A stretch of DNA of 64,000 nucleotides, from assembly GCF_000429645.1 (NCBI RefSeq), contig NZ_AUCG01000021.1, positions 186,001 through 250,000 of the forward strand, in the 5' to 3' direction. The stretch is from Niveispirillum irakense DSM 11586 (GTDB lineage: Bacteria > Pseudomonadota > Alphaproteobacteria > Azospirillales > Azospirillaceae). Below are positions 1 to 64,000 of this stretch, in pieces; within the stretch, counting starts at the first letter, position 1, and each line of letters starts with the position of its first letter. Made by a program: the position numbers and the translations under genes. The notes beneath the pieces were generated by a model. That model searched no databases, was not told the origin of the DNA, and was given only the letters and a program-made list of their open reading frames with translations.

Positions 1-177
1 GTGCGTGTTACCTGGCAGGGAGGGGATGGGTGCCGGTTGACAGTGGCGGCCAACCTTTCCGCCACATCGCAGGATGATTTCCCGCCGCCGGTTGGCCGCC
101 TGCTGTGGCTGGAAGGGCAGGGGGAGGGGCACCGGCTGGGGCCTTGGTCGGTACGCTGGATGGTGGAGGATGGGTAA
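1..177 (+). CDS. treZ: malto-oligosyltrehalose trehalohydrolase, C-terminal end (partial)
   Basis: Only the last 58 codons are in the window; the gene enters from the left edge in frame 1 and stops with TAA at 175-177. The visible residues form the C-terminal beta domain typical of GH13 enzymes: a VAANLS strand followed by LGPWSVRWMVEDG at the end, the usual way TreZ proteins finish. TreZ releases trehalose from maltooligosyl trehalose made by TreY. The identification rests largely on position, since treY begins 61 bases downstream on the same strand and treZ-treY pairs are common in Azospirillum relatives. With so little protein visible another GH13 enzyme such as a glycogen debranching or branching enzyme cannot be excluded. 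Confidence 0.7.
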   Translation: MRVTWQGGDGCRLTVAANLSATSQDDFPPPVGRLLWLEGQGEGHRLGPWSVRWMVEDG

Positions 178-238
178 GGCAGCGCCGGCGTCTGTTCTGC
201 ACGACCTCCCCTCTTGTCCCTGTCTGGAGCCTGCCCCC

Positions 239-3007
239 ATGTCCCATCCGCGTCCGCCTGTGCCGCTGGCCACCTACCGCCTTCAGTTCCGCAAGGAGTT
301 TGGCTTTGATGCGGCGGCCGATGCCGCAGCCTATCTGGGGCGGCTGGGCGTCAGCCATGTCTATGCCTCGCCCTATCTGCTGGCCAGACCGGGCAGCACC
401 CATGGTTATGACATTGTGGATCATGACCGTCTGAACCCTGAACTGGGGGATGAGGCTGCTTTCCAGCGCATGGTGGCGGCGTTTCGGTCGAACCATCTGG
501 GGCAGATTCTGGATTTCGTGCCCAACCATATGGGCGTTGGCGGATCGGATAACCCCTGGTGGCTGGACGTGCTGGAATGGGGGCCGGACAGCGTCTATTC
601 CGGCTGGTTCGATATCGACTGGGATTCCGACAAACGTTACCTGCAGGGCAAATTGCTGGTGCCGTTCCTGGGGGATCAATATGGCGCTGTGCTGGCGGCG
701 GGTGACCTGGAACTGCGCTTCGACGCGGCGGCCGGCAGTTTCGCCATCTGGGCTTATGGCGCCCACAAGCTGCCCATCCGCCCCTGTGATTACGCCGCCA
801 TTCTTGGCAGTGACCTTCCTGTGCTGGAAAGGATCGGCGATGCCTTTGCCCATCTGTCCGCCGACCATCCGCATGAGGTTCGCCGTGCGCGGGAATTGCA
901 GGCCGAACTGGCGGCCCTGGCGGGTGAGGATGAAACCGCTGCCGCTGCTATCGCCGCATCTGTGGCGTGCCTGAATGGCGTCGCCGGTGATCTTGCCAGC
1001 AAAGCGGCGTTGGACGGGCTGATCCAGCAGCAGCATTGGCGCGCCGCCCATTTCCGTGTTGCGGCGGATGACATTAATTATCGCCGCTTCTTCAATATCA
1101 ATGAATTGGCCGGCCTGCGTATGGAGTTGCCGGAACTGTTCGACCATGCGCATGGGCTGGTCTTCCGGCTGCTGCGTGACGGGGTGCTGGAGGGGCTGCG
1201 GATCGACCATGTCGATGGCTTGGCCGACCCCAAAGCCTATTGCCAGCGCCTGCGGGCGCAGGCGCCCATGCCCTTCTATCTGGTGCTGGAAAAAATCCTC
1301 GCCCGCCATGAGGGGCTGCGGGAAGATTGGCCGGTGGAAGGCACCACGGGTTACGAATTCACCAATCTCGTACTGGCCCTGCTGGTCGATGGCGCGGGGG
1401 AAGCGGCGTTAAGCCAGCTTTATGCCGGCTTCACCGGCCAGGACCAGCCTTTCGCCGATCTGGTCCGCGAAGCCAAGATGCGGATCATGGAAAATGAAAT
1501 GGCGGGAGAGTTGAACGCCCTGGCCCGCGATGCGGCCCGGCTGGCGCGGCAGAACCCCCGCACGACGGATTTCACCCGCAATATCCTGGCCCGGGGCCTG
1601 AAGCAGATTGTGGCGGCCTTTCCCGTCTATCGTTCCTATATCGATGGCGGCACAGCCACGGCGGAAGACAGGCGCGACATCGACTGGGCCGTGGCCCATG
1701 CCCGCCGGCAGGCGCGCGAACTGGATGGCAGCGTGTTCGACTTCCTGCATGCCCTGCTGACCACCGATCTGGTGGCCGCACCCGGCAGCGGGTACAGCCG
1801 TTCCCAGACGGTGCGGCTGGCCCGGCGGGTTCAGCAATATACCGGTCCTGTCATGGCCAAGGGCTTGGAGGATACGGCTTTTTACCGCTATAACCGCCTG
1901 ATTGCGGTGAATGAGGTAGGCGGCCATCCCGACCATCTGGGCATCTCCCTATCCGCTTTTCACAAGACAAATGCGGATCGTGCCCGCCGCTGGCCCCATG
2001 CGATGCTGGGAACATCCACCCACGACACCAAGCGCGGGGAAGATGTGCGTGCCCGGCTGGCGCTGCTGGCCGAGATGGCAGAGGAGTGGGGGCGGCAAGT
2101 GGCGGGCTGGAGCCGCATCCTGCGTGCCCGTCGCGGGGATCTGCAAGGGGGCGCACCGCCGGACAAGAATGACGAATATCTATTCTATCAGCTTCTGCTG
2201 GGTGCATGGCCGGCGGAACTGACGGGGATTGGCATTCCCGATGCCGATGCGCTGAAGGCTTTCAGCGACCGGATCGAAGGGGCGCTGGTGAAATCCATGC
2301 GGGAGGCGAAGCTGCATAGCGGCTGGGCCGCCCCCGACATGGTTTATGAAGAGGCGATGCTGGGCTTCGCGCGTGATGCGCTGGACCCGGCACGCCCCGC
2401 CTTTCTGGAGGCCTTCCTGCCCTTCCAGGCGCGGGTTGCGGCGCTGGGCGTTTCCAACAGCCTCGCCCAGACCCTGGTGAAGCTGACGGCCCCTGGTGTG
2501 CCGGACATTTACCAGGGGGCCGACCTGTGGGAACTGAGCCTTGTGGACCCTGATAATCGGCGGCCGGTGGATTATCCTGCCCGGATGACCCTGCTGGACC
2601 GGCTGGAACCCGCTTTGGCCGAAGACCCGGCGGGTGCATTTGCCCGGTTGCGGGAAGGCTGGGGCGATGGGGCCGTAAAGCTGGCTTTGACGAAGCAGGT
2701 GCTGGCCGTGCGGTCAGCCCATAATGACCTGTTCCGCGATGGCGCTTATGAGGGGCTGCTGGCCGAAGGTGTGGCGGCGAACCATCTGTGCGCCTTTGCC
2801 CGCCGGGAGGGGGACAAAGCGGCAATCACGGCTGTGACCCGGTTTCCCGCACGGCTGGAGGAAGCCGGCGGATGGGGTGATACCAGCCTGACATTGGGCA
2901 CCGGCATCTGGCGCGATGCCCTGACGGGCCGGCGTTTCACGACGGGGGAGGTTTTGGCGACTGACCTGTTCGCCATTCTGCCCGTGGCGCTGCTGCTGCC
3001 GGATTGA
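239..3007 (+). CDS. treY: malto-oligosyltrehalose synthase
   Basis: A GH13 enzyme of 922 residues, the normal size for TreY. It isomerises the reducing-end alpha-1,4 bond of maltodextrins to alpha-1,1, giving maltooligosyl trehalose for TreZ in the cytoplasm. The N-terminus reads PLATYRLQF followed by the SHVYASPYLLARPGSTHGYD block characteristic of the family. The GH13 nucleophile is Asp323 in LRIDHVDGL and the acid/base is Glu351 in LVLEKI. Late in the protein, TAPGVPDIYQGADLWELSLVDPDNRRPVDY is a TreY hallmark. I chose the ATG at 239, where similarity begins; an in-frame ATG at 74 would overlap treZ and add 55 residues of unrelated composition. It is followed by a perfect inverted repeat at 3039-3081. 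Confidence 0.95.
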   Translation: MSHPRPPVPLATYRLQFRKEFGFDAAADAAAYLGRLGVSHVYASPYLLARPGSTHGYDIVDHDRLNPELGDEAAFQRMVAAFRSNHLGQILDFVPNHMGVGGSDNPWWLDVLEWGPDSVYSGWFDIDWDSDKRYLQGKLLVPFLGDQYGAVLAAGDLELRFDAAAGSFAIWAYGAHKLPIRPCDYAAILGSDLPVLERIGDAFAHLSADHPHEVRRARELQAELAALAGEDETAAAAIAASVACLNGVAGDLASKAALDGLIQQQHWRAAHFRVAADDINYRRFFNINELAGLRMELPELFDHAHGLVFRLLRDGVLEGLRIDHVDGLADPKAYCQRLRAQAPMPFYLVLEKILARHEGLREDWPVEGTTGYEFTNLVLALLVDGAGEAALSQLYAGFTGQDQPFADLVREAKMRIMENEMAGELNALARDAARLARQNPRTTDFTRNILARGLKQIVAAFPVYRSYIDGGTATAEDRRDIDWAVAHARRQARELDGSVFDFLHALLTTDLVAAPGSGYSRSQTVRLARRVQQYTGPVMAKGLEDTAFYRYNRLIAVNEVGGHPDHLGISLSAFHKTNADRARRWPHAMLGTSTHDTKRGEDVRARLALLAEMAEEWGRQVAGWSRILRARRGDLQGGAPPDKNDEYLFYQLLLGAWPAELTGIGIPDADALKAFSDRIEGALVKSMREAKLHSGWAAPDMVYEEAMLGFARDALDPARPAFLEAFLPFQARVAALGVSNSLAQTLVKLTAPGVPDIYQGADLWELSLVDPDNRRPVDYPARMTLLDRLEPALAEDPAGAFARLREGWGDGAVKLALTKQVLAVRSAHNDLFRDGAYEGLLAEGVAANHLCAFARREGDKAAITAVTRFPARLEEAGGWGDTSLTLGTGIWRDALTGRRFTTGEVLATDLFAILPVALLLPD

Positions 3008-3038
3008 TCCGGCCACCAGCGAGCCTGGATAGGGGCAA

Positions 3039-3081
3039 GCCGATTTTCCGCATCCCCAAAGGGCAAATGCGGAAAATCGGC
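3039..3081. terminator. 15-bp perfect inverted repeat after treY
   Basis: Arms GCCGATTTTCCGCAT (3039-3053) and ATGCGGAAAATCGGC (3067-3081) are exact reverse complements separated by 13 bases. No clear T-run follows on either strand, so it is an unusual rather than textbook terminator. It sits between the 3' ends of treY and the possible minus-strand small gene at 3099-3299 and could end transcription in both directions or stabilise an mRNA 3' end. Confidence 0.6.
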
Positions 3082-3098
3082 AGAAATTCGGAGAAGGC

Positions 3099-3299
3099 TT
3101 AGCGGCGCAGGCTGGCCTCACGCCGCGCCTGGGGGCCGCAGGTTGTCAGGCCGCGCGCGGCCCCCAGAGACAGGCCTGCAACCGGCGTCGCGATGGCCGG
3201 CGTTTTCGCCGCCGCCATGGCCTGGCTGGAAGTGGTTTTCTGAATAGCAGGTGCCGCCAAGGGCGGCGCAGTTTCGGTGGTCATTGTCTCGATCCCCAT
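3099..3299 (-). CDS. possible small hypothetical protein (66 aa)
   Basis: An open frame starting at ATG 3299 with AGGGGAAACGGGCC just upstream, encoding an Ala/Thr/Pro-rich protein beginning MGIETMTTETAPPL and ending in a basic tail. I recognise no family, transmembrane segment or motif. Support is limited to the plausible ribosome site and the convergent position against treY with an inverted repeat between them. It may be spurious, since GC-rich DNA produces long open frames by chance. Confidence 0.3.
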   Translation of the reverse strand: MGIETMTTETAPPLAAPAIQKTTSSQAMAAAKTPAIATPVAGLSLGAARGLTTCGPQARREASLRR

Positions 3300-3528
3300 G
3301 GCCCGTTTCCCCTGATTGGACCCCCGCGCACCGGATGGAAACACCGTGCGGGAAGAAAGGTTCCCCTGGTAGCCGGATAAAAGGTGGGAAACCACCAAAC
3401 CGGCCTGCCCGGCCGGAACGGCACGGGCTGATCAATCGTTGCCATGGAAGGATGGGCGAAAAACCGGCTGCTCGCAACCGCGATATGAGGGTGTCCGCCC
3501 GGAAACCGCCTGGAGAGGGAGGCTTGAG

Positions 3529-3717
3529 ATGCCGGCAAAGTCAAAGGCGCAGCAGAAGGCGGCCGGGGCCGCCCTGTCCGCCAAACGGGGCGACACCAAG
3601 GTGGGCGACCTGCAGGGCGCTTCCAAATCCATGTATAAATCCATGGATAAGAAGCAGTTAGAGGATATGGCCGCGACCAAGCGCAAGGGCAAGCCAGACC
3701 ATGCCAGCAAATCCTGA
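3529..3717 (+). CDS. DUF3008 family small basic protein
   Basis: Encodes 62 residues, MPAKSKAQQKAAGAAL at the start, then a KSMYKSMDKKQLEDMA segment and KRKGKP near the end. This pattern (MPAKS, S-K-x-MY-x-SM, LEDMA, KRKGKP) is the whole of the DUF3008 family, small lysine-rich proteins of unknown function found in many proteobacteria. The start at 3529 is fixed by GGAGAGGGAGG about 6-16 bases upstream; a longer frame from 3439 adds residues unlike the family. The gene is monocistronic in appearance, 47 bases before an AsmA-family gene. Confidence 0.85.
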   Translation: MPAKSKAQQKAAGAALSAKRGDTKVGDLQGASKSMYKSMDKKQLEDMAATKRKGKPDHASKS

Positions 3718-3764
3718 CGGCCGGCTTTTGTAAAAGGCCGACACGGGTGACGAGGGAGGATGGT

Positions 3765-5681
3765 ATGCGGCGCGCGCTGAAATGGGGTGCCGGATTGTTC
3801 GCCGGCCTTATGCTGATGTTGATCCTGGTCGTTCTTCTGTTCGATTGGGGACGGCTCGCCCCTTGGGCCGCGAACCGCCTGTCGGCCATGAGTGGCCGGG
3901 AAGTGACCATCGAAAAGCTGGATATTGACTGGTCTTGGCAGCCCTTGATCACGGTTGAAGGGCTGACGGTGGCCAATGCGGCCTGGGCCAAAGAACCCTT
4001 GATGGCAGAGGTGGAGCGGGTGCGCATGCGCGTTTCCCTTCCCGCCCTGCTGCGGTTGCGCTGGGAACTGCCGGAACTGGCAATCATCCGCCCGCGGGTG
4101 CGGCTGGAGCAGAATGAAGAAGGAGTGGCGAACTGGGATTTCACGGCGGGCAAACTGGCCGCAGAGGCCACCACGCCTGATGACCGTACCGAAATGCCCC
4201 TGATCGGCGATTTCCTGATCGAGGAAGGGGCCCTGTCTTATCGCGACCGGCGCAAAGGCATTGATTTTCGCAGCCGGATCAGCAACGTCGCGGCCCGCGA
4301 CACGGATCGCAAGGTGCGGGTTGAAGGCGATGGCACCATTGAACGCAAGCCCTTCACGGTCACGCTGGTTGCCGGGTCCTTGATGAGCCTGCGCGCGGCT
4401 GAGGATCCTTATCCCGTGCGCCTTGACCTTGCCGCCGGCGGCACAAAGCTGGCGCTGGATGGCACGATGCGCGATCCGATCCGGCTGGAGGGGGCGGACT
4501 TCCAACTCTCCCTGAGCGGTCCGGATCTGGCGGAAATCTTCCCCATTTTCGGCATCCCCACGCCCACGACCGCGCCTTACAGCCTTTCCGGCCGCATGCA
4601 GCGGGATGAAGGGCGATGGCGGGTTGATGATCTGAAGGGGGAAGTGGGCGAAAGTGATTTGTCCGGCAGCGTCGCCATTGACCCGCGGGAGGAAATACCC
4701 CTGATCCAGGCCAATCTTCTGTCCCGCAAGTTGCGCCTGATTGATCTTGGCGGCTTGATCGGCCTGGACCCTGGCGAGGAAGACCCGTCGGCATCCGTTG
4801 CCCCGCCGGGAAAAGTCCTGCCTGATGTGCCGGTGGAATTGGCGCGGCTGCGTGCTGCCGATATGGAAGTGCAATTTACCGGACAGAATGTCGTGGTGCC
4901 GGACCTGCCTCTGCGGGAAGTGGATTTCCACCTGATCCTGAAGGGTGGGCAGGCCCGGCTGGAACCGCTGCGCTTTAAGGCAGAGATCGGGGAGATTGCG
5001 GGTACCGTGGTGCTGGATGGGCGCCAAGATGTGCCGATCGGGAATTTCGATCTGGGCATTCGTAATCTGGGCCTGCGGCCCTTTTTCAAAGGCACCCGGT
5101 TTGAGCCGGAAACGGAGGGTGCGTTGGCTGGCCGTATCCAATTGCAGGGGACGGGCAGTTCCCTTTCAGACATCCTGGGAACATCGGACGGGGAAGCGGT
5201 CCTGGTGATGGAGAATGGCACGCTCAGCCACCTGCTGGTGGAACTGGCGGGGCTGGATGCGGCGGAGGCCCTGGCCAATCTGATCGCCGGCGACGATGCC
5301 ATCAACGTGCGCTGCTTTGTCAGCGATTTCGATGTGAAGAAAGGCATGATGCAGTCGCGTACCCTGGTGCTGGACACCACCGATACGAACATAAAAGGCA
5401 AGCTGGCGCTGGATCTGGGTCAAGAGCGGCTGGAGGGACGGCTGCAACCGCAGCCCAAGGATTTCAGCCCCCTGTCGGCGCGTGTGCCCATCACCCTGGG
5501 GGGCACATTCAAGGAACCGGCCGTTGGGGTGGAAGGCGGAAAACTGGCCCTGAAGGGTGGGGCGGCGGTGGCATTGGGCGTCTTGCTGACGCCGCTGGCT
5601 GCCATCGTGCCCTTCCTGGATGCCGGTGGTGGGGAGGACAGCCCTTGCCGCAGTCTGATCAACCAGGCCCAGGCAAAGTGA
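3765..5681 (+). CDS. AsmA family protein
   Basis: A 638-residue protein with one N-terminal membrane helix (about residues 7-27, AGLFAGLMLMLILVVLLF) followed by a large, beta-rich periplasmic region. The segment after the helix, WAANRLSAMSGREVTIEKLDIDW, is the classic AsmA N-terminal signature, and the C-terminal third (LDTTDTNIKGKLALDLGQERLEG) matches the AsmA_2/DUF748 type repeat. AsmA-like proteins are now viewed as bridge-like lipid carriers between inner and outer membrane. The ATG at 3765 is preceded by GAGGGAGGA; a GTG at 3747 is possible but lies upstream of this ribosome site. Convergent with the response regulator, whose stop is 9 bases away. Confidence 0.85.
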   Translation: MRRALKWGAGLFAGLMLMLILVVLLFDWGRLAPWAANRLSAMSGREVTIEKLDIDWSWQPLITVEGLTVANAAWAKEPLMAEVERVRMRVSLPALLRLRWELPELAIIRPRVRLEQNEEGVANWDFTAGKLAAEATTPDDRTEMPLIGDFLIEEGALSYRDRRKGIDFRSRISNVAARDTDRKVRVEGDGTIERKPFTVTLVAGSLMSLRAAEDPYPVRLDLAAGGTKLALDGTMRDPIRLEGADFQLSLSGPDLAEIFPIFGIPTPTTAPYSLSGRMQRDEGRWRVDDLKGEVGESDLSGSVAIDPREEIPLIQANLLSRKLRLIDLGGLIGLDPGEEDPSASVAPPGKVLPDVPVELARLRAADMEVQFTGQNVVVPDLPLREVDFHLILKGGQARLEPLRFKAEIGEIAGTVVLDGRQDVPIGNFDLGIRNLGLRPFFKGTRFEPETEGALAGRIQLQGTGSSLSDILGTSDGEAVLVMENGTLSHLLVELAGLDAAEALANLIAGDDAINVRCFVSDFDVKKGMMQSRTLVLDTTDTNIKGKLALDLGQERLEGRLQPQPKDFSPLSARVPITLGGTFKEPAVGVEGGKLALKGGAAVALGVLLTPLAAIVPFLDAGGGEDSPCRSLINQAQAK

Positions 5682-5690
5682 AAGCGTCTG

Positions 5691-6704
5691 TCAGGGAATG
5701 GCCGTGTTGGGTGTGACTGTTGCAAACTGCCGGTAACGCTGGAAGCGGGCCGGGGGCGGATATTTGATCAGTCCCCGCAGGTGTGGCGGTGCCGGGATAA
5801 AGCTGCAGCGCCATTGCGACTGAAGCCGGATGCAAGGCACCAGTTCCACCTGCCCCGGCACGCCGGCATTGTCGGTCGATGGCAAAGGCTGCAATTCCCC
5901 GCGGGCAACCGCTGCCGCCCCTTCCTGGGTGTAACCGGCACCGCCGGCGGCCTCCATGATGCCACAGACATCCTCTTCCGCCTGGGCCAGCAACAGCCAG
6001 CCCTCGTGCTGGGCGTCGAAACAAAGCAGGCCTGAAGGGCGCAGGGAAAGGTAATGCTCGACAATGCCATGGATGGCAAACTGTTCGGTCACATATCGTT
6101 CAAAAAAAGGATCATGAAGAAAGGACCGGGCATCGAAAAAGGGCAATAAGGGCCGCGTCAGTTTGCGGAAATAATGCTGGGGGGCGTCTGCGATGGCAGT
6201 GCGGAGCTGATCGCGGATGGTGGGATCATGCTTCATGAAAAACAGGTCGATCAGTCCTTCATTGAAGGCGTGGATCGCCACCCGTTCATCGGCCTTGCCG
6301 GTCAGCAGAATGCGCTTGGCAGCGGGTGATTCCAGCCCCCGGAAGAAGGAAAGCCCATCCATCCCCGGCATGTCATAATCGGCAATGATGGCGCTGACAT
6401 CCTGATGCCGCGTCGGATCCCCGGCGACATCCACGATCCGTGAGCAATGCAGACGGACGCCCCGATCCGTCCAATCGCCCGGCAACTCCGCCAGATCGGA
6501 TTCCTGCAACGGCGCCAGCAAATGGTCGATCCGGGCCCGCCCATCCCTGTTGACCAGGGCGGAAAGCGCGGTGGCTGGATGTTCAAAGGCGTCACACCGC
6601 AGCGCGCGGCCCAAGGAAAAGGCCAGACTCTCCAGGAAATGCGCATCATCGTCAACGGCAGCAACCGTTGTTGGAAAGCTGTAAGGAGGGATCCTGAAGG
6701 TCAT
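5691..6704 (-). CDS. LqsR-like response regulator, no DNA-binding domain
   Basis: 337 residues. The N-terminal half is a receiver domain: acidic pocket VDDD at 18-20, phosphoacceptor Asp109 in ADYDMPGMDG, conserved Thr135 in LLTGK and Lys158 in FFMKHD. The Asp lies near position 109 rather than the usual 50-55 because about 50 extra residues sit between the first acidic strand and the phosphorylated strand. To my knowledge this matches Legionella LqsR (about 340 residues, Asp108). The C-terminal 160 residues (from LTRPLLPFFDARSFL) contain no helix-turn-helix, GGDEF, EAL or HD-GYP motif and no family I know. It lies 13 bases downstream of the kinase gene in the same direction, so the two form an operon divergent from the autoinducer synthase. 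Confidence 0.75.
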   Translation of the reverse strand: MTFRIPPYSFPTTVAAVDDDAHFLESLAFSLGRALRCDAFEHPATALSALVNRDGRARIDHLLAPLQESDLAELPGDWTDRGVRLHCSRIVDVAGDPTRHQDVSAIIADYDMPGMDGLSFFRGLESPAAKRILLTGKADERVAIHAFNEGLIDLFFMKHDPTIRDQLRTAIADAPQHYFRKLTRPLLPFFDARSFLHDPFFERYVTEQFAIHGIVEHYLSLRPSGLLCFDAQHEGWLLLAQAEEDVCGIMEAAGGAGYTQEGAAAVARGELQPLPSTDNAGVPGQVELVPCIRLQSQWRCSFIPAPPHLRGLIKYPPPARFQRYRQFATVTPNTAIP

Positions 6705-6717
6705 TTCGCCATAGGTC

Positions 6718-8022
6718 TCAATAGCCTGTGCCGGCTGGGAAGCTTATCCGAAACTGGGTGAATGATCCATGTAAAGACGTAACATTGATTGTGCCACCAA
6801 TATCTTCTACCGCCTTTTTGCAGAAAGCCAAGCCCAATCCTACGCCGGCGGTGCCCCCCCACATCGTGGCAAAAGGGCGGAAAAGTTGCGCCAGCCGATG
6901 CTGGGCAATGCCTATTCCTGTATCACGAACGACGAGGTGATGTTCGTCGCGGCCCTTTTCAAGGCGGATGACCACCTCACCTTTCCCAGCTTCTGCGGTG
7001 GCACGAAGGGCGTTGCGCAGCAGGTTATGGATCACCTGGGTCAGCATGACCGGCGAGGCGTTGACCATGAAATCATCTTCCAGCGCCAGGATCACGCGCC
7101 GTCGCTCCTCTCCCCGGAAGGGGAAGCGGTTCATCGCATCGGTAACAGTGACGGCCATGGAGACGGCGCGCATATCTTCCGTTTGCCGCCGTGGGCCTGA
7201 CAGGTTGGTCAGCATCATGTTCAAGACGCTGTCGGCGAACAGGCCGTGCCCTTCGATTCTCCGCATCGCCAGCAGCAGGGCATCGGCTTCTGCACGGGCG
7301 GCCGGGTCCAGTGAAGTTTCCGCCAGCAATTGGGCCATCCGTTCCCGCACCGTTTCTGCATCCAGGCGCACGCCCAGAAGGGGGGTGCGCATCTCATGCG
7401 CGATGGTGCCGCCGACCGCGCGGGCGGATTGGATACGGTCATCTGCCCGGGCCAGCGCCTCGGCATAGTTGAATATCGTTCCGGCGGATAAAACGAAAAG
7501 GTATATGGGCCAGCCGTCAATAAAGCCTTGGGGCGGGTTTTGACCTGTTACAATAAAATAAGAAATAATCCCGATCAGCGTGCCGAAAATGGCCGATAGC
7601 ATGAAGGCAATAGCATCCATAACCAGCGCTAAATATAAAAATGAAGCAATAAATGAGGTTTGCCAAGCAATATTTGCTCCATTCATTAATGACATATATG
7701 AAAAAAATGACGGCAATGCCATTGTACAAAATATAATACCATAGGATGGCATCATATTTCGTATTTTCTGCGGAAGCCATTTTTCGATAATGAAAGGTAT
7801 CGCAGCGACTGCGCCGAGAAGCCGTAAAGTTAAATTCTCATACGTTTGTGGGTAGATATAAGTCCATATCACCCAATAGGCGGGAAATCCAAAAAATCCA
7901 ATAACGCCGAGAAGTTGAAGTTTCGTACGTACATGTTCATACTGTATGCGGCGTTGTCTGGCCGCACGCCGATGAAGGTCCCGCAATAGCGTGTATATAT
8001 CCACGAGTGACCTTTCAGACAT
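6718..8022 (-). CDS. membrane histidine kinase, alpha-hydroxyketone receptor (LqsS/CqsS-like)
   Basis: 434 residues from ATG 8022 (a TTG at 8034 is the alternative; no strong ribosome site for either). Residues 36-185 form about six hydrophobic helices with short loops, the topology of CqsS and LqsS sensors. The catalytic part has an H-box at His209 (GTIAHEMRTPLL), an N-box (IHNLLRNAL), G1 (VVRDTGIGIA) and G2 (GTAGVGLGLAFCKKAVEDIGG). It ends there: unlike Vibrio CqsS there is no receiver domain, which is the Legionella LqsS arrangement and explains the separate regulator downstream. The divergent neighbour is a CqsA-type synthase, so the ligand is presumably its alpha-hydroxyketone product. 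Bases 7621-7800 within the membrane domain are only about 32% GC, with TTA, TCA, ATA and GGA codons unlike the rest of the gene. Confidence 0.82.
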   Translation of the reverse strand: MSERSLVDIYTLLRDLHRRAARQRRIQYEHVRTKLQLLGVIGFFGFPAYWVIWTYIYPQTYENLTLRLLGAVAAIPFIIEKWLPQKIRNMMPSYGIIFCTMALPSFFSYMSLMNGANIAWQTSFIASFLYLALVMDAIAFMLSAIFGTLIGIISYFIVTGQNPPQGFIDGWPIYLFVLSAGTIFNYAEALARADDRIQSARAVGGTIAHEMRTPLLGVRLDAETVRERMAQLLAETSLDPAARAEADALLLAMRRIEGHGLFADSVLNMMLTNLSGPRRQTEDMRAVSMAVTVTDAMNRFPFRGEERRRVILALEDDFMVNASPVMLTQVIHNLLRNALRATAEAGKGEVVIRLEKGRDEHHLVVRDTGIGIAQHRLAQLFRPFATMWGGTAGVGLGLAFCKKAVEDIGGTINVTSLHGSFTQFRISFPAGTGY

Positions 8023-8050
8023 AAATGCAAACAAATTCGACTTAAAGTTC

Positions 8051-8096
8051 CTGGCGCGGTTGTTGGGAGGCGCATTTTCCTCCCCCGCGTTTCCAG
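8051..8096 (+). promoter_or_regulatory. stem-loop in synthase leader overlapping the Shine-Dalgarno site
   Basis: Three consecutive complementary blocks fold this leader on itself: CTGG 8051-8054 with CCAG 8093-8096, CGCGG 8055-8059 with CCGCG 8085-8089, and GGGAGG 8065-8070 with CCTCCC 8079-8084, enclosing an 8-base loop, with bulges of 5 and 3 bases. The last arm overlaps the ribosome binding site AGGAG at 8095-8099 of the gene starting at 8106. Whether the leader is transcribed depends on the unmapped promoter. Confidence 0.5.
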
Positions 8097-8105
8097 GAGC
8101 TTATC

Positions 8106-9374
8106 ATGAGCGTTGCAAACACGGCACTCTTCACCCGTACCCATTTCCCCGCCTTCGCGCCGACCGACCCGGCCATCCTTGATGCCCGGATCCGGCAGGC
8201 CTATGCGGAGCGGGACAATCTGCATCGGTTGGACCGGCTGTTGAACGGGTCTGTTCCCGGCGCCGATGCCATTTTGATGCGGACCAACGATTATCTGGGG
8301 CTGGCGGCCCATCCCCGGATCATCGGGGCGGAGATATCCGCGCTGGAGGAAGGCGGGCATGGCGACAGCCTGTCCCGCATTTTCGCCCATCGCCGCGAAG
8401 ACCGGCACCGCGCGTTCGAGCGGCGTCTGGCCACCTTGATGAAGGCGGAAGATGCGGTGCTGTGCATGTCTGGATATTGCGCCAATGTCGGGCTGATCCA
8501 GACCATCGCGCAGCCCGATATGCCCATATATCTGGACATGCTGGCCCATGCTTCCCTGTGGGAGGGGGTGAAGAGTGCCGGCGCTGTCGCGCGGCCCTTC
8601 CGGCATAATGATCCCGGCCATCTTGAACGGCAGATCGCCGCCTATGGGCCGGGGGTGATTGCCATTGATGCGCTGTACAGCACATCGGGCCATATCGCGC
8701 CGCTGGCTGCTTTTTGTGATGTGGCGGAACGGACTGGCTGTGTGCTGGTGGTGGATGAAACCCATTCCTTCGGCGCCCATGGCACGGATGGGGCGGGGTT
8801 GGTGGAAGCGGCCGGCCTGACGGGGCGGGTGCATTTCCGCACCCTGGGCCTGTCCAAGGCCGTGGCCAGCCGGGGCGGGGCTATCGTCTGCTCGGCCCGC
8901 AACGCCGATTTTTTCCGGTATGAATCCATGCCCATGATTTTCTCCACCTCCGTGCTGGCGCATGAGGTGGCGGGCTTCGAGGCGGCACTGGATGTCATCC
9001 GGGATGAGCCGTGGCGGCGCGCACGGCTGCACGCCAACCATGCAAGGCTGCGCGATGGGCTGGATGATCTGGGGTACAATGTTGATATCTCCGACAGCCA
9101 GATCATCGCGCTGGAGGCCGGCACCGACGATGCCATCATCGCCTTCCGCGACGCGGTGGAGCGGGAGGGGATTTTCGGGTCCGTCTTCTGCGCCCCGGCC
9201 ACACCGCGCAACCGGGCCATCCTGCGCTTCACTGTTCATTGCAACTTGAGTGATGCGGATATCAGGGGTGTGTTGTCTGCGCTGGAGCGGGTGCGCGATG
9301 AGGTGGATGTCGCCGCCTGGGGCTCCACCCGGCGGCGGCGGGGACGGAACGGCCGTTCGGTGATGGCCGCCTGA
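8106..9374 (+). CDS. cqsA: alpha-hydroxyketone autoinducer synthase (CqsA/LqsA family)
   Basis: 422 residues, a PLP-dependent alpha-oxoamine synthase-fold enzyme. CqsA condenses an acyl-CoA with S-adenosylmethionine or an aminobutyrate-type substrate to give CAI-1 precursors; Legionella LqsA makes LAI-1. Features: NDYLGLAAHPRI near residue 61, the family's substrate-entry motif; GHGDSLSRIF; Asp217 in VVDETHSFGAHG, which contacts the PLP nitrogen; and PLP lysine Lys251 in TLGLSKAVASRGG. The combination DETHSFG plus LSKAxASRGG, together with ALYSTSGHIAPL, fits CqsA/LqsA better than KBL, BioF or ALAS. The adjacent divergent kinase and LqsR-like regulator strongly support the quorum-sensing role. 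Start ATG 8106 follows CAGGAGC with six bases of spacing. The acyl chain length of the product cannot be read from sequence. Confidence 0.88.
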   Translation: MSVANTALFTRTHFPAFAPTDPAILDARIRQAYAERDNLHRLDRLLNGSVPGADAILMRTNDYLGLAAHPRIIGAEISALEEGGHGDSLSRIFAHRREDRHRAFERRLATLMKAEDAVLCMSGYCANVGLIQTIAQPDMPIYLDMLAHASLWEGVKSAGAVARPFRHNDPGHLERQIAAYGPGVIAIDALYSTSGHIAPLAAFCDVAERTGCVLVVDETHSFGAHGTDGAGLVEAAGLTGRVHFRTLGLSKAVASRGGAIVCSARNADFFRYESMPMIFSTSVLAHEVAGFEAALDVIRDEPWRRARLHANHARLRDGLDDLGYNVDISDSQIIALEAGTDDAIIAFRDAVEREGIFGSVFCAPATPRNRAILRFTVHCNLSDADIRGVLSALERVRDEVDVAAWGSTRRRRGRNGRSVMAA

Positions 9375-9490
9375 TCCTGGGAATAAACAGTAACATGGTG
9401 CCCGGACATCCGCTCCGGGCACCAAATTCCCGCCCTTGTGTTATCAGCAGGTCTGTTCCGACATTCCACGTTGCTGGAGGTCCGATATCC

Positions 9491-11062
9491 ATGAAGCGCG
9501 CCATTCCGTTTCTTGCCGCCGCCTTGTTCCTGTGTGGGTTCGACCATGCACCGCCCTCCAGTCCCGCTGATCTGTATGGTGCGCTTTTCGTGGCGGTGCA
9601 GGAACAGCGCCTGTTCACCGACGGCAAGACTTTTGTGGATGCCGTGCCAAAGCGGCCAGCCGCCGCCATTATGGCCGATTATCATCGGGTGAAGCCGCAG
9701 GATACCCAGGCGCTGCGGGCGTTTGTGGAAACCAATTTCGCCCTGCCGGATGCTGTGGCGACCGAGGCTCCGCCCCCGCATGAACCCCGCGCCCTGCTGG
9801 CCCATATCGCGGCCCTGTGGCCGCAACTCACCCGATCGCCGTTGGACCCGCCGGCCGGCTCCTCCGCCCTGGGGCTGCCGGAACCCTATGTTGTGCCCGG
9901 CGGCCGGTTCCGGGAGATTTATTACTGGGACAGCTACTTCACCATGTTGGGTCTGATCGCCGACGGCCGCCAGGATCTGGTGGACAGCATGCTGACCGGT
10001 TTTGAAAGCCTGATCGAACGGTACGGCCATATCCCTAATGGGACGCGCACTTATTATCTCAGCCGGTCACAGCCGCCTTTCTTTGGCTTGATGCTGGATC
10101 TGGCGGGACCGGGGGACGCCGCCCGCGATGCCCGCCATCTGGCGGCGTTGAAGCGGGAATATGATTATTGGATGGACCGGTCCGGCTGCGCGGAAATCAT
10201 CATCGCTTGCCGCCGTACCCTGCGCATGCCCGATGGCAGCGTGCTGAACCGCTATTGGGATGACCGCGACAGCCCGCGCGATGAATCCTATGCCGAGGAT
10301 GTGGAGACGGCGGCGCAGAGCGACCGGCCCGCCGGCATCGTCTATCGCGACCTGCGGGCAGCAGCGGAAAGCGGCTGGGATTTCAGCGCCCGCTGGCTCG
10401 CCCATCCTGGCCATCTCCATACCATCCGCACCACCCGCATCGTGCCCGTGGACCTGAACAGCCTGATCTGGACCATGGAAAAGGCCATTGCCCGCCGGTG
10501 TCAGGCACTGGCGGACAGCGCCTGTGCCGCTGATTTCACCAGCAAGGCGGATGCCCGCGCCCAGGCTGTGCATCAATATCTGTGGGACGGGCGAGAGAAC
10601 CGCTTCCAGGATTGGGATATGGATAGCGGCCAGGGCACCGGTTTTCTGTCCGCTGCCGCGCTTTATCCCCTGTTTGTCGGGTTGGCGACGCCGGAACAGG
10701 CCGCCAGCATGGCCAAGGTGACGGCGGATCACCTGCTGGCGCCCGGCGGCCTGCGGACCAGTCTGCGCTTCACCCATCAGCAATGGGATGCGCCCAATGG
10801 CTGGCCGCCGCTGCAATGGGTCGCCATTGACGGGCTGGCCCGCTATGGCCATGAGGGATTGGCAAAGGACATTGCCGCCCGCTGGGTCGGCACCGTGGAC
10901 CGCGCCTATCGGGAGACGGGACGGCTGCTGGAAAAATATAATGTGGAAGAAAGGCTGCCCGGCGGCGGTGGAGAATATCCGCTTCAAGACGGGTTCGGCT
11001 GGACCAATGGTGTGACTCGCGCCCTGATCGCCCGCTATCCGGACCTGAATCCCGACCGGTGA
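9491..11062 (+). CDS. treA: periplasmic alpha,alpha-trehalase (GH37)
   Basis: 523 residues. Hydrolyses trehalose to two glucose, probably in the periplasm: residues 1-20 form a hydrophobic signal peptide, with a likely cleavage after an AxA-like DHA. The first GH37 signature appears as PGGRFREIYYWDSYF and the second as QQWDAPNGWPPLQW, with the terminal GGGGEYPLQDGFGWTNG block typical of the family; the acid/base and nucleophile regions (SGWDFSARW; EKYNVEE) are intact. The ATG at 9491 follows a GGAGG about ten bases upstream; the frame continues to 9395 but the extra residues are not trehalase-like. With treZ-treY 9 kb away, the cell can both make trehalose and recover it from outside. Confidence 0.93.
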   Translation: MKRAIPFLAAALFLCGFDHAPPSSPADLYGALFVAVQEQRLFTDGKTFVDAVPKRPAAAIMADYHRVKPQDTQALRAFVETNFALPDAVATEAPPPHEPRALLAHIAALWPQLTRSPLDPPAGSSALGLPEPYVVPGGRFREIYYWDSYFTMLGLIADGRQDLVDSMLTGFESLIERYGHIPNGTRTYYLSRSQPPFFGLMLDLAGPGDAARDARHLAALKREYDYWMDRSGCAEIIIACRRTLRMPDGSVLNRYWDDRDSPRDESYAEDVETAAQSDRPAGIVYRDLRAAAESGWDFSARWLAHPGHLHTIRTTRIVPVDLNSLIWTMEKAIARRCQALADSACAADFTSKADARAQAVHQYLWDGRENRFQDWDMDSGQGTGFLSAAALYPLFVGLATPEQAASMAKVTADHLLAPGGLRTSLRFTHQQWDAPNGWPPLQWVAIDGLARYGHEGLAKDIAARWVGTVDRAYRETGRLLEKYNVEERLPGGGGEYPLQDGFGWTNGVTRALIARYPDLNPDR

Positions 11063-11227
11063 AGTGTCGGACAGGCAACCATTTTCGGCGCCATGCGTTT
11101 TTTGCTGCGCTGCGGCAAAATACTGTAACTTGAAGCCCAGGGTGACCCGCGCCCACATTATCCGTCTGTTTTGCGGAGCAGCAGGCCGCCCGCTCCTGAA
11201 GGATCGCCGGCCTGCCGGAGATTATGT

Positions 11228-12427
11228 GTGACTGCCTCATCCCCTGCTGTTTCCCGTCCTGGCCTGGTGCTGCTGGCCCTGGCCATGGGCGGTTTCGCCA
11301 TTGGCACCACCGAATTCGCGGTGATGAGTCTGCTGCCCTATTTCGCGGCTGGCCTTGGCATTGACGAGCCGACAGCCGGCCATGTCATCAGTGCCTATGC
11401 GCTGGGTGTGGTGGTGGGGGCGCCGATTATCGCCGTTCTGGCCGCGCGGCTGTCGCGCCGCACGCTGCTGATCGGGTTGATGGCGATGTTTGCGCTGGCC
11501 AATGTGTTGAGCGCGATGGCGCCCTCCTATGGCTGGATGATGGTCTTCCGCTTCCTGAGCGGGCTGCCCCATGGTGCCTATTTCGGTGTGGCGGCGCTGG
11601 TGGCCGCATCGCTGGTCCCGCCGAACAAGCGGGCGCAGGCGGTGGCGCGGGTGATGCTGGGCCTGACAGTGGCCACCATCATCGGCGTGCCGGTGGCGAA
11701 CTGGATCGGCCAGACAGTGGGTTGGCGCTGGGGCTTTGCCATTGTCGGCGTACTGGCGCTGCTGACTGTCGCCATGGTTTGGCTGTTCGCCCCGTCCGAT
11801 AAGCCGATCCATGGTGCCAGCCCGATGCGGGAACTGGGCGCCCTGCGCCAGCGCCAGGTCTGGCTGACGCTGGGCATCGGGGCTATCGGCTTTGGTGGCA
11901 TGTTCGCTGTCTATACCTATCTCGTCTCCACATTGCTGGAGGTGACGCAGGCGCCGGAAACCATGGTGCCGGTGGTGCTGGCTGTGTTCGGCATCGGCAT
12001 GACGGTGGGCAATCTGGCCTGCGCCTGGGCGGCGGACCGTGCCGTGATGCCGGCGGCGGGCGGTATCCTGCTCTGGAGCGCGGCATCGCTCGCCCTGTTT
12101 CCCTTCGTCGCCCATAATATCTGGGCGGTAACGGCCTGCGTCTTCTTGATCGGCTGCGGCGGGGGCTTGGGCACGGCCCTTCAGACCCGCTTGATGGATG
12201 TGGCCAAGGATGCACAGACCCTGGCGGCAGCGCTGAACCACAGCGCCTTCAATACGGCCAACGCGCTTGGCCCCTGGTTGGGCGGCATGGCGATCGCCGC
12301 CGGCCATGGCTGGACGTCTACCGGCTGGGTCGGCTGCGCGCTGGCGCTGGGCGGTTTTGCCATATGGGTGCTGGCGGTGCTGGATGACCGCCAGCGCCGC
12401 CCCCTTCCAGCGGTCCAGGGCGCCTGA
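11228..12427 (+). CDS. MFS exporter of the AraJ/YdhP type
   Basis: 399 residues with twelve predicted membrane helices. It opens with LVLLALAMGGFAIGTTEFAVMSLLPYFA, the motif of the DHA1 subfamily of sugar or drug efflux permeases, and has the A-loop RRTLLIGLMAMF between helices 2 and 3. GTG 11228 is preferred because CGGAGATTAT precedes it; a TTG at 11171 would add a polar tail before helix 1. The substrate is unknown; close families export arabinose-like sugars, purine ribonucleosides or drugs. It ends three bases from the convergent pectate lyase gene. A second member of the same subfamily lies at 19545-20729. Confidence 0.8.
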   Translation: MTASSPAVSRPGLVLLALAMGGFAIGTTEFAVMSLLPYFAAGLGIDEPTAGHVISAYALGVVVGAPIIAVLAARLSRRTLLIGLMAMFALANVLSAMAPSYGWMMVFRFLSGLPHGAYFGVAALVAASLVPPNKRAQAVARVMLGLTVATIIGVPVANWIGQTVGWRWGFAIVGVLALLTVAMVWLFAPSDKPIHGASPMRELGALRQRQVWLTLGIGAIGFGGMFAVYTYLVSTLLEVTQAPETMVPVVLAVFGIGMTVGNLACAWAADRAVMPAAGGILLWSAASLALFPFVAHNIWAVTACVFLIGCGGGLGTALQTRLMDVAKDAQTLAAALNHSAFNTANALGPWLGGMAIAAGHGWTSTGWVGCALALGGFAIWVLAVLDDRQRRPLPAVQGA

Positions 12428-12430
12428 TCT

Positions 12431-13729
12431 TCAGGACCGTTTCTCCCACTTGGTAAAGGCGCTGAGGGCTTTTTGCGGGCTGGTCGTGTACCAGGCATAC
12501 CCGGTCCGCCGCTCTTGCGAGATACCCATGACATCATCATGGATGGTCTTGTCACGGTCGCCGAAGACCGGCTTGTTGCCGTCCAGGGAGTAGAAGCGCG
12601 ACCAGAGTGGCTTGGCCCCCTGTTCGGTCACCAATTGATAGCCTTGATCGCTTTTGACCCAGGCGCGGTCACGGATGACGCTGGTGTTCAACCATGCGAC
12701 ACCGCCGCGGATGGCCTGCTTCACGGCATCGGATGGGGCCTCGATCTCCATCAGGAACAGCAGGATACGCGCGCTTTCCGTGCTGGAAAGGGCGGCTGGT
12801 TCAAAATTCCGTGCAGATGTGGGGCGCAGGGTCAGGGCATCATGCTGCTGTCCCCATCCCAGGCGTTTGCCGTCCTGAACCACCTGGGTTTCGACGATGC
12901 AATGAATGGCGGCATTGGTGGCTTCCAGGGCGCGTGTGCGGATGGCAGGGGGCACGAAGCCGAACCCATCCCTGCCCGCCGCAATATCGCTCAGCAATTC
13001 CGCCACATGCACCAGCGCATCGTCATTATAGGTAATGGCGTCGTGATAGCCGCCTTCCAGCGGCCAGACCTGGGGCCAGCCGCCATTGGGAAATTGCGAG
13101 GCCAGCAGGTACTCAATACCTTTCAAGGCGGCGTCGCGATAAGGCGCAGCTTCTTCTGGCGCTAGCTGGCTGACAACTTGGGCCAGGAACCGGATTTCCG
13201 TGACCGTGGCGTCATTATCGATGGTTCCGACATAGTGCCAATCCCGGTCGCGGGCCGCGTCCAGATCATTGGAGCCGGATTTGACCTTGGCGACATTCTC
13301 CCCCGTATAATGCTGCCCAGGCAGCCGAAGGGCACCGTCACGGGGCTGGTTCTTGCCCCAGCCGCCGGCGGGGGTCTGGAAACTGACAATCACATCTGCG
13401 ACATGCCGTGCCGCTTTGCTGGTGTACCAGGCCGCCGGTTTATCAAGCGGCATGGTGTCGGCACCTTTCCCCTCTGCCGGGGGCGGTGGCAGGGGCTGGC
13501 CTGGGGCCAGCTCGGCGGCCAGACTGGCCTTATCCCTGGATAATTGGGCCTCTGAACGGGCCAAATATTCCTGCCATGCTGCGCGCTGCGTGTCGGGCAG
13601 GGAGGAGACCCGCGACGGTGTCAGCGCGCTGGCCGCCTCATTCATGCCAATCACGGCGGCAGAGGCGACGGTGGCGGGAATGAGCAGGTTGGAAGCGAAA
13701 AGCGGTATCAACAACGCAATACGTTTCAC
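12431..13729 (-). CDS. pelA: pectate lyase, family PL10
   Basis: 432 residues with a signal peptide ([18 protein letters not shown], cleavage near VASA), so secreted. It cleaves de-esterified polygalacturonate by beta-elimination. PL10 hallmarks: [13 protein letters not shown], an alpha/alpha toroid with repeated NGGWPQVWP and TYNDDALV segments, and the C-terminal [19 protein letters not shown] block, which contains the catalytic arginine in this family. The PL10 family was defined from PelA of Azospirillum irakense, so this gene is both a function call and a hint to the host genus. It probably forms a single-gene unit; about 200 bases upstream, before the next gene's terminator, are available for its promoter. 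Confidence 0.93.
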
Positions 13730-13930
13730 GGACGGTTCCTCTTCCTGTTCAGTTTATCGTTCCCGTCTTTATCGGTCGTACTTGCCGGTGCCCCGATAGG
13801 CGGGTGTTTGCAACGGTTGCACCTTGCCGGGTGCCATCCCTATTCTTGGGTGAACGATATGACACCGGTTTCCATCCGTCAATATAAGCCGCTGTAACGA
13901 CTTGGGGCGTGGCTCTGGCTTTGTGAAACT

Positions 13931-13961
13931 AAAAAGGGGCGACAGATGATGTCGCCCCTTT
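13931..13961 (-). terminator. rho-independent terminator
   Basis: A 12-bp perfect stem (AAAGGGGCGACA at 13933-13944 with TGTCGCCCCTTT at 13950-13961) and a 5-base loop. Read on the minus strand it ends in TTTTT, so it terminates transcripts from the minus-strand kinase/small-protein operon at 14003-16740. Confidence 0.88.
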
Positions 13962-14002
13962 CAAGGAATATCCGGGACGGACGGTCCCGATATTACTCTT
14001 TG

Positions 14003-14518
14003 TTAGTTCGGCGGGTTGCCCCCACCCACAACCACCGACGGATCGAAATCGAACACGCGGCAGAACTGCGCATCGGTCAGGTCGGGGCGGGGGAAAAGAA
14101 CGGACAGATAGCCCATCATCTCCCACTCGCCATAGGGAGCGGTGATGGACAGCGGGGCCTTGGCGGTGAAGATGATGGCGGGGTTGCCATCGACTTCCGT
14201 GGCAGTCCCCTCGTTCCATTCCCGGATCACATAACCGGCGCTTTCCGTATCATAGGGCGACAGGAACGGCTGCCGTGCGCTGCCGGCCGGAACGCAAACC
14301 AGCGTCAGGTCCTTCAGCGACACCAGGCTTTCGCCATGGGTCAGGGCCACCACTTCGATATCCAGCGTGTCGCCCGGATCGAACGTGTAGGAACCGGCAA
14401 AAGCACCGGAAGTATTCATCGAGGAAACGCCATCCAGCAGAATAACGTTCTGCAGGCTGACGGTCATCTGACGGGCGTCGAAAGTAAGTTTAAGCTTGTA
14501 TTGCTTGGGCTCGGTCAT
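14003..14518 (-). CDS. uncharacterised protein encoded behind a Ser/Thr kinase
   Basis: 171 residues, no signal peptide or membrane segment, acidic and rich in alternating hydrophobic residues, suggesting a beta-sandwich. It begins MTEPKQYKLKLTFDARQ and ends VVGGGNPPN. I do not recognise the family with confidence; the size and the SYTFDPGDTLDIEVVAL segment faintly recall PixA/AidA inclusion-body-type proteins. It starts 35 bases after the kinase gene in the same direction and is followed by a strong terminator at 13931, so it is the last gene of that operon and could be a substrate or structural product of the signalling pair. Confidence 0.75.
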   Translation of the reverse strand: MTEPKQYKLKLTFDARQMTVSLQNVILLDGVSSMNTSGAFAGSYTFDPGDTLDIEVVALTHGESLVSLKDLTLVCVPAGSARQPFLSPYDTESAGYVIREWNEGTATEVDGNPAIIFTAKAPLSITAPYGEWEMMGYLSVLFPRPDLTDAQFCRVFDFDPSVVVGGGNPPN

Positions 14519-14553
14519 GAAGTTGGCTTTCCTGAAGGGTCGAAAAGATGCAC

Positions 14554-16740
14554 TTAAAGGGATGTCAACAATAGAGAATACCGCGGGTCCTGGCGTAACG
14601 ACGCCAGTTCAGGGTCGCGGGCGGCTTCCTGTGGGGCATAGCCGGCCTTCAATGCCTGACCCAGCAGATCCAAGGCCTGATCCCGTTGGCCCAGGATTTC
14701 GGATGTGACGACAGCGTCAAAAAGAATTTCAGGGGTCGGCTTGGCCAGGGCCGGGGCCAGGGCAGCCAGGGCTTCTGCACTTTCGCCCAGTTTGGCATGA
14801 TAAAGTGCCGCCTTGCTGTTGCGCCTCGGGTTATCCGGCTCATCCTTCAGCAAGGGGGCCAGCAGCCGCAGCGCCATCCGGTAAGCGGATTGCGATTCCT
14901 TTTCCTGCCCGGTGCTCCAGCGATAGGCGTCCGCCAGATTGCCCCAGGTCAGATAATTATTGCCATTATCTTCCTGCGTCAGCCGTTCAAACGCCTGGGC
15001 AGCGCGCGGATATTCCCCCAGGAAGTAAAGATAGGTGCCCAGATTATTATACAGCATCCAGTGGGGGCGGATGCGCAGGCCCTGCTGGATGGTCAGCACG
15101 GCATCGGCGGTCCGGCCCTGCATATGCTGGGCCGCGCTGAGATTAGCATAGCCCAGGGCGCTATCCGGCGCCAGTTCCACGCATTTGGCAAAAACCTGTT
15201 CAGCCTGCGAATATTCCGCCCGCTGGAAGTATATCCGGCCTAGCTGATAATAAAAAACGCGATACTGGGGATGCTTCTCAATCCCTCGCTGATAGATGGC
15301 GATGGCTTCATCCTGCCGGTCGTCACCCTGATAGAGAAGGCCCAGACCTTCCAATGCCAGCACATTGTCCTGTTCGAGGGTCAGCGCGGTCTGGAAATGC
15401 TGATAAGCCGCTTCCTTGTTGTTGGCATAGGTTTCCGCCCAGGCCACCGCGATACGCGTCAGGGCAAGCTGGTTGTCCAGGGATAATGCCAGCCGCGCTT
15501 CGGCATCCGCCTGGTTGAGGGTTTTCGGGTTTGCTTCTTCTTCCGTGTACCGGCGGAACAGGGCGAGGCTTAACCCGGCGGTGGCGGCGGCATTGCGCGG
15601 ATCACGGGTCAGAACGGACTGGAATGTGTTGATCGCGCCGTCGATCGCGCCCTTATCGTCCAGATGGTACAGATAATTCACCCCCTGGCCGATCTGCGCC
15701 TGCAGGCTGGGGGCGGCCTCAATCCGCCAGGGGATCATGTCCTGCCCCCAGGCCAGCATGAACAGGGCGACGGGCGCGGCGATCAGCAGGCCCACCGCCA
15801 GGGGGCGGGGCCAATATCGGGCTGGGGGATCATCGGCCGGCGCCATGGCTGCTGCCACGGCCAAGGGCGGCAGAGGGCGGGGCAGGGGCAGCACCAGTGC
15901 GCCCCCGGCCCCGCTGGCGATGCGGCCCAACGTTTCCCGAACCGTGTCCATGCTGGCTGGCCGGCCTGTGGGCGAGGTGGCCAGCATCGCATCCACCAGA
16001 TTGCACAGGGTGGCGGGTATTTCCGGGTTGAGCAGCGACAATCGTTCCGGACGGCTGTTCAGGATGCGCTGCATGGTGGCGCCTTCGCTGCCGGCATCGA
16101 AAGCGCGCCGGCCTGCCACCATCTCGTAGATCAATGCCCCGAAGGCGAACATATCCGTGCCGGCATCCGGCTTGCCGCCCATGAAAAGTTCAGGCGCCAT
16201 ATAGCTGATGGTGCCTTGCAACCCTTCCGTGGTTCCCCTGGCGCTGGCCAGGGTATCCTGGGCGTCCTCAACACAGGAAAGACGCGCTAGCCCGAAATCC
16301 ACCAAGAGTGGCCGGGCCTGTTGATCGATGATCACATTGCCGGGCTTGATATCGGCATGGATGACACCCTGCTGGTGAGCAGCGGCCAGCGCATCGGCCA
16401 GTTGCCAGGCCATTTCCAGGGCGTTTGCAAAGGGAATGGGGCCGTGACGCAGGCGGGCGGCCAGCGTTTCCCCGTCAATATGCTCCATTGCCAGGACGGT
16501 ACGATCACCATCCTGCTCCAGGTCGAAAATAGCGACGATATTAGGATGCCGCAGGCGAGCCAGCGCACGCGCTTCCCGCAAGTGGTTTTTCAGTAAATCT
16601 GCCGGCATGCCGGCAGAACGCAAAATCTTCAGCGCAACGGGGCGATTAAGAACACAATCGGTCGCTTCGACAACGGTCCCGTAGGAGCCGGAACCGATAG
16701 TACGTTCAATCCGATATTTGCCCAGCGTCTGCGTGAGCAT
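14554..16740 (-). CDS. membrane Ser/Thr protein kinase with C-terminal TPR repeats
   Basis: 728 residues. Residues 8-275 are a Hanks-type kinase: glycine loop GSGSYG, Lys38 in VALKIL, catalytic loop HADIKPGN (Asp130, Asn135), DFG at 148-150 and APE at 182-184. Alanine replaces the Arg of HRD, so this is a non-RD kinase that may not need activation-loop phosphorylation. A membrane helix at about 313-331 separates it from roughly 400 residues with at least eight TPR units (motifs such as ALEGLGLLYQGDD and LGRIYFQRAEYSQAEQVF), which should lie in the periplasm. Start ATG 16740 follows GGAGGGG; GTG 16758 is less likely. Divergent from an FHA-like sigma54 activator, a likely phosphorylation target. 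Confidence 0.88.
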   Translation of the reverse strand: MLTQTLGKYRIERTIGSGSYGTVVEATDCVLNRPVALKILRSAGMPADLLKNHLREARALARLRHPNIVAIFDLEQDGDRTVLAMEHIDGETLAARLRHGPIPFANALEMAWQLADALAAAHQQGVIHADIKPGNVIIDQQARPLLVDFGLARLSCVEDAQDTLASARGTTEGLQGTISYMAPELFMGGKPDAGTDMFAFGALIYEMVAGRRAFDAGSEGATMQRILNSRPERLSLLNPEIPATLCNLVDAMLATSPTGRPASMDTVRETLGRIASGAGGALVLPLPRPLPPLAVAAAMAPADDPPARYWPRPLAVGLLIAAPVALFMLAWGQDMIPWRIEAAPSLQAQIGQGVNYLYHLDDKGAIDGAINTFQSVLTRDPRNAAATAGLSLALFRRYTEEEANPKTLNQADAEARLALSLDNQLALTRIAVAWAETYANNKEAAYQHFQTALTLEQDNVLALEGLGLLYQGDDRQDEAIAIYQRGIEKHPQYRVFYYQLGRIYFQRAEYSQAEQVFAKCVELAPDSALGYANLSAAQHMQGRTADAVLTIQQGLRIRPHWMLYNNLGTYLYFLGEYPRAAQAFERLTQEDNGNNYLTWGNLADAYRWSTGQEKESQSAYRMALRLLAPLLKDEPDNPRRNSKAALYHAKLGESAEALAALAPALAKPTPEILFDAVVTSEILGQRDQALDLLGQALKAGYAPQEAARDPELASLRQDPRYSLLLTSL

Positions 16741-16977
16741 TTGCATCCCCTCCGTCACAGCGATCCCAATGTTTACGCATTAACCCGTCTGTATGGTCGC
16801 TGGAAGGATACTCTCCACACCGGAAATATAAGACAGAAGCTAGTCTAAATGGGTAGACCACGCAAGGTGGATGATCTAATGTTTCCGCATTGCAATGAAA
16901 ATTGTTCATGTCAAGAACATCAACACTTCAGGGAGCGAATTTTACATCATGATGGCAGCAGCGTGCGTGAGGGCTGA
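16741..16977. promoter_or_regulatory. divergent promoter region between Ser/Thr kinase and sigma54 activator genes
   Basis: This 237-base, comparatively AT-rich gap must hold the promoters of both flanking genes. It contains short inverted repeats, GTCTA/TAGAC around 16843-16860 and TGTTC/GAACA around 16907-16923, that could be operators. I found no convincing -24/-12 sigma54 site by eye. Confidence 0.4.
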
Positions 16978-18510
16978 TTGAACGACGCGACCGTGGCGCC
17001 TACGCTTCCCTGGGGTTTGCCGTGGAGCCGTGAAGGACATACAGTCCTATGTCTCGGCATCGTCTGGCATAGTGACCCCAGCCGCATCGGCATGATCGCT
17101 CCCTTGGCGTTCGGCAGCGACGGGTTCTTCGCCGTCAGCCGCCTGGAGCCGGTTTTCCGCGCGGCCCAGGGCCGCGATCAGGGTGCCCTGGATGATCGGC
17201 ATATCTCCCGTCAGCCGGTATTGATCCGTCGCTGTGCTGGCCGGTCCTTTGAAATCACACCTCCGGAAAGCCGGATGATGGTGACCGTCAATGGCCGCCC
17301 GGTCACCGGGCCGACAGTGGTGGATCTGGACGAACTTGGGGCCGATATCCTGATCGGCCTTTCCGACAAGGTGATCCTTTCCATCTTCGAGACGTCCCTG
17401 CCCTTGCAGAACGAGGCGGCGCGCCATGGGCTGATCGGTATCAGCCATGGCCTGCAGATGGCCTGGGCGATGATCCATCGGGTGGCGCCCACCAACCTGC
17501 CGGTGTTCGTGACCGGCGCCACGGGTACCGGCAAGGAGCTTGCCGCTTCCGCCATCCATGCCTTGAGCCCGCGTGCGTCCCATAAGCTGCACACAATCAA
17601 TATGGCCACGCTGGCGCCTTCCCTGGCGCAGTCAGAGCTGTTTGGCGCGGCGGCGGGTGCCTATACCGGTGCTGCGCGGGAGCGGACCGGCTTGTTCGCC
17701 CTGGCCGATGGCAGCACCCTTTTCATGGATGAGGTTGGCGACACCCCGGCCGAGGTGCAGCCCATGCTGTTGCGGGCCCTTGAATCGGGGGAATATCGGC
17801 GGCTGGGTGATGCCCGGAACCAGAAAGCGGATGTGCGTGTCGTTTCCGCGACCGACCGGCCGCTGGATGGTGTCGATTTCAACCAGCCCCTTCGCCGGCG
17901 GCTGGAAGGGGTGGTGATCCGGCTGCCTCCTTTGCGTGAGCGGCGGGTGGATATCGGCCTTTTGTTACGCTGTTTCCTGACCCGGTCGGAACCACAACTG
18001 GAACCGTTCGATCCGGCGCAACTACCCGCAGCACAGATATTGCCCCTTCTGCTGCATCCCTGGCCTGGGAATATCCGGGAATTGCTGGGCGCGGCACGAC
18101 AGATCCGCCTTGGCATGCCTGTCCTGCTGGCCGGCGGGCAGCCGGGTGGTGCCGTATCCCCGCTTCAGAATGGGCCGGCACCAACCCCGGTTTTGGCCGA
18201 GGCGGTGAAGGGCGACGAGCCGAAGCGCCGCGATCCTGCAACTGTCACTGATGCCGAGCTGGTGGCCGCCCTGGATGAGGCAGGATGGAATATCAAGGCG
18301 GCAGCCGGTTTGCTCAATATTTCCCGTACCAGCCTTTATCGCCTGATGGAGCGGTCCCCCGCCCTGCGTGACAGCGCCGACATATCAGATGAACAATTGC
18401 GTGAAGTGATGCGCCGTTATCCGGGTGATGTGGAAGCATGGGCCCGCGATTTGCGCCTGCCCAAGGATAGTCTGAAGCGGCACCTGCGCCGCATTGGTGT
18501 TTCTCCCTGA
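16978..18510 (+). CDS. sigma54-dependent transcriptional activator with N-terminal FHA-like domain
   Basis: 510 residues. The N-terminal 140 residues look like a divergent FHA phosphothreonine-binding domain: DDRHISRQPVLIRR (residues 72-85) corresponds to the FHA SRxH strand and VNGRPV (104-109) to the NG turn. The AAA+ domain has Walker A GATGTGKE (180-187), the sigma54-contacting loop GAYTGA (227-232, Tyr for Phe), and Walker B LFMDEVGD. A Fis-type helix-turn-helix (WNIKAAAGLLNISRTSLYRLMER) follows, then a C-terminal tail with a second HTH-like stretch. The start is a TTG at 16978 after GAGGG; an in-frame stop lies immediately upstream. Divergent transcription beside a Ser/Thr kinase suggests phospho-dependent control of this factor. 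Target promoters are unknown. Confidence 0.87.
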   Translation: MNDATVAPTLPWGLPWSREGHTVLCLGIVWHSDPSRIGMIAPLAFGSDGFFAVSRLEPVFRAAQGRDQGALDDRHISRQPVLIRRCAGRSFEITPPESRMMVTVNGRPVTGPTVVDLDELGADILIGLSDKVILSIFETSLPLQNEAARHGLIGISHGLQMAWAMIHRVAPTNLPVFVTGATGTGKELAASAIHALSPRASHKLHTINMATLAPSLAQSELFGAAAGAYTGAARERTGLFALADGSTLFMDEVGDTPAEVQPMLLRALESGEYRRLGDARNQKADVRVVSATDRPLDGVDFNQPLRRRLEGVVIRLPPLRERRVDIGLLLRCFLTRSEPQLEPFDPAQLPAAQILPLLLHPWPGNIRELLGAARQIRLGMPVLLAGGQPGGAVSPLQNGPAPTPVLAEAVKGDEPKRRDPATVTDAELVAALDEAGWNIKAAAGLLNISRTSLYRLMERSPALRDSADISDEQLREVMRRYPGDVEAWARDLRLPKDSLKRHLRRIGVSP

Positions 18511-18518
18511 CGGATAAG

Positions 18519-18554
18519 CACTCCCGGTGACGATCTTGGCACCGGGAGTGTTTA
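18519..18554 (+). terminator. terminator hairpin after the sigma54 activator gene
   Basis: Stem CACTCCCGGTG (18519-18529) with CACCGGGAGTG (18540-18550), loop of 10 bases, followed by TTTAT. It lies between two convergent genes and may work both ways. Confidence 0.8.
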
Positions 18555-18596
18555 TAAGGACACCATCTCGACCCAGCCTTCTGGCTGTTGATCCGG

Positions 18597-19400
18597 TTAG
18601 CGGTCCAGCGCGCGGCTATAAAGATGCCATGTCGCATGGCCCAGCCAGGGCAGGGTAATGGCAAGTGCCACCAGACCGCCCAGGATACTGGCACCGACCA
18701 CCACGGCCACCATGGCGCCCCAGGCCAACATCAGGCGAAGGTTCAGTCGCACCGCGTTCAGGCTTGCCATCATGGCCGTGACGACATCGATATCGCGGTC
18801 CAGCAGCATGGGGGCGGCAAACACGGACAGGCTGAAGATCACGGTGGCGATCACCCCGCCTGCCACCATCCCGATGATGGCGAATTGCAGCCCATTGAAA
18901 GTGCCGGTCACCGCATTCCAGAGATTGCCCAACTCCATCGGGGCGGGCCCGAAATAAAGGGCATAGATCAGCGTCGCCACTTTCAGCCAGACGATGGTGG
19001 AAAAGACCAAGAACAGGCCCAGCAGCCCGATCTGCGTGCCACCATGGCAGCTGAAGGCCATGAAGACCTGCCCCGGCTCCACCGCCAAGCCCAGTTCCCG
19101 CCGCCGGCTGATATCGTAGAGCCCCAGTGCCGCAAAGGGGCCGAAAAGCAGAAAGCCGGTGACGGCTGGAAACAGCAGATGCGTCCAGCCCATCAGGGCG
19201 AACATCAGCAACCCGCCCATGCCCAGCAGCGCATAGGCACCGCCGAAAACCAGGCCATAGACGGGGGCGGCCCGGAAATCGGCCCAGCCATCGGCAAGCG
19301 CCGCCTGCAAATCATGGTTGCTGAGCCGGCGGGCCACCGGCATCGGTACGTAATCAGCGGGTAGCGGCAGCGTCCGCTTCCCTTCATGCAAAGCCACCAT
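18597..19400 (-). CDS. DUF2189 integral membrane protein
   Basis: 267 residues with about six membrane helices. The order is typical of DUF2189: a cytoplasmic N-terminus with a helix before DGWADFRAAPVYGLVFGGAYALLG, then GPFAALGLYDISRRRELG, and a terminal WLGHATWHLYSRAL motif resembling cytochrome c oxidase subunit I-associated membrane proteins. Function is unknown. Three ATG codons in a row (19406, 19403, 19400) follow GGGAGG; the last has the best spacing (6 bases), so I use 19400. It appears to be transcribed alone. Confidence 0.82.
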   Translation of the reverse strand: MVALHEGKRTLPLPADYVPMPVARRLSNHDLQAALADGWADFRAAPVYGLVFGGAYALLGMGGLLMFALMGWTHLLFPAVTGFLLFGPFAALGLYDISRRRELGLAVEPGQVFMAFSCHGGTQIGLLGLFLVFSTIVWLKVATLIYALYFGPAPMELGNLWNAVTGTFNGLQFAIIGMVAGGVIATVIFSLSVFAAPMLLDRDIDVVTAMMASLNAVRLNLRLMLAWGAMVAVVVGASILGGLVALAITLPWLGHATWHLYSRALDR

Positions 19401-19544
19401 CATCATCCTCCCACCTGTCGGAGACAGGTTGCCCATGTCGAACAGGACGGCGCCGCACCTCTTCGCGGGGCGGTCACCTGTGACGATGGTGGCGCATTTT
19501 GTCGCAGATGCACAGTCCTTTTATACATCCTGAAGCATGGGAAA

Positions 19545-20729
19545 TCACGCGGGCTGGGCAATGGGGCGCTGCTGGCTCCGGTCCAGATAACCGCTCCACA
19601 CGGTCATGACCAGGGCGCCTGTCACCATGATCGCCCCGACCCAGGGTGTGGCCCCCAGACCCAGCGGTGACGCGACGACCAGCCCGCCAATCCAGGCCCC
19701 CAGTGCGATCCCCAGATTGAAAGCGGCGATATTGAGGGCCGATGCGGTATCCACGGCGCCGGGCCGGTGCTGCTTGGCCAGTTGCACGACATAAAGCTGC
19801 AGCCCCGGCACGCTGGCAAAAGACAGGAAACCCAAGGCAGCAAGCGTGACCAGCGCCAGCATCATGTGGGGCGCGGTCAGGGTGAACAGGGCGAGGACCA
19901 GAGCCTGGGCAATGAAAAGCCATGCCAGGGCCTTTACCGGTTTATGGTTGGCGATCCGCCCACCGGAAATATTGCCCACCGCAATGGCGGCGCCATAAAG
20001 GATCAGGATCAGGCTGACCTGGGAAGCGGCGAAACCGGTGATCGTCTCCAGGATCGTTGCCAGATAGGTGAAGGCCACAAAGGTGCCGCCATAGCCCAGG
20101 GCGGTCATGGCGAAGACCAGCAGCAGCCGGCCGGAAGCCAGCACTTTGACCTGTTCCATCAGGCTGGCCGGCGGGGCCTTGGCGATACGGGCCGGCAGCA
20201 GCAGCGCCATGCCCACCATCGCCACCAGGCCCAGGCCTGCCACGGCCCCAAAAGTGGCGCGCCATCCCCATGTCTGGCCGATGAAAGTGCCCATCGGCAC
20301 GCCGGTAACAATTGCCACCGTCAGGCCGGTAAACATCAGGGCGATGGCAGAGGCCCGCCGGTCTGCCGGGACCAGATCAGCGGCAATCGTGGCCCCGATG
20401 GAGAAGAAGACGCCATGGGCAAACGCCGTCAGCACCCGGGCTGCCAGCAACATCCCGTAATCAGGGCTGAGGGCGGCCAGCATATTGCCGGTGACGAACA
20501 GGGCCATCAATCCCAGCAGCAAGGGCTTGCGGTCGATCTTGCCGGTCAGGGCGGTGAGGATCGGGGCGCCGAACGTGACGCCCAACGCATACACGCTGAC
20601 GATAAGGCCGGCCAAAGGCAGGGAAATAGCGAGATCGGCCGCCACCGTGGGCAAAAGCCCGACAATGACGAATTCAGTCGTGCCGATCGCGTAGGCCGCG
20701 ATCGCCAAGGCATAAAGGGCGATAGGCAT
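19545..20729 (-). CDS. MFS exporter of the AraJ/NepI type
   Basis: 394 residues, twelve predicted membrane helices. It begins MPIALYALAIAAYAIGTTEFVIVGLLPTVA, the DHA1 efflux signature shared with the exporter at 11228-12427, and has the loop DRKPLLLGLMALFVTGN between helices 2 and 3. The divergent LysR regulator at 20911 is likely its activator, a common arrangement for drug or metabolite exporters. The substrate cannot be told from sequence; related proteins export arabinose, purine nucleosides or antibiotics. Confidence 0.82.
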   Translation of the reverse strand: MPIALYALAIAAYAIGTTEFVIVGLLPTVAADLAISLPLAGLIVSVYALGVTFGAPILTALTGKIDRKPLLLGLMALFVTGNMLAALSPDYGMLLAARVLTAFAHGVFFSIGATIAADLVPADRRASAIALMFTGLTVAIVTGVPMGTFIGQTWGWRATFGAVAGLGLVAMVGMALLLPARIAKAPPASLMEQVKVLASGRLLLVFAMTALGYGGTFVAFTYLATILETITGFAASQVSLILILYGAAIAVGNISGGRIANHKPVKALAWLFIAQALVLALFTLTAPHMMLALVTLAALGFLSFASVPGLQLYVVQLAKQHRPGAVDTASALNIAAFNLGIALGAWIGGLVVASPLGLGATPWVGAIMVTGALVMTVWSGYLDRSQQRPIAQPA

Positions 20730-20910
20730 GAAACCATCCTTTCCCGCCCTGCGCTGTCAACGGCCGGGCGAGTGATAAGCGTGACGTTTGATTTGACGCA
20801 GAGGATGGCCCCATCCGATCCTGGAATGAAGATGGTGGATTTTCAAAATCACTTTGAATTTAATTCACGAATGATGTGAGGATTGAGGCTGACAAGGCAG
20901 GGAACGCCCT

Positions 20911-21831
20911 ATGGATTATCGCAGCGGGGAGATGGGTGTCTTCGTCGCAGTGGTGGAGGCGGGCAGCTTTTCCGCCGCTGGTCGCCGCTTGGCGCTGACC
21001 CCCTCGGCCGTCAGCAAGCTGATTTCCCGAATAGAGGACCGGTTGGGCGTATCCTTGCTGACCCGTTCCACCCGTGCGCTGCAACTGACGCCGGAAGGGG
21101 TCATTTATCTGGATCGTGCCCGCCGTGTCCTGGCTGAGATTGAGGAAGCGGAGCGTGCCGTTGCCACCGGGGCGGGGGTGGTACCCAGGGGCCGGCTTCG
21201 GGTCAGTGCCTCCGTTGGCTTCGGGGAAATGCGCCTGCTGCCGTTGGTACCACGCTTCCTGGCGCTGTACCCGCAGGTGGAACTGGATATTTCCCTGACC
21301 GATGCGGTGATCGATCTGGTGGATGAACGCACCGATATCGCGCTGCGTATCGGCTCCTTGCGGGATTCCACCCTGAAGGCCCGCAAAATTTATGAAAATG
21401 AGCGGATCATTGTTGCCGCCCCCGCCTATCTGGCTGCGCATGGCCTGCCGCAACACCCTGCGGATCTCGCGCATCATAATTGCATGCGCTTCAATTTCCG
21501 CCGTCCGCTGGATGAATGGCCCTTCCGTGATCCGATCAGCGGGGAGGGTTTCAGCGTGCCCATCCGCGGCAATGTCTACGGCAATAATGGCGTGATCCTG
21601 CGCCGTCTGGCGGTGGATGGCTTGGGTTTAGCCCGATTGGGCAGCTTTCATGTGGAAAGCGATCTTGCTGAAGGCCGGTTGGTGTCCGTGCTGGAGGCCT
21701 ATAAGCATCCGGAGAAGGAGCAGGTTCACGCCGTTTATGTTGGCCATGACCATCTGGCCGCCCGTGTCCGCGCTTTTGTGGATTTCATGGCGCAGGCGCT
21801 GGGCGAAGCACAGACGGTCAGGGGGGCATGA
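20911..21831 (+). CDS. LysR-family transcriptional regulator
   Basis: 306 residues. The N-terminal winged helix-turn-helix (residues 5-65) reads MGVFVAVVEAGSFSAAGRRLALTPSAVSKLISRIEDRLG, followed by LLTRSTRALQLTPEG and the linker helix. The rest is the periplasmic-binding-like effector domain, with GRLRVSASVGFGEM and the MRFNFRRPLDEWPF segment typical of the DsdC/PA2267-like group. It is divergent from the MFS exporter with a 181-base intergenic region that should hold the LysR box. Its stop codon abuts the stop codon of the convergent lipoprotein gene. Confidence 0.9.
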   Translation: MDYRSGEMGVFVAVVEAGSFSAAGRRLALTPSAVSKLISRIEDRLGVSLLTRSTRALQLTPEGVIYLDRARRVLAEIEEAERAVATGAGVVPRGRLRVSASVGFGEMRLLPLVPRFLALYPQVELDISLTDAVIDLVDERTDIALRIGSLRDSTLKARKIYENERIIVAAPAYLAAHGLPQHPADLAHHNCMRFNFRRPLDEWPFRDPISGEGFSVPIRGNVYGNNGVILRRLAVDGLGLARLGSFHVESDLAEGRLVSVLEAYKHPEKEQVHAVYVGHDHLAARVRAFVDFMAQALGEAQTVRGA

Positions 21832-22461
21832 TTATCGTGGCACTGTGGCGGAGCCCGGTCCCGGCATTGTCTGCGCCATCCGGGGGAATGTCTCTGCCGC
21901 CACGACCAGCCGGTCGGCCAGTTGCCCCAGGGCCTGGGCGGTGGCGTCGGCGATCCCGGCGGGGGTGCGGGGGGAGAAGGGGACGCTGATGCTTTCCGTT
22001 CCGGCGCGCACTGGCCGGTCCCCCATGCTGCCCACCAGGGTCCAGCGGGCCTCCAGCACAAGCTTTCCGTCGGGCTGCGGGTCCATGCGGGTGATCTGGA
22101 TGCTGAGATCGGCGTCAGGGATGCGTCCATCGCCCTCAATCAGCAGATTGCCCGGTCCCAACCGGTCGGAAAGGGCGCCCGCCAGCACGCGGGTGGTGCC
22201 GTCGCCCAGCCGTTCCGCCCATTCGGTCCCCTGATCCTGCGTGATGCTGCCACCCTGGCGGCTGGTCACCACATTCAGATTATCCAGATAACCGGGGATC
22301 GTAACCGGTCGCAGCAGCAGGGTGGCCGGATTGGCGGCGGCCTGACTGGCCGCAGGCGCGGCAGGCAAAGCCACCAGGGCCGGCGGATCAGAGGCACAAG
22401 CCCCCAGCACCAGCAGACCGGGCAGCAACAGAAGGGACGCGGCGCGCGGGTTGATGGTCAT
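21832..22461 (-). CDS. ABC transport auxiliary lipoprotein (PqiC/DUF330 family)
   Basis: 209 residues with a lipoprotein signal, LLPGLLVLGAC, lipidated Cys22. The mature part (LLLRPVTIPGYLDNLNVVTSRQGGSI, then EWAERLGDGTTRVLAGALSDRLG) matches the PqiC/ABC-type transport auxiliary family, outer-membrane partners of MCE proteins. It is the last gene of the four-gene MCE transporter operon, starting six bases after the MCE gene, and probably receives lipid-transport tunnels at the outer membrane. Confidence 0.85.
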   Translation of the reverse strand: MTINPRAASLLLLPGLLVLGACASDPPALVALPAAPAASQAAANPATLLLRPVTIPGYLDNLNVVTSRQGGSITQDQGTEWAERLGDGTTRVLAGALSDRLGPGNLLIEGDGRIPDADLSIQITRMDPQPDGKLVLEARWTLVGSMGDRPVRAGTESISVPFSPRTPAGIADATAQALGQLADRLVVAAETFPRMAQTMPGPGSATVPR

Positions 22462-22467
22462 GATGGC

Positions 22468-23442
22468 TTATCTCCCCCGGACCAGGACGCTGGGGTCACG
22501 GTCGATACGTTCGGAAAGGTTGCGCAGGCGGGCTGCGGTGGTGGCCAGGTCATCCACGGCGCGCTGGATCTGCACGGCGGTGCGGCCGCGCGGGTCCAGC
22601 AGGGCATTGGCACCGTCCAGCGTGGTATCCGCCTTACCCATGGTGGTGCGGGCCGCTTCCGCGGTCTGGGCCACTTCCCGGTCCAAAGTGGCGGTCAGGG
22701 TGCGCAAGGATGCCAACGTCTGGTCCAGCGACCGGGCCGTCTGGTCGATTGTGGTCCGGGTGGAACCGGACAGGCTGCTGATTTCCGTTTCCGCCGTCGC
22801 CAGGGTCTGGCGCACCTGCACCAGCAGGGCCGGCAGCTCCGCAATGGTCTGTTTCAGTTCCGGTGTGGACAGGACGCCGGTCAGTGCATCCAGGGTGTTT
22901 TTGAAGGATTCAATCGTTTCATCCAGCTTCACCCCTTCAAGCTGGGTGGTGATGGCTTCCAGGTCCGTGGGTACGGTCGGGATTTCCGGCATGCCGGCAC
23001 GGCCCCTGATATCGGTGCGCTTGCCCCCTTCCCGGAAATCCAGTTCCACCATCAACTGGCCGGTGACGAAGCTCTGCATCACCAGCTTGGCGGTCAGGCC
23101 ACGCTTGACCAGCATGGGAACCAGTTCCTCTCCCTCATCCGGCAGGTCGGACCCGAAGGTGGCCACCGTATCCGGTGTTATTTCCATGCCGACGCGGATG
23201 ATGAAATTGTAGGTCTGCGGATTGACGTGGATGCCCATCGTCTTCACCGATCCGACCCGGACGCCGCGGAAGGTGACAGGCGCACCCACCTGAAGCCCGG
23301 CGACAGAACTGTCGAAATAGGCGACCGCCTCCAACCGCTGCGCCCAAAGGGCACCGCCGCCGAAGAACAGGATGGCGCTGGCGACCAGGATCATGGCGCC
23401 CAGCACGAAGGCGCCGATGGCGGTGGGGCTGGGGCGTTTCAA
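22468..23442 (-). CDS. MCE-domain protein of a lipid ABC transporter (MlaD/PqiB-like)
   Basis: 324 residues: one N-terminal membrane helix (AIGAFVLGAMILVASAILFF), a single MCE domain at about 40-120 (VAYFDSSVAGLQVGAPVTFRGVRVGSVKTMGI), then a long, largely helical C-terminus rich in Thr, Leu and Ala that would form the needle or tunnel. It binds lipids in the periplasm for an inner-membrane MlaE-MlaF pair. The start is TTG 23442, supported by AGGAGG seven bases upstream, and overlaps the ATPase stop by four bases (TTGA), indicating translational coupling. Confidence 0.9.
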   Translation of the reverse strand: MKRPSPTAIGAFVLGAMILVASAILFFGGGALWAQRLEAVAYFDSSVAGLQVGAPVTFRGVRVGSVKTMGIHVNPQTYNFIIRVGMEITPDTVATFGSDLPDEGEELVPMLVKRGLTAKLVMQSFVTGQLMVELDFREGGKRTDIRGRAGMPEIPTVPTDLEAITTQLEGVKLDETIESFKNTLDALTGVLSTPELKQTIAELPALLVQVRQTLATAETEISSLSGSTRTTIDQTARSLDQTLASLRTLTATLDREVAQTAEAARTTMGKADTTLDGANALLDPRGRTAVQIQRAVDDLATTAARLRNLSERIDRDPSVLVRGR

Positions 23443-24242
23443 GAGTGAACCTCCTGCGAAGAGGAAGAAGAGGGAGAGGAGGAGATGCCACGGCGCGAGA
23501 GGAACTCTCGCACCTTGTCGCTGTCCGCGTTGCGCGCAAGCTCAGCCGGGGGGCCAAGCGCTGTGGGCCGATGCACTTCCCCATCCAGGAAAAGCATGCG
23601 GTCAGCGATGGAATAAAGGCTCTCAAGCTCGTGCGTGACCAGCACGACCGTGATGCCCAGCCCGTCGCGCAGGGACAGGACCAGCTCGTCCAGCCGGCGG
23701 GAACTCAGCGGGTCCAGACCGGCGGAAGGCTCATCCAGGAACAGCACCGCCGGGTCCAGCGCCAGGGCGCGGGCCAGGGCCGCCCGTTTGCGCATGCCGC
23801 CCGACAGGCTGGCAGGATAGCGTTCCTCATGTCCGGCCAGCCCGACCAGGGCCAGTTTGAACCGCGCCAGCATCTCATAGCCGGCGGGGTCGCCATGGCT
23901 GTGCATTTCCATCGGCATCATCACATTTTCCAGCAGCGTCATGGAACTCCACAACGCGCCCCCCTGGAACAGGATGCCGAATGGGGGCGGCCCATTGCCG
24001 CCATCATTGGTCCGGCCCGCTTCGGTCAGGGTCTTGCCATCAAAACGGATGCTGCCTTTCAGCGGGGTCAGGAGGCCTACCATGTTTTTAAGCAGGGTGC
24101 TTTTGCCCGATCCGCTGTCACCGACAATGGCGAACACTTCACCGGCAGCAATATCGACGCTGATACCGCTCTGCACCGGTTTGCCGCGATAACCGATATC
24201 CACATCCTTCAGTGCGATACGGGGTGTATCCTGGCCCGCCAT
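23439..24242 (-). CDS. lipid ABC transporter ATP-binding protein (MlaF-like)
   Basis: 267 residues. ABC ATPase motifs: Walker A GDSGSGKS, Q-loop FQGGALWSSMT, signature SLSGGMRKR, Walker B VLFLDEPSAGLDP and switch His in VTHELES. The short SGGM(R/Q)KR signature and FQ(G/S)GALF-type Q-loop are characteristic of the Mla/Ttg2 group. It drives the permease encoded just upstream; the gene starts at ATG 24242, one base after the permease stop. The C-terminus ends in a serine-rich tail. Confidence 0.92.
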   Translation of the reverse strand: MAGQDTPRIALKDVDIGYRGKPVQSGISVDIAAGEVFAIVGDSGSGKSTLLKNMVGLLTPLKGSIRFDGKTLTEAGRTNDGGNGPPPFGILFQGGALWSSMTLLENVMMPMEMHSHGDPAGYEMLARFKLALVGLAGHEERYPASLSGGMRKRAALARALALDPAVLFLDEPSAGLDPLSSRRLDELVLSLRDGLGITVVLVTHELESLYSIADRMLFLDGEVHRPTALGPPAELARNADSDKVREFLSRRGISSSPSSSSSQEVHS

Positions 24243-24243
24243 G

Positions 24244-25356
24244 TCACACCCCCAGCGCGTTGGCGCAGACGGCGAACAGCGCGTCCACGGCGATGATGGC
24301 GACGATGGCATTGACCACGGCGGCCGTTGTGGCCTGGCCGACATCGGCAGCACTGCGCCCCGCCCGCAGGCCGCAGCGGCAACCGATCAGGGCTACCATC
24401 GCGCCGAAGACGAAAGCCTTCAGCCCGCCAATGACGAAATTGGCACTTTTGATCGCGCCCTGCGTCTCCACCATGTAAGCGGTGGCGGTCAGGTCCATCA
24501 TGGTCGTCGCGACCAGCAGCCCGCCGATCAGCGACAGGGCGCAGGCATAAACATAAAGCAGCGGCATCAGCAGGCTGAGCGCCACCACGCGCGGCAGCAC
24601 CAGGAATTCCTCCGGCGGCACGCCCAGCGTGGTCAGCGCGTCGATCTCCTCGTTCCCCTGCATGGTGGCGATGCGGGCGGCGAAGCTGGCACCGGTGCGC
24701 CCGGCCAGCACAATCGCGGTCATCACCGGCGCCAGTTCCCGGACCGAGGCGATGCCCACCAGATCGGCCACATACAGTCCGGCGCCGAACGCCTTCAACT
24801 GCACAGCCCCGACAAAGGCCAGGATGGAGCCCATCAGCAGATTGACGATACCGACAATGGCCAGGGCCCGGACGCTGGATTCCGCCAGCACGTCGATCAC
24901 TTCATTCCGGCGGACCATGGCGCGGCCGGTCAGGAAGCGGGGCAGGCGCAGCACCACTTCGCCGATCAGGGTCAGCATGGCGCGGATTTCCGCCCATTCG
25001 CCCAAAGCCCACAGACCCAGATGTTTACGCAGTCCTGTTGGCTTTTGCGGTGCCTCTTTCGCGGCGGGGGCGGTGCGGGCCAGTTCCAGCAATTTCGCCA
25101 GATCCTTCGGCACGCCTTCCAGCGCTACCGGGTCGCCATCTTTTTTGGGTAAGCGCTGGAGCAATGCCGCCAGGAAGGCGGCATCGCCAGTGCCCCATTT
25201 CCAGTTTTCCGGTGCTTCTATCCGCAAGCGGGAGATGCCGTCCGTATCGGGCAATGAAAGGCCATCCAGGGCCTTTGTCGCACCCGCCGGGTCCATGCCG
25301 CCATCGGGAACCGACAGGACCAGGCCATCATCTTCCCGCTTCAGATCAAGATTCAT
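24244..25356 (-). CDS. lipid ABC transporter permease with N-terminal STAS-like domain (MlaE-like)
   Basis: 370 residues. Residues 1-110 resemble a STAS domain (LKREDDGLVLSVPDG and a WKWGTGDAAFLAALLQRL helix), and the remainder is the MlaE permease: VRALAIVGIVNLLMGSILAF, then the conserved RELAPVMTAIVLAGRTGASFAARIATM block and EEIDALTTLGVPPEEFLVLPRVVAL. Such fusions are common in alphaproteobacteria. Translation starts three bases after the glutamate symporter stop, and its AGGTGA ribosome site lies inside that gene's end, so the two are probably co-transcribed. Confidence 0.9.
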   Translation of the reverse strand: MNLDLKREDDGLVLSVPDGGMDPAGATKALDGLSLPDTDGISRLRIEAPENWKWGTGDAAFLAALLQRLPKKDGDPVALEGVPKDLAKLLELARTAPAAKEAPQKPTGLRKHLGLWALGEWAEIRAMLTLIGEVVLRLPRFLTGRAMVRRNEVIDVLAESSVRALAIVGIVNLLMGSILAFVGAVQLKAFGAGLYVADLVGIASVRELAPVMTAIVLAGRTGASFAARIATMQGNEEIDALTTLGVPPEEFLVLPRVVALSLLMPLLYVYACALSLIGGLLVATTMMDLTATAYMVETQGAIKSANFVIGGLKAFVFGAMVALIGCRCGLRAGRSAADVGQATTAAVVNAIVAIIAVDALFAVCANALGV

Positions 25357-25359
25357 GCA

Positions 25360-26580
25360 TCACCTGGCCATGACGCCGATGATGAGGGCATTCACCAGAT
25401 CGATGAAAAAGCCGCACACCAGCGGAACGACGATGAAGGCGCGCGGCGCGGCGCCATGTTCGCGCGTCACCGCGCTCATATTGGCGATGGCGGTCGCGGT
25501 GGAGCCGAGCGAGATACCGCCGAAGCCGGCGCACATCACTGTCGCCTCGTAATCGCGGCCCAGCAGGCGGAACAGAATGAAGATGGTGAAGAACACCGCC
25601 ATCAGCACCTGAAGGGTCATGGATGTGGCGATGAAACCGACCGAGCCGTGCAACTGCCAAAGCTGTAGCCCCATCAAGGCCATGGTGATGAACATTCCCA
25701 GGCAGATATCGGAAATCAGCGCTATGCCGCTGCGCATCATGTTCCAGTTCCACAGCCGGCGCTTACGCCGGGTCAGGTGCGGCACAATATTGCGCAACGC
25801 GATGCCGGCCAGAAGGCAGCCGACAAAACTCGGCACATGAAGCCCGGTGGTCTTGATCAATTCGCCTATCGCCTCCCCCAGCATCAGGGCGATGTTAAGC
25901 CAGAACAACGCCAGCAGTACCCCGTAATAATTCACTTTGGTGGCTGTTTGTTCCTCACGCACCGCGCCAACCCCCAAATCGCTTTTGCCGGAAGGGGTAA
26001 CGCCATGATTTTTGATCAGATAGGCGGCGATGGGTCCGCCGATGCAGCAGGCGGCGATCATGCCGATCATATTGCCGGCCATGCCCAGTTCAAACGCATT
26101 GGTTATGCCCAGCACATCCACAAAATGGGGCGCCCAGGCCATGGTGGTGCCCACCCCGCCGGTCAGGGAGATTGACCCCATCATCAGGCCAGCGCGCGGG
26201 TCCAGCCCGAAAGCGCCTGCCAATCCCATACCCAACAGGTTCTGGGCCACAATATAGCCCCCGGCCAGCAGGAGCAGGATCAGCAAAGGCCGGCCGCCAC
26301 GCGCCAGATCGCGGATATCCGAATTCATGCCAACGGCCGCGAAGAAATAGAGCAGTAGCCGGTCGCGGGCATTCAGCTCAAAACTGATCTTCATGTTGAG
26401 GATGAGGTAGGCCAGACCGACAATCAGGACACAAAGAAGACCGCCTATTACCGATTCCGGAATGCTGAAACGGCGCAAGGGACTGTAGATCTCAATCAAT
26501 CCACGTCCCAGAAATAGAAGCAGGATCGCCAGCGTAAAACTGACAAAGGCATCGATCTGTATGTCTTGCGGCATGACCAT
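25360..26580 (-). CDS. gltS: sodium/glutamate symporter (GltS family)
   Basis: 406 residues, about ten to twelve membrane helices. GltS-family features are the N-terminal FTLAILLLFLGRGLIEIYSPLRRFSIPESVIGG segment and the two inverted pore loops SLTGGVGTTMAWAP and AGFGGISLGSTATAIANM. It imports glutamate with Na+. ATG 26580 and ATG 26574 are both possible; a GGGGGTGAG lies upstream. It appears to be the first gene of a five-gene run with the MCE lipid transporter, a combination I do not know from model organisms. Confidence 0.9.
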   Translation of the reverse strand: MVMPQDIQIDAFVSFTLAILLLFLGRGLIEIYSPLRRFSIPESVIGGLLCVLIVGLAYLILNMKISFELNARDRLLLYFFAAVGMNSDIRDLARGGRPLLILLLLAGGYIVAQNLLGMGLAGAFGLDPRAGLMMGSISLTGGVGTTMAWAPHFVDVLGITNAFELGMAGNMIGMIAACCIGGPIAAYLIKNHGVTPSGKSDLGVGAVREEQTATKVNYYGVLLALFWLNIALMLGEAIGELIKTTGLHVPSFVGCLLAGIALRNIVPHLTRRKRRLWNWNMMRSGIALISDICLGMFITMALMGLQLWQLHGSVGFIATSMTLQVLMAVFFTIFILFRLLGRDYEATVMCAGFGGISLGSTATAIANMSAVTREHGAAPRAFIVVPLVCGFFIDLVNALIIGVMAR

Positions 26581-26821
26581 GACGCGCGCTCACCCCCAAA
26601 GCGTTTCCGGCATCGGCAATTTTGCCGGAGCCTTGCGGGCGTTATCGCGGTCTATCGCGTCACTTCGCAACTGCAATCGGAAATATGTATGGCAATGGTA
26701 CAGAAGCGCCTGGGGATGTACGATTCCGCTGAACAAAGCAGCGTATGACACAGGGGTACGCGCTTGGGGAGCGTCCCAGCCCAGCCGGTTTATTTTATAA
26801 AGTGCTGAGATGGGAGAAGGA

Positions 26822-26896
26822 TGGTGCCCCGAGTCGGATTTGAACCAACGGCCTACCGCTTACGAAGCGGTTGCTCTACCGCTGAGCTATCGGGGC
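26822..26896 (-). tRNA. tRNA-Thr (anticodon CGT)
   Basis: The minus strand folds as a complete tRNA: acceptor GCCCCGA (26890-26896) pairs with TCGGGGC (26826-26832), anticodon stem ACCGC/GCGGT with loop TTCGTAA giving anticodon CGT, and a T-arm with GTTCAAATC. The discriminator A and the CCA end are encoded (26822-26825). It reads ACG threonine codons. No integrase or duplicated 3' end is seen nearby. Confidence 0.96.
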
Positions 26897-26917
26897 GCCG
26901 TCGCGGTGGACGTGCTT

Positions 26918-26946
26918 CTAGCAAAGCGATCCCGGCAACGCAACAA
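26918..26946 (-). promoter_or_regulatory. probable sigma70 promoter of tRNA-Thr
   Basis: On the minus strand, TTGTTG (26941-26946) and TGCTAG (26918-26923) are separated by 17 bases, placing a start point about 15 bases upstream of the mature tRNA 5' end. Confidence 0.45.
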
Positions 26947-27054
26947 GGAAAATGCGCTTTGCATCACCTTTGTTGTTTCATGCCTGGCGGCGCAGGCGGA
27001 TGGCTTTTAAGCCACGGGGAAAACAGGGGAATGGGAGGGTGGCGTGACGTCCCC

Positions 27055-28923
27055 TCAGCTCTGGGTCAGGATGACATCCAGGAAATACTCGCCATAGCGT
27101 TCCAGCTTGCGGGCGCCGACACCGGGCAGGGTGCCCAACTCGTCCAGTTCCTGGGGCTTCTGCTGGACCATTTCCATCAAGGTTGCGTCATGGAAGATGA
27201 CATAGGGCGGCACGCCCTGCTCACGCGCCAGTTCCAGCCGCAGCGCCTTCAGTGCGTGCCACAGCGCATCATCTTCCGGCGACAGGTTGCTGACAGCGGC
27301 GCGGGGCCGGCTGCTGCTGCCTCCACCGCTACTGCGACCGCCACCGGACCGACCGGGGGAGGCTGACGGATCACGGCGCAGGCGCACATTCTCCTGCCCC
27401 TTCAGCACAGGTGTGGCGGCGTCTGTCAGGATCAGGCCGCCATGGCCTTCCGGATCGGCGCAGAGATATCCGTGGGCGACAAGCTGGCGGAAGACGCTGT
27501 GCCATTCCTGCTTGCCGAATTCGGTGCCGCAGCCGAACGTCTTGATCCGGTCATGGCCCTTTTCCGTCACCTTGTCCGTGGCGACCCCGCGCAGCACATC
27601 AACCAGATGCCCGACGCCGAAGCGCTGGCCGGTGCGGTAAACGGCTGACAGGGCCTTTTGCGCGACAACCGTGCCGTCATAGGTCTGCACCGGTTCAAAG
27701 CAGGTGTCGCACTTGCCGCAGGGCTGGGGATATTCCTCCCCGAAATAGGTCAGCAGCGTCTGGCGGCGGCAGCGCGCCGTCTCACAAAAGCCCAGCAGCG
27801 CTTCCAGCTTCTGCCGCTCGGTGCGCTTGAAGGCGGGGGGGCTGTCGGATGATTCCACGATCTGGCGCAACTGCACCACGTCGCTGAACCCATAGAGCAT
27901 CAGCGCTTCCGCTGGCAGCCCGTCGCGTCCGCCGCGGCCGGTTTCCTGATAATAGGCTTCCAGCGATTTCGGCAGGTCCATATGCACGACGAAGCGGACA
28001 TTGGGCTTGTCGATCCCCATGCCGAAGGCAACCGTCGCCACCATCACCACGCCTTCACCTTTGATGAAGCGTTCCTGATTGCCGTGGCGGGTCTGCGGGT
28101 CCAGGCCGGCATGATAGGGCAGGGCGTCGATGCCCTGATCCTTCAGATATTGCGCGATGGCATCCACCTTGCCGCGCGACAGGCAATAAATGATGCCCGC
28201 ATCTTCCGGTCGGCGGCGCAGGAAATCCAGCAATTGCCGGCGTTCCTGGTCCTTGGCGACCACGCGATAGGTGATGTTGGGACGGTCGAAGCTGGCCAGG
28301 AACAGCCGCGCATCGGTCAGGCCCAGCCGGTTGGCGATATCGGTGCGGGTCTGCGCATCGGCCGTGGCCGTCAGCGCCACACGCGGCACCTCGGGAAATT
28401 TCTCGTGCAGGATGGAAAGCTGGAGATATTCCGGCCGGAAATCATGCCCCCACTGGCTGACGCAATGCGCCTCATCCAGCGCGAACAGGGCGATCTGGGA
28501 CCGTTCCAGCAATTCCAGGAAACGCGGCGTCACCAGCCGTTCCGGCGCCACATAAAGCAGGTCGAGGTCGCCGCGTTCACACGCCCGCTCCACCTCCAGC
28601 GCTTCCCGCCAGTCGAGTGTGGAATTGAGATAGGCAGCCCGCACGCCCAATTGGCGCAGGGCATCCACCTGATCGCGCATCAGAGCGATAAGAGGGGAAA
28701 CGACAATCCCCACCCCTGGACGCACCAGTGCCGGGATTTGATAGCAGAGCGACTTGCCCCCGCCCGTGGGCATCAGCACCAGCGCGTCATTACCCGTCGC
28801 CACATGCTCCACAATATCGGCCTGCATGCCCCGGAAGGCGGAATAGCCCCAGACATCGCGCAGCACCTTCTGGGCCGCTTCCAGCGGCGATAGGGGGGCG
28901 GATTGGGTCAGGGCATCAGGCAT
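27055..28923 (-). CDS. recQ: ATP-dependent DNA helicase RecQ
   Basis: 622 residues. SF2 helicase motifs: Walker A TGGGKS (53-58), DEAH in [20 protein letters not shown], and motif [12 protein letters not shown]. The RecQ zinc site is present as CR...CGKCDTC, followed by the winged-helix RQC domain and a C-terminal HRDC domain ([26 protein letters not shown]). A glycine/serine-rich linker of about 25 residues joins RQC and HRDC. RecQ unwinds DNA for RecF-type recombination and replication fork repair. Its start at 28923 has only a weak ribosome site. Confidence 0.95.
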
Positions 28924-29119
28924 CGCGGGTGGCGACCGCTATCTCTTGTGGCTGAAACGGGCATGCGCCCCATTAGCAGGGGCGCCCCCATGTCTATGCC
29001 AGCGCCCCGGCAGGGTCCAGCGAAAAGCCCGCCCCGGTATGGATGGCAACCTTTGCGGATCAGGACCGTTTCATTCCTGACCGCTTGACGCGTCTCATAA
29101 TGGCAGAAGGAAGAAAGCG

Positions 29120-29767
29120 ATGACCGACGATAAGCCGTTCCGCGACATGACCGATCCGCCCGGCCGTCCTTCCGGGCATCAGCCGGATCATACAATGGCG
29201 GAGTCGCCTTCCGCCGTGCCCAGCCATGGCAGCCTGCGGGAAGCTGTGGCCCTGTTCACGACGGAAGAAGCGCTGCAGAAGGCCATTGATGATCTCTCCA
29301 TGGCCGGATTCTTCCCCCATGATATGAGCCTGATGGGCCAGGATGAGGAATCGCTCAAGCGTATTGCCAGCCGCCGGCATGTGGAACTGGCCAAGACAGA
29401 CCCGGATACGCCGCGCCGTGCCATCGTATCGCCGGAAGAACTGGGCAATGCCCAGGGCGTTGCCATTGGCGTTCCCGCCTATATTGCCGCTATTGCCGCC
29501 ACAGGCGCGATTATTTCCACGGGCGGCACTGCTTTGGCCGCTGCCGCCGGGGCTGTGGCAGCGGGTGGGGCCGGCGGTGGCTTGGGCGCGGTTTTGGCCC
29601 GTTGGCTTGGCAACAAGCGCGACGAAAGCCTCCGTCCCCATCTGGAGGGGGGTGGCATGCTGCTCTGGGTGAATGTCCGGGATGCGGAACGCGAACGGCA
29701 GGCATGCGAAATTCTACGGCGTCACGCGACCGGCACGGTCGAGGTCCATAACATCGCCCCGGAATGA
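29120..29767 (+). CDS. uncharacterised protein with glycine-zipper hydrophobic segment
   Basis: 215 residues. A GSLREAVALFTTEEALQKAIDDLSMAGF segment resembles the alpha/beta domain of general stress protein 17M-like proteins, which predict sensing of membrane stress but are not characterised. The centre (about residues 112-160, AYIAAIAATGAIISTGGTALAAAAGAVAAGGAGGGLG) is a small-residue, glycine-zipper membrane-inserting stretch. A second alpha/beta piece with GGMLLWVNVRDAERE follows. ATG 29120 has GGAAGGAAG upstream. Similar proteins are frequent in alphaproteobacteria; the role is unknown. Confidence 0.75.
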   Translation: MTDDKPFRDMTDPPGRPSGHQPDHTMAESPSAVPSHGSLREAVALFTTEEALQKAIDDLSMAGFFPHDMSLMGQDEESLKRIASRRHVELAKTDPDTPRRAIVSPEELGNAQGVAIGVPAYIAAIAATGAIISTGGTALAAAAGAVAAGGAGGGLGAVLARWLGNKRDESLRPHLEGGGMLLWVNVRDAERERQACEILRRHATGTVEVHNIAPE

Positions 29768-30000
29768 ACCAACCTGCCTTTTCAACAGGCTAATTTGTCC
29801 GGGCCTATCCAGGCATGGTGAAAATTTGGGCCCGAACGAGGGGGTATACATGCATTTGTGCCCCTACCCCCGACTTTGGTCGGCTGCCTTTGATCTTAAC
29901 CCTTAAGTGATTAAATCGTTGCATCCTTAACGATGGCGCATAACTGTAACGGCACCTGTGACAAGCTGCCGCAAAGGTGGCGCCAGTTCGCCAGCCGCCA

Positions 30001-30020
30001 CACCCGCCTTGATGCGGGTG
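30001..30020 (+). other. 7-bp hairpin in the phaZ leader
   Basis: CACCCGC (30001-30007) pairs with GCGGGTG (30014-30020) around a 6-base loop, 47 bases before the phaZ start. No T-run follows, so it is more likely a leader structure than a terminator of the gene ending at 29767. The rest of the 299-base gap 29768-30066 shows only AT-richer, promoter-like sequence around 29880-29940. Confidence 0.3.
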
Positions 30021-30066
30021 GGTGGTGCCGGGTCCCCCGGGTTTGGGTTGAGAGAGGGTTTCGTCA

Positions 30067-31320
30067 GTGCTCTACCATCTTTACGATCTTCATCATGCCG
30101 CCCTGACTCCGCTGCGGCTGATGGCGGAAGCGACACAACAAACCTTTCAGAATCCGTTCGTCCCCGCCTCATATACCAAGGCCGGTCGTGCCCTGGCTGC
30201 CGGGGCGGAACTGCTGGAACGGACAACCCGCCGCTGGGGCAAGCCGGAATTCGGCCTGCCGACCACGCGCATCAATGGCCGCGACGTGGCCGTGACGGAG
30301 CGGGTCGTGCTGGAAAAGCCGTTTGGCAATCTGGTGAATTTTGAGCGCGCCGTCCCGCATGACGACCCGAAGCTGCTGCTGGTGGCGCCCCTCTCGGGCC
30401 ATTATGCCACGCTGCTGCGGGGCACGGTGCAGGCGTTGCTGCCGCATCACGATGTCTATATCACCGACTGGGCTGACGCGAAGCTGGTGCCCCTGGCGCG
30501 CGGCCGCTTCGATCTGGAAGATTATATCGACTATGTGATGGACTTTATCCGTCACCTGGGCCCCAACACGCATGTCATGGCGGTGTGTCAGCCGGCGGTG
30601 CCGGTGCTGGCCGCCGTGGCGCTGATGGCCCAGACGGATGATGATTGCCAGCCCGCCTCCATGACCCTGATGGGCGGGCCGATTGATACATCCGCTGCAC
30701 CCACCGTGGTCACCCAACTGGCGGAAAACAAGGATATCGGCTGGTTTGAACGGAACGTCATCACCAACGTTCCCTTCTATTATCCGGGCGCCATGCGTCA
30801 GGTTTATCCGGGCTTCATCCAGTTGACCGGCTTCATGTCCATGAACCTGGACCGCCATGTCGGGGAACATGTGAAGCTGTTCCGCCATCTGGTGCGCGGC
30901 GATGGTGAAAGCGCGGAAGCGCATCGTAAATTCTACAATGAATATCTGTCTGTCCTGGATCTGACAGCGGAATTCTATCTCCAGACCGTGCAGCAGGTGT
31001 TCCAGGAGCGGGCATTGCCGCGCGGCACCATGAAATGGCGCGGCCTGACGGTTGACCCGTCGGCCATCACCAAGACCGCCTTGCTGACCGTGGAAGGAGA
31101 ACTGGACGATATCTCCGCCCCCGGTCAGACGATTGCCGCCCAGCATCTCTGCTCCTCCATCCCCGAAGCCAAGAAGCAGAACTACATGCAGAAGGGCGTG
31201 GGCCATTACGGCATTTTCAACGGCCGTAAATGGCGCGAGGAGATTGAGCCGCGCGTGCGCCGCTTCATCCTCGAAAATGATGCCGTGCGCAGCAGCCGCC
31301 TGAAGGCACAGGTCGCCTGA
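30067..31320 (+). CDS. phaZ: intracellular polyhydroxyalkanoate depolymerase
   Basis: 417 residues. Mobilises stored PHB granules to hydroxybutyrate oligomers in the cytoplasm. The family replaces the lipase-box serine by cysteine: here Cys174 in AVCQPAVPVLA. Other marks are the MLYHLYDLHHAALTPLR N-terminus, DVYITDWADAKLVPLARGRFDLEDYIDYV, and the terminal KGVGHYGIFNGRKWREEI region with the catalytic His. The start is GTG at 30067 after GAGAGAGGG. A terminator follows at 31350. No phaC or phasin gene is in the window. Confidence 0.93.
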   Translation: MLYHLYDLHHAALTPLRLMAEATQQTFQNPFVPASYTKAGRALAAGAELLERTTRRWGKPEFGLPTTRINGRDVAVTERVVLEKPFGNLVNFERAVPHDDPKLLLVAPLSGHYATLLRGTVQALLPHHDVYITDWADAKLVPLARGRFDLEDYIDYVMDFIRHLGPNTHVMAVCQPAVPVLAAVALMAQTDDDCQPASMTLMGGPIDTSAAPTVVTQLAENKDIGWFERNVITNVPFYYPGAMRQVYPGFIQLTGFMSMNLDRHVGEHVKLFRHLVRGDGESAEAHRKFYNEYLSVLDLTAEFYLQTVQQVFQERALPRGTMKWRGLTVDPSAITKTALLTVEGELDDISAPGQTIAAQHLCSSIPEAKKQNYMQKGVGHYGIFNGRKWREEIEPRVRRFILENDAVRSSRLKAQVA

Positions 31321-31349
31321 CGCCTCATTTTTCTCTTTGCTGTAAGACC

Positions 31350-31382
31350 AAGGCCGGACCCTCACGGGTTCGGCCTTTTTTG
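31350..31382 (+). terminator. rho-independent terminator of phaZ
   Basis: AAGGCCG (31350-31356) pairs with CGGCCTT (31371-31377), extended by GACCC/GGGTT, followed by a run of six T. Confidence 0.85.
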
Positions 31383-31843
31383 TTTCAACATCCTCTTTCG
31401 GGGGAGGCAGCAGGGTTTGACACCTTTCGGATAGGGTCGCGAATTGCCGTAATATTGCCCCTTGACCACCGCATCCAACGGGTGCACCATCAAATCGTAA
31501 CAAAGAGATGGAGGGTGTTTTGACAGATTATACGCCCCCGACGCAGTGGGCGGTCCTGTAATAAAGGGCGATTTCCTGCGTTACGTAACCAGGGAGGGTG
31601 CATAAAAGCATGACTCCACCGCAGTTTTCTTTTGCGATTTACTGAAGATCGCTTATCTCAACGCAATCTGCGTAAGAAATGATGCCATGCAGATTGTTGA
31701 ATGAATGGAAACCCCCGCGGGCGCATCCAGCCGCGGGGGTTTTCATTTGTGCGGTCCTTGACCGCGTCCTGGCACTGTCGCCTTGCCAAGCTGGTTTGTT
31801 GGGATAGGGTAGGCGCGGATAATCCGCGCGGTGGGAAGGCCCG
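31383..31843 (+). ncRNA. gene-poor interval with possible small transcript ending at 31746
   Basis: This gap between phaZ and the metallopeptidase gene has no protein gene of normal size. It holds a near-palindrome around GTTACGTAAC (31580-31589, flanked by CCTG and CAGG), two tiny open frames (31508-31561, 17 codons, with TTGACAGATTAT; and 31610-31645, 11 codons, preceded by AGGGAGG), an 8-bp inverted repeat CAATCTGC/GCAGATTG near 31664-31697, and a strong hairpin at 31709-31742. This order resembles a regulated small RNA or peptide-coding leader, but no promoter is clear. Low confidence. Confidence 0.3.
31709..31746 (+). terminator. strong GC-rich terminator hairpin
   Basis: A 12-bp perfect stem, AAACCCCCGCGG (31709-31720) with CCGCGGGGGTTT (31731-31742), loop of 10 bases, then TCATTT. 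There is no annotated gene immediately upstream on the plus strand, so it must terminate an unannotated transcript or block read-through into the next gene. Confidence 0.75.
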
Positions 31844-32647
31844 ATGTTTTCATTTCTGAAGCCTGTGTTGAAACCGGCCCGGCCCAAGCCGGCGGCAAAG
31901 CGCAAGGCATTGGCCCCCTCCCGTCCTCGTGCCGTCGCTCCACCGCCCCGGATGATGGCTTTGGCCCATATACCGGTGCCGGTGGAAGTGCGGGTCTCCC
32001 TGCGCTCCCGGCGGTTGTCGATGCGGGTCGATCCCGTGCGCAACATGGTGCGTATTTCAACGCCCCCGGCGATTCCCGACGTGGAAATCCATAAATTCAT
32101 TGGCCGCCATCTGGAATGGCTGCACCGTCGGCTTTCCGCCGTTCCGCCGGAATATCCCTTTGCCGACGGGGCCGTGGTGCCGATCCTGGGTGTCGATCAT
32201 GTGATCCGTCACCAGCCCGGCAGCCGCGCGGCACCGCGTCTGGTGACGGGAACAGAAGAAGGGCCCTTGCTGCTGGTAGGGGGTGAGAAGGATTTTCTGG
32301 CTCGCCGCGTAACCAGCTTCCTGAAGGCGGAGGCCAAGCGCGTGATGGCGGAACGGTCGCGCGCCAAGGCCGCCTTGATCGGCGCCAAGGTGGCATCGGT
32401 CACCGTTCGCGATACGCGGTCGCGCTGGGGAAGCTGCTCGGCGGCAGGGCGGCTTTCCTATTGCTGGCGGCTGATTCTGGCACCCGACGCCGTGCTGGAT
32501 TATGTCGTCGCGCATGAGGTGGCGCACCTGCGGGAGATGAACCATTCCGCCCAATTCTGGGAATTATGCGCCCGGCTGACGCCGGCAGTGCTGGGCCCGC
32601 GCGACTGGCTGCGCGCCCATGGTGCCCGCCTGCACCGTTATGGTTGA
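31844..32647 (+). CDS. YgjP-type M48-like metallopeptidase (DUF45)
   Basis: 267 residues. The zinc motif is HEVAHLREMNH: His224, Glu225, His228, with His234 in NHSAQFW. The block TRSRWGSCSAAGRLSYCWRLILAP just before it defines the YgjP/WLM subgroup. No signal peptide, so cytoplasmic. The biological substrate is unknown; members are often linked to restriction or DNA repair loci, but here the gene stands alone. Its last ten bases overlap the convergent MgtC-like gene. ATG 31844 follows GGGAAGG. Confidence 0.85.
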   Translation: MFSFLKPVLKPARPKPAAKRKALAPSRPRAVAPPPRMMALAHIPVPVEVRVSLRSRRLSMRVDPVRNMVRISTPPAIPDVEIHKFIGRHLEWLHRRLSAVPPEYPFADGAVVPILGVDHVIRHQPGSRAAPRLVTGTEEGPLLLVGGEKDFLARRVTSFLKAEAKRVMAERSRAKAALIGAKVASVTVRDTRSRWGSCSAAGRLSYCWRLILAPDAVLDYVVAHEVAHLREMNHSAQFWELCARLTPAVLGPRDWLRAHGARLHRYG

Positions 32648-33123
32648 GGGGGCGGGCCGTCTTGGCGATCTTGCGGGAAATACCGGTGTTCCACCAATCC
32701 CGCCAGGATCAGGACCAGCAGGGTCAATCCCGCTGTCAAACCGGCGATAACGTGGAATCCGGCGCCGCAGGCGATGCCCAGCGCCCCCGCCGTCCACAGG
32801 GTGGCCGCCGTTGTCAGGTTGCGGACATCATGGCCGCGCCCCCGGATGATGACGCCGGCACAGATAAAGCCGATTGCCTGCGCCACCCCCTGGACAACGC
32901 GGACGGGATCGACATCGCCGCCTTTGCCCCCCTCGCTGGCGGCCAGAAACATTTCCATAGAGACCAGGGTCGTCGCGGCAGACGAAAGGGCCACCAGCGT
33001 ATGGGTGCGCAACCCTGCCGACTTGCCCCGCCATTCCCGGTCAAAGCCGAGAAGCAGGCCGAGGATGGTTGCTATTGTCAGCCGCAGCAATATCTCCGTC
33101 CAGGGAAGTTGCCCCTCCAGCAT
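32638..33123 (-). CDS. MgtC/SapB family membrane protein
   Basis: 161 residues with four to five membrane helices. MgtC features: ATILGLLLGFDREWRGKSAGLRTHTLVALSSA and the AIGFICAGVIIRGRGHDVRNLTTAATLWTAGALGIACG block. MgtC regulates ATP synthase and phosphate or magnesium homeostasis in pathogens; environmental members are less defined. ATG 33123 is preferred over 33171 because GGGGAGG precedes it by eight bases. It lacks the long C-terminal ACT-like domain of Salmonella MgtC, making it SapB-like. Confidence 0.88.
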   Translation of the reverse strand: MLEGQLPWTEILLRLTIATILGLLLGFDREWRGKSAGLRTHTLVALSSAATTLVSMEMFLAASEGGKGGDVDPVRVVQGVAQAIGFICAGVIIRGRGHDVRNLTTAATLWTAGALGIACGAGFHVIAGLTAGLTLLVLILAGLVEHRYFPQDRQDGPPPQP

Positions 33124-33227
33124 GTTTCCGCCTCCCCTTTCCCGCTGTCTGTACGGATGGAACAAGGACAAGGGGGCAATGGTCCCGTCATTATCCGTTC
33201 CGTTGTTGATCCCGCGTGTCTGTGCCG

Positions 33228-34832
33228 ATGCTGAAAGCCTATTTTTCCGCCGCGCTGCGGCTCCTCCCGGCCCTGTTGCTGCTTAGCCTGGCTGTCGGAT
33301 TGCCGGCGGTGCCGGGGGCCATGCTGGGGCCGGACCATCGCGGGCTGGCGGTGGAGCCGGCCCTGGCCCTGGCGGCGGGGCTGATTGCGGCTTATGCCGG
33401 TTGGCGACCGGGACGGCGCTGTGTTGCGGCGGCAGCCTTGCTGACCCTGCCGGTTGTGTTGATGCGGTTGGCCGATCTGGTGGCGCAGATGGTTGCCGGG
33501 CGGCCATTCCAGCCCGCTTTCGATCCGGCCTTGATACCGGCTTTGTGGGATGTGCTGGCTGCCAGCCTGCATCCCCTGCTGCTGACCCTGGTGGTGGCCC
33601 TGATCCCGGGCCTGCTGCTGGGGCTGCTTTTCCTGGCTTTTGCCGGATTGATGCGGCCGCTGGCGGTCCCGGCGGGGCGGCGGGTGGCGCTGGGCGTGCT
33701 GCTGGGCGCGCTTACCCTGCAACTGGCCGGGATCGAAGGTTTCCAGCCGCCAGCGCGCGGCATGGTGGCGGCCTGGCGGGACCAGGGGGAAAGATGGGTG
33801 GCCGGGCGTGAGGTAAAGGCACATCTGGCCGCTGCCCTGGCGGAAGACCCGGTGGGCGCCATCCCCCCGGCAGAACTGTTAAGTGCGCTCAGGGGCCGGC
33901 CCGTGGTGTTGGCCTGGGTGGAATCCTATGGCTTATCGGCCCTGACCGATCCCCGCCATGAAGCGGTTGTCGCCGGGCGCCTTTCAGCGCTGGAAGCGGC
34001 CTTGTCGGCATCCGGCTTTCATGCGCTGACCGGACTGGTTGAAAGCCCGGTCTTGGGCGGGCGGAGCTGGCTGGCCCATGGCACATTGCGCGCCGGTATC
34101 CGGCAGGATCAACCGGTGCTGCAGGGCGCCGTGCTGGCGTCCGGGCGGCCGGGGCTGGTCAATGCCTTCCAGGGGGCCGGATGGCATACGGTTGCGGCCA
34201 TGCCGGGCCTGTCCGGCCCCTGGCCGGAGGGCGCGCGCTGGGGCTTCGATCTCACATTGAACCGATCAGCCTTTCCGTATGAAGGACCTGCTTTCGGCTG
34301 GTCGCCGATGCCGGACCAGGCGTTGCTGGCAGCGGTGGAACAGCAGGTGCCGCTGAAGCCAGGGCAGCCTTTGTTCCTGGAAATGGTGCTGACCAGCAGC
34401 CACGCCCCCTGGACCCCGCTGCCGTCCTGGCGGGAAGCGTCTGTCACTGCCCTGGCCGATGGCAGCGCCTTTGCGGGAGCGGATCTGGCACCGGATTATC
34501 TGGACATGGCCGGCCACTATGCCCGGTCCATTGATTACAGCCTGCGGGCGCTGGGCGACTGGCTGGTCCGCGCCGTGCCGGATGATGCGCTGGTGCTGGT
34601 GCTGGGCGACCACCCCGCTGTGGGCTGGATCGCGGATGAGGCAGAGGGCGGCCACAAGGTACCCCTGCATATCCTGTCCCGCGATCCCAGCCTGTTACAG
34701 CCGCTGAAAGGGTGGGGCCTGGTGGATGGAATGCTGCCGGAAGTGACCCCGGACAACCCCGTCATCCCGATGCAGGATCTGATGGAGAAACTGCTGAACG
34801 CCTATAGCGGCCCCCGGCCGCGTGGCGTGTGA
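33228..34832 (+). CDS. membrane protein with C-terminal sulfatase/alkaline-phosphatase-fold domain
   Basis: 534 residues from ATG 33228 (GTG 33216 also possible; no clear ribosome site). Four to five helices (residues 5-170) precede a periplasmic domain. This domain keeps key positions of the LTA-synthase/sulfatase fold: Glu in VLAWVESYG (metal), a GGRSWLAHGT stretch where the Thr/Ser nucleophile should be, Asp-His in LVLGDHPAVGW and His in GGHKVPLHIL. It may transfer phosphoglycerol or phosphoethanolamine, or desulfate, but substrate cannot be predicted. The sequence between these motifs is divergent from well-known families. Confidence 0.7.
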   Translation: MLKAYFSAALRLLPALLLLSLAVGLPAVPGAMLGPDHRGLAVEPALALAAGLIAAYAGWRPGRRCVAAAALLTLPVVLMRLADLVAQMVAGRPFQPAFDPALIPALWDVLAASLHPLLLTLVVALIPGLLLGLLFLAFAGLMRPLAVPAGRRVALGVLLGALTLQLAGIEGFQPPARGMVAAWRDQGERWVAGREVKAHLAAALAEDPVGAIPPAELLSALRGRPVVLAWVESYGLSALTDPRHEAVVAGRLSALEAALSASGFHALTGLVESPVLGGRSWLAHGTLRAGIRQDQPVLQGAVLASGRPGLVNAFQGAGWHTVAAMPGLSGPWPEGARWGFDLTLNRSAFPYEGPAFGWSPMPDQALLAAVEQQVPLKPGQPLFLEMVLTSSHAPWTPLPSWREASVTALADGSAFAGADLAPDYLDMAGHYARSIDYSLRALGDWLVRAVPDDALVLVLGDHPAVGWIADEAEGGHKVPLHILSRDPSLLQPLKGWGLVDGMLPEVTPDNPVIPMQDLMEKLLNAYSGPRPRGV

Positions 34833-34864
34833 CCGCCACCAGCGCCGGGGCCCTATAGGGGTGT

Positions 34865-35566
34865 TTACCGTCCCAGCGCCTGTTTGATCGCGGCTTCGGT
34901 GACAGGGATCATGGCCGCATAGCCATCGGCTGTGGGATGCACCCCATCGTCGGCGAAGCCTTGCTTCATGCCGCCTTTGCCATCATCCAGAACGGATGTG
35001 TAATCAGCATAGGTGGCACCAACCTCGGCGGCATAATTCCGCAGCCACTGGTTCATCGCCTGAATGCGCTCCGCTGGCGCCACTTCCTTGCGCCAGGGGA
35101 ACGCGGCGGCGGGCGGTATGCTGGCCAGGATGACCTTGATGCCATGTGCCTGGGCCAGTTCCACCATCGACATGATGTTGGCCTGGGTCTGTGCCGGTGT
35201 CATCGGCCCGGTATTACCGGCGATGTCATTCGTGCCGGCCATGATATGAACGGCCCTGGGCTTCAGGGCGATCACGTCCTGACGGAAGCGCAGCAGCATT
35301 TGCGGCGTGGTCTGGCCGCCAATCCCGCGATTGACCCGCCCAGCGGGTGCAAAGAAAGCCGGCTGCTTCTTCGGCCAGCCCTGGGTGATGCTGTCCCCCA
35401 TGAAGACAATGTCCACCGCCGCTTTTTCGGCCACCAGCCGTTGGTTATCCTCCTGGAAACGGGCCAGCCATGGCCAGTCGGTCCGCAATCTCTCTTCACT
35501 CGTGCTGTTGGCGAAGGCCGGTATCGCGAATAGCAGTGAGAGGGCGAGAAGGGTAGGGCGCAGCAT
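34865..35566 (-). CDS. secreted SGNH/GDSL hydrolase
   Basis: 233 residues with a signal peptide (cleavage near AFA at 17-19). Block I is IVFMGDSITQGWP with nucleophile Ser59, block II VNRGIGGQTT, block III MAGTNDIAGN, and block V DDGVHPTADGY with Asp207 and His210. The PAF-acetylhydrolase-like group acts on O-acetyl or acyl esters, often of carbohydrates. The next gene upstream on the same strand is a LamG-GH2 glycosidase whose stop is 70 bases before this start, so a shared role in deacetylating and hydrolysing a polysaccharide is plausible. Confidence 0.88.
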   Translation of the reverse strand: MLRPTLLALSLLFAIPAFANSTSEERLRTDWPWLARFQEDNQRLVAEKAAVDIVFMGDSITQGWPKKQPAFFAPAGRVNRGIGGQTTPQMLLRFRQDVIALKPRAVHIMAGTNDIAGNTGPMTPAQTQANIMSMVELAQAHGIKVILASIPPAAAFPWRKEVAPAERIQAMNQWLRNYAAEVGATYADYTSVLDDGKGGMKQGFADDGVHPTADGYAAMIPVTEAAIKQALGR

Positions 35567-35636
35567 CCGGGCAATCTCCCATGATCTTTTATGATGGGAC
35601 CCCGCAGGGTCCCATCCTTGATACAGCCCTTTTTTC

Positions 35637-38600
35637 TTATTGGGAAAGGGTCACGGTGACCTGGGTTGGCTCCAGGTTCCAGCCGCGCAACCCGATCACG
35701 GGGGCCGTCGGCGCGGCGTCCGCCGGGTATGTCACTTCCACCTCCCGGCTTTCGCCGGCCATCAGGGACAGGTAATTGTCGCTGATATAGGCGGGCAGGA
35801 TGCGGCTGCCATCCGGCTTCATCGGTGTCAGCTTGGTCAACAGGGCCGGCACGCTGGTACTGTTGGTCAGTTGCAGGCGCAGCTTCACCTCCCCGCCCAC
35901 CTTCTGTCCCGTGCCGCTGATCTGGATGGCACTGGCCGGCAGGCCATTCAGCTTTTGCTGCGAAGCGGCATCGCGCGCCACCCAATAGAAATTATGCGAC
36001 AGGGTGGTGCCGGCTTTGTTGGTCAGATCCAGGGTGACCAGAACCAGTTCGTGGGCCTGGAGATGCGGAGCAAGGTCCAGATTGTACGGGGTTGAAACCG
36101 TTCCGGCGCCGGCGTCCAGCCCCTGGGTTTTGGTCGCCAGGGGCTGATTATCCAGGGTCCAGACCTTGGCGGTGACGGTCAGGCCGGCTAAAGCCTCGCG
36201 ACCATTATTGATTACCGACACGCCATGGTCGGGCAGGTTCATCTGCACATGGACCGGCTCGGCGGCCTTCTTCATCCCATAGAAGGCGCCATGGGTATCG
36301 TAATCATGGGACAGGATTTGCCACATGGTGGATGGCCAGGCCGGCTGCGTCATCCACAGCATCCTGCCGGAATGCTTGGTCCACAGGCCGGCATTCATCC
36401 CCTCGAAGATGGCGCGATAGCCCTCGTAATTCAGCATCTGGGCTTTACGCTCGAAATCTTCCAGGCTGGTGGCGGGGCCGAACTTGACCTTCATGGCCTC
36501 CATGAAGCTCTTCACATCGCCATTACCGCCCTGGTGCCAGTCATGATAGGCCCAGCTATCGCTGATCGGCCATTGCTCGCTGGTCGGGATGGCGGCCTTG
36601 AAGGCTTCCAGTGTCGGGAAGGACGGCGTGCCCAGTTCCACCGAGAAACCCTGGGCATGGTCGGTGAAATAGCTTTCCGGCTCCCGGTAATTGTAAGGCC
36701 CGCTGCCGGCCAGATTCACCCGGTTGGAGGAGCCCATATAATGGCGGGTGCCATCCTCACTGGCGATCAACTCTTCCAGCGCCTCGTTCAGGATCGGCTG
36801 GGGCACCCCTTCATTGCGGCCGAACCACAGCACGATGGAGGGGTGGTTGCGGTAGCGGCGCACCGTATCGGCGGCATTGGCCATGAACAGCGGCACGTCC
36901 TGCGGTTCCAACTGATAATCCTGGGTCGAGGCCCAGAAATCATTCAGCACCATCAGCCCATATTCATCGGCCAGCTCGAAGAATTCCTCCTCCGTATTCT
37001 GCCCGACCCAGTTGCGGATGATGTTTACATGCGCATCGCGATGCAGGCGGAAATAGGGTTCCAGCCGCTTCTTGTCGATGCGCTTGCGCCAATCCTCCGT
37101 GCCCCAATTCCCGCCCTTGGCAGCGATACGCACGCCATTGACCCGGATCACGATATGCGGTGACAGGCCCGCCGGGTCTACCGGCTTCAGGGCAGGGGAA
37201 TTCTCCGCCCCCGGCCGCAGTGACACGGCCCAGCCATCCGGTACCTTGCGGATGCCTTCATGGCTGCCATCAATCAACCGTTCCCCGCGCGCCTTGGCCT
37301 CCGTCAAGTCCACTTCCATCCGGCGCAACTGCCCGGTCTGATCCATCAGCGACAATTCATAGGTCACCTGCCGGATGCCGAAGCGGATGTCGCTGCTGTC
37401 CGATGGTGCCCCATCCAGCGCCACGGCAACCTTCATCTGGTGCAGCGTCGGCTCGCCATAGCCATTGGGCCACCAGAGTTTCGGATTGCGCACGGTCAGT
37501 TGCGGGAATTCAGCAGGCGTCAGGCTGACCATGCTGGTGCCGGGGGAAACCGTCACCGTCTTGGACACGGTTACATCATCGAAGCTGGCGGTGACCGTCG
37601 CCTGCAAGGGCTGGGCGGAGAGGTTTTCCACCGGCACATGGATGTCGATCAGGGCGCGCCCATTATCGGCATCGGGCAGGGCGGTGACGATCTGGGCATC
37701 GCCCAGCCGCAGATCGCCGGTGGCAATCAGCTTCACATCCTGCCATAGCCCGGTATTCCGGTCGCGCACCGACGGTATCCAGTCCCACCCTTCCGACGCG
37801 ATGAAGGTCGGGCCGTCCAGCGCCTGCATGCCGCCATTCTCGCCCACACCGGAGGTCAGCGATTCCTCATGCGGCAGGCCGGGATGGGGCGGCGGGGAGA
37901 CCTTGATGGCCAGGGCATTGCGCTGGCCGGGCAGGGCGATGCCGGTCACGTCGAACCGGCCACGGATGAAGGCCCCCTTCATGGTGCCCAGTCTTGTGCC
38001 GTTCAGCCACACCTCAGCCTGATAATTCACGCCCTTCAGCAGAATCTGCAGGCGCTTGCCGGCCTGATCCGCCGGCACCTCGAACTCCGTCCGGTACCAG
38101 TAATCCTGTTTGTTCAGGCTTTCCGGGATGGCGAGATTGTTCAAGCCGTAATCGGGATCAGGATAGACGCCGCGATCCACCAGCGTCGTCAGGACCGTGC
38201 CCGGCACCGTGGCTGCATACCAGGAGCCGGTATCAAACCCGGCGCGGGACAGAAGCGCACCGGGGGCGCTGACCTTGGGGGCCTCTGCCAGACGCCACGC
38301 GCCCAGCACCCATTGCCCCTGGCCGTCGGGCCGCAGGGCCGGGCTTTCCGCCAGGGGTTTGGCCACCGGTTTGCTGAAATCGCCCTGCTGCTTCGGCAGG
38401 GTCCAGGGGGCCTGCGGGCGGATCTGGCCATATTGCTGGCGGACCTGCACTGGCCATGTCGGCGCCCCGGATTCAAAATTCGTCAGCGCTGTAACCGGCT
38501 GCGGGCCAGCCAGGGCCTTGATATCCGCGGCTGCCAGCCCGCGCGGCAGATTGGTGAAGCCATAGAGCCGGCCTGTAAAGACGGCAGCTTGGTTTGCTGC

Positions 38601-39152
38601 GAACGGCACCTGCCTGGAAGGGCGCGGGGCCAGGGACAGGAGCGGCATTGCGGCGGGGCTGCTGGCCGAGGCTTTGGCCACTTCCGCCCCATCGACATAG
38701 AGCCGGGCGGTGCCGTCGCTGAAACTGGCGGCCAGGAAATGCCAGGTGCCCGGCTTCAGACTGCGCCCGCCGCTGATGCTCTTGTCCCCCAGCAGCAGGG
38801 TTGCCTTGCCATCCTTCAACGCCAGGAAACGGGCCGGCGCTTTGCCATCGGCGCTGGGCAGGCCGCCAAGCAGGGTCGTGCCTTTCATGGCGCTGTCAAA
38901 TTGCACCCAACCTTGCAGGGTCCAGGGCGTTTCAGCCGCGATTGCCGGGCCGGGCAGGGTGTTTTCCTCCGGCATGGGCTTGAACAGCCCATCCCCGCCG
39001 GCAGGAAACTCCCCATTGAAAGGCCCGAAACTTCCAGGCCCCTGACCGCCGGTCCCGCCCAGCCCTTGATGGGATTGGGCCAGGGCTGCTATGGTTGATA
39101 GCGCTGTCAATGACGCGAACAAAGAAAGCCGCGCAATCCGATAGAATGCCAT
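35637..39152 (-). CDS. exported GH2 glycoside hydrolase with N-terminal LamG domain
   Basis: 1171 residues. Signal peptide about 1-27 (cleavage near ALA). Residues 60-220 form a concanavalin-like LamG module (ETPWTLQGWVQFDSAM; GTWHFLAASFSDGTARLYVDGAEV). Then come the GH2 jelly roll (QDYWYRTEFEVP, VWLNGTRLGTMKGAF), immunoglobulin-like domain (NPKLWWPNGYGEP) and TIM barrel: acid/base Glu in VLWFGRNEG, likely nucleophile Glu in FSVELGTPSFP. The pattern is nearest to beta-mannosidase and exo-beta-glucosaminidase branches. ATG 39152 follows GGGAGGAAGG; the TTG at 39158 is an alternative. Substrate specificity is undetermined. Confidence 0.88.
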   Translation of the reverse strand: MAFYRIARLSLFASLTALSTIAALAQSHQGLGGTGGQGPGSFGPFNGEFPAGGDGLFKPMPEENTLPGPAIAAETPWTLQGWVQFDSAMKGTTLLGGLPSADGKAPARFLALKDGKATLLLGDKSISGGRSLKPGTWHFLAASFSDGTARLYVDGAEVAKASASSPAAMPLLSLAPRPSRQVPFAANQAAVFTGRLYGFTNLPRGLAAADIKALAGPQPVTALTNFESGAPTWPVQVRQQYGQIRPQAPWTLPKQQGDFSKPVAKPLAESPALRPDGQGQWVLGAWRLAEAPKVSAPGALLSRAGFDTGSWYAATVPGTVLTTLVDRGVYPDPDYGLNNLAIPESLNKQDYWYRTEFEVPADQAGKRLQILLKGVNYQAEVWLNGTRLGTMKGAFIRGRFDVTGIALPGQRNALAIKVSPPPHPGLPHEESLTSGVGENGGMQALDGPTFIASEGWDWIPSVRDRNTGLWQDVKLIATGDLRLGDAQIVTALPDADNGRALIDIHVPVENLSAQPLQATVTASFDDVTVSKTVTVSPGTSMVSLTPAEFPQLTVRNPKLWWPNGYGEPTLHQMKVAVALDGAPSDSSDIRFGIRQVTYELSLMDQTGQLRRMEVDLTEAKARGERLIDGSHEGIRKVPDGWAVSLRPGAENSPALKPVDPAGLSPHIVIRVNGVRIAAKGGNWGTEDWRKRIDKKRLEPYFRLHRDAHVNIIRNWVGQNTEEEFFELADEYGLMVLNDFWASTQDYQLEPQDVPLFMANAADTVRRYRNHPSIVLWFGRNEGVPQPILNEALEELIASEDGTRHYMGSSNRVNLAGSGPYNYREPESYFTDHAQGFSVELGTPSFPTLEAFKAAIPTSEQWPISDSWAYHDWHQGGNGDVKSFMEAMKVKFGPATSLEDFERKAQMLNYEGYRAIFEGMNAGLWTKHSGRMLWMTQPAWPSTMWQILSHDYDTHGAFYGMKKAAEPVHVQMNLPDHGVSVINNGREALAGLTVTAKVWTLDNQPLATKTQGLDAGAGTVSTPYNLDLAPHLQAHELVLVTLDLTNKAGTTLSHNFYWVARDAASQQKLNGLPASAIQISGTGQKVGGEVKLRLQLTNSTSVPALLTKLTPMKPDGSRILPAYISDNYLSLMAGESREVEVTYPADAAPTAPVIGLRGWNLEPTQVTVTLSQ

Positions 39153-39280
39153 GTGCAAGACCTTCCTCCCGATGATTGTGCCCTTGAGCGGGCAGCCCTT
39201 GTTTGGCGAGCATTGCGGCGATCCCGCCTCTGCAACGCATCACCTAAGGAAAATATCAAAAATCACGCGAGGGGGGTTAG

Positions 39281-39308
39281 TTTTAATAAAACAAATTTCC
39301 TATTAAAA
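39281..39308. promoter_or_regulatory. AT-rich inverted repeat upstream of the GH2 gene
   Basis: TTTTAATA (39281-39288) and TATTAAAA (39301-39308) are exact complements 12 bases apart, about 130 bases before the GH2 start. In GC-rich DNA such a site stands out and could be a regulator or promoter element. Confidence 0.35.
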
Positions 39309-39350
39309 ATGACAAGGGGGCTCCCGAGTGCCATAGGGACCCGCCCCTTG
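39302..39350 (-). terminator. rho-independent terminator of the small membrane protein gene
   Basis: On the minus strand CAAGGGG (39344-39350) pairs with CCCCTTG (39312-39318), with GGTCCC/GGGAGC-type inner pairing, followed by TCATTTTT. It ends the transcript of the gene at 39402-39875. Confidence 0.7.
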
Positions 39351-39401
39351 CCGCCACCGATAACCGCTCTGCCGGGTCTGATGGGCTTTAATTCATCATG
39401 G

Positions 39402-39875
39402 TTACCTTTGTCGGCGCAGGCGCAGGATCTGCGCGGTCAAGCCGAGGATAAGCATGGCCAGTAAGCTGGCTTGTGCCCCCAGCAGCAAGGGTGAATTCAG
39501 GCTGGTCACGAACGGGTGGCCATCTGGCACCCGGCGTAGGGTTTCGCTGACGGTGGGCACCATCAGCAGAAAGACCGTCAGGCTGAGGCAGACCGTTTCC
39601 ACATAGCGGGCGGCGCGCGATATCCCGGCAAATCGGGCCACGCCATAGCCGGTGAGCAAAAACAGGATCGTGGCGATGGCGATGATGTAACTGACCGGCT
39701 GTTGGGCGATAAGAAATACCGACAGGCTTCCGATCAGCATGGAGATGAAATAAATCAAGCCAGCGCGGGAGAACGGCACAATCCGTCCATACCGCACGAG
39801 CATGTAAAGGGCGAATGGGATGGCTGGCAGGCTGCCAAGCGTATGGACCCAGCCCAACGGGGAGATACCAAACAT
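39402..39875 (-). CDS. small membrane protein under TetR control
   Basis: 157 residues with four predicted helices (LGSLPAIPFALYMLVRYG, LIYFISMLIGSLSVFLIA, YIIAIATILFLLTGYGVARF, LLLGAQASLLAMLILGLTAQ). The pattern resembles small DUF2306-like or DoxX-size membrane proteins but I do not assign a family. ATG 39875 has GGAAAGGA upstream. A TetR-type operator at 39920-39940, nearly identical to the one in front of the neighbouring tetR gene, shows that this gene is the regulator's target. Efflux or membrane stress response is a guess. Confidence 0.72.
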   Translation of the reverse strand: MFGISPLGWVHTLGSLPAIPFALYMLVRYGRIVPFSRAGLIYFISMLIGSLSVFLIAQQPVSYIIAIATILFLLTGYGVARFAGISRAARYVETVCLSLTVFLLMVPTVSETLRRVPDGHPFVTSLNSPLLLGAQASLLAMLILGLTAQILRLRRQR

Positions 39876-39919
39876 CGGGTTGTCCTTTCCGGTAGACGGA
39901 ATGTTGGAGAGAGGGTGTG

Positions 39920-39940
39920 GCTACCTACCAGTTGGTAGGT
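39920..39940. promoter_or_regulatory. TetR-type operator of the small membrane protein gene
   Basis: The half-sites ACCTACCA (39923-39930) and TGGTAGGT (39933-39940) are exact inverted repeats around a two-base centre. With the preceding GCT, 18 of 21 bases match the inverted copy at 40574-40594. It lies 45-65 bases before the target gene's start codon. Confidence 0.75.
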
Positions 39941-39981
39941 TTTTTGAACGCAAAATCAGGGATATCCGATCAGGGGGGCCT

Positions 39982-40566
39982 TTACGGGGGAGGGTTAAGG
40001 CGTTCCAGCATGGGATGGGTGATAACGCCAAATATCGCGGGGTCCCCATAGGCCCTGGCTGACACCATGGCGCCATGGACGGCGGCAATAAGGATTTCCG
40101 CTTCGGCTTCTGCCGTTCCATTCAGGTGCAGGCTACCCTGATTTTTTCCCCGCGTCAGAACCGAACTTAACCAGGATGACAGCATCCGGAAATGGGCCCG
40201 CACTTCCTGTGCAACCTCTTCCGGAAGGATCGGGATTTGCGTTGCCAGCAGGGCGCATACACAAAAGGGAAGGCTCTGATCGGTGATACAGGCCTCCCAG
40301 AACCCCAGATAGGCGCGGATTTTCCCGACCGGATCGGGGACCCGCTGGTCCAGATTGGCCAACCCTGCTTCCACTTCCTGGCGGTATTGGAAAACAAGGG
40401 TGCGCACCAGATCTGCCTTGGCGGGGAAATGATGATGGATGCTGGCCTTGCGGATACCGACCACCGCAGCAATGTCGGCATAGCTGAAGCCATTATAGCC
40501 GCCCGCAACGATCAGGGTGCGGGCGCAGCGCAGAATGTCATCTGCTGTGGTCGACAGGTTGCTCAT
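39982..40566 (-). CDS. TetR-family transcriptional regulator
   Basis: 194 residues. Helix-turn-helix at about 27-50 (FSYADIAAVVGIRKASIHHHFPAKADLVRTLV), the classic TetR layout, then a helical ligand and dimerisation domain with a TetR_C-like ACITDQSLPFCVCALLATQIPILPEEV segment as in AcrR/YxaF-type regulators. The gene has its own operator overlapping the promoter, so it is autorepressed, and controls the membrane protein gene downstream on the same strand through a second copy. TTGACA-N17-TAGGCA places the transcript start at about the ATG, suggesting a leaderless mRNA. Confidence 0.88.
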   Translation of the reverse strand: MSNLSTTADDILRCARTLIVAGGYNGFSYADIAAVVGIRKASIHHHFPAKADLVRTLVFQYRQEVEAGLANLDQRVPDPVGKIRAYLGFWEACITDQSLPFCVCALLATQIPILPEEVAQEVRAHFRMLSSWLSSVLTRGKNQGSLHLNGTAEAEAEILIAAVHGAMVSARAYGDPAIFGVITHPMLERLNPPP

Positions 40567-40572
40567 GTCTCT

Positions 40573-40601
40573 TGCCTACCTTCTGGTAGGTAGCTTGTCA
40601 A
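40573..40601 (-). promoter_or_regulatory. tetR promoter with embedded autoregulatory operator
   Basis: On the minus strand TTGACA (40596-40601) and TAGGCA (40573-40578) are 17 bases apart. The operator CTACCTACCAGAAGGTAG fills the spacer (40574-40594), matching the site at 39920-39940. A bound repressor would exclude RNA polymerase. Confidence 0.68.
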
Positions 40602-40635
40602 GAGGTGGCGGATACTGCCTGCGCTATACCCATCA

Positions 40636-40670
40636 TAAAAAAAACCGCCGGGGGCGCCCCGGCGGTTTTC
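40636..40670 (-). terminator. rho-independent terminator of the S46 peptidase gene
   Basis: A 13-bp stem, AAAACCGCCGGGG (40641-40653) with CCCCGGCGGTTTT (40657-40669), loop of three bases. On the minus strand it runs into eight T, fitting the peptidase gene that stops at 40697. Confidence 0.92.
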
Positions 40671-40696
40671 CAAATCTGATATCGGGTGATTGGGGG

Positions 40697-42772
40697 TTAC
40701 TTCACCCCCAGCTCCTTCACCAGATGGTCGGCGTGATAGACGTTGCGCAGGGCTTCCGTCATGCCACGTACATCGACCATGACGGTGCGGTTGCGCTTGG
40801 GCTCATAGCCATAATCGCCTGACAGGCTGTGGATATTGCCGTCAAAGACCAGACCGATCACCTCGCCCTTGCTGTTCAGCGCGGGGGAGCCGGAATTGCC
40901 ACCGATAATGTCATTGGTGGTCACGGCGTTGAACGGCGTGGACAGGTTGACCTTATCCTTGGCCTTCTCCCAGCTCGGCGGCAGGTCGAACGGGGCAGCA
41001 CCGGTATCGCGTTCATAGACGCCAGCGAAAGTGGTGTAGGGTTCCACCATATGCCCGTCCAACTCCTCCCAGCCCTGCACCTTGCCGTAGGACAGGCGCA
41101 GGGAGAAGGTGGCGTCGGGATAGACGCTATCGCCATAAAGGGCGAAGCGGGCCTTGGCGATGCGGGCCTGGGCCTGCTCCACCGGGGCTTCCACTTCTTC
41201 CTCCACCGCCTTGCGGGCGGCGCGGGCTGCCGGGTCGATGGCGGCCATCAGCTTGATCAGCGGGTCGTTGGAGGCATCAATGGCGGCCTTGCCGCCTTCG
41301 AACAGGCGCAGGCGTTCCGCCGGGTCACCCAGCTTGCTGCCATTGACGGCGGCGGTGGCGACCTGATCGGGCGACTGCTTGCCCAACACGGCCTTCACGA
41401 TGGCGTCATCGGGACCGAACTCTTCCCGCAGCTTGGTCAGCGAGAAGGTGAGCATGGCGATTTCCAGGTCCTTATGGACCGGGGCCGGGTTGGCCAGGCG
41501 CTGTTTCAGGGCCGGCAGCCGTGCCTCGCCATATTCGCGCAGGCGTTCATTGTTCGGCAGCTTGCTCTCATCCGCCGCGCGCAGCAGCAGGCGGGCATAG
41601 CTGGCCAGCTCGCTGTCAAAGGCGCGCATCCGTTCCAGCATTACCAGACGCGGATAAAGCTGGGCATAGCGATCCTGTGCCTTGGCGATCACGTCATAGG
41701 CATCGCCCACGTCGGCCGACAATTTCGGATCAGCGGCGATTTTGGACCGCAGCTCCTGCTCCGCCTTCACCTTGGAAGCGAAAAATTCCTTGTCAGCCAG
41801 CGCCTGCTGACGGCCCTTCCAGACCTTGATGCCGTTTTCGGTGCCGGCCAGCGGCTCGAACGCCTCACGGCGGCGATCCTCGTTCTCCCGACCGAATTCG
41901 ATCAGGCGACCCCGGCGTTCCTGGGCGTAGAACAGGTAGGAGGTGGCGACCTTGTCGCGGACGAATTCCAGTTCCGAGATGGTGCGCTGGCGAGAGGTGG
42001 AACCGGGATGGCCAGAGACGAACGTCGCCTCGCCATCCTTGGTGCCCTGCTTGGACCATTTGAAATGGTTGGGGCTCTTCAACGGCTTGCCGCTGGCGTC
42101 ATAGACGCGCAGCAGCGACATATCCAGGCAGTAGCGTGGGAAGTTGAAATTGTCCGGGTCGCCACCAAAGGCGGCAATGCCAGCTTCCGGTGCAAAGGCC
42201 AGACGCACATCCTGATAGCGCTGATACTTATACAGGTGGTAGCGGCCCCCCTGGTACAGCGTCACCACATCGCAGCGCACAGCGGCATCATCCCCGCTGC
42301 ATTCCTTTTCGATCTGGGTCAGCGCGGCGCGGCGGGCGTTGGCGAAATCCTGGCCGCTCTTGCCGTCGGTCGCCTTATTCACCTTGTCTGTGACGTCGGT
42401 GATGTCGGTCAACTGGTTGACCTCGATGCCGGCGCATTTGCGTTCATCGGCGCGGGTCTTGGCCAGAAAGCCATTGGCCTGAACATCATCCTCGGCAGAG
42501 GAGAGTTCGGCCACGCAATCGGCGACGCAGTGATGATTGGTCATCACCAGACCTTCACCGGACACGAAGCTGCCGGAACAGCCACCGGCCAGACGGACGG
42601 AGGAGAGCTGGATCTTTTTCAGCCAGGCCGGGTCCGGCGTGAAGCCGGTGGCCTTGGCGATTGCCGCCCTCGGCACATTGTCCAGCGTCCACATGCCTTC
42701 ATCGGCATGGGCCATGCCCACCATCAACGCCACCGTCGCGGTCCCGACCGCGATGCGCATCGGCTTTACCAT
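40697..42772 (-). CDS. S46 family dipeptidyl-peptidase (DPP7/DPP11-like)
   Basis: 691 residues with signal peptide cleaved after AHA at residue 23, so periplasmic. The chymotrypsin-like triad region is visible: His81 in LVMTNHHC, a central Asp in PDNFNFPRY-type context, and Ser in IGGNSGSPALN at about 630. The mature N-terminus DEGMWTLDNVP is typical: its free amino end helps bind peptide substrates. These enzymes remove N-terminal dipeptides from oligopeptides and are best known from Bacteroidetes and Xanthomonadales. ATG 42772 gives the clean signal peptide; the frame is open to 42829. P1 preference is not assigned. Confidence 0.9.
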   Translation of the reverse strand: MVKPMRIAVGTATVALMVGMAHADEGMWTLDNVPRAAIAKATGFTPDPAWLKKIQLSSVRLAGGCSGSFVSGEGLVMTNHHCVADCVAELSSAEDDVQANGFLAKTRADERKCAGIEVNQLTDITDVTDKVNKATDGKSGQDFANARRAALTQIEKECSGDDAAVRCDVVTLYQGGRYHLYKYQRYQDVRLAFAPEAGIAAFGGDPDNFNFPRYCLDMSLLRVYDASGKPLKSPNHFKWSKQGTKDGEATFVSGHPGSTSRQRTISELEFVRDKVATSYLFYAQERRGRLIEFGRENEDRRREAFEPLAGTENGIKVWKGRQQALADKEFFASKVKAEQELRSKIAADPKLSADVGDAYDVIAKAQDRYAQLYPRLVMLERMRAFDSELASYARLLLRAADESKLPNNERLREYGEARLPALKQRLANPAPVHKDLEIAMLTFSLTKLREEFGPDDAIVKAVLGKQSPDQVATAAVNGSKLGDPAERLRLFEGGKAAIDASNDPLIKLMAAIDPAARAARKAVEEEVEAPVEQAQARIAKARFALYGDSVYPDATFSLRLSYGKVQGWEELDGHMVEPYTTFAGVYERDTGAAPFDLPPSWEKAKDKVNLSTPFNAVTTNDIIGGNSGSPALNSKGEVIGLVFDGNIHSLSGDYGYEPKRNRTVMVDVRGMTEALRNVYHADHLVKELGVK

Positions 42773-42903
42773 AGGATTTTTCCCATTTTCTGTATGTTGG
42801 ATGCTGAAACTCATGCGGTGCGCAGTCACGCCACCCCCGCGGGCGACACGATGCGCCCGGCAATAAGGCCGGTCAACAGGACATGCTGACCGGCACTATG
42901 GCC

Positions 42904-43563
42904 TTAGCCGTTGGCGGCCCGGCGGCGTAGGAAATCGTTCAGCGCCTCTGTCATTTCCGACAGAAGGTGGGCCACCATCGGGTCACCATGGGCATGGTCC
43001 CAGACCGCGCCCATATGGGGGTGATGCTCGAACACATCCATCACGCCAAAGGCGGGCAGGAATTTCTGCAGGAAGAAACAGGCCGGTACGACGGCGCAGT
43101 CCGCCAGGGTGAAATCCGCCCCCATGCACCAGGGGTCGGCCTGGATGAAGGTTTCCAGACCATCCATGCCACGCCGCAATTCGGCGCGTTTTTCCGTTAC
43201 CAGCGCTTCGTTGCGGTTCAGCGGGCTCATCTGTCCCAGCAGGCCCAGCAGGGCGGGCAGGATATATAGATCGATGGCGCGGCTGATGATGCGGGCGCGG
43301 GCGCGGGCAACATCGCTGCCGGGCAGGATCTTCTTTTCCGGGAACCGCTCGTCCAGGAATTCGCAGATCACTTCCGACTCGATGATCACCGCATCGTCCG
43401 TCACCAGGGCCGGCATCTTGCCATAGGGATTGATGGCCAGATATTCGGGCGATTTCAGCCCGGTCCCCGGCGGCGGCACGATGGGAATATCCAGGCCCTT
43501 GAAGCGGGCGGCCAGCACCACGCGGGTGACATAGGGGCTCAGCAGCGCGCCATAAAGCTTCAT
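42904..43563 (-). CDS. glutathione S-transferase family protein
   Basis: 219 residues. Thioredoxin-like N-terminal domain (MKLYGALLSPYVTRVVLAARFKGL) with the cis-proline NPYGKMPAL and ESEVICEFLDERFP, the glutathione gamma-Glu site, then an all-helical C-terminal domain with FTLADCAVVPACFFL (N-capping box). Ser9 is the probable catalytic hydroxyl. Substrate unknown; the alpha-proteobacterial Ure2-like or zeta-like types are candidates. Confidence 0.9.
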   Translation of the reverse strand: MKLYGALLSPYVTRVVLAARFKGLDIPIVPPPGTGLKSPEYLAINPYGKMPALVTDDAVIIESEVICEFLDERFPEKKILPGSDVARARARIISRAIDLYILPALLGLLGQMSPLNRNEALVTEKRAELRRGMDGLETFIQADPWCMGADFTLADCAVVPACFFLQKFLPAFGVMDVFEHHPHMGAVWDHAHGDPMVAHLLSEMTEALNDFLRRRAANG

Positions 43564-43776
43564 CGCATCATCTCCGGTCAGGGTCTCCCGATGGCCCGGC
43601 CAGCCACCGGGGAAAGACCTCGCATCCGCCCTTCATAGCGCGCGGCTTCGCATTGCGGTAGGGGCTTGGCATGGGCTGCATTTAAGGAAAATGCGATTGA
43701 ATGCCACGCCCATGTCATGCCGATGCAACAAGCATCACGTATCTGGGCGTTGTCGTCACCCTATCCGGCCGTTTCC

Positions 43777-44331
43777 ATGTCGATGCCTCCCGCCGCCATC
43801 GCTGCTTCCGATCTGCCAGAAATCCTGCTGCGCGATGCGCTGGATTTCTGGTGTCGCCTGGGGGATGCGGGGGCTGCGGCCCCCATGGCGGACAGGCTGG
43901 ACCTGTCCCAGATGGATCGGCGCTTGCTGCCCCATCTGGCGCTGACAACAGCGCCCGCGGAAAAGGATGGCCGCATCCTGGGGCTTTTCATCGGGTCGGC
44001 AGCGGCCATCGCGGTGGGCCGCGATATTGCCGGGCGCTATCTGGACGAGGTTTATCCGCCAGCGCTGTACAGCACCGCCTATCATTTCCTGGCGTTGATC
44101 GCCCAGACCGGCCGACCGGTTTATGAGACGTTTGAGATCGGCCAGGATGCCGGTCAGCGTGTCATGGCGGCACGCCTGGGGATGCCCCTGTTCGATCACA
44201 GGGGGCAGGTCAGCCGCATTCTCCTCGCCCTGCATTACCGTTCTTGTGACCGTGCCCGCTCCGCCGGGGTCCGCATTCTCCAGGAACGCAGCCGCCTTCG
44301 CCACCAGACGGCCCATCTGGTTGAATTATGA
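43777..44331 (+). CDS. PAS_5-like domain protein
   Basis: 184 residues from ATG 43777 (in-frame starts at 43666 TTG and 43714 ATG are possible; no ribosome site decides). The core runs ALDFWCRLGDAG through LDLSQMDRRLLPHLALTTA, then ILGLFIGSAAAIAVGRDIAGRYLDEV, the pattern of the PAS_5 (PF07310) family frequent in Azospirillum and relatives. No output domain. These stand-alone PAS proteins have no known ligand or partner. Confidence 0.65.
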   Translation: MSMPPAAIAASDLPEILLRDALDFWCRLGDAGAAAPMADRLDLSQMDRRLLPHLALTTAPAEKDGRILGLFIGSAAAIAVGRDIAGRYLDEVYPPALYSTAYHFLALIAQTGRPVYETFEIGQDAGQRVMAARLGMPLFDHRGQVSRILLALHYRSCDRARSAGVRILQERSRLRHQTAHLVEL

Positions 44332-44409
44332 TATGCCTGGACGGGGGAACCGGTCCCGCTGGTGGCCGTTCTGGCCTTAACCGGGCCGTGGGGCCCCCAG
44401 GGGGAAAAA

Positions 44410-45312
44410 ATGGGCACCTTCACCGTCCGCCATGTCACCACGTATAATTATGCCAATCCCGTAACGCTGGGGCCGCACCGGATGATGTTCCGGCCCCGTG
44501 ACAGCCACGATGTGCGGCTTGTAGAAACGGCCCTGGTCATCGACCCGCCGCCGACCAGCCTGCGCTGGATGCATGATGTGTTTGGCAATTCGGTCGCCAT
44601 CGCCGCGTTCGACGGGGTGCAGGCAACCCGTCTGCATGTGGAAAGCCGGATTGTGCTGGAGCAGTTCCCGGCTGAACCGGCTGATTTCCCGGTTTCCGAC
44701 CATGCCCGCCTCTACCCGTTCAGCTATGACGCGGCGGAGGTGCCTGATCTGGGCCGGACGATGGAGCGCCATTATCCCGACCCGGATCACAGGGTGGATG
44801 AATGGGCGCGCCAGTTCGTGCGGCCCGGCCCGGATGATGCCGATGGGTTGGTGGAAACCCTGCCCATGCTGATCCGGATGACGGAGGCGATCAAGGCCGG
44901 CTTCACCTACCAGTCGCGGGATGCAGAGGGCACGCAGTCCCCTGTGGAGACGCTGGCGACGGGCAGCGGTTCCTGCCGGGATTTCGCCCTGTTGATGATG
45001 GAGGCGGTGCGCAGCCTGGGTCTGGCCGCCCGTTTCGTCACCGGCTATCTGTATGACCCTGCGGCCGACGGGGCGGCGGGGGAGGGAACAGTCGGGGCCG
45101 GCGCCACCCATGCCTGGATGCAGGCCTATCTGCCGGGGGCTGGCTGGGTCGAGTTTGACCCCACCAACGGTATCATTGGCAGCCGTAACCTTATCCGTGT
45201 CGCCGTGACCCGCGACGCCGCCCAAGCGGTGCCTCTGGCGGGGGAATGGACCGGCGCGCCATCCGATTATCTGGGCATGTCGGTTGCCGTGACGGTGACG
45301 GCTGGACGATGA
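44410..45312 (+). CDS. transglutaminase-like cysteine protease family protein
   Basis: 300 residues. An N-terminal beta domain (FTVRHVTTYNYANPVTLGPHRMMFRPRDSHD, the Bact_transglu_N type) precedes the transglutaminase core with Cys189 in GSGSCRDFALLMMEAVRSLGLAARFVTGYL, His234 in THAWMQAYLPGAGW and Asp250 in EFDPTNG. No signal peptide. Homologues sit beside circularly permuted ATP-grasp and alpha-E genes in many genomes, but not here. ATG 44410 is supported by AGGGGG six bases upstream. Confidence 0.9.
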   Translation: MGTFTVRHVTTYNYANPVTLGPHRMMFRPRDSHDVRLVETALVIDPPPTSLRWMHDVFGNSVAIAAFDGVQATRLHVESRIVLEQFPAEPADFPVSDHARLYPFSYDAAEVPDLGRTMERHYPDPDHRVDEWARQFVRPGPDDADGLVETLPMLIRMTEAIKAGFTYQSRDAEGTQSPVETLATGSGSCRDFALLMMEAVRSLGLAARFVTGYLYDPAADGAAGEGTVGAGATHAWMQAYLPGAGWVEFDPTNGIIGSRNLIRVAVTRDAAQAVPLAGEWTGAPSDYLGMSVAVTVTAGR

Positions 45313-45342
45313 AAGCCAGGTTGAAAGGGCGGCGCAGCGGGC

Positions 45343-45999
45343 TTGACCCGACAGGCCCGTCTGGGCGACCAAGGGGGCCGAGCCCGCTGCCAGTTGGAGC
45401 GCCCTTTGTATCGCCACGGTCTGATCCTGCCCTGTCTCTGCCTGTTGGGGCTGTTCCTGTTGATCCCTGGTGCGGCCCAGGCGGCAACCTCGCTGCCGTC
45501 CGGCTTCTCCGCGGGCATGGCGGGGCCGATGCTGACCTATGTCCATCTGCTGGGGCTTCTGGGCCTGGGGCTCTGGCTGGACATGCAGGGGCGCGGCAGC
45601 CCCGGCACCGGGGCGGCGCTTGCGCTGGTGGCCGGCTTGCTGTTCGCCTTTCTGTGGCGCATGGGGGTGCATCTGCCCTATGTCGTCTTCGCGCTCGAAG
45701 GGTCGCTGGTCCTGTTTGGCGGACTGTTGGCTTTCACGGTTTCCATGCCCGTGGCGCTGGGGCTGGTGCTGGCTGCCATTGCCGGTGCCGTCCATGGCAT
45801 TTCGCTGTCGCAATGGGGCGGTACACCGACCAATGCCTTGCTGTTCTGGCCGGGCATGGTGGTCGGGTGCCTGTTGATCCTGTCCGCCGGGGTGGGGCTG
45901 TCGGCCACGCTTTATCAATTTGGCGGCGGCATGGCTTCCCGCCTGATCGGGGCCATCATCGCCATTGTCGGCATCCTGATGCTGGTCAATGTGATCTGA
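45343..45999 (+). CDS. HupE/UreJ-like membrane protein
   Basis: Up to 218 residues; first codon is unsettled (TTG 45343 or TTG 45394, both without a strong ribosome site). An apparent signal segment ending GAAQAA is followed by about six helices containing YVHLLGLLGLGLW, RMGVHLPYVVFALEGSLVLFGG and IAGAVHGISLSQWGG, the conserved His positions of the HupE/UreJ family, proposed nickel or cobalt importers. No hydrogenase or urease genes are in the window. It lies 30 bases after the transglutaminase gene. Confidence 0.62.
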   Translation: MTRQARLGDQGGRARCQLERPLYRHGLILPCLCLLGLFLLIPGAAQAATSLPSGFSAGMAGPMLTYVHLLGLLGLGLWLDMQGRGSPGTGAALALVAGLLFAFLWRMGVHLPYVVFALEGSLVLFGGLLAFTVSMPVALGLVLAAIAGAVHGISLSQWGGTPTNALLFWPGMVVGCLLILSAGVGLSATLYQFGGGMASRLIGAIIAIVGILMLVNVI

Positions 46000-46162
46000 G
46001 TAATCTGACGGGCCATGTCCTGGCCCAGAAGCGGCGATATTTTTGCCACAGCCTTGTTGAATCCTGGCAACGAACGCTGGAAAGCCCAGCGGCAGCCAGC
46101 CGTTTCGCATGCGTTCCGGTTGCGTGGATGGCTGCCCGGGCGCACGATGGGATACCTGAACC

Positions 46163-47329
46163 ATGAGCGATCGGACGCACCGCGCCATGCAGTTCCTCTC
46201 CGGATCTGACCACCCTTCCTCCCCGTTGCCTGGGGCTGCGGGCCAGCCTCTGATGATTGGCAGACGGCGATGGTTGCAGGCTGGCGGGGCGGCCCTGGCA
46301 CTGGCGGCGCTGCCCGGGGCGGGGGGCGTCGCCCGGGCCGACCAGGTCCGGTTTTTCCAGATAGGCACGGCGACAACGGGTGGCACCTATTTCCTGATTG
46401 GCGGGGTGCTGGCCAATGCGGTGTCCAATCCGCCCGGCACACGCCCCTGCGACCGGGGTGGCAGTTGTGGGGTGCCCGGCCTGATCGTGGTGGCGCAATC
46501 CACGTCCGGTGCGGTGGAAAATGTTAATCTGCTGCGGCAGAAACGTCTCGAATCGGCCCTGGTGCAGGCCGATATCGCGCATGCCGCGCGGGAGGGGGAG
46601 ACCCCGTTCGACAAGACGCCTTATTCTGACCTGCGGGCCATCGCGAACCTTTATACAGAAACCATCCATCTTGTTGTGCGGGCTGACGGCGGCATGAAGG
46701 GCCCGGCCGACCTGCGTGGCAAGCGCGTGGCGCTGGGGGAGCAGGGGTCTGGTACGCTGGTCACGGCGCGTGCGCTTCTCAGCACCTATGGTCTGTCGGA
46801 AAAGACGGTCAAGCCCTTCTATCTCAGCCCTGGCGCTGCTGGCGACCGGCTGGTGGCGGGGGAACTGGATGCCTTTGTCATTGTTGGTGGCTATCCGCTG
46901 CCGGCGGTGGCGGAACTGGCGCGCCGGCTGCCCATTGCCCTGCTGCCTTTCGACGACAAGCAGGCGGCGCAGTTGAAAAAACGCCTGCCCTTCTTCACCG
47001 AAAGCCGTATCGAGGCCGATATTTATGAAAATGTGCCGGCCACCGCCAGCCTGGGCGTGGGCGCGCAATGGCTGGTGCGTGGGGACATGAAGCCGGCCCT
47101 TATCCATGACATCACTGCCGCGCTCTGGAATGAACAGACGCGGCTGATGCTGGATAATGGCCATCCGCGAGGGAAATCAATCCGGCTGGAAACGGCGCTG
47201 GATGGCCTGTCCGTGCCTTTGCATCCGGGGGCGGAAACCTATTATCGCGAAGCAGGCATGGTGAAAGAGATTGCCGCCGCCCCCCAGTCGGCTGAGCCTG
47301 CCCTTCCCACCAAACCTAAATCGCATTGA
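46163..47329 (+). CDS. TAXI-family TRAP transporter solute-binding protein
   Basis: 388 residues. Twin-arginine-like signal IGRRRWLQAGGAALALAALPG with cleavage near ARA, then the TAXI fold: FFQIGTATTGGTYFLIGGVLANAVS, CGVPGLIVVAQSTSGAVENVNLLR, and LRGKRVALGEQGSGTLVTARALL. TAXI proteins bind small carboxylates such as glutamate for a fused TRAP permease, but no TRAP membrane subunit is encoded in the window. A Cache-HAMP receptor begins 94 bases downstream on the same strand, so the pair may work in ligand sensing. A later start at MIGRRRW (about 46253) is also possible. Confidence 0.87.
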   Translation: MSDRTHRAMQFLSGSDHPSSPLPGAAGQPLMIGRRRWLQAGGAALALAALPGAGGVARADQVRFFQIGTATTGGTYFLIGGVLANAVSNPPGTRPCDRGGSCGVPGLIVVAQSTSGAVENVNLLRQKRLESALVQADIAHAAREGETPFDKTPYSDLRAIANLYTETIHLVVRADGGMKGPADLRGKRVALGEQGSGTLVTARALLSTYGLSEKTVKPFYLSPGAAGDRLVAGELDAFVIVGGYPLPAVAELARRLPIALLPFDDKQAAQLKKRLPFFTESRIEADIYENVPATASLGVGAQWLVRGDMKPALIHDITAALWNEQTRLMLDNGHPRGKSIRLETALDGLSVPLHPGAETYYREAGMVKEIAAAPQSAEPALPTKPKSH

Positions 47330-47423
47330 CCGGTTTTATTGCCTGGCGGACAGTCTTGTTGACGAACGTGACTGTTTGCGGACAAAACCATCCAGCCTTC
47401 ATGGGGGAGCGAGGCTGGTTTTG

Positions 47424-48779
47424 ATGCAGAATCCGCAACAGCAGCACGAAAAGCCGGATGCGGCGGCCCGCTCGCTGCTGGCTGGTTTCATGACCCAGAT
47501 GGCGATCTGGGCCCTGATCATCGTCATTCCGGTGACGGCGATCGGTTATGCTGCCTTCTTCCAGCGTGCGGAAAATGAGACGCTGGCGACGCTGGAAGCG
47601 CATTTGCTGGAACGCGGGCGGACCGAGAGCGCGATCTTCGATCTGGCTCAATCCAACATGGAGCAGTTCCGCAAACGGTTCCTGCAACTTTATACCGATC
47701 CGGCCGTGTTGCCCGATCCCGATTTCGACCGCTGGTTCGTGAAGGGGGAGGATGGGGCCATCCGGATGCGGCGGGAATATTTTACCGGTGTGATCGGGCC
47801 GGATGGGTTGTGGCGCGCCAGTCTTACAGGTTTCATGGGCCGCAACCATGCGGACCTGACGCCTGAACTGAAGCGGCGTATGGTGCTGACGGCCCAATTA
47901 CTGGCGGAATTCGGTCCCGCCTGGCAGGGCAATTTCGTCAATACCCATGCCAGTTTTCCCGAGAATGTGCTTTTGAACTATTGGCCCGGCACGGCCTGGG
48001 GCCTGCAGGCGCGCGCGGATTTGAACATGGTGGGTGCATCGGTCATCCAGTCCACCTTGATGGTGGAAAACCCGGATCGGCGTCCGATCTGGACCCCGCT
48101 TTACCATGATCATACGGCCAATGGCTGGATGGTAACCTATCAGCTTCCTATTGATCATGACGGACGCCATCTGATCAATGCCAGCCATGACGTGCTGCTG
48201 AATGAGCTGATGGACAGGTTGATCACCGATCACCTGGCAGGATCAACGAATTTCATCCTGTCCAGGGATGGTCATCTGATTGCCCACCCACAGCGGATGA
48301 ACGAGTTGAACCGGGAATTGGGGACGATCAACCTGTCCCTGCTGCGTGATGCCAACCTGTCGCGCATTCATGGACTGCTCCGGGAGACACTGGACGCCAA
48401 CCCTCTGACGTCGGGTGAAGTGCGGACATTGTTCGATGCCGGTGGTGACAATTATCTGGCGGTCACGGCCCTGGCGGGACCGGGATGGTGGTTCATCGCG
48501 CAATATCCGCGGGCCCTTGTCATCGGCACGGCGCATCAATCCGCCAGCATCATCATGCTGCTGGGCGCGGCCTTTTTATTGGCGATTCTGATTCTGGCGA
48601 CCTTGCTTTTGCGGCGCCTGATTGTGGTCCCGCTGGGTGTCCTGGCAACGACGGCAGAGGCTGAGGCGGCAGGAATTCCCGACCACGGGACCCTTCCTCT
48701 GGCTGCGGATGGCGAGATTGGGCGGTTGGCCCGGTCCCTGGAAACAATGCGCCAGCGTCGGGGCGACCGGCCGGGTTAA
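47424..48779 (+). CDS. Cache-HAMP membrane receptor lacking an output domain
   Basis: 451 residues. Membrane helix at about 27-47 (MAIWALIIVIPVTAIGYAAFF), a large periplasmic double-Cache region (residues 55-370, including WYTP-like PIWTPLYHDHTANGWMVTYQLP and FILSRDGHLIAHP), a second helix (IIMLLGAAFLLAILILATLLL), and a HAMP domain (RRLIVVPLGVLATTAEAEAAGIPDHGTLPLAADGEIGRLARSLETM). The gene ends nine residues later. A full-length member would carry a kinase, methyl-acceptor or cyclase domain; no frame continues it downstream, where a FliL-like gene begins. It follows the TAXI binding-protein gene. Confidence 0.82.
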   Translation: MQNPQQQHEKPDAAARSLLAGFMTQMAIWALIIVIPVTAIGYAAFFQRAENETLATLEAHLLERGRTESAIFDLAQSNMEQFRKRFLQLYTDPAVLPDPDFDRWFVKGEDGAIRMRREYFTGVIGPDGLWRASLTGFMGRNHADLTPELKRRMVLTAQLLAEFGPAWQGNFVNTHASFPENVLLNYWPGTAWGLQARADLNMVGASVIQSTLMVENPDRRPIWTPLYHDHTANGWMVTYQLPIDHDGRHLINASHDVLLNELMDRLITDHLAGSTNFILSRDGHLIAHPQRMNELNRELGTINLSLLRDANLSRIHGLLRETLDANPLTSGEVRTLFDAGGDNYLAVTALAGPGWWFIAQYPRALVIGTAHQSASIIMLLGAAFLLAILILATLLLRRLIVVPLGVLATTAEAEAAGIPDHGTLPLAADGEIGRLARSLETMRQRRGDRPG

Positions 48780-48894
48780 GCCTGCCCAGAGGCACCGGGT
48801 GGTGTTTTACGACCCGGCGGAAATGGCGCTCACCCTCTTTTGGTCACAGGCGCTATAGTGGGGGTGCGTTTCGTTGCCATGGTAAGCATCCCCC

Positions 48895-49356
48895 ATGAAA
48901 AAGATCATTCTCCTCGTCCTGGCCTTGCTGGTGCTGATCGGCGCCGCTGTCGGCGGCTATATGATGTTTGGGCCCAAGCCAGCCGATCATGCGGAGGAAG
49001 AGAAGAAGGTGGAGAAGCCGCCCCGCGTCGGCCCCCCCGTCTATGCCCAGATCGGCCCGATGATCGTGCCGCTGATGGGGGCCAAGAATGTGCAGCAGAA
49101 CATCATGTTCACCGTCAGCCTGGAAGTGGATGACGAGCCGACGCGGGAAAGCGTGCGTGCGCAAAGCCCCCGGCTGACCGATGCCTATGTCCAGGCCCTT
49201 TATGGCGGGTTGGAGACGGGGCAGGTGATTGATGGCCAGATCCTGAATATCCCTGCCCTGAAAACCAAATTGCAGGAGGCGACGGACAAGGTTTTAGGCC
49301 CCGGCATTGTGCATGATGTGCTGATTCAGTCGGTCACCCAGCGCCCGGTTTACTGA
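48895..49356 (+). CDS. FliL-like protein
   Basis: 153 residues: one N-terminal helix (IILLVLALLVLIGAAVGGYMMFG), a charged linker (EEEKKVEKPPR), and a domain of FliL type (VYAQIGPMIVPLM, IMFTVSLEVDDEPTRESVRAQSPRLTDAYVQALYG, LQEATDKVLGPGIVHDVLIQSVTQRPVY). FliL supports flagellar stator units. No other flagellar gene is in the window, as is common for stray FliL paralogues. Confidence 0.75.
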   Translation: MKKIILLVLALLVLIGAAVGGYMMFGPKPADHAEEEKKVEKPPRVGPPVYAQIGPMIVPLMGAKNVQQNIMFTVSLEVDDEPTRESVRAQSPRLTDAYVQALYGGLETGQVIDGQILNIPALKTKLQEATDKVLGPGIVHDVLIQSVTQRPVY

Positions 49357-49525
49357 TCCACCTTCCTCTCAATCGTTTCCTTGACCCTTTCGCGTCTGGC
49401 GATAGGTAGTCGCGGCGTATTGCCGCATGCCTGGTGGCGTGTCATGCTTTACCCGCAAAGTGCCGCCGGCCGTCCTGGCCTCCGCAGAATAAAAAGCGGC
49501 ACCGTTCAAAGGGTAAGGAAACATC

Positions 49526-51649
49526 ATGATCACGCACGCACTATACTTCGTGCTGGGCTGCGGTGTGCTTGCCATTCTGTATGGATTGGTCACGGCGCGG
49601 TCAGTGCTGGCTGCCGATCCCGGCAATGCGCGGATGCAGGAAATTGCCCATGCAATTCAGATAGGCGCACGCGCCTATCTCAACCGTCAATATACGACCA
49701 TCGCCCTTGTGGGCGTGGTTATCGCGGTGATTGTTGGCTTGCTGCTGGGGGCTTATGTCGCCATCGGCTTCATTATCGGCGCCGTCCTGTCCGCCGCCGC
49801 CGGCTATATCGGGATGAATATTTCCGTGCGCGCCAATGTCCGCACGGCAGAAGCGGCACGTCACGGGCTGGCGCAAGGCCTGTCGCTGGCGTTCCGGGCG
49901 GGTGCTGTTACGGGCATGCTGGTGGCTGGTCTCGCCCTGCTGGGGGTGGCTGGCTATTACATGGCCCTGGGGGCCATGGGGGTGGTCGGCCGGCCTTTGA
50001 TCGATGCGCTGGTGGCGCTGGGCTTCGGGGCCTCGCTCATCTCCATTTTCGCCCGGCTGGGCGGTGGCATCTTCACCAAGGGGGCCGATGTCGGCGCCGA
50101 TCTGGTGGGCAAGGTGGAGGCGGGCATCCCGGAGGATGATCCGCGCAACCCCGCCGTGATTGCCGATAATGTCGGCGATAATGTCGGCGACTGCGCCGGC
50201 ATGGCGGCCGATCTGTTTGAAACCTATGCGGTGACGGTGGTGGCCACCATGGTGCTGGCCAGCATCTTCTTCGTCGCCGAGCCAGCCTTGCAGGCCATCA
50301 TGATCTACCCGCTGGCGATCGGCGGTGCCTGCATCATCACCTCCATCATCGGCACATTCTTTGTGCGGCTTGGCGCCTCGGGCAATATCATGGGCGCGCT
50401 TTACAAGGGCTTCATCGCCTGCGGCCTCTTGTCATTGGGGGCGATCGCAGCGGTGACGGCCTGGGTGCTGCCGGATGGATTCGCCACCGTGCTGACCACA
50501 TCCGGGGGTGTCAGCTTCACCGGACAGGACCTTTATCTCTGCGCGGTCATCGGTCAGGTGGTGACGGCGCTGATCGTCTGGATCACGGAATATTATACCG
50601 GCACCGGCTATCGGCCGGTGAAATCGGTGGCGCAGAGCAGCACAACCGGCCACGGCACCAATGTGATTCAGGGACTGGCTGTGTCGATGGAGGCGACGGC
50701 CCTGCCGGCCCTGGTCATCTGCGTTGCCATCATTGGCTGCTATCTGCTGGCGGGCCTGTTCGGCATCGCCATCGCCGTGACCAGCATGCTGGCCGTAGCG
50801 GGCATGGTGGTGGCGCTGGATGCCTATGGTCCCGTCACCGATAATGGCGGCGGTATCGCGGAAATGGCGGACCTGCCCAAGGATGTGCGTGTCACCACCG
50901 ATGCGCTGGATGCCGTGGGCAACACCACGAAGGCCGTGACCAAAGGGTACGCCATCGGTTCTGCCGGGCTGGGTGCGCTGGTCCTGTTTGCCGCCTATAG
51001 CGAGGATCTGCGCTACTTTATGGCCAACAGCGCGGATTATCCTTATTTCGCCGGCGTCAGCGTCGATTTCAGCCTGTCCAATCCTTATGTGGTTGTCGGG
51101 CTGATTCTGGGCGGGCTGTTGCCCTATCTCTTCGGCGCCATGGGCATGACGGCGGTGGGCCGCGCCGCCGGATCGGTGGTGGAGGAGGTGCGCCGACAGT
51201 TCCGGGAGAATCCCGGCATCATGGCCGGGACATCCAAGCCGGATTATGGCCGCGCAGTCGATATGCTGACCCGTGCTGCCATCAAGGAAATGCTGATCCC
51301 ATCCTTGCTGCCAGTGCTGGCGCCCGTCGTGCTGTATCTGCTGGTCGCGGCCATCGGCGGCAAGGGGGCTGCCTTCTCTGCCGTGGGAGCGATGCTGCTG
51401 GGGGTGATCGTCACCGGCCTGTTTGTCGCCATCTCCATGACCTCGGGTGGCGGTGCCTGGGACAATGCCAAAAAATATATCGAGGAAGGCCACCATGGTG
51501 GCAAAGGGTCGGACGCGCATAAGGCAGCCGTGACCGGCGACACGGTGGGCGACCCTTATAAGGATACGGCGGGTCCTGCCGTTAATCCGATGATCAAGAT
51601 CACGAATATTGTGGCCCTGTTGCTGCTGGCCATCCTGGCGCACCAATAG
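49526..51649 (+). CDS. hppA: K+-independent membrane-bound proton-translocating pyrophosphatase
   Basis: 707 residues, about sixteen helices. The cytoplasmic substrate loops show [39 protein letters not shown] and the C-terminal [18 protein letters not shown], which bind Mg-pyrophosphate. Lys469 in [10 protein letters not shown] occupies the position that is Ala in K+-dependent enzymes, placing this in the K+-independent H+-pumping class. It conserves energy from PPi made in biosynthesis. AAGGAAAC precedes the ATG. A terminator hairpin follows at 51661. Confidence 0.97.
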
Positions 51650-51660
51650 CCGTATCGCAG

Positions 51661-51693
51661 CAAAAAGCCCCGGACCATCGCGTCCGGGGCTTC
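51661..51693. terminator. bidirectional terminator between hppA and bamE
   Basis: AAGCCCCGGA (51665-51674) pairs with TCCGGGGCTT (51683-51692), loop of eight bases. The A-run at its left end becomes TTTTT on the minus strand, fitting bamE as well as hppA. Confidence 0.8.
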
Positions 51694-51737
51694 CAAAACC
51701 TTATAATATCGCCCCCCCTACAGGGCATGGCGTATGT

Positions 51738-52217
51738 TTACTTTTTCTTCTTATCGTCGTCTTTCTTCTTGCGTGCCGGCTTGGACAGGTTGCCCAGCAA
51801 CTGCTCGAAGAAACCGAGATCAATGCCTTCGGTCGGTGTAACGGCAGCGACCGGTGCCACATAAGGGGCATCGCTCACATCCAGTTCCTTCACGTCCTGG
51901 ACAGTGCCCTGGTCGTCGAACCGCACGCGGATGGTGCGCTGCGCCGTCACTTCCGGGTCCAGGAACGCGGTCTGTTCCAGGCGGCGACCGATATAATACC
52001 AGGTGTTCCCATCCACCGTGCCGGTGGAGGTGGGCGTACCCAGCACATATTGCACCTGTTCGCGGGTGGTGGAACCGGCCTGGATCTGTGCCAGGCGGCT
52101 ATCTTCCACCAGATTGCCCCTTGTCGCGACGATCGGGCTGCACCCTGCCAGGGCCAGGCCGAACAGGCCGGCAGTCAACAGCAGTGGGGCTTTTGTCTTG
52201 CGCATGGAAAGGGACAT
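51738..52217 (-). CDS. bamE: outer membrane protein assembly factor BamE
   Basis: About 159 residues; start uncertain among ATG 52232, 52217 and 52205. Lipoprotein signal LTAGLFGLALAGC (lipidated Cys26 from 52217) and the SmpA/BamE fold: IQAGSTTREQVQYVLGTPTSTGTVDGNTWYYIGRR. It is part of the BAM complex that inserts beta-barrels. The C-terminus carries an extra, lysine/aspartate-rich tail (KKKDDDKKKK) absent in E. coli BamE. It is divergent from the cytochrome bc1 chaperone gene. Confidence 0.9.
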   Translation of the reverse strand: MSLSMRKTKAPLLLTAGLFGLALAGCSPIVATRGNLVEDSRLAQIQAGSTTREQVQYVLGTPTSTGTVDGNTWYYIGRRLEQTAFLDPEVTAQRTIRVRFDDQGTVQDVKELDVSDAPYVAPVAAVTPTEGIDLGFFEQLLGNLSKPARKKKDDDKKKK

Positions 52218-52436
52218 CTCTTTTCGTGTCATCACGAGAGGGGTGGAAAACGGGTCCGGTTGCCATATGCACGGGCCGGGCGGGTGGATACAAGCGCTAT
52301 CATCCGCCCTGGTCATGCTTGACGCCGGGGCTGCCACCCCCTATCTGGCCGGTGACATTGGCACCGGCTTTGGCGCAATGTCAATAATCGCCGCCCTTGC
52401 GGGATGTCTCGCCCCGCCGATATTCGGAACCCACCC

Positions 52437-52979
52437 ATGCTTACCCGCCTGTTCAAGCGCAAACCGTCGGAACGTACTGTCGCCCGGCTTTATGGCGCCA
52501 TCGTGGAGCAGGCGCGCGATCCGGTGTTTTTTACCAGGCTCCGGGTCCCCGACACGCTGGAAGGCCGGTTCGAGATGGTGGCCCTGCATGCCTGGATGGT
52601 GATGCGGCGGCTGGCCATGGGGGGACAGGCCACAGCCGTCTTCAACCAGGCCCTGTTCGATTTCATGTTTGCCGACCTGGATTTCAATCTACGGGAAATG
52701 GGGGCGGGTGACATGAAGGTGGGCGATAAGGTCAAGGATCTGGCCAGCCATTATTATGGTCGGGTGCAGGCGTATGATGCTGGCCTGGATGCGGCTGACT
52801 CCGCAGCCCTGGTCGAGGCCTTGGACCGCAATCTGTATGGCAGCACCCTGCCGGAACCGGATATCGTGGCTGAGATGGCCGCTTATACCCGCCGCCAGAT
52901 GGCGGCGCTGGTCAGTTACCCTGTTGATCGGCTGTTGGCAGGTGAAATCACTTTTGCCCCAGTTGCCTCCGTACCCTGA
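52437..52979 (+). CDS. ubiquinol-cytochrome c chaperone family protein (UQCC1/CBP3-like)
   Basis: 180 residues from ATG 52437 (an ATG-less longer frame reaches 52404). The family core is VPDTLEGRFEMVALHAWMVMRRL, NQALFDFMFADLDFNLREMGAGDMKVGDKVKDLASHYYGRVQAYDAGL, close to mitochondrial CBP3, which assists cytochrome b maturation. In alphaproteobacteria it routinely precedes yceD and rpmF, as here. Confidence 0.92.
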   Translation: MLTRLFKRKPSERTVARLYGAIVEQARDPVFFTRLRVPDTLEGRFEMVALHAWMVMRRLAMGGQATAVFNQALFDFMFADLDFNLREMGAGDMKVGDKVKDLASHYYGRVQAYDAGLDAADSAALVEALDRNLYGSTLPEPDIVAEMAAYTRRQMAALVSYPVDRLLAGEITFAPVASVP

Positions 52980-52996
52980 TTCTCTGGAATATCCCG

Positions 52997-53587
52997 ATGA
53001 CTGCACCCTCCGCCAAACCTGAATTTTCCCATATCGTCATTGCCGACAAGGTGACGACCGGCGGCCAGCACGAGGTGGTGAGCGCCACGCCGGAGGAATG
53101 CGCCGCCTTGGCCGCCCGGTTTGACCTGATCGGGATCGACCATCTGCGCGCAAAGCTCCGCCTGCGCCGCGTCCGGGGGGAGTTCATCAAGGTGACGGGT
53201 GAGCTTGAGGCCGCTGTTACCCAGCGCTGTGTTGTCAGCCTGGAGCCGGTGCCGGCCACGCTGGCCGAGGATTTCTCCGCTATGTTCGCCCCCGATCATC
53301 TGATCCCCAAGGAAGAGGATGACCCCGAGGCCGATCATTTCCAGTATCTGGGGGCGGAGGAGGATTTCCCCGAGCCTATGCCCGGCGGGCGTATTGATAT
53401 TGGTGAACTGGTGGCCCAGAATCTGTCGCTGGCGCTTGATCCCTATCCCCGCGCGCCGGGTGTTGAATTCACCCCGATTCTGGAGGATTATGACCCGGCG
53501 ACGGATGGGGTAGAGGGCGCCTTGCCGGCTGAACCGCCGCGTCAGAACCCTTTTGCGGCCCTGTCCCGCTTAAAGAAGCCGTCATAA
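52997..53587 (+). CDS. yceD: YceD/DUF177 family protein
   Basis: 196 residues. The conserved core includes VTQRCVVSLEPVPATLAEDFSAMFAP with a single Cys (E. coli YceD has CQRC-type motifs), and GGRIDIGELVAQNLSLALDPYPRAPG. YceD affects 23S rRNA processing; the gene almost always sits before rpmF. It starts 17 bases after the chaperone gene. Confidence 0.93.
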   Translation: MTAPSAKPEFSHIVIADKVTTGGQHEVVSATPEECAALAARFDLIGIDHLRAKLRLRRVRGEFIKVTGELEAAVTQRCVVSLEPVPATLAEDFSAMFAPDHLIPKEEDDPEADHFQYLGAEEDFPEPMPGGRIDIGELVAQNLSLALDPYPRAPGVEFTPILEDYDPATDGVEGALPAEPPRQNPFAALSRLKKPS

Positions 53588-53685
53588 TCGGGTTTGGCTC
53601 TTGCCCTCTGAGACCATATCCAGTATTCAAGCGCCTCTGTCCGGGCGGCCCTTTGTGGCCGCCTAAAACATTGTGAGTTACGATC

Positions 53686-53871
53686 ATGGCTGTTCCTAAG
53701 AAGAAGACCTCCAAGTCGAAGCGCAACATGCGTCGTTCGCATGATGGGCTGACCGCCGCCGCCTACAACGAATGCGGCAACTGCGGCGAGCTGAAGCGCC
53801 CGCACCATGTCTGCGGTTCCTGCGGCCATTATGATGGTCGCGAAGTGACCCAGGCCGCTGCTGCTGCTTGA
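53686..53871 (+). CDS. rpmF: 50S ribosomal protein L32
   Basis: 61 residues, beginning [20 protein letters not shown] with the zinc-ribbon-like pairs CGNCGELK and [12 protein letters not shown]. The zinc site is intact (four Cys), making it the C+ form. It lies between yceD and plsX. Confidence 0.97.
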
Positions 53872-53919
53872 TTTTGCCGGCAGGCATCCGGTTTCGCGGT
53901 ATAAGGACGTCGTAAGCTC

Positions 53920-55005
53920 GTGACTGCGCGTTTGCGGATCGCCTTGGACGCCATGGGTGGCGACCATGCGCCTGACATGGTCGTCGCCGGCGCCGATCTG
54001 GCCCGTGAGCGCTGCCAGAATGTCGAGTTCCTGTTTGTCGGGGACGAGGCACGGCTGAATGCGCTTTTGGACCGGTATCCGGCCCTGAAGGCGGTTTCCA
54101 CCGTCCGGCACACGGCTGATGTCGTTGCCATGGATGCCAAGCCGTCGACTGCGCTGCGGTCGGGGCGCAATTCCAGTATGCGGCTGGCCATCGATGCGGT
54201 GGCGGCGGGCGACGCAGCCTGTGTCGTTTCCGCCGGTAATACCGGCGCATTGATGGCGATTGCCAAGTTCGTCCTGAAGACCCTGCCGGGCATCGACCGG
54301 CCGGCCATTGCTTCCATTATGCCGACCCAGCGTGGCGAGAGTGTCATGCTGGATCTTGGTGCCAATCTGGAATGCGATGCCGACAATCTCGTTCAGTTTG
54401 CCGTGATGGGCACTGTGTTCAGCCGTACCGTGCTGGGCCTGTTGAACCCCACCATTGGTCTTCTGAATGTCGGGTCGGAAGAGCAAAAAGGCCATGAATC
54501 GATCCGGGAAGCGGCCGCCGCCCTGCGGGCCACGCCGCTTGCCCGGAATTTCCATGGTTTCATTGAAGGCAATGATCTGGCCGCCGGTACGGTGGATGTC
54601 GTTGTCACCGATGGTTTCACCGGTAATGTGGCGCTGAAGACGGCGGAAGGCACGGCCAAGCTGTTTGCCGAATTTTTACGCCGGACGCTTTCATCGTCGC
54701 TCATGTCCAAGATCGGTTATGTTTTCGCGCGTGGCGCCTTCGCCAAGCTGCGCCTGCGCATGGACCCGCGCCGCTATAATGGTGCGATGTTTCTGGGATT
54801 GCGGGGCATCTGCGTGAAAAGCCATGGCGGCACCGATGCGCTGGGCTTCAGCAATGCGATTGCCGTGGCGGCCGGCATGGCCAACCATGGCTTCAATGAC
54901 AAGATTCGCGATGAACTGGCGGTGTTGCAGGCAGCTTTGGCTGCTGCGGCAGAAGCAAGGGCAGCGCAAACGGATGTAACAGGCGGCGAAGCGGCGGTTC
55001 TCTAA
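53920..55005 (+). CDS. plsX: phosphate acyltransferase PlsX
   Basis: 361 residues from GTG 53920 (RIALDAMGGDHAP at the N-terminus). PlsX makes acyl-phosphate from acyl-ACP for PlsY in phospholipid synthesis. Characteristic blocks are VSAGNTGALMAIAKFVLKTLPGIDRPAI, DLGANLECDADNLVQFAVMG and VTDGFTGNVALKTAEG. Next gene fabH starts at the following base. Confidence 0.96.
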   Translation: MTARLRIALDAMGGDHAPDMVVAGADLARERCQNVEFLFVGDEARLNALLDRYPALKAVSTVRHTADVVAMDAKPSTALRSGRNSSMRLAIDAVAAGDAACVVSAGNTGALMAIAKFVLKTLPGIDRPAIASIMPTQRGESVMLDLGANLECDADNLVQFAVMGTVFSRTVLGLLNPTIGLLNVGSEEQKGHESIREAAAALRATPLARNFHGFIEGNDLAAGTVDVVVTDGFTGNVALKTAEGTAKLFAEFLRRTLSSSLMSKIGYVFARGAFAKLRLRMDPRRYNGAMFLGLRGICVKSHGGTDALGFSNAIAVAAGMANHGFNDKIRDELAVLQAALAAAAEARAAQTDVTGGEAAVL

Positions 55006-55980
55006 ATGGCAATCCGGTCGGTTATCCTAGGCTGCGGCTCCTATCTGCCTGCCCGCGTCATGACGAACGAGGATCTGACCAAGATCGTCGATACGTCAGA
55101 CGAGTGGATTACCGAGCGGACGGGCATCAAATCCCGTCACATTGCCGCTGATGGCGAGAAAACCAGCGATCTGGCTTATCATGCTGCCGTTGCCGCCCTG
55201 GATCATGCGGGCATCACGGCCGATGAACTGGACCTGATCGTCCTGGCCACGGCGACCCCGGATCATACATTTCCCGCCACTGCCGTGAAGGTACAGGCCC
55301 GGTTGGGTATGAAGCGCGGTGCTGCCTTTGATGTGCAGGCCGTCTGTTCCGGCTTCATCTATGCCCTGTCGGTGGCTGATAATTTCATCAAGGCTGGCCA
55401 GGCACGTACCGTGCTGGTGATCGGTGCGGAAACCTTCTCCCGCATCCTGGATTGGACCGACCGGACCACCTGTGTCCTGTTCGGGGATGGCGCCGGCGCT
55501 GTGGTACTGCGTGCCACGGATGGGGAAGGCACGGCCCAGGACCAGGGTATCCTGTCCACCCACCTTCATTCTGAAGGCGAGCATCACGATCTGCTCTATG
55601 TCGATGGCGGTCCCTCCTCGACCCAGACCGTCGGCCATCTGCGCATGCGTGGGCAGGAAGTGTTCAAGCATGCCGTCGTCAACCTGACGGAAGTTGTCCG
55701 CGAGGCTTTGCAGGCCAACGGGCTTGAGGCTCAGGATATTGATTGGCTGGTGCCGCATCAGGCGAACCGCCGCATCATTGAGGGGACCGGCCGCAAGCTG
55801 AAGCTGTCGCCGGAAAAGGTCGTATTGACGGTCGACCATCACGGCAACACCTCTGCGGCTTCCATCCCGCTGGCGCTGGCGGAAGCGGTCCATGATGGAC
55901 GAATCAAGCGCGGCGACCTGATGCTGCTGGAAGCCATGGGCGGTGGTTTCACCTGGGGCGGGGCTTTGGTCCGTTATTGA
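55006..55980 (+). CDS. fabH: beta-ketoacyl-ACP synthase III
   Basis: 324 residues. Initiates fatty acid synthesis by joining acetyl-CoA to malonyl-ACP. The catalytic triad is Cys114 ([11 protein letters not shown]), His in [10 protein letters not shown] and Asn in [19 protein letters not shown]-type glycine-rich end and [13 protein letters not shown] close the protein. The start codon abuts plsX, so the two are translationally coupled. Confidence 0.97.
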
Positions 55981-56085
55981 TCCCGGTTTTGTCCTGATCT
56001 GAACAACCGGTGCCAAGCAACTGGAATTGACGGATTTCCGTCCGCCGCGTACCGTCAGGTTTACAAGAACCCGGGGGAAATCGTC

Positions 56086-56397
56086 ATGAGCAATACTGTT
56101 ACCCGCGCCCAGTTGAGCGAGGCTGTCTATCAGCAGGTTGGCCTGTCCCGGAACGAATCCGCCGATCTGGTTGAAAGCGTGTTGGACGAAATCTCTGATG
56201 CGCTTGCCGATGGCGACATGGTCAAGATTTCCAGCTTTGGCAGTTTTGCCGTCCGTTCCAAGGGGGAGCGCGTTGGCCGCAACCCCAAGACGGGTGAGGA
56301 AGTGCCAATCCTGCCGCGCCGCGTGCTGGTTTTCCGCGCGTCGCATGTGCTGAAAAGCCGGATCAATGAACGCTTCGCGACCGACGCGAAGGGCTGA
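56086..56397 (+). CDS. ihfA: integration host factor alpha subunit
   Basis: 103 residues of the HU/IHF fold: [81 protein letters not shown]. The alpha-type RNPKTGE and ILPRRV arm bind and bend DNA with IhfB. It follows fabH and precedes a MerR-type gene, the standard alphaproteobacterial order. Confidence 0.96.
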
Positions 56398-56405
56398 TCG
56401 CGTCT

Positions 56406-56945
56406 ATGACCGATGTTGCCAGTGATGATGCGCGGGTGCGGCCGGTGGCAAAATCTGCCACCGCCTTCCGGACCATCAGTGAGGTTTCGACCGAACTGGA
56501 GGTGCCGCAGCATGTGCTGCGCTTCTGGGAGACAAAATTCCCGCAGATCAAGCCGCTGAAACGTGGCGGCGGCCGGCGTTATTACCGCCCTGATGATGTG
56601 GAACTGTTACGCCGTATCCAGGCCCTGCTTTACCGCGAGGGCTATACGATTCGCGGCGTGCAGCGCCTGTTAAAGGAAGCCAAGGCGAATGGCGGTGAAT
56701 TGCCCCCTGTAGGCGAAGCGCCGCCCCTGTCCCTGGCACCGGGCTCTGACGGGGAGGGCGCAATCCCCGAAGACGAGATTGGGGCCGAAGACGAACCTGA
56801 ATCAGCGGCCGATATGGCTCAGTCTGATGAGGGGGAGGACGGGGATGCCCCGACGGCGGAAGGGGATAACCTTTCCCCTGAGCTGCGGGAACTTTTGTCC
56901 GACACCTTGATGGACCTTCTGGCTGCCCGCCGCCTGCTGGATTAA
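56406..56945 (+). CDS. MerR-family transcriptional regulator
   Basis: 179 residues. The winged helix (residues 18-90) reads [71 protein letters not shown]. The rest is acidic and disordered, ending in [17 protein letters not shown]. This ihfA-linked regulator is conserved in alphaproteobacteria but its targets are poorly known. It starts nine bases after ihfA. Confidence 0.93.
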
Positions 56946-56979
56946 GAGCCTAGCGATGGGCCGTCTGGGCCTCTTGGAT

Positions 56980-57567
56980 TTAGGTCTCACGCAGCTTGTG
57001 CCAGAGCGCAAGGACGCGGCGGCCGTAATCGCGGGCCCGGGGCTCATCCAGCCAGACATGATAGCGGCCGACGGCCAGTTCCAGATCCTTCGGCATGCTG
57101 TCGATTGCTTCCCGCAGAATACCGGCCCCCACCCGCATATTGATCTCTGGATGCAGCAGATGGCTGACATCCGGCACCCGGTTGCCGTGCCAGCGCACAT
57201 TCACTTGCATCCAGCCCAGGTCCGCGTCGGCGATCTCCTTGGGCGGCAAAGTATGGATCAAGGTCATGGCCGCGTTGAAATCCGCTGGATAGTAGGATTC
57301 CGATGCTGTGCGCACGGCAAAGGGCCAGGGCCCGGTGCGCCCTTTGCGATCCAGGCGGCTTTCCACATACCCGACGGCATAAAGAAGATAGGGATCAAGG
57401 CCGGCCATCCGCCCCGTTCTCTCCCAGGCGGTACCGCGGAGCGATAACCCTTCCGCCCGCGCCGGACGGATAAAGGGCAGGGGAAGGGCCAATGCGGCCA
57501 CCCCGGCCAATAGGGCACGTCGCGCCACAGGCTGTTCGATTCCGCCGGCCTTTACTGCGTTTGCCAT
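56980..57567 (-). CDS. lytic transglycosylase SLT-domain protein
   Basis: 195 residues from ATG 57567 (an ATG at 57585 is also possible). The signal peptide reads VARRALLAGVAALALPLPF, cleavage after ARA. The SLT core has the catalytic Glu in LLYAVGYVESRLD, then LGWMQVNVRWHG and AVGRYHVWLDEPRARDYGRRV. It cleaves peptidoglycan in the periplasm. The QxxP-like LGWMQVN block suggests a conjugation-type small transglycosylase. Confidence 0.87.
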   Translation of the reverse strand: MANAVKAGGIEQPVARRALLAGVAALALPLPFIRPARAEGLSLRGTAWERTGRMAGLDPYLLYAVGYVESRLDRKGRTGPWPFAVRTASESYYPADFNAAMTLIHTLPPKEIADADLGWMQVNVRWHGNRVPDVSHLLHPEINMRVGAGILREAIDSMPKDLELAVGRYHVWLDEPRARDYGRRVLALWHKLRET

Positions 57568-57851
57568 GGCCCTGGTTCCGTTCATGCTGCGTGAGCCTGA
57601 TATCACAAGCGGACGCCCACGCCCATAGGCCACAGGGGTGTGGCGGTACTTCTCCGGCGGTTGGCGGGATAGGCTTTTCAGAACAATGATTTACATCATT
57701 ATCTGTCTTGCGGCTTTACGATAAGACGGGCGGCAGGGCACCACAAGGTGGTTGCCAAGCCTATCAGGGCACGACATCTGCTGTGTCCAAGGGCCGTGCG
57801 ACAGGGCCTTACGGTCCCCGCGGCCATGAATGGATAGAGGGAGGAAGTCTC

Positions 57852-58616
57852 ATGGAAATCAAAGGTGTCAGCGCCCTGGTGGCGGGTGGCGGTTCCGGGT
57901 TGGGGGCAGCCACGGCACGCGCGCTTGCGGCCGGTGGCGCCAAGGTGGCCTTGCTGGATGTGAACAAAGAGGCGGCGGCGGCCGTTGCGGCAGAGATTGG
58001 TGGCCTTGCCCTGTCCTGCGACGTGACATCGGCTACATCCGCCCTGGATGCCATTGAAGCCGCAGCCGATGCCTTCGGCCCTGCGCGGATTGCCGTGAAT
58101 TGCGCAGGCATTGCACCGCCAGCTAAAATTCTGGGCCGGGACGGGCCGCATGATCTGGACCTCTTCCGCAAGGTGATCGAAGTCAACCTGATCGGCACCT
58201 TCAATATCATGCGTCTGGCGGCTGCCGGCATGGCGGGGCTGGAGCCGGTAACGGCGGATGGGGAGCGCGGGGTGATCATCAACACCGCGTCCGTTGCCGC
58301 GTTTGACGGGCAGATCGGTCAGGCCGCCTATGGCGCGTCCAAGGGTGCCGTTCATGCCCTGACACTGCCCGCCGCGCGGGAACTGGCGCGTTCCGGCATC
58401 CGGGTATGCACCATCGCGCCGGGGATTTTCCTGACACCGATGATGCTGGGCCTGCCGCAGGACGCACAGGACAGTCTGGGCAAGCAGGTCCCGTTCCCGT
58501 CACGCCTGGGCAAGCCGGAGGAATATGCGGCGCTGGCGCTGCATATCATCGCCAACAGCATGCTGAACGGCGAGACCATCCGGTTGGATGGCGCCATCCG
58601 CATGGCGCCGCGCTGA
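57852..58616 (+). CDS. SDR-family 3-hydroxyacyl-CoA dehydrogenase (HSD10-like)
   Basis: 254 residues. NAD site [13 protein letters not shown] (residues 10-22), NCAG at 83-86, Ser147 in [11 protein letters not shown] and the YGASK motif (Tyr160, Lys164). The sequence [18 protein letters not shown] and the C-terminal [26 protein letters not shown] mirror mitochondrial HSD10 and bacterial type-2 3-hydroxyacyl-CoA dehydrogenases, which act in branched-chain and fatty acid breakdown. Start ATG 57852 follows GAGGGAGGAAG. A hairpin at 58625-58652 separates it from the FAD enzyme. Confidence 0.9.
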
Positions 58617-58624
58617 GCATGGAT

Positions 58625-58652
58625 ACGCCCGGAGGAAACCACCGCCGGGCGT
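58625..58652 (+). other. hairpin between SDR and FAD oxidoreductase genes
   Basis: ACGCCCGG (58625-58632) with CCGGGCGT (58645-58652), 12-base loop, no T-run; possibly a partial transcription or mRNA-processing barrier. Confidence 0.4.
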
Positions 58653-58712
58653 GATAGGATGAGCCACAAGGCAGTTGCCAAAAGGCAGTTGATTGACCAG
58701 GAGAATGATCCG

Positions 58713-59837
58713 ATGCAAAAGGCCGATATCGTCATCATCGGCGGGGGCATTGCCGGCACCGCCCTTGCCTATGCGCTGGATAATGACGGCGATGTCGTCC
58801 TGCTGGAGGCTGGGGATCAATTAGGTGCCCATGCGACGGGCCGGTCTGCGGCGCTTTATTCGGAAACATATGGCACTTTGCCGATCCGGGCTTTGACGGT
58901 TGCTTCCGGGCCTTTCCTGCGGCATCCCCCGCCGGGTTTCACCGAAGGTCCGCTTCTGTCACCGCGTCCGGTGCTGCACATTGCCCGTGCCGATCAGATG
59001 GATGAGTTGACCCGCGCCCTGATCAGCATGCAGGCCCTGGTTCCCAGCATCAACCCGCTGACCGGGCCGGAATGCCGGACCCTGGCGCCCTTGCTGCGGG
59101 AAGCGCATATCGCCGCCGGCATTCTTGAACCCAATGCCTGCGATATCAACGTGGAACGACTGCGTACCGCCTATCGCGATGGTGCCCGGCAGCGGGGCGC
59201 CCGAATTGTCACAAGCGCACCCGTCACCGCCCTCAGCCGGCAGAACGGTTTTTGGCAGGTGGAAAGCCCGGCGGGCACGTGGCAGGCACGCATTGTGGTC
59301 AACGCGGCAGGGGTGCTGTCCGAGCAGGTTGCAACCCTGGCCGGGGTACCTGCCATCGGCCTGCAGCCCATGCGGCGTACGGTCAGCCTGATCGACCCGC
59401 CGGCCGGGTTGGAGATTGGCCGCATGCCTTTCATCCTGGATATTGCCGGGGCGTTTTTCCTGAAGCCCGAGGGTGGGGCGCTGTTATTTTCCTCCGCAGA
59501 CAATACGCCGGTCGCACCAGGGGATGCTCTGCCGGATGAACAGGCGGCTGCCCGAGCAATCCAAAGGGTCCAGGAGGCCTGTGGTCTGGAAATCAAGGGC
59601 CCCAGCCAAAGCTGGGCGGTCTTGCGCAGCTTCGTCGCCGATCGTAATCCGGTGATCGGATTTGATCCGGCGGCAGAAGGCTTTTTCTGGCTGGCAGCTT
59701 TAGGCGGAAGTGCCATCCAGACAGCCCCGGCCCTGTCCGGATTTGCCGCGGGTCTGTTGCGTGGGGAAGAAACGCCCGACCGATTGACCGGACTGGGCTT
59801 CACGGCGGCAATGGTGGCGCCGGCCCGTTTACGGTGA
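58713..59837 (+). CDS. FAD-dependent oxidoreductase of the DAO family
   Basis: 374 residues. FAD-binding Rossmann motif IVIIGGGIAGTALAYAL with VVLLEAG, and the DAO-type mid-domain (NACDINVERLRTAYRDGARQRGARI; VVNAAGVLSEQVATLAGV) and C-terminal PVIGFDPAAEGFFWLAALGGSAIQTAPALSGFAAGLLRG. It oxidises an amine or amino acid of unknown identity; glycine oxidase/ThiO-like and D-amino acid dehydrogenase are near families. ATG 58713 has AGGAG nine bases upstream. Confidence 0.87.
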   Translation: MQKADIVIIGGGIAGTALAYALDNDGDVVLLEAGDQLGAHATGRSAALYSETYGTLPIRALTVASGPFLRHPPPGFTEGPLLSPRPVLHIARADQMDELTRALISMQALVPSINPLTGPECRTLAPLLREAHIAAGILEPNACDINVERLRTAYRDGARQRGARIVTSAPVTALSRQNGFWQVESPAGTWQARIVVNAAGVLSEQVATLAGVPAIGLQPMRRTVSLIDPPAGLEIGRMPFILDIAGAFFLKPEGGALLFSSADNTPVAPGDALPDEQAAARAIQRVQEACGLEIKGPSQSWAVLRSFVADRNPVIGFDPAAEGFFWLAALGGSAIQTAPALSGFAAGLLRGEETPDRLTGLGFTAAMVAPARLR

Positions 59838-59861
59838 GCGATTGGGCGCGTACAGGCCCGG

Positions 59862-62800
59862 TCATTGTGCGGCGGCGCCGGGGGCTTGCATATCCTGCAA
59901 CAACCTCTCCGCTGCCGCCCACCCTTCGGGCGCGTGGGCCTGCAGGCTGATCAGGAGTATTTCTGCCTCGTCCGGTTTGTTGTCCAGCAGCGCGATTTCC
60001 AGTTTCTGGGCCAGTGTCTGAAGCCGGATCAGGCCCAGATTGCCGACCAGGGAGATCAGGCTGTGTGCCTCCCGGCGGAGCCGGTTGAGATCATTTCCTT
60101 CGCGCGCGCTTCCCATTTGGGCTACGCGCTGGCGCCCGGTCGCCAGGAAAGTTTGCATCAACTCACCAAATTCTTCCGGCGAGGTGAAACTTGCCAGACT
60201 GTCCAGCATGCTGCGATCCAGCACCGACAGCGGTGCCAGCATCGCTTCCAGATCATTTTCAGGTGACGGCACGGCTTTTCCCTCCATCACAGCATCTGTT
60301 CCATCCGCTGGCGCCGTATCACCGCCAGCCCACCGTGCCGCCGTGTCGAGTAGCGTCATCGGCACATAGGGTTTGGACACATAATCGTCCATCCCGGCTT
60401 CCAGATAGGCTTCCCGCATGCCAACCATTGCGTTGGCTGTCATGGCAATGATCGGGATCCGCCGCCGGCCGCCTTGTGTTTCCTGGGACCGGATCATCCG
60501 TGTGGCTTCAATGCCGTCCATACCAGGCATCTGCACATCCATCAGGATGAGGTCGAAAGAGCCATTGGCGGCGGCGGCAACGGCCTGCATGCCATCGCTG
60601 GCCATGGTGACTGCATAGCCATCCCGGTCCAGGATCAACCGTGCCAGTTCCTGGTTGATATGATTGTCATCCACCACCAGCACATGGCGCCCCTCGCCGC
60701 GTCTTGATGCGGGCGGCGGCGGTGAAGGGGGCGCCGAAACACTCTCCTCCACGCTGAACAGGCGACCCAGCACTTCCATCAGAACCGGGGGGCGGACCGG
60801 CTTGGTCATGATGGCATCAAAGACATCTGCGGCGGGATCGCCGGGGGAAAGGCCACCGGTTGACGAGACCAGCACCAGCTTCACATGCGTGAAACTGGGG
60901 TGGTGGCGCAGCCAGCGCCCCAGACTGTCCCCTGTAATACCGGGCATTGAGTGGTCGATCAGGATGAAGTCTGGAAATTCTCCCTCCGATGCCGCCCGGT
61001 CCAGTTCTGCCAGGGCAGAGGAGGCCCCGTCCGTGGTGACATAACGGATACCCAACCGGTCCAACTGCCGGGCAAGGATGCGACGGTTGGTTTCCAGATC
61101 ATCCACGATCAGGGCGGAAAGCCGGCGTAACCGGTCCGGTATTTCCAGCTTGTTGGGCAAGGGAGCGGCGGCGGGTGGCAATTCCAGCGAGAAGCTGAAA
61201 CGACTGCCTTCACCCAACCTGCTTTCAACCTTGATCTCCCCATTCATCAAGGTCACCAGTTGTCGGCAGATGGTCAAACCCAGCCCGGTTCCCCCGAAGC
61301 GTCGCGTGATGGAACTGTCAGCCTGACTGAATTTCTGGAACAGGGATGCCACCTGTTCCGGCGTCATACCGATGCCGGTATCAGTGACGATGAAGGACAA
61401 GGCGGTATTATCGGCTTTCCCATCCTCTTTCCGGATCAGGCGGACAAGGATGTCTACGCTGCCATCCTCGGTGAATTTCACTGCATTACCGGCCAGATTA
61501 AGAAGGATCTGGCGCAACCTTGTCGGGTCCCCGCGATAGGCCCCCAGGGCGGCGGGATCGATGGAGGCCGAAAGCTCAATCCCTTTCTGGGCTGCACGCG
61601 GCGCCAGAAGCGCAACAACCCCGTCAACTACCTCTTCAAGGGAGAAATCGACACTCTCCAGATCCAGCTTCCCGGCTTCCAGCTTGGAAACGTCCAGAAT
61701 ATCGTTGATCACATAAAGCAGCGCATCGGCGCTCTCACGGATGGTTTCCGCAAAGCTGCGCTGTTCCTGGCTCAGCGAAGTGTCCAGCAGGAGGGATGTC
61801 ATGCCGATGATGCCGTTCATCGGCGTCCGCACCTCATGGCTCATATTCGCCAGAAATTCGGATTTTGCCTGGTTGGCATGTTCGGCATCATGCTGGGCTT
61901 TCTCCGCCGCTTCCCGTGCGTCGCGCAAAGCCTGTTCTTGCGCCACCCGATCCGACACATCGCGGGTGGCGGAGACAATACGCTGCCCGGCCTGCCGATC
62001 GGCGGCCAAGGCGAAAGCCGTTTCCACCCATATCCAGCGCTGGTCGCCATGGCGCATGCGATAGGTGACAGGGGGGCAGGGCATGCCGGCGACCAGAATG
62101 GTCAAAGCCCGTTCCAACCGGGGTGCATCATCCTCATGCACCCGGTCCAAGGGTGTGCTGCCAACCATGCTCTCGGCGGTGTGGCCCAGCATCCATTCCG
62201 CCGAGGGGGAGATATAGAGATAGCTGCCATCCAGGGCATGCAGTGCAACCACATCGCTTCCCTGTTCCGACAACAGGCGATATTGCGCGTCACGGGTGGC
62301 CAACTCGGCCGACTGGCGTTGCAGGCCGGCGGCCATTTCATTCACGGCGGCGGCCAGAACGCCGATTTCCCCAGGACCGGTCGCCGCGCGCAGGCCCAGT
62401 TCCCCCTGGCCCAGACGCTGCACCGTTCCAAGCAGATGGCGCAGCGGCCAGACAACGGTTTTCGACAGGCCGACATAAAGGATCAGGACAGCCAGCACCG
62501 CAACCACACCCGTAATGATCATGTGGCGGGAGAACTCGTTCTCCGCCCGGGCGAGCGCCTCATCCTGGGGAAAACTGACAATCACCTTTACACCGCTATC
62601 CCGCAGCGTGGTGAACCCCATCAGCCTGGTTCGCAAGTCCACGCCAATACCGGAAACGGTCCCGGTATCATGGGCCATGACAGTGGCGACGAAGGCCAGA
62701 TCCCGGACGGAAGTACCCTCCAGCCCACTGATCCGGGGAAAGCGGCTGAGCACAGAGCCGGTGCCGTCCAGCGCCATCAGGCTCAATCCCGGATTGGCCT

Positions 62801-63419
62801 GGGTTACCCGCTCAGCGACGGCTTCCAGCCAGTCGAGCTGCAGTCCGGCAAGGGCAACGCCGATGGTTTGTCGTTCCGGCCCGATTACGGGCTGGGCATA
62901 GACCATGATCGGCCGGTTGTTGGTCAATGCACGCAGATAGCCGCTAAGCGCAGGTCGGCCTGTGGCAAGGACGGTTTTGAAGTAATCCCTCTCCGCCAGA
63001 TTCCGGTTGCGATCCAGGGTTTGTGTGGCGCACAGGACCGTGCCGTCCCGTTGCGCGATGAAAATGTTCGACACCCAGGGCTGTGCGGCCTTCAGCATCG
63101 TCAGTTGTTCAGTGCAGAGGGTGGGGTTTGTATAGGCCACCCGGGTGGCAGCCACATTCACCAGCCGCTGAACATTCAGCAGCAATTCCGAATGCTGGGC
63201 GGCAATGGCCTGGGCAATGTCCATGGCGCGACGCTGCGCCAGCATGACGGCGTCGTTCTGGCGGGCGCTGTTTTCAACAATCAACACCGCTGCCATGGCG
63301 GCCACAACCGACACCACGAGAAGGGTCAATCGGCCGCGTAAGGTCAGGAAGGGAGCAAATGCCATTTTCCATCCGGCAATCCGCCCGCCGGCCTGGATGG
63401 TCCGGGGATGCGCTGTCAC
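59862..63419 (-). CDS. hybrid sensor histidine kinase (Cache-HAMP-PAS-HisKA-REC-REC-HPt)
   Basis: 1185 residues. Order: helix 31-48, periplasmic double-Cache region 50-298 ([16 protein letters not shown]), helix 300-318, HAMP 320-372, PAS 375-495, HisKA with His528 in [19 protein letters not shown], ATPase domain, first receiver (Asp in [11 protein letters not shown]), second receiver (Asp in [11 protein letters not shown]), and HPt domain (His in [11 protein letters not shown]). It is a complete BarA-like phosphorelay kinase. GTG 63419 is preferred because AAAGGGAG precedes it; TTG 63458 would add 13 residues. No response regulator gene is adjacent, so it probably signals to one elsewhere. 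Confidence 0.93.
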
Positions 63420-63680
63420 GTCATACTCCCTTTCCTGTATATGCGAATGCTGGTGCAAGTGGCACTACTACCCCGATAACCATAGGTATAGGTGTATTTA
63501 TCGTCCCTTGCACCTTCTCCCTGGGATAGGATTCCCTGGCCCTTCGGCACCGTCACCTTGGGTGCGCTATGCCCTTCGTGATACCATGCTGCATTAACAA
63601 GCGACGCCCCTGTAAACGGCACGTTGACCATTGCGCGACAGCGGTGGGATATCGGCCCCTTTTGGCATGGAACTATAAGT
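63420..63680. promoter_or_regulatory. divergent intergenic region between hybrid kinase and MHYT gene
   Basis: This 261-base gap must hold both promoters. I see only AT-richer stretches around 63470-63500 and no clear operator or hairpin. Confidence 0.35.
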
Positions 63681-64000
63681 GTGGGATGGGTAGTGATCGG
63701 CCTATGCTTTACTTCCGAGGCGACAGGGGCGGCTTTTTCGCATGACCCCTGGTTGGTGCTGTTATCCTTCCTGACGGCGGCCGTTGCGGCCTTCGTCGCT
63801 CTGGATATGGTGGAGCGGTTGCGTCATGCCGCCGGCCTGTCCCGCATCTGGTGGCTTGCGGGTGCGTCGGCGGCGCTGGGTGGCGGTATCTGGGCGATGC
63901 ATTTCATTGCCATGCTGGCATTCCAACTGGATGTGCCGATCGGTTTCGACGGCGGGTTGACCGCCGTTTCCCTGATCACCGCCATCTGTGTCGTGGCTCT
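63681..64000 (+). CDS. MHYT-domain membrane sensor, 5' part
   Basis: The gene runs off the right edge; 106 codons are visible from GTG 63681 (GTG 63693 is an alternative; ribosome sites are weak). After a short N-terminus it shows helices LVLLSFLTAAVAAFVALDMV and WWLAGASAALGGGIWAMHFIAMLAFQL. The AMHFIAMLAF segment is the first MHYT repeat, a putative metal- and gas-sensing membrane unit usually fused to GGDEF/EAL or kinase domains. The output domain lies outside the window. Confidence 0.8.
   Translation, partial: MGWVVIGLCFTSEATGAAFSHDPWLVLLSFLTAAVAAFVALDMVERLRHAAGLSRIWWLAGASAALGGGIWAMHFIAMLAFQLDVPIGFDGGLTAVSLITAICVVA

What the first reader, a model, noticed from the sequence alone, without database searches (positions are those of the whole stretch)
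5691..9374. Complete alpha-hydroxyketone quorum-sensing module in an alphaproteobacterium
A CqsA/LqsA-type synthase (Lys251, DETHS) is divergent from a receiver-less membrane kinase and an LqsR-like regulator. The order and split kinase/regulator follow the Legionella Lqs design rather than the Vibrio CqsS hybrid design, yet the host appears to be an Azospirillaceae member. The signal produced may differ from CAI-1 and LAI-1. If confirmed it would add a non-acyl-homoserine-lactone language to plant- or soil-associated alphaproteobacteria.
Basis: partly seen in the sequence, partly recalled or inferred. Interest (0 to 1): 0.82.

Follow-up and report, generated by a model that had tools for sequence, protein, structure and literature searches.

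The report
Alphaproteobacterial hydroxyketone quorum-sensing module
Three neighbouring genes in an alphaproteobacterium look like a complete cell-to-cell signalling kit of a kind best known from Vibrio and Legionella; the kit looks genuine by sequence, but it is a new member of a known kind rather than a new kind.

Summary
Window 5691-9374 carries a CqsA/LqsA-type synthase (lqsA), divergent from a receiver-less membrane kinase (lqsS) and an LqsR-type regulator (lqsR). The synthase passes NCBI's alpha-hydroxyketone (AHK) synthase model (479.8 bits, cut-off 428) and falls in the CqsA clade, apart from BioF-like, ALAS and SPT rows. The regulator matches LqsR 6sy9 by sequence and predicted fold. 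The kinase keeps a PQxYE motif and Ser107 that seven homologous kinases from synthase-less genomes lack or mostly lack.

Two parts of the first interpretation fail. The gene order is not Legionella's: lqsS and lqsR are co-directional and lqsA diverges. An alphaproteobacterial synthase (Rhodomicrobium vannielii) was in print in 2013. Such synthases occur in 8 of 385 sampled alphaproteobacterial genomes, this one included.

Distinctive here: the synthase lineage branches first in the sampled family (the kinase tree does not show this), and it alone has glycine three residues before the PLP lysine. Receptor residues hint at a short tail. No chemistry was testable.

Side finding: three genomes encode a synthase fused to an MMPL exporter.

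The parts
8106..9374 (+). lqsA/cqsA-type AHK autoinducer synthase, 422 aa; PLP lysine K251 (codon 8856-8858); lineage-specific G248 (codon 8847-8849)
   Evidence: NF005526 479.8 bits over cut-off 428; best solved structure CqsA; in the CqsA clade, 100/100; residues
6718..8022 (-). lqsS-type receiver-less membrane histidine kinase, 434 aa from ATG 8022 (438 aa from TTG 8034); phospho-accepting H209 (codon 7396-7398); six predicted membrane helices
   Evidence: HATPase_c only; homologous to kinases beside other synthases (tblastn; profile); PQTYE, W120, S123, F176; AlphaFold model mean pLDDT 78.3
5691..6704 (-). lqsR-type response regulator, 337 aa; receiver with phospho-accepting D109 (codon 6378-6380) plus LqsR-type output domain; begins 13 bp after lqsS, probably one operon
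   Evidence: 6sy9 LqsR by sequence E 1.6e-29 and by fold E 6.6e-22, TM 0.69/0.75 over 339 columns; invariant D18-D20, D109, T135, K158 in 10 rows
8023..8105 (.). 83-bp divergent region between lqsS (ATG 8022) and lqsA; no JAI-1-type TTGAN6/7TCAA site
   Evidence: sequence; pattern search of the window: 0 matches, 0.98 expected by chance; short inverted repeats only
9396..9424 (.). perfect 11-bp inverted repeat just after lqsA; possible transcription terminator
   Evidence: a consensus match only (4 terminator-like sites in 5500-9700, 3.8 expected in shuffles)

Best explanation
A working alpha-hydroxyketone quorum-sensing circuit of the Lqs/Jqs type. LqsA condenses a medium-chain acyl-CoA with SAM or an amino acid on PLP to give a CAI-1-like aminoketone or hydroxyketone (inferred from CqsA). 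The product accumulates with cell density and binds the six-helix sensor of LqsS (inferred from conserved receptor residues). LqsS H209 exchanges phosphate with D109 of LqsR, encoded 13 bp downstream, and LqsR changes gene expression through its LqsR-type output domain (inferred). Shown here: gene identities, domain make-up, conserved catalytic and receptor residues, dN below dS, and the same three-gene arrangement in three genomes of the genus group. Phe at the CqsS-C170 position, with Trp and Ser at 104 and 107, predicts a tail nearer C8 than C12, possibly with an amino or enamine head. The regulon is unknown.
For: Synthase: NF005526 over cut-off, CqsA best structure, one clade with CqsA 100/100, K251 kept, 6 of 8 comparable acyl-pocket residues identical (pocket list from a passage of PMC3285556). 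Kinase: Q and E of the PQxYE-type motif in 28 of 28 synthase-linked kinases, W104 28 of 28, F162 28 of 28, S107 26 of 28 (Thr in 2), all kept in the window. Regulator: LqsR by sequence and fold. lqsS lies next to and upstream of lqsR on the same strand in 18 of 18 complete modules. Window versus G066, dN/dS pairs: lqsA 0.13/0.79, lqsS 0.30/1.75, lqsR 0.35/1.40. Same arrangement in G066 and A. crusticola.
Against: No chemistry or expression evidence. All 3 genus rows have Gly at -3 of the PLP lysine, where 36 of 36 other family rows have Ser and 19 of 19 outgroup rows Ser or Thr, so PLP handling may be altered. No curated LqsS/CqsS model named the kinase: its best NCBIfam match is LuxN, 106.9 bits against a cut-off of 1550, and the LqsS profile was built outward from the window kinase itself. 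dS is near saturation for lqsS and lqsR, and could not be computed for lqsS against A. crusticola. Only 3 of 11 genus genomes carry the synthase. The Jqs promoter motif is absent from the window. LqsS-LqsR pairs also exist without a synthase, so the pair alone does not prove AHK sensing.
Confidence: 0.85

Rival explanations
1. The synthase is an ordinary alpha-oxoamine synthase (BioF, KBL, ALAS or serine palmitoyltransferase) beside an unrelated two-component system.
For: Same superfamily: bioF model 251.8 bits and SPT 244.4 bits, both under their cut-offs. Gly at -3 departs from the CqsA pattern.
Against: Only NF005526 of the 14 models listed passes its cut-off. The tree separates 39 CqsA-family rows from 19 outgroup rows at 100/100. 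The genome has its own SPT and ALAS over cut-off. The neighbours are LqsS and LqsR relatives.
Confidence: 0.03
2. The enzyme makes an aminoketone or hydroxyketone that is not a quorum signal, and the kinase and regulator respond to something else.
For: Other alphaproteobacterial family members occur with no full LqsS/LqsR pair in the stretch fetched (L071, L072, L074-L078), and LqsS-LqsR pairs occur without a synthase.
Against: In the window all three sit together, as in two other genomes of the genus group, and the kinase keeps the PQxYE motif (absent in 7 of 7 synthase-less kinases) and Ser107 (absent in 6 of 7; the seventh, L116, aligns differently). W104 does not discriminate: the synthase-less kinases keep it, 7 of 7 and 6 of 7.
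Confidence: 0.09
3. A decaying or non-functional acquisition.
For: Patchy (3 of 11 in the genus group); flanking genes not shared between the carriers; GC 0.51-0.52 in the two 1-kb windows from 7001 to 8500 against 0.57-0.64 on either side; altered position -3.
Against: Frames intact in three genomes; dN well below dS in the comparisons that could be computed; catalytic and phosphorylation residues present.
Confidence: 0.03

Closest known systems
Jqs system of Duganella/Janthinobacterium, jqsA-jqsS-jqsR (PMC3566124: one section and passages seen; PMC5080296: passages seen)
   Same: Synthase, kinase and LqsR-type regulator in the order A-S-R in environmental bacteria
   Different: The JAI-1 promoter motif TTGAN6/7TCAA is not in the window; host class differs; the strand arrangement in Duganella was not seen in the text; no named Duganella or Janthinobacterium sequence was compared
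Lqs system of Legionella pneumophila, lqsA, lqsR, hdeD, lqsS (PMC3376566: sections 4.2, 4.3, 5 and legends seen)
   Same: Separate kinase and LqsR; regulator fold matches 6sy9
   Different: No hdeD between lqsS and lqsR, which are co-directional instead of convergent; by the published LqsS residues the window has Trp where LqsS has S111 and Phe at the tail-length position where LqsS has T175/L176, but Ala as LqsS A172
Cqs system of Vibrio (CqsA/CqsS)
   Same: Synthase family, catalytic lysine, most of the acyl pocket, sensor residues W104, S107, F162
   Different: CqsS is a hybrid kinase with a receiver (PMC3376566 legend); the f203 loci, presumably Vibrio, have kinases of about 680-700 aa and no LqsR; the window kinase has no receiver
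Rhodomicrobium vannielii ATCC 17100 synthase YP_004010985 (figure legend in PMC3566124)
   Same: An alphaproteobacterial CqsA/LqsA homologue already in print
   Different: Its sequence was not fetched, so its place relative to the window was not tested

Membership tests
CqsA/LqsA AHK autoinducer synthase | NCBIfam NF005526 above curated cut-off | tested here: met
   479.8 versus 428 bits
CqsA/LqsA AHK autoinducer synthase | Branches with CqsA, not with other alpha-oxoamine synthases | tested here: met
   58-row tree, 39-row clade 100/100 that includes CqsA 2wk8; LqsA itself was not available as a row
CqsA/LqsA AHK autoinducer synthase | PLP lysine and acyl-chain pocket | tested here: met
   K251 = K236; 6 of 8 comparable pocket residues identical, V32 to L and F257 to Y; H30 lies outside the CqsA segment used
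CqsA/LqsA AHK autoinducer synthase | Ser three residues before the PLP lysine (not a published criterion; seen in all other family rows here) | tested here: not met
   Gly in 3 of 3 genus rows; Ser in 36 of 36 others
CqsA/LqsA AHK autoinducer synthase | Makes an alpha-hydroxyketone or its amino/enamine form | not testable with these tools
   needs chemistry
LqsS/CqsS AHK receptor kinase | Six membrane helices, then DHp/HATPase with phospho-accepting His | tested here: met
   AlphaFold helices fit six spans, six hydropathy peaks, H209 invariant in 9 rows, HATPase_c; no HisKA match by Pfam
LqsS/CqsS AHK receptor kinase | Receptor residues W104, S107, F162 and the PQxYE-type loop | tested here: met
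LqsS/CqsS AHK receptor kinase | Named by a curated family model | tested here: inconclusive
   best NCBIfam match LuxN far under its cut-off; the table shows the best 25 of 77 families
LqsS/CqsS AHK receptor kinase | Binds an AHK | not testable with these tools
   needs a binding or kinase assay
LqsR response regulator | Receiver plus LqsR output domain | tested here: met
   6sy9 first of 1327 fold matches, E 6.6e-22, 339 columns; the next, a 135-residue chain, E 3.0e-7. Model pLDDT is under 50 at 55-57, 63-85, 278-283 and 314-337. D109 aligned with LqsR
Legionella-type lqs cluster | lqsR and lqsS convergent with hdeD between them | tested here: not met
   lqsS and lqsR co-directional and 13 bp apart, lqsA divergent
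BioF/KBL/ALAS/SPT | Passes the model cut-off of one of these | tested here: not met
   bioF 251.8/426, SPT 244.4/500, KBL 204.5/460, ALAS 189.4/339

The most novel reading that the evidence does not exclude
The genus carries the earliest-branching sampled lineage of AHK synthases. It has rebuilt the PLP phosphate site (Ser to Gly at -3) and pairs it with a receptor that mixes Vibrio-type (Trp104), Legionella-type (Ala166) and V. harveyi-type (Phe170) residues, and so uses its own short-chain amino- or hydroxyketone dialect, distinct from CAI-1 and LAI-1.
Probability: 0.25. Interest if true: 0.55.

Novelty: new member of a known kind. Interest (0 to 1): 0.4.

Why it matters
It puts a complete synthase-receptor-regulator AHK circuit in an alphaproteobacterial lineage and gives a short, testable prediction about its signal. 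The comparison also yields a candidate signature (PQxYE plus Ser107) that separates synthase-linked LqsS kinases from homologues in genomes without a synthase, which may help decide when an LqsS homologue is likely to sense an AHK.

Tried and rejected
Jqs promoter motif TTGAN6/7TCAA: 0 in the window, 0.98 expected; no regulon inferred. Flanking genes as targets: in G066 and G067 the AsmA-like gene lies on another contig than the synthase, and no trehalase match at E 1e-100 was found there, so no claim. AHL synthase PF00765 in the own genome: nothing found, but none of the 14 control genomes rang either, so the result says nothing. LqsS paralogues in the own genome were not searched for. L. pneumophila LqsA as a tree row: not found; a search with the LqsR fragment hit 1 of 78 genomes of another class, at 33% identity. 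Naming the host: megablast of window 20000-44000 against plasmids gave Niveispirillum cyanobacteriorum at 83% over 1.2 kb at best, so no genus is claimed. L116 is placed differently at W104 and S107 by two alignments and is counted as unsure. Literature: searches, each showing only its top rows; the library lacks most subscription papers, so no claim of being unpublished is absolute.

Rows dropped: L031, L034 and L035 of the 32 loci were not put in the tree; L070 was treated as a copy of L017. Several fetched stretches end near the synthase (L009, L015, L017/L070), so a missing neighbour there means little.
Full report
OBSERVATION. The three genes are at the stated coordinates with intact frames. 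lqsA is 8106-9374 on +; lqsS ends at 6718 and starts at ATG 8022 (or TTG 8034) on -; lqsR is 5691-6704 on -, 13 bp after lqsS. lqsA and lqsS start 83 bp apart (from ATG 8022) and diverge.

SYNTHASE. Of the 14 NCBIfam models listed for it, only NF005526 (alpha-hydroxyketone-type quorum-sensing autoinducer synthase) is over its curated cut-off, 479.8 against 428 bits. The best solved relatives are CqsA entries, E 8.9e-83, ahead of an ALAS at 3.4e-45. In a 58-row maximum-likelihood tree, 39 CqsA-family rows form one side of a 100/100 branch against 19 other alpha-oxoamine synthases. That outgroup includes this genome's own SPT and ALAS, over cut-off; it holds a BioF-like row but no row confirmed as BioF or KBL. 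The window row groups with G066 (100/100) and Aerophototrophica crusticola (100/99). The other 36 family rows, CqsA included, form their own group (96/90), so this genus branches first in the sample. Several outgroup branches are long, so the order at the base is not certain. Identity to V. cholerae CqsA is 41.7% over 345 columns.

ACTIVE SITE. K251 aligns with CqsA K236. Of the CqsA acyl-pocket residues listed in PMC3285556 (passage seen), F79, I263, F264, C346, P348 and A349 are identical, V32 is Leu and F257 is Tyr; H30 lies outside the segment compared. One position stands out: three residues before the lysine the window, G066 and A. crusticola have Gly, while 36 of 36 other family rows have Ser and 19 of 19 outgroup rows have Ser or Thr. 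In BioF that residue touches the PLP phosphate (recalled, not from a call). The change is shared by the three rows and their frames are intact, so it looks like a lineage trait rather than decay.

KINASE. Pfam finds only HATPase_c and no receiver. No curated LqsS or CqsS model named it; the best NCBIfam match is LuxN, far under its cut-off. Its identity as LqsS rests on homology to kinases beside other synthases (tblastn, for example E 5e-58 to Salinisphaera; a profile grown from the window kinase) and on residues. The AlphaFold model (9 sequences, mean pLDDT 78.3, pTM 0.50) has helices that fit six membrane spans leading into the helix with H209. Using the residue numbers in PMC3376566 and PMC3285556, the window has Trp and Ser at CqsS 104 and 107, Tyr/Phe/Ala at 160/162/166 and Phe at 170. 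In Vibrio, Phe at 170 restricts the receptor to C8 ligands and Trp104 goes with a slight preference for an amino head. Phe at 170 is common (14 of 28 synthase-linked kinases) and is also found in all 7 synthase-less kinases, so the C8 forecast is a lead only.

A CONTROL FOR THE KINASE. A profile of LqsR (alignment A1) matched 12 of 385 alphaproteobacterial genomes at E 1e-15 or better. Eleven are not the window genome. Ten of those are small (0.8-2.6 Mb); the eleventh, G346 (4.5 Mb), matches over the receiver range only. None of the eleven is among the 8 genomes with an NF005526 synthase at E 1e-90 in the class search, also 385 genomes (its full list was not printed). Five of the ten small genomes hold seven LqsS-like kinases beside or within 0.7 kb of LqsR. 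In the alignment these seven lack the PQxYE motif at its place (7 of 7) and Ser107 (6 of 7), while the 28 synthase-linked kinases keep Q and E (28 of 28) and have Ser (26) or Thr (2) at 107. W104 does not discriminate: the seven keep it. L116, one of the seven, aligns differently. By PQxYE and Ser107 the window kinase is of the synthase-linked type.

REGULATOR. By sequence the best solved relative is LqsR 6sy9, E 1.6e-29, over residues 3-246. The AlphaFold model (10 sequences, mean pLDDT 72.5, with weak stretches at 63-85 and 314-337) finds 6sy9 first, E 6.6e-22, TM 0.69/0.75 over 339 columns; the next match is a 135-residue chain at 3.0e-7. D109 aligns with the phospho-accepting Asp of LqsR. 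What the output domain does is not known from these data.

GENE ORDER. Among 37 distinct loci with 38 distinct synthase genes (L070 is a copy of L017), 18 have synthase, LqsS and LqsR, 10 have synthase and LqsS only, and 10 synthase genes have no full LqsS in the stretch fetched. In all 18, lqsS lies next to and upstream of lqsR on the same strand. lqsA diverges from them in 4 (window, G066, A. crusticola, G608), converges on them in 11 and follows them in 3. The Legionella plan has lqsR and lqsS convergent with hdeD between (PMC3376566 section 5); none of the 18 has that strand plan.

DISTRIBUTION. NF005526 at E 1e-90 or better: 3 of 82 genomes of the order, all in the window's genus group, 3 of 11 there; 8 of 385 of the class, 4 of 276 genera; 17 of 398 of the phylum, 16 over the cut-off; each count includes the window genome. 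Of the alphaproteobacterial loci seen here, only this genus group has the A+S+R set. G082 has synthase plus LqsS without LqsR; Tistrella and g177 loci have synthases without a full LqsS. In G066 and G067 the flanking AsmA-like gene is on another contig than the module, and no trehalase match at E 1e-100 was found, so the site is not conserved. No mobility gene was seen among the 7 proteins scanned at 3747-13729.

CONGRUENCE AND SELECTION. The genus forms one group in the kinase tree (SH-aLRT 100) and in the regulator tree (90, not starred). The kinase tree does not repeat the first-branching place of the synthase: there the Comamonadaceae-type kinases split off first and this genus lies inside an unresolved group of 17 (quick trees). 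So the deep position is a property of the synthase tree only. dN is well below dS for the three genes between the window and G066, with dS near saturation for lqsS and lqsR.

LITERATURE. The section of Hornung 2013 seen describes jqsA-jqsS-jqsR and lists R. vannielii ATCC 17100, an alphaproteobacterium, among synthase holders. So the class was not free of AHK synthases in print. Searches for an Azospirillum, Niveispirillum or Rhodospirillaceae AHK system showed none: one search found 0 papers, and the 15 rows listed of 23 and of 49 held none.

VERDICT. An AHK quorum-sensing module by the sequence tests that could be run, in a lineage where these searches showed no earlier report; a new member of a known kind. 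The product, its receptor specificity and the regulon are inferences.

Noticed in passing
L071:8939-12511; L128, L129 (genus g177, alphaproteobacteria): An AHK-type synthase fused to the C-terminus of an MMPL exporter in one ~1190-aa protein, matched near full length in 3 of 15 genomes of the order (G359 itself, G822 87% and G823 85% identity), each beside a second synthase (Pfam run on L071 only). It suggests coupled making and export; no paper in the held library has both CqsA and MMPL. Probably more novel than the finding itself.
   Followed up: partly
L009:2295-5303 (Cellvibrionaceae MAG): A synthase-like domain with the PLP lysine replaced by Asn, fused to NB-ARC and TPR repeats in one 1003-aa protein: perhaps a dead synthase used as a sensor in an NLR-like protein. 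One MAG only.
   Followed up: partly
L112-L123, L125, L126: LqsR homologues, in places paired with LqsS-like kinases and in up to 5 copies, in ten small-genome alphaproteobacteria (0.8-2.6 Mb) not among the synthase holders; the seven kinases examined lack the PQxYE motif, so they may sense something else.
   Followed up: partly
L073:10809-12179 (G082): A synthase-linked LqsS in which the phospho-accepting His is Lys, with a HisKA-type kinase gene on the far side of the synthase.
   Followed up: no
L071:7524-8936: The second synthase ORF of G359 opens in frame with a transposase-domain fragment (DUF772), as if an insertion element sat just upstream.
   Followed up: no
L075 (G339:C4): The contig has the length of Tistrella mobilis plasmid NC_017958.1 and the same synthase position: a synthase on a 1.1-Mb replicon with no LqsS or LqsR in the 19 kb fetched.
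   Followed up: no
L011: A Streptacidiphilus (actinobacterium) synthase over the NF005526 cut-off (517.3 bits) with no LqsS or LqsR in 13 kb.
   Followed up: no
window 9395-9491: The trehalase ORF's first ATG (9395) overlaps the inverted repeat after lqsA; ATG 9491, with a signal-peptide-like N-terminus, looks the likelier start (read).
   Followed up: no
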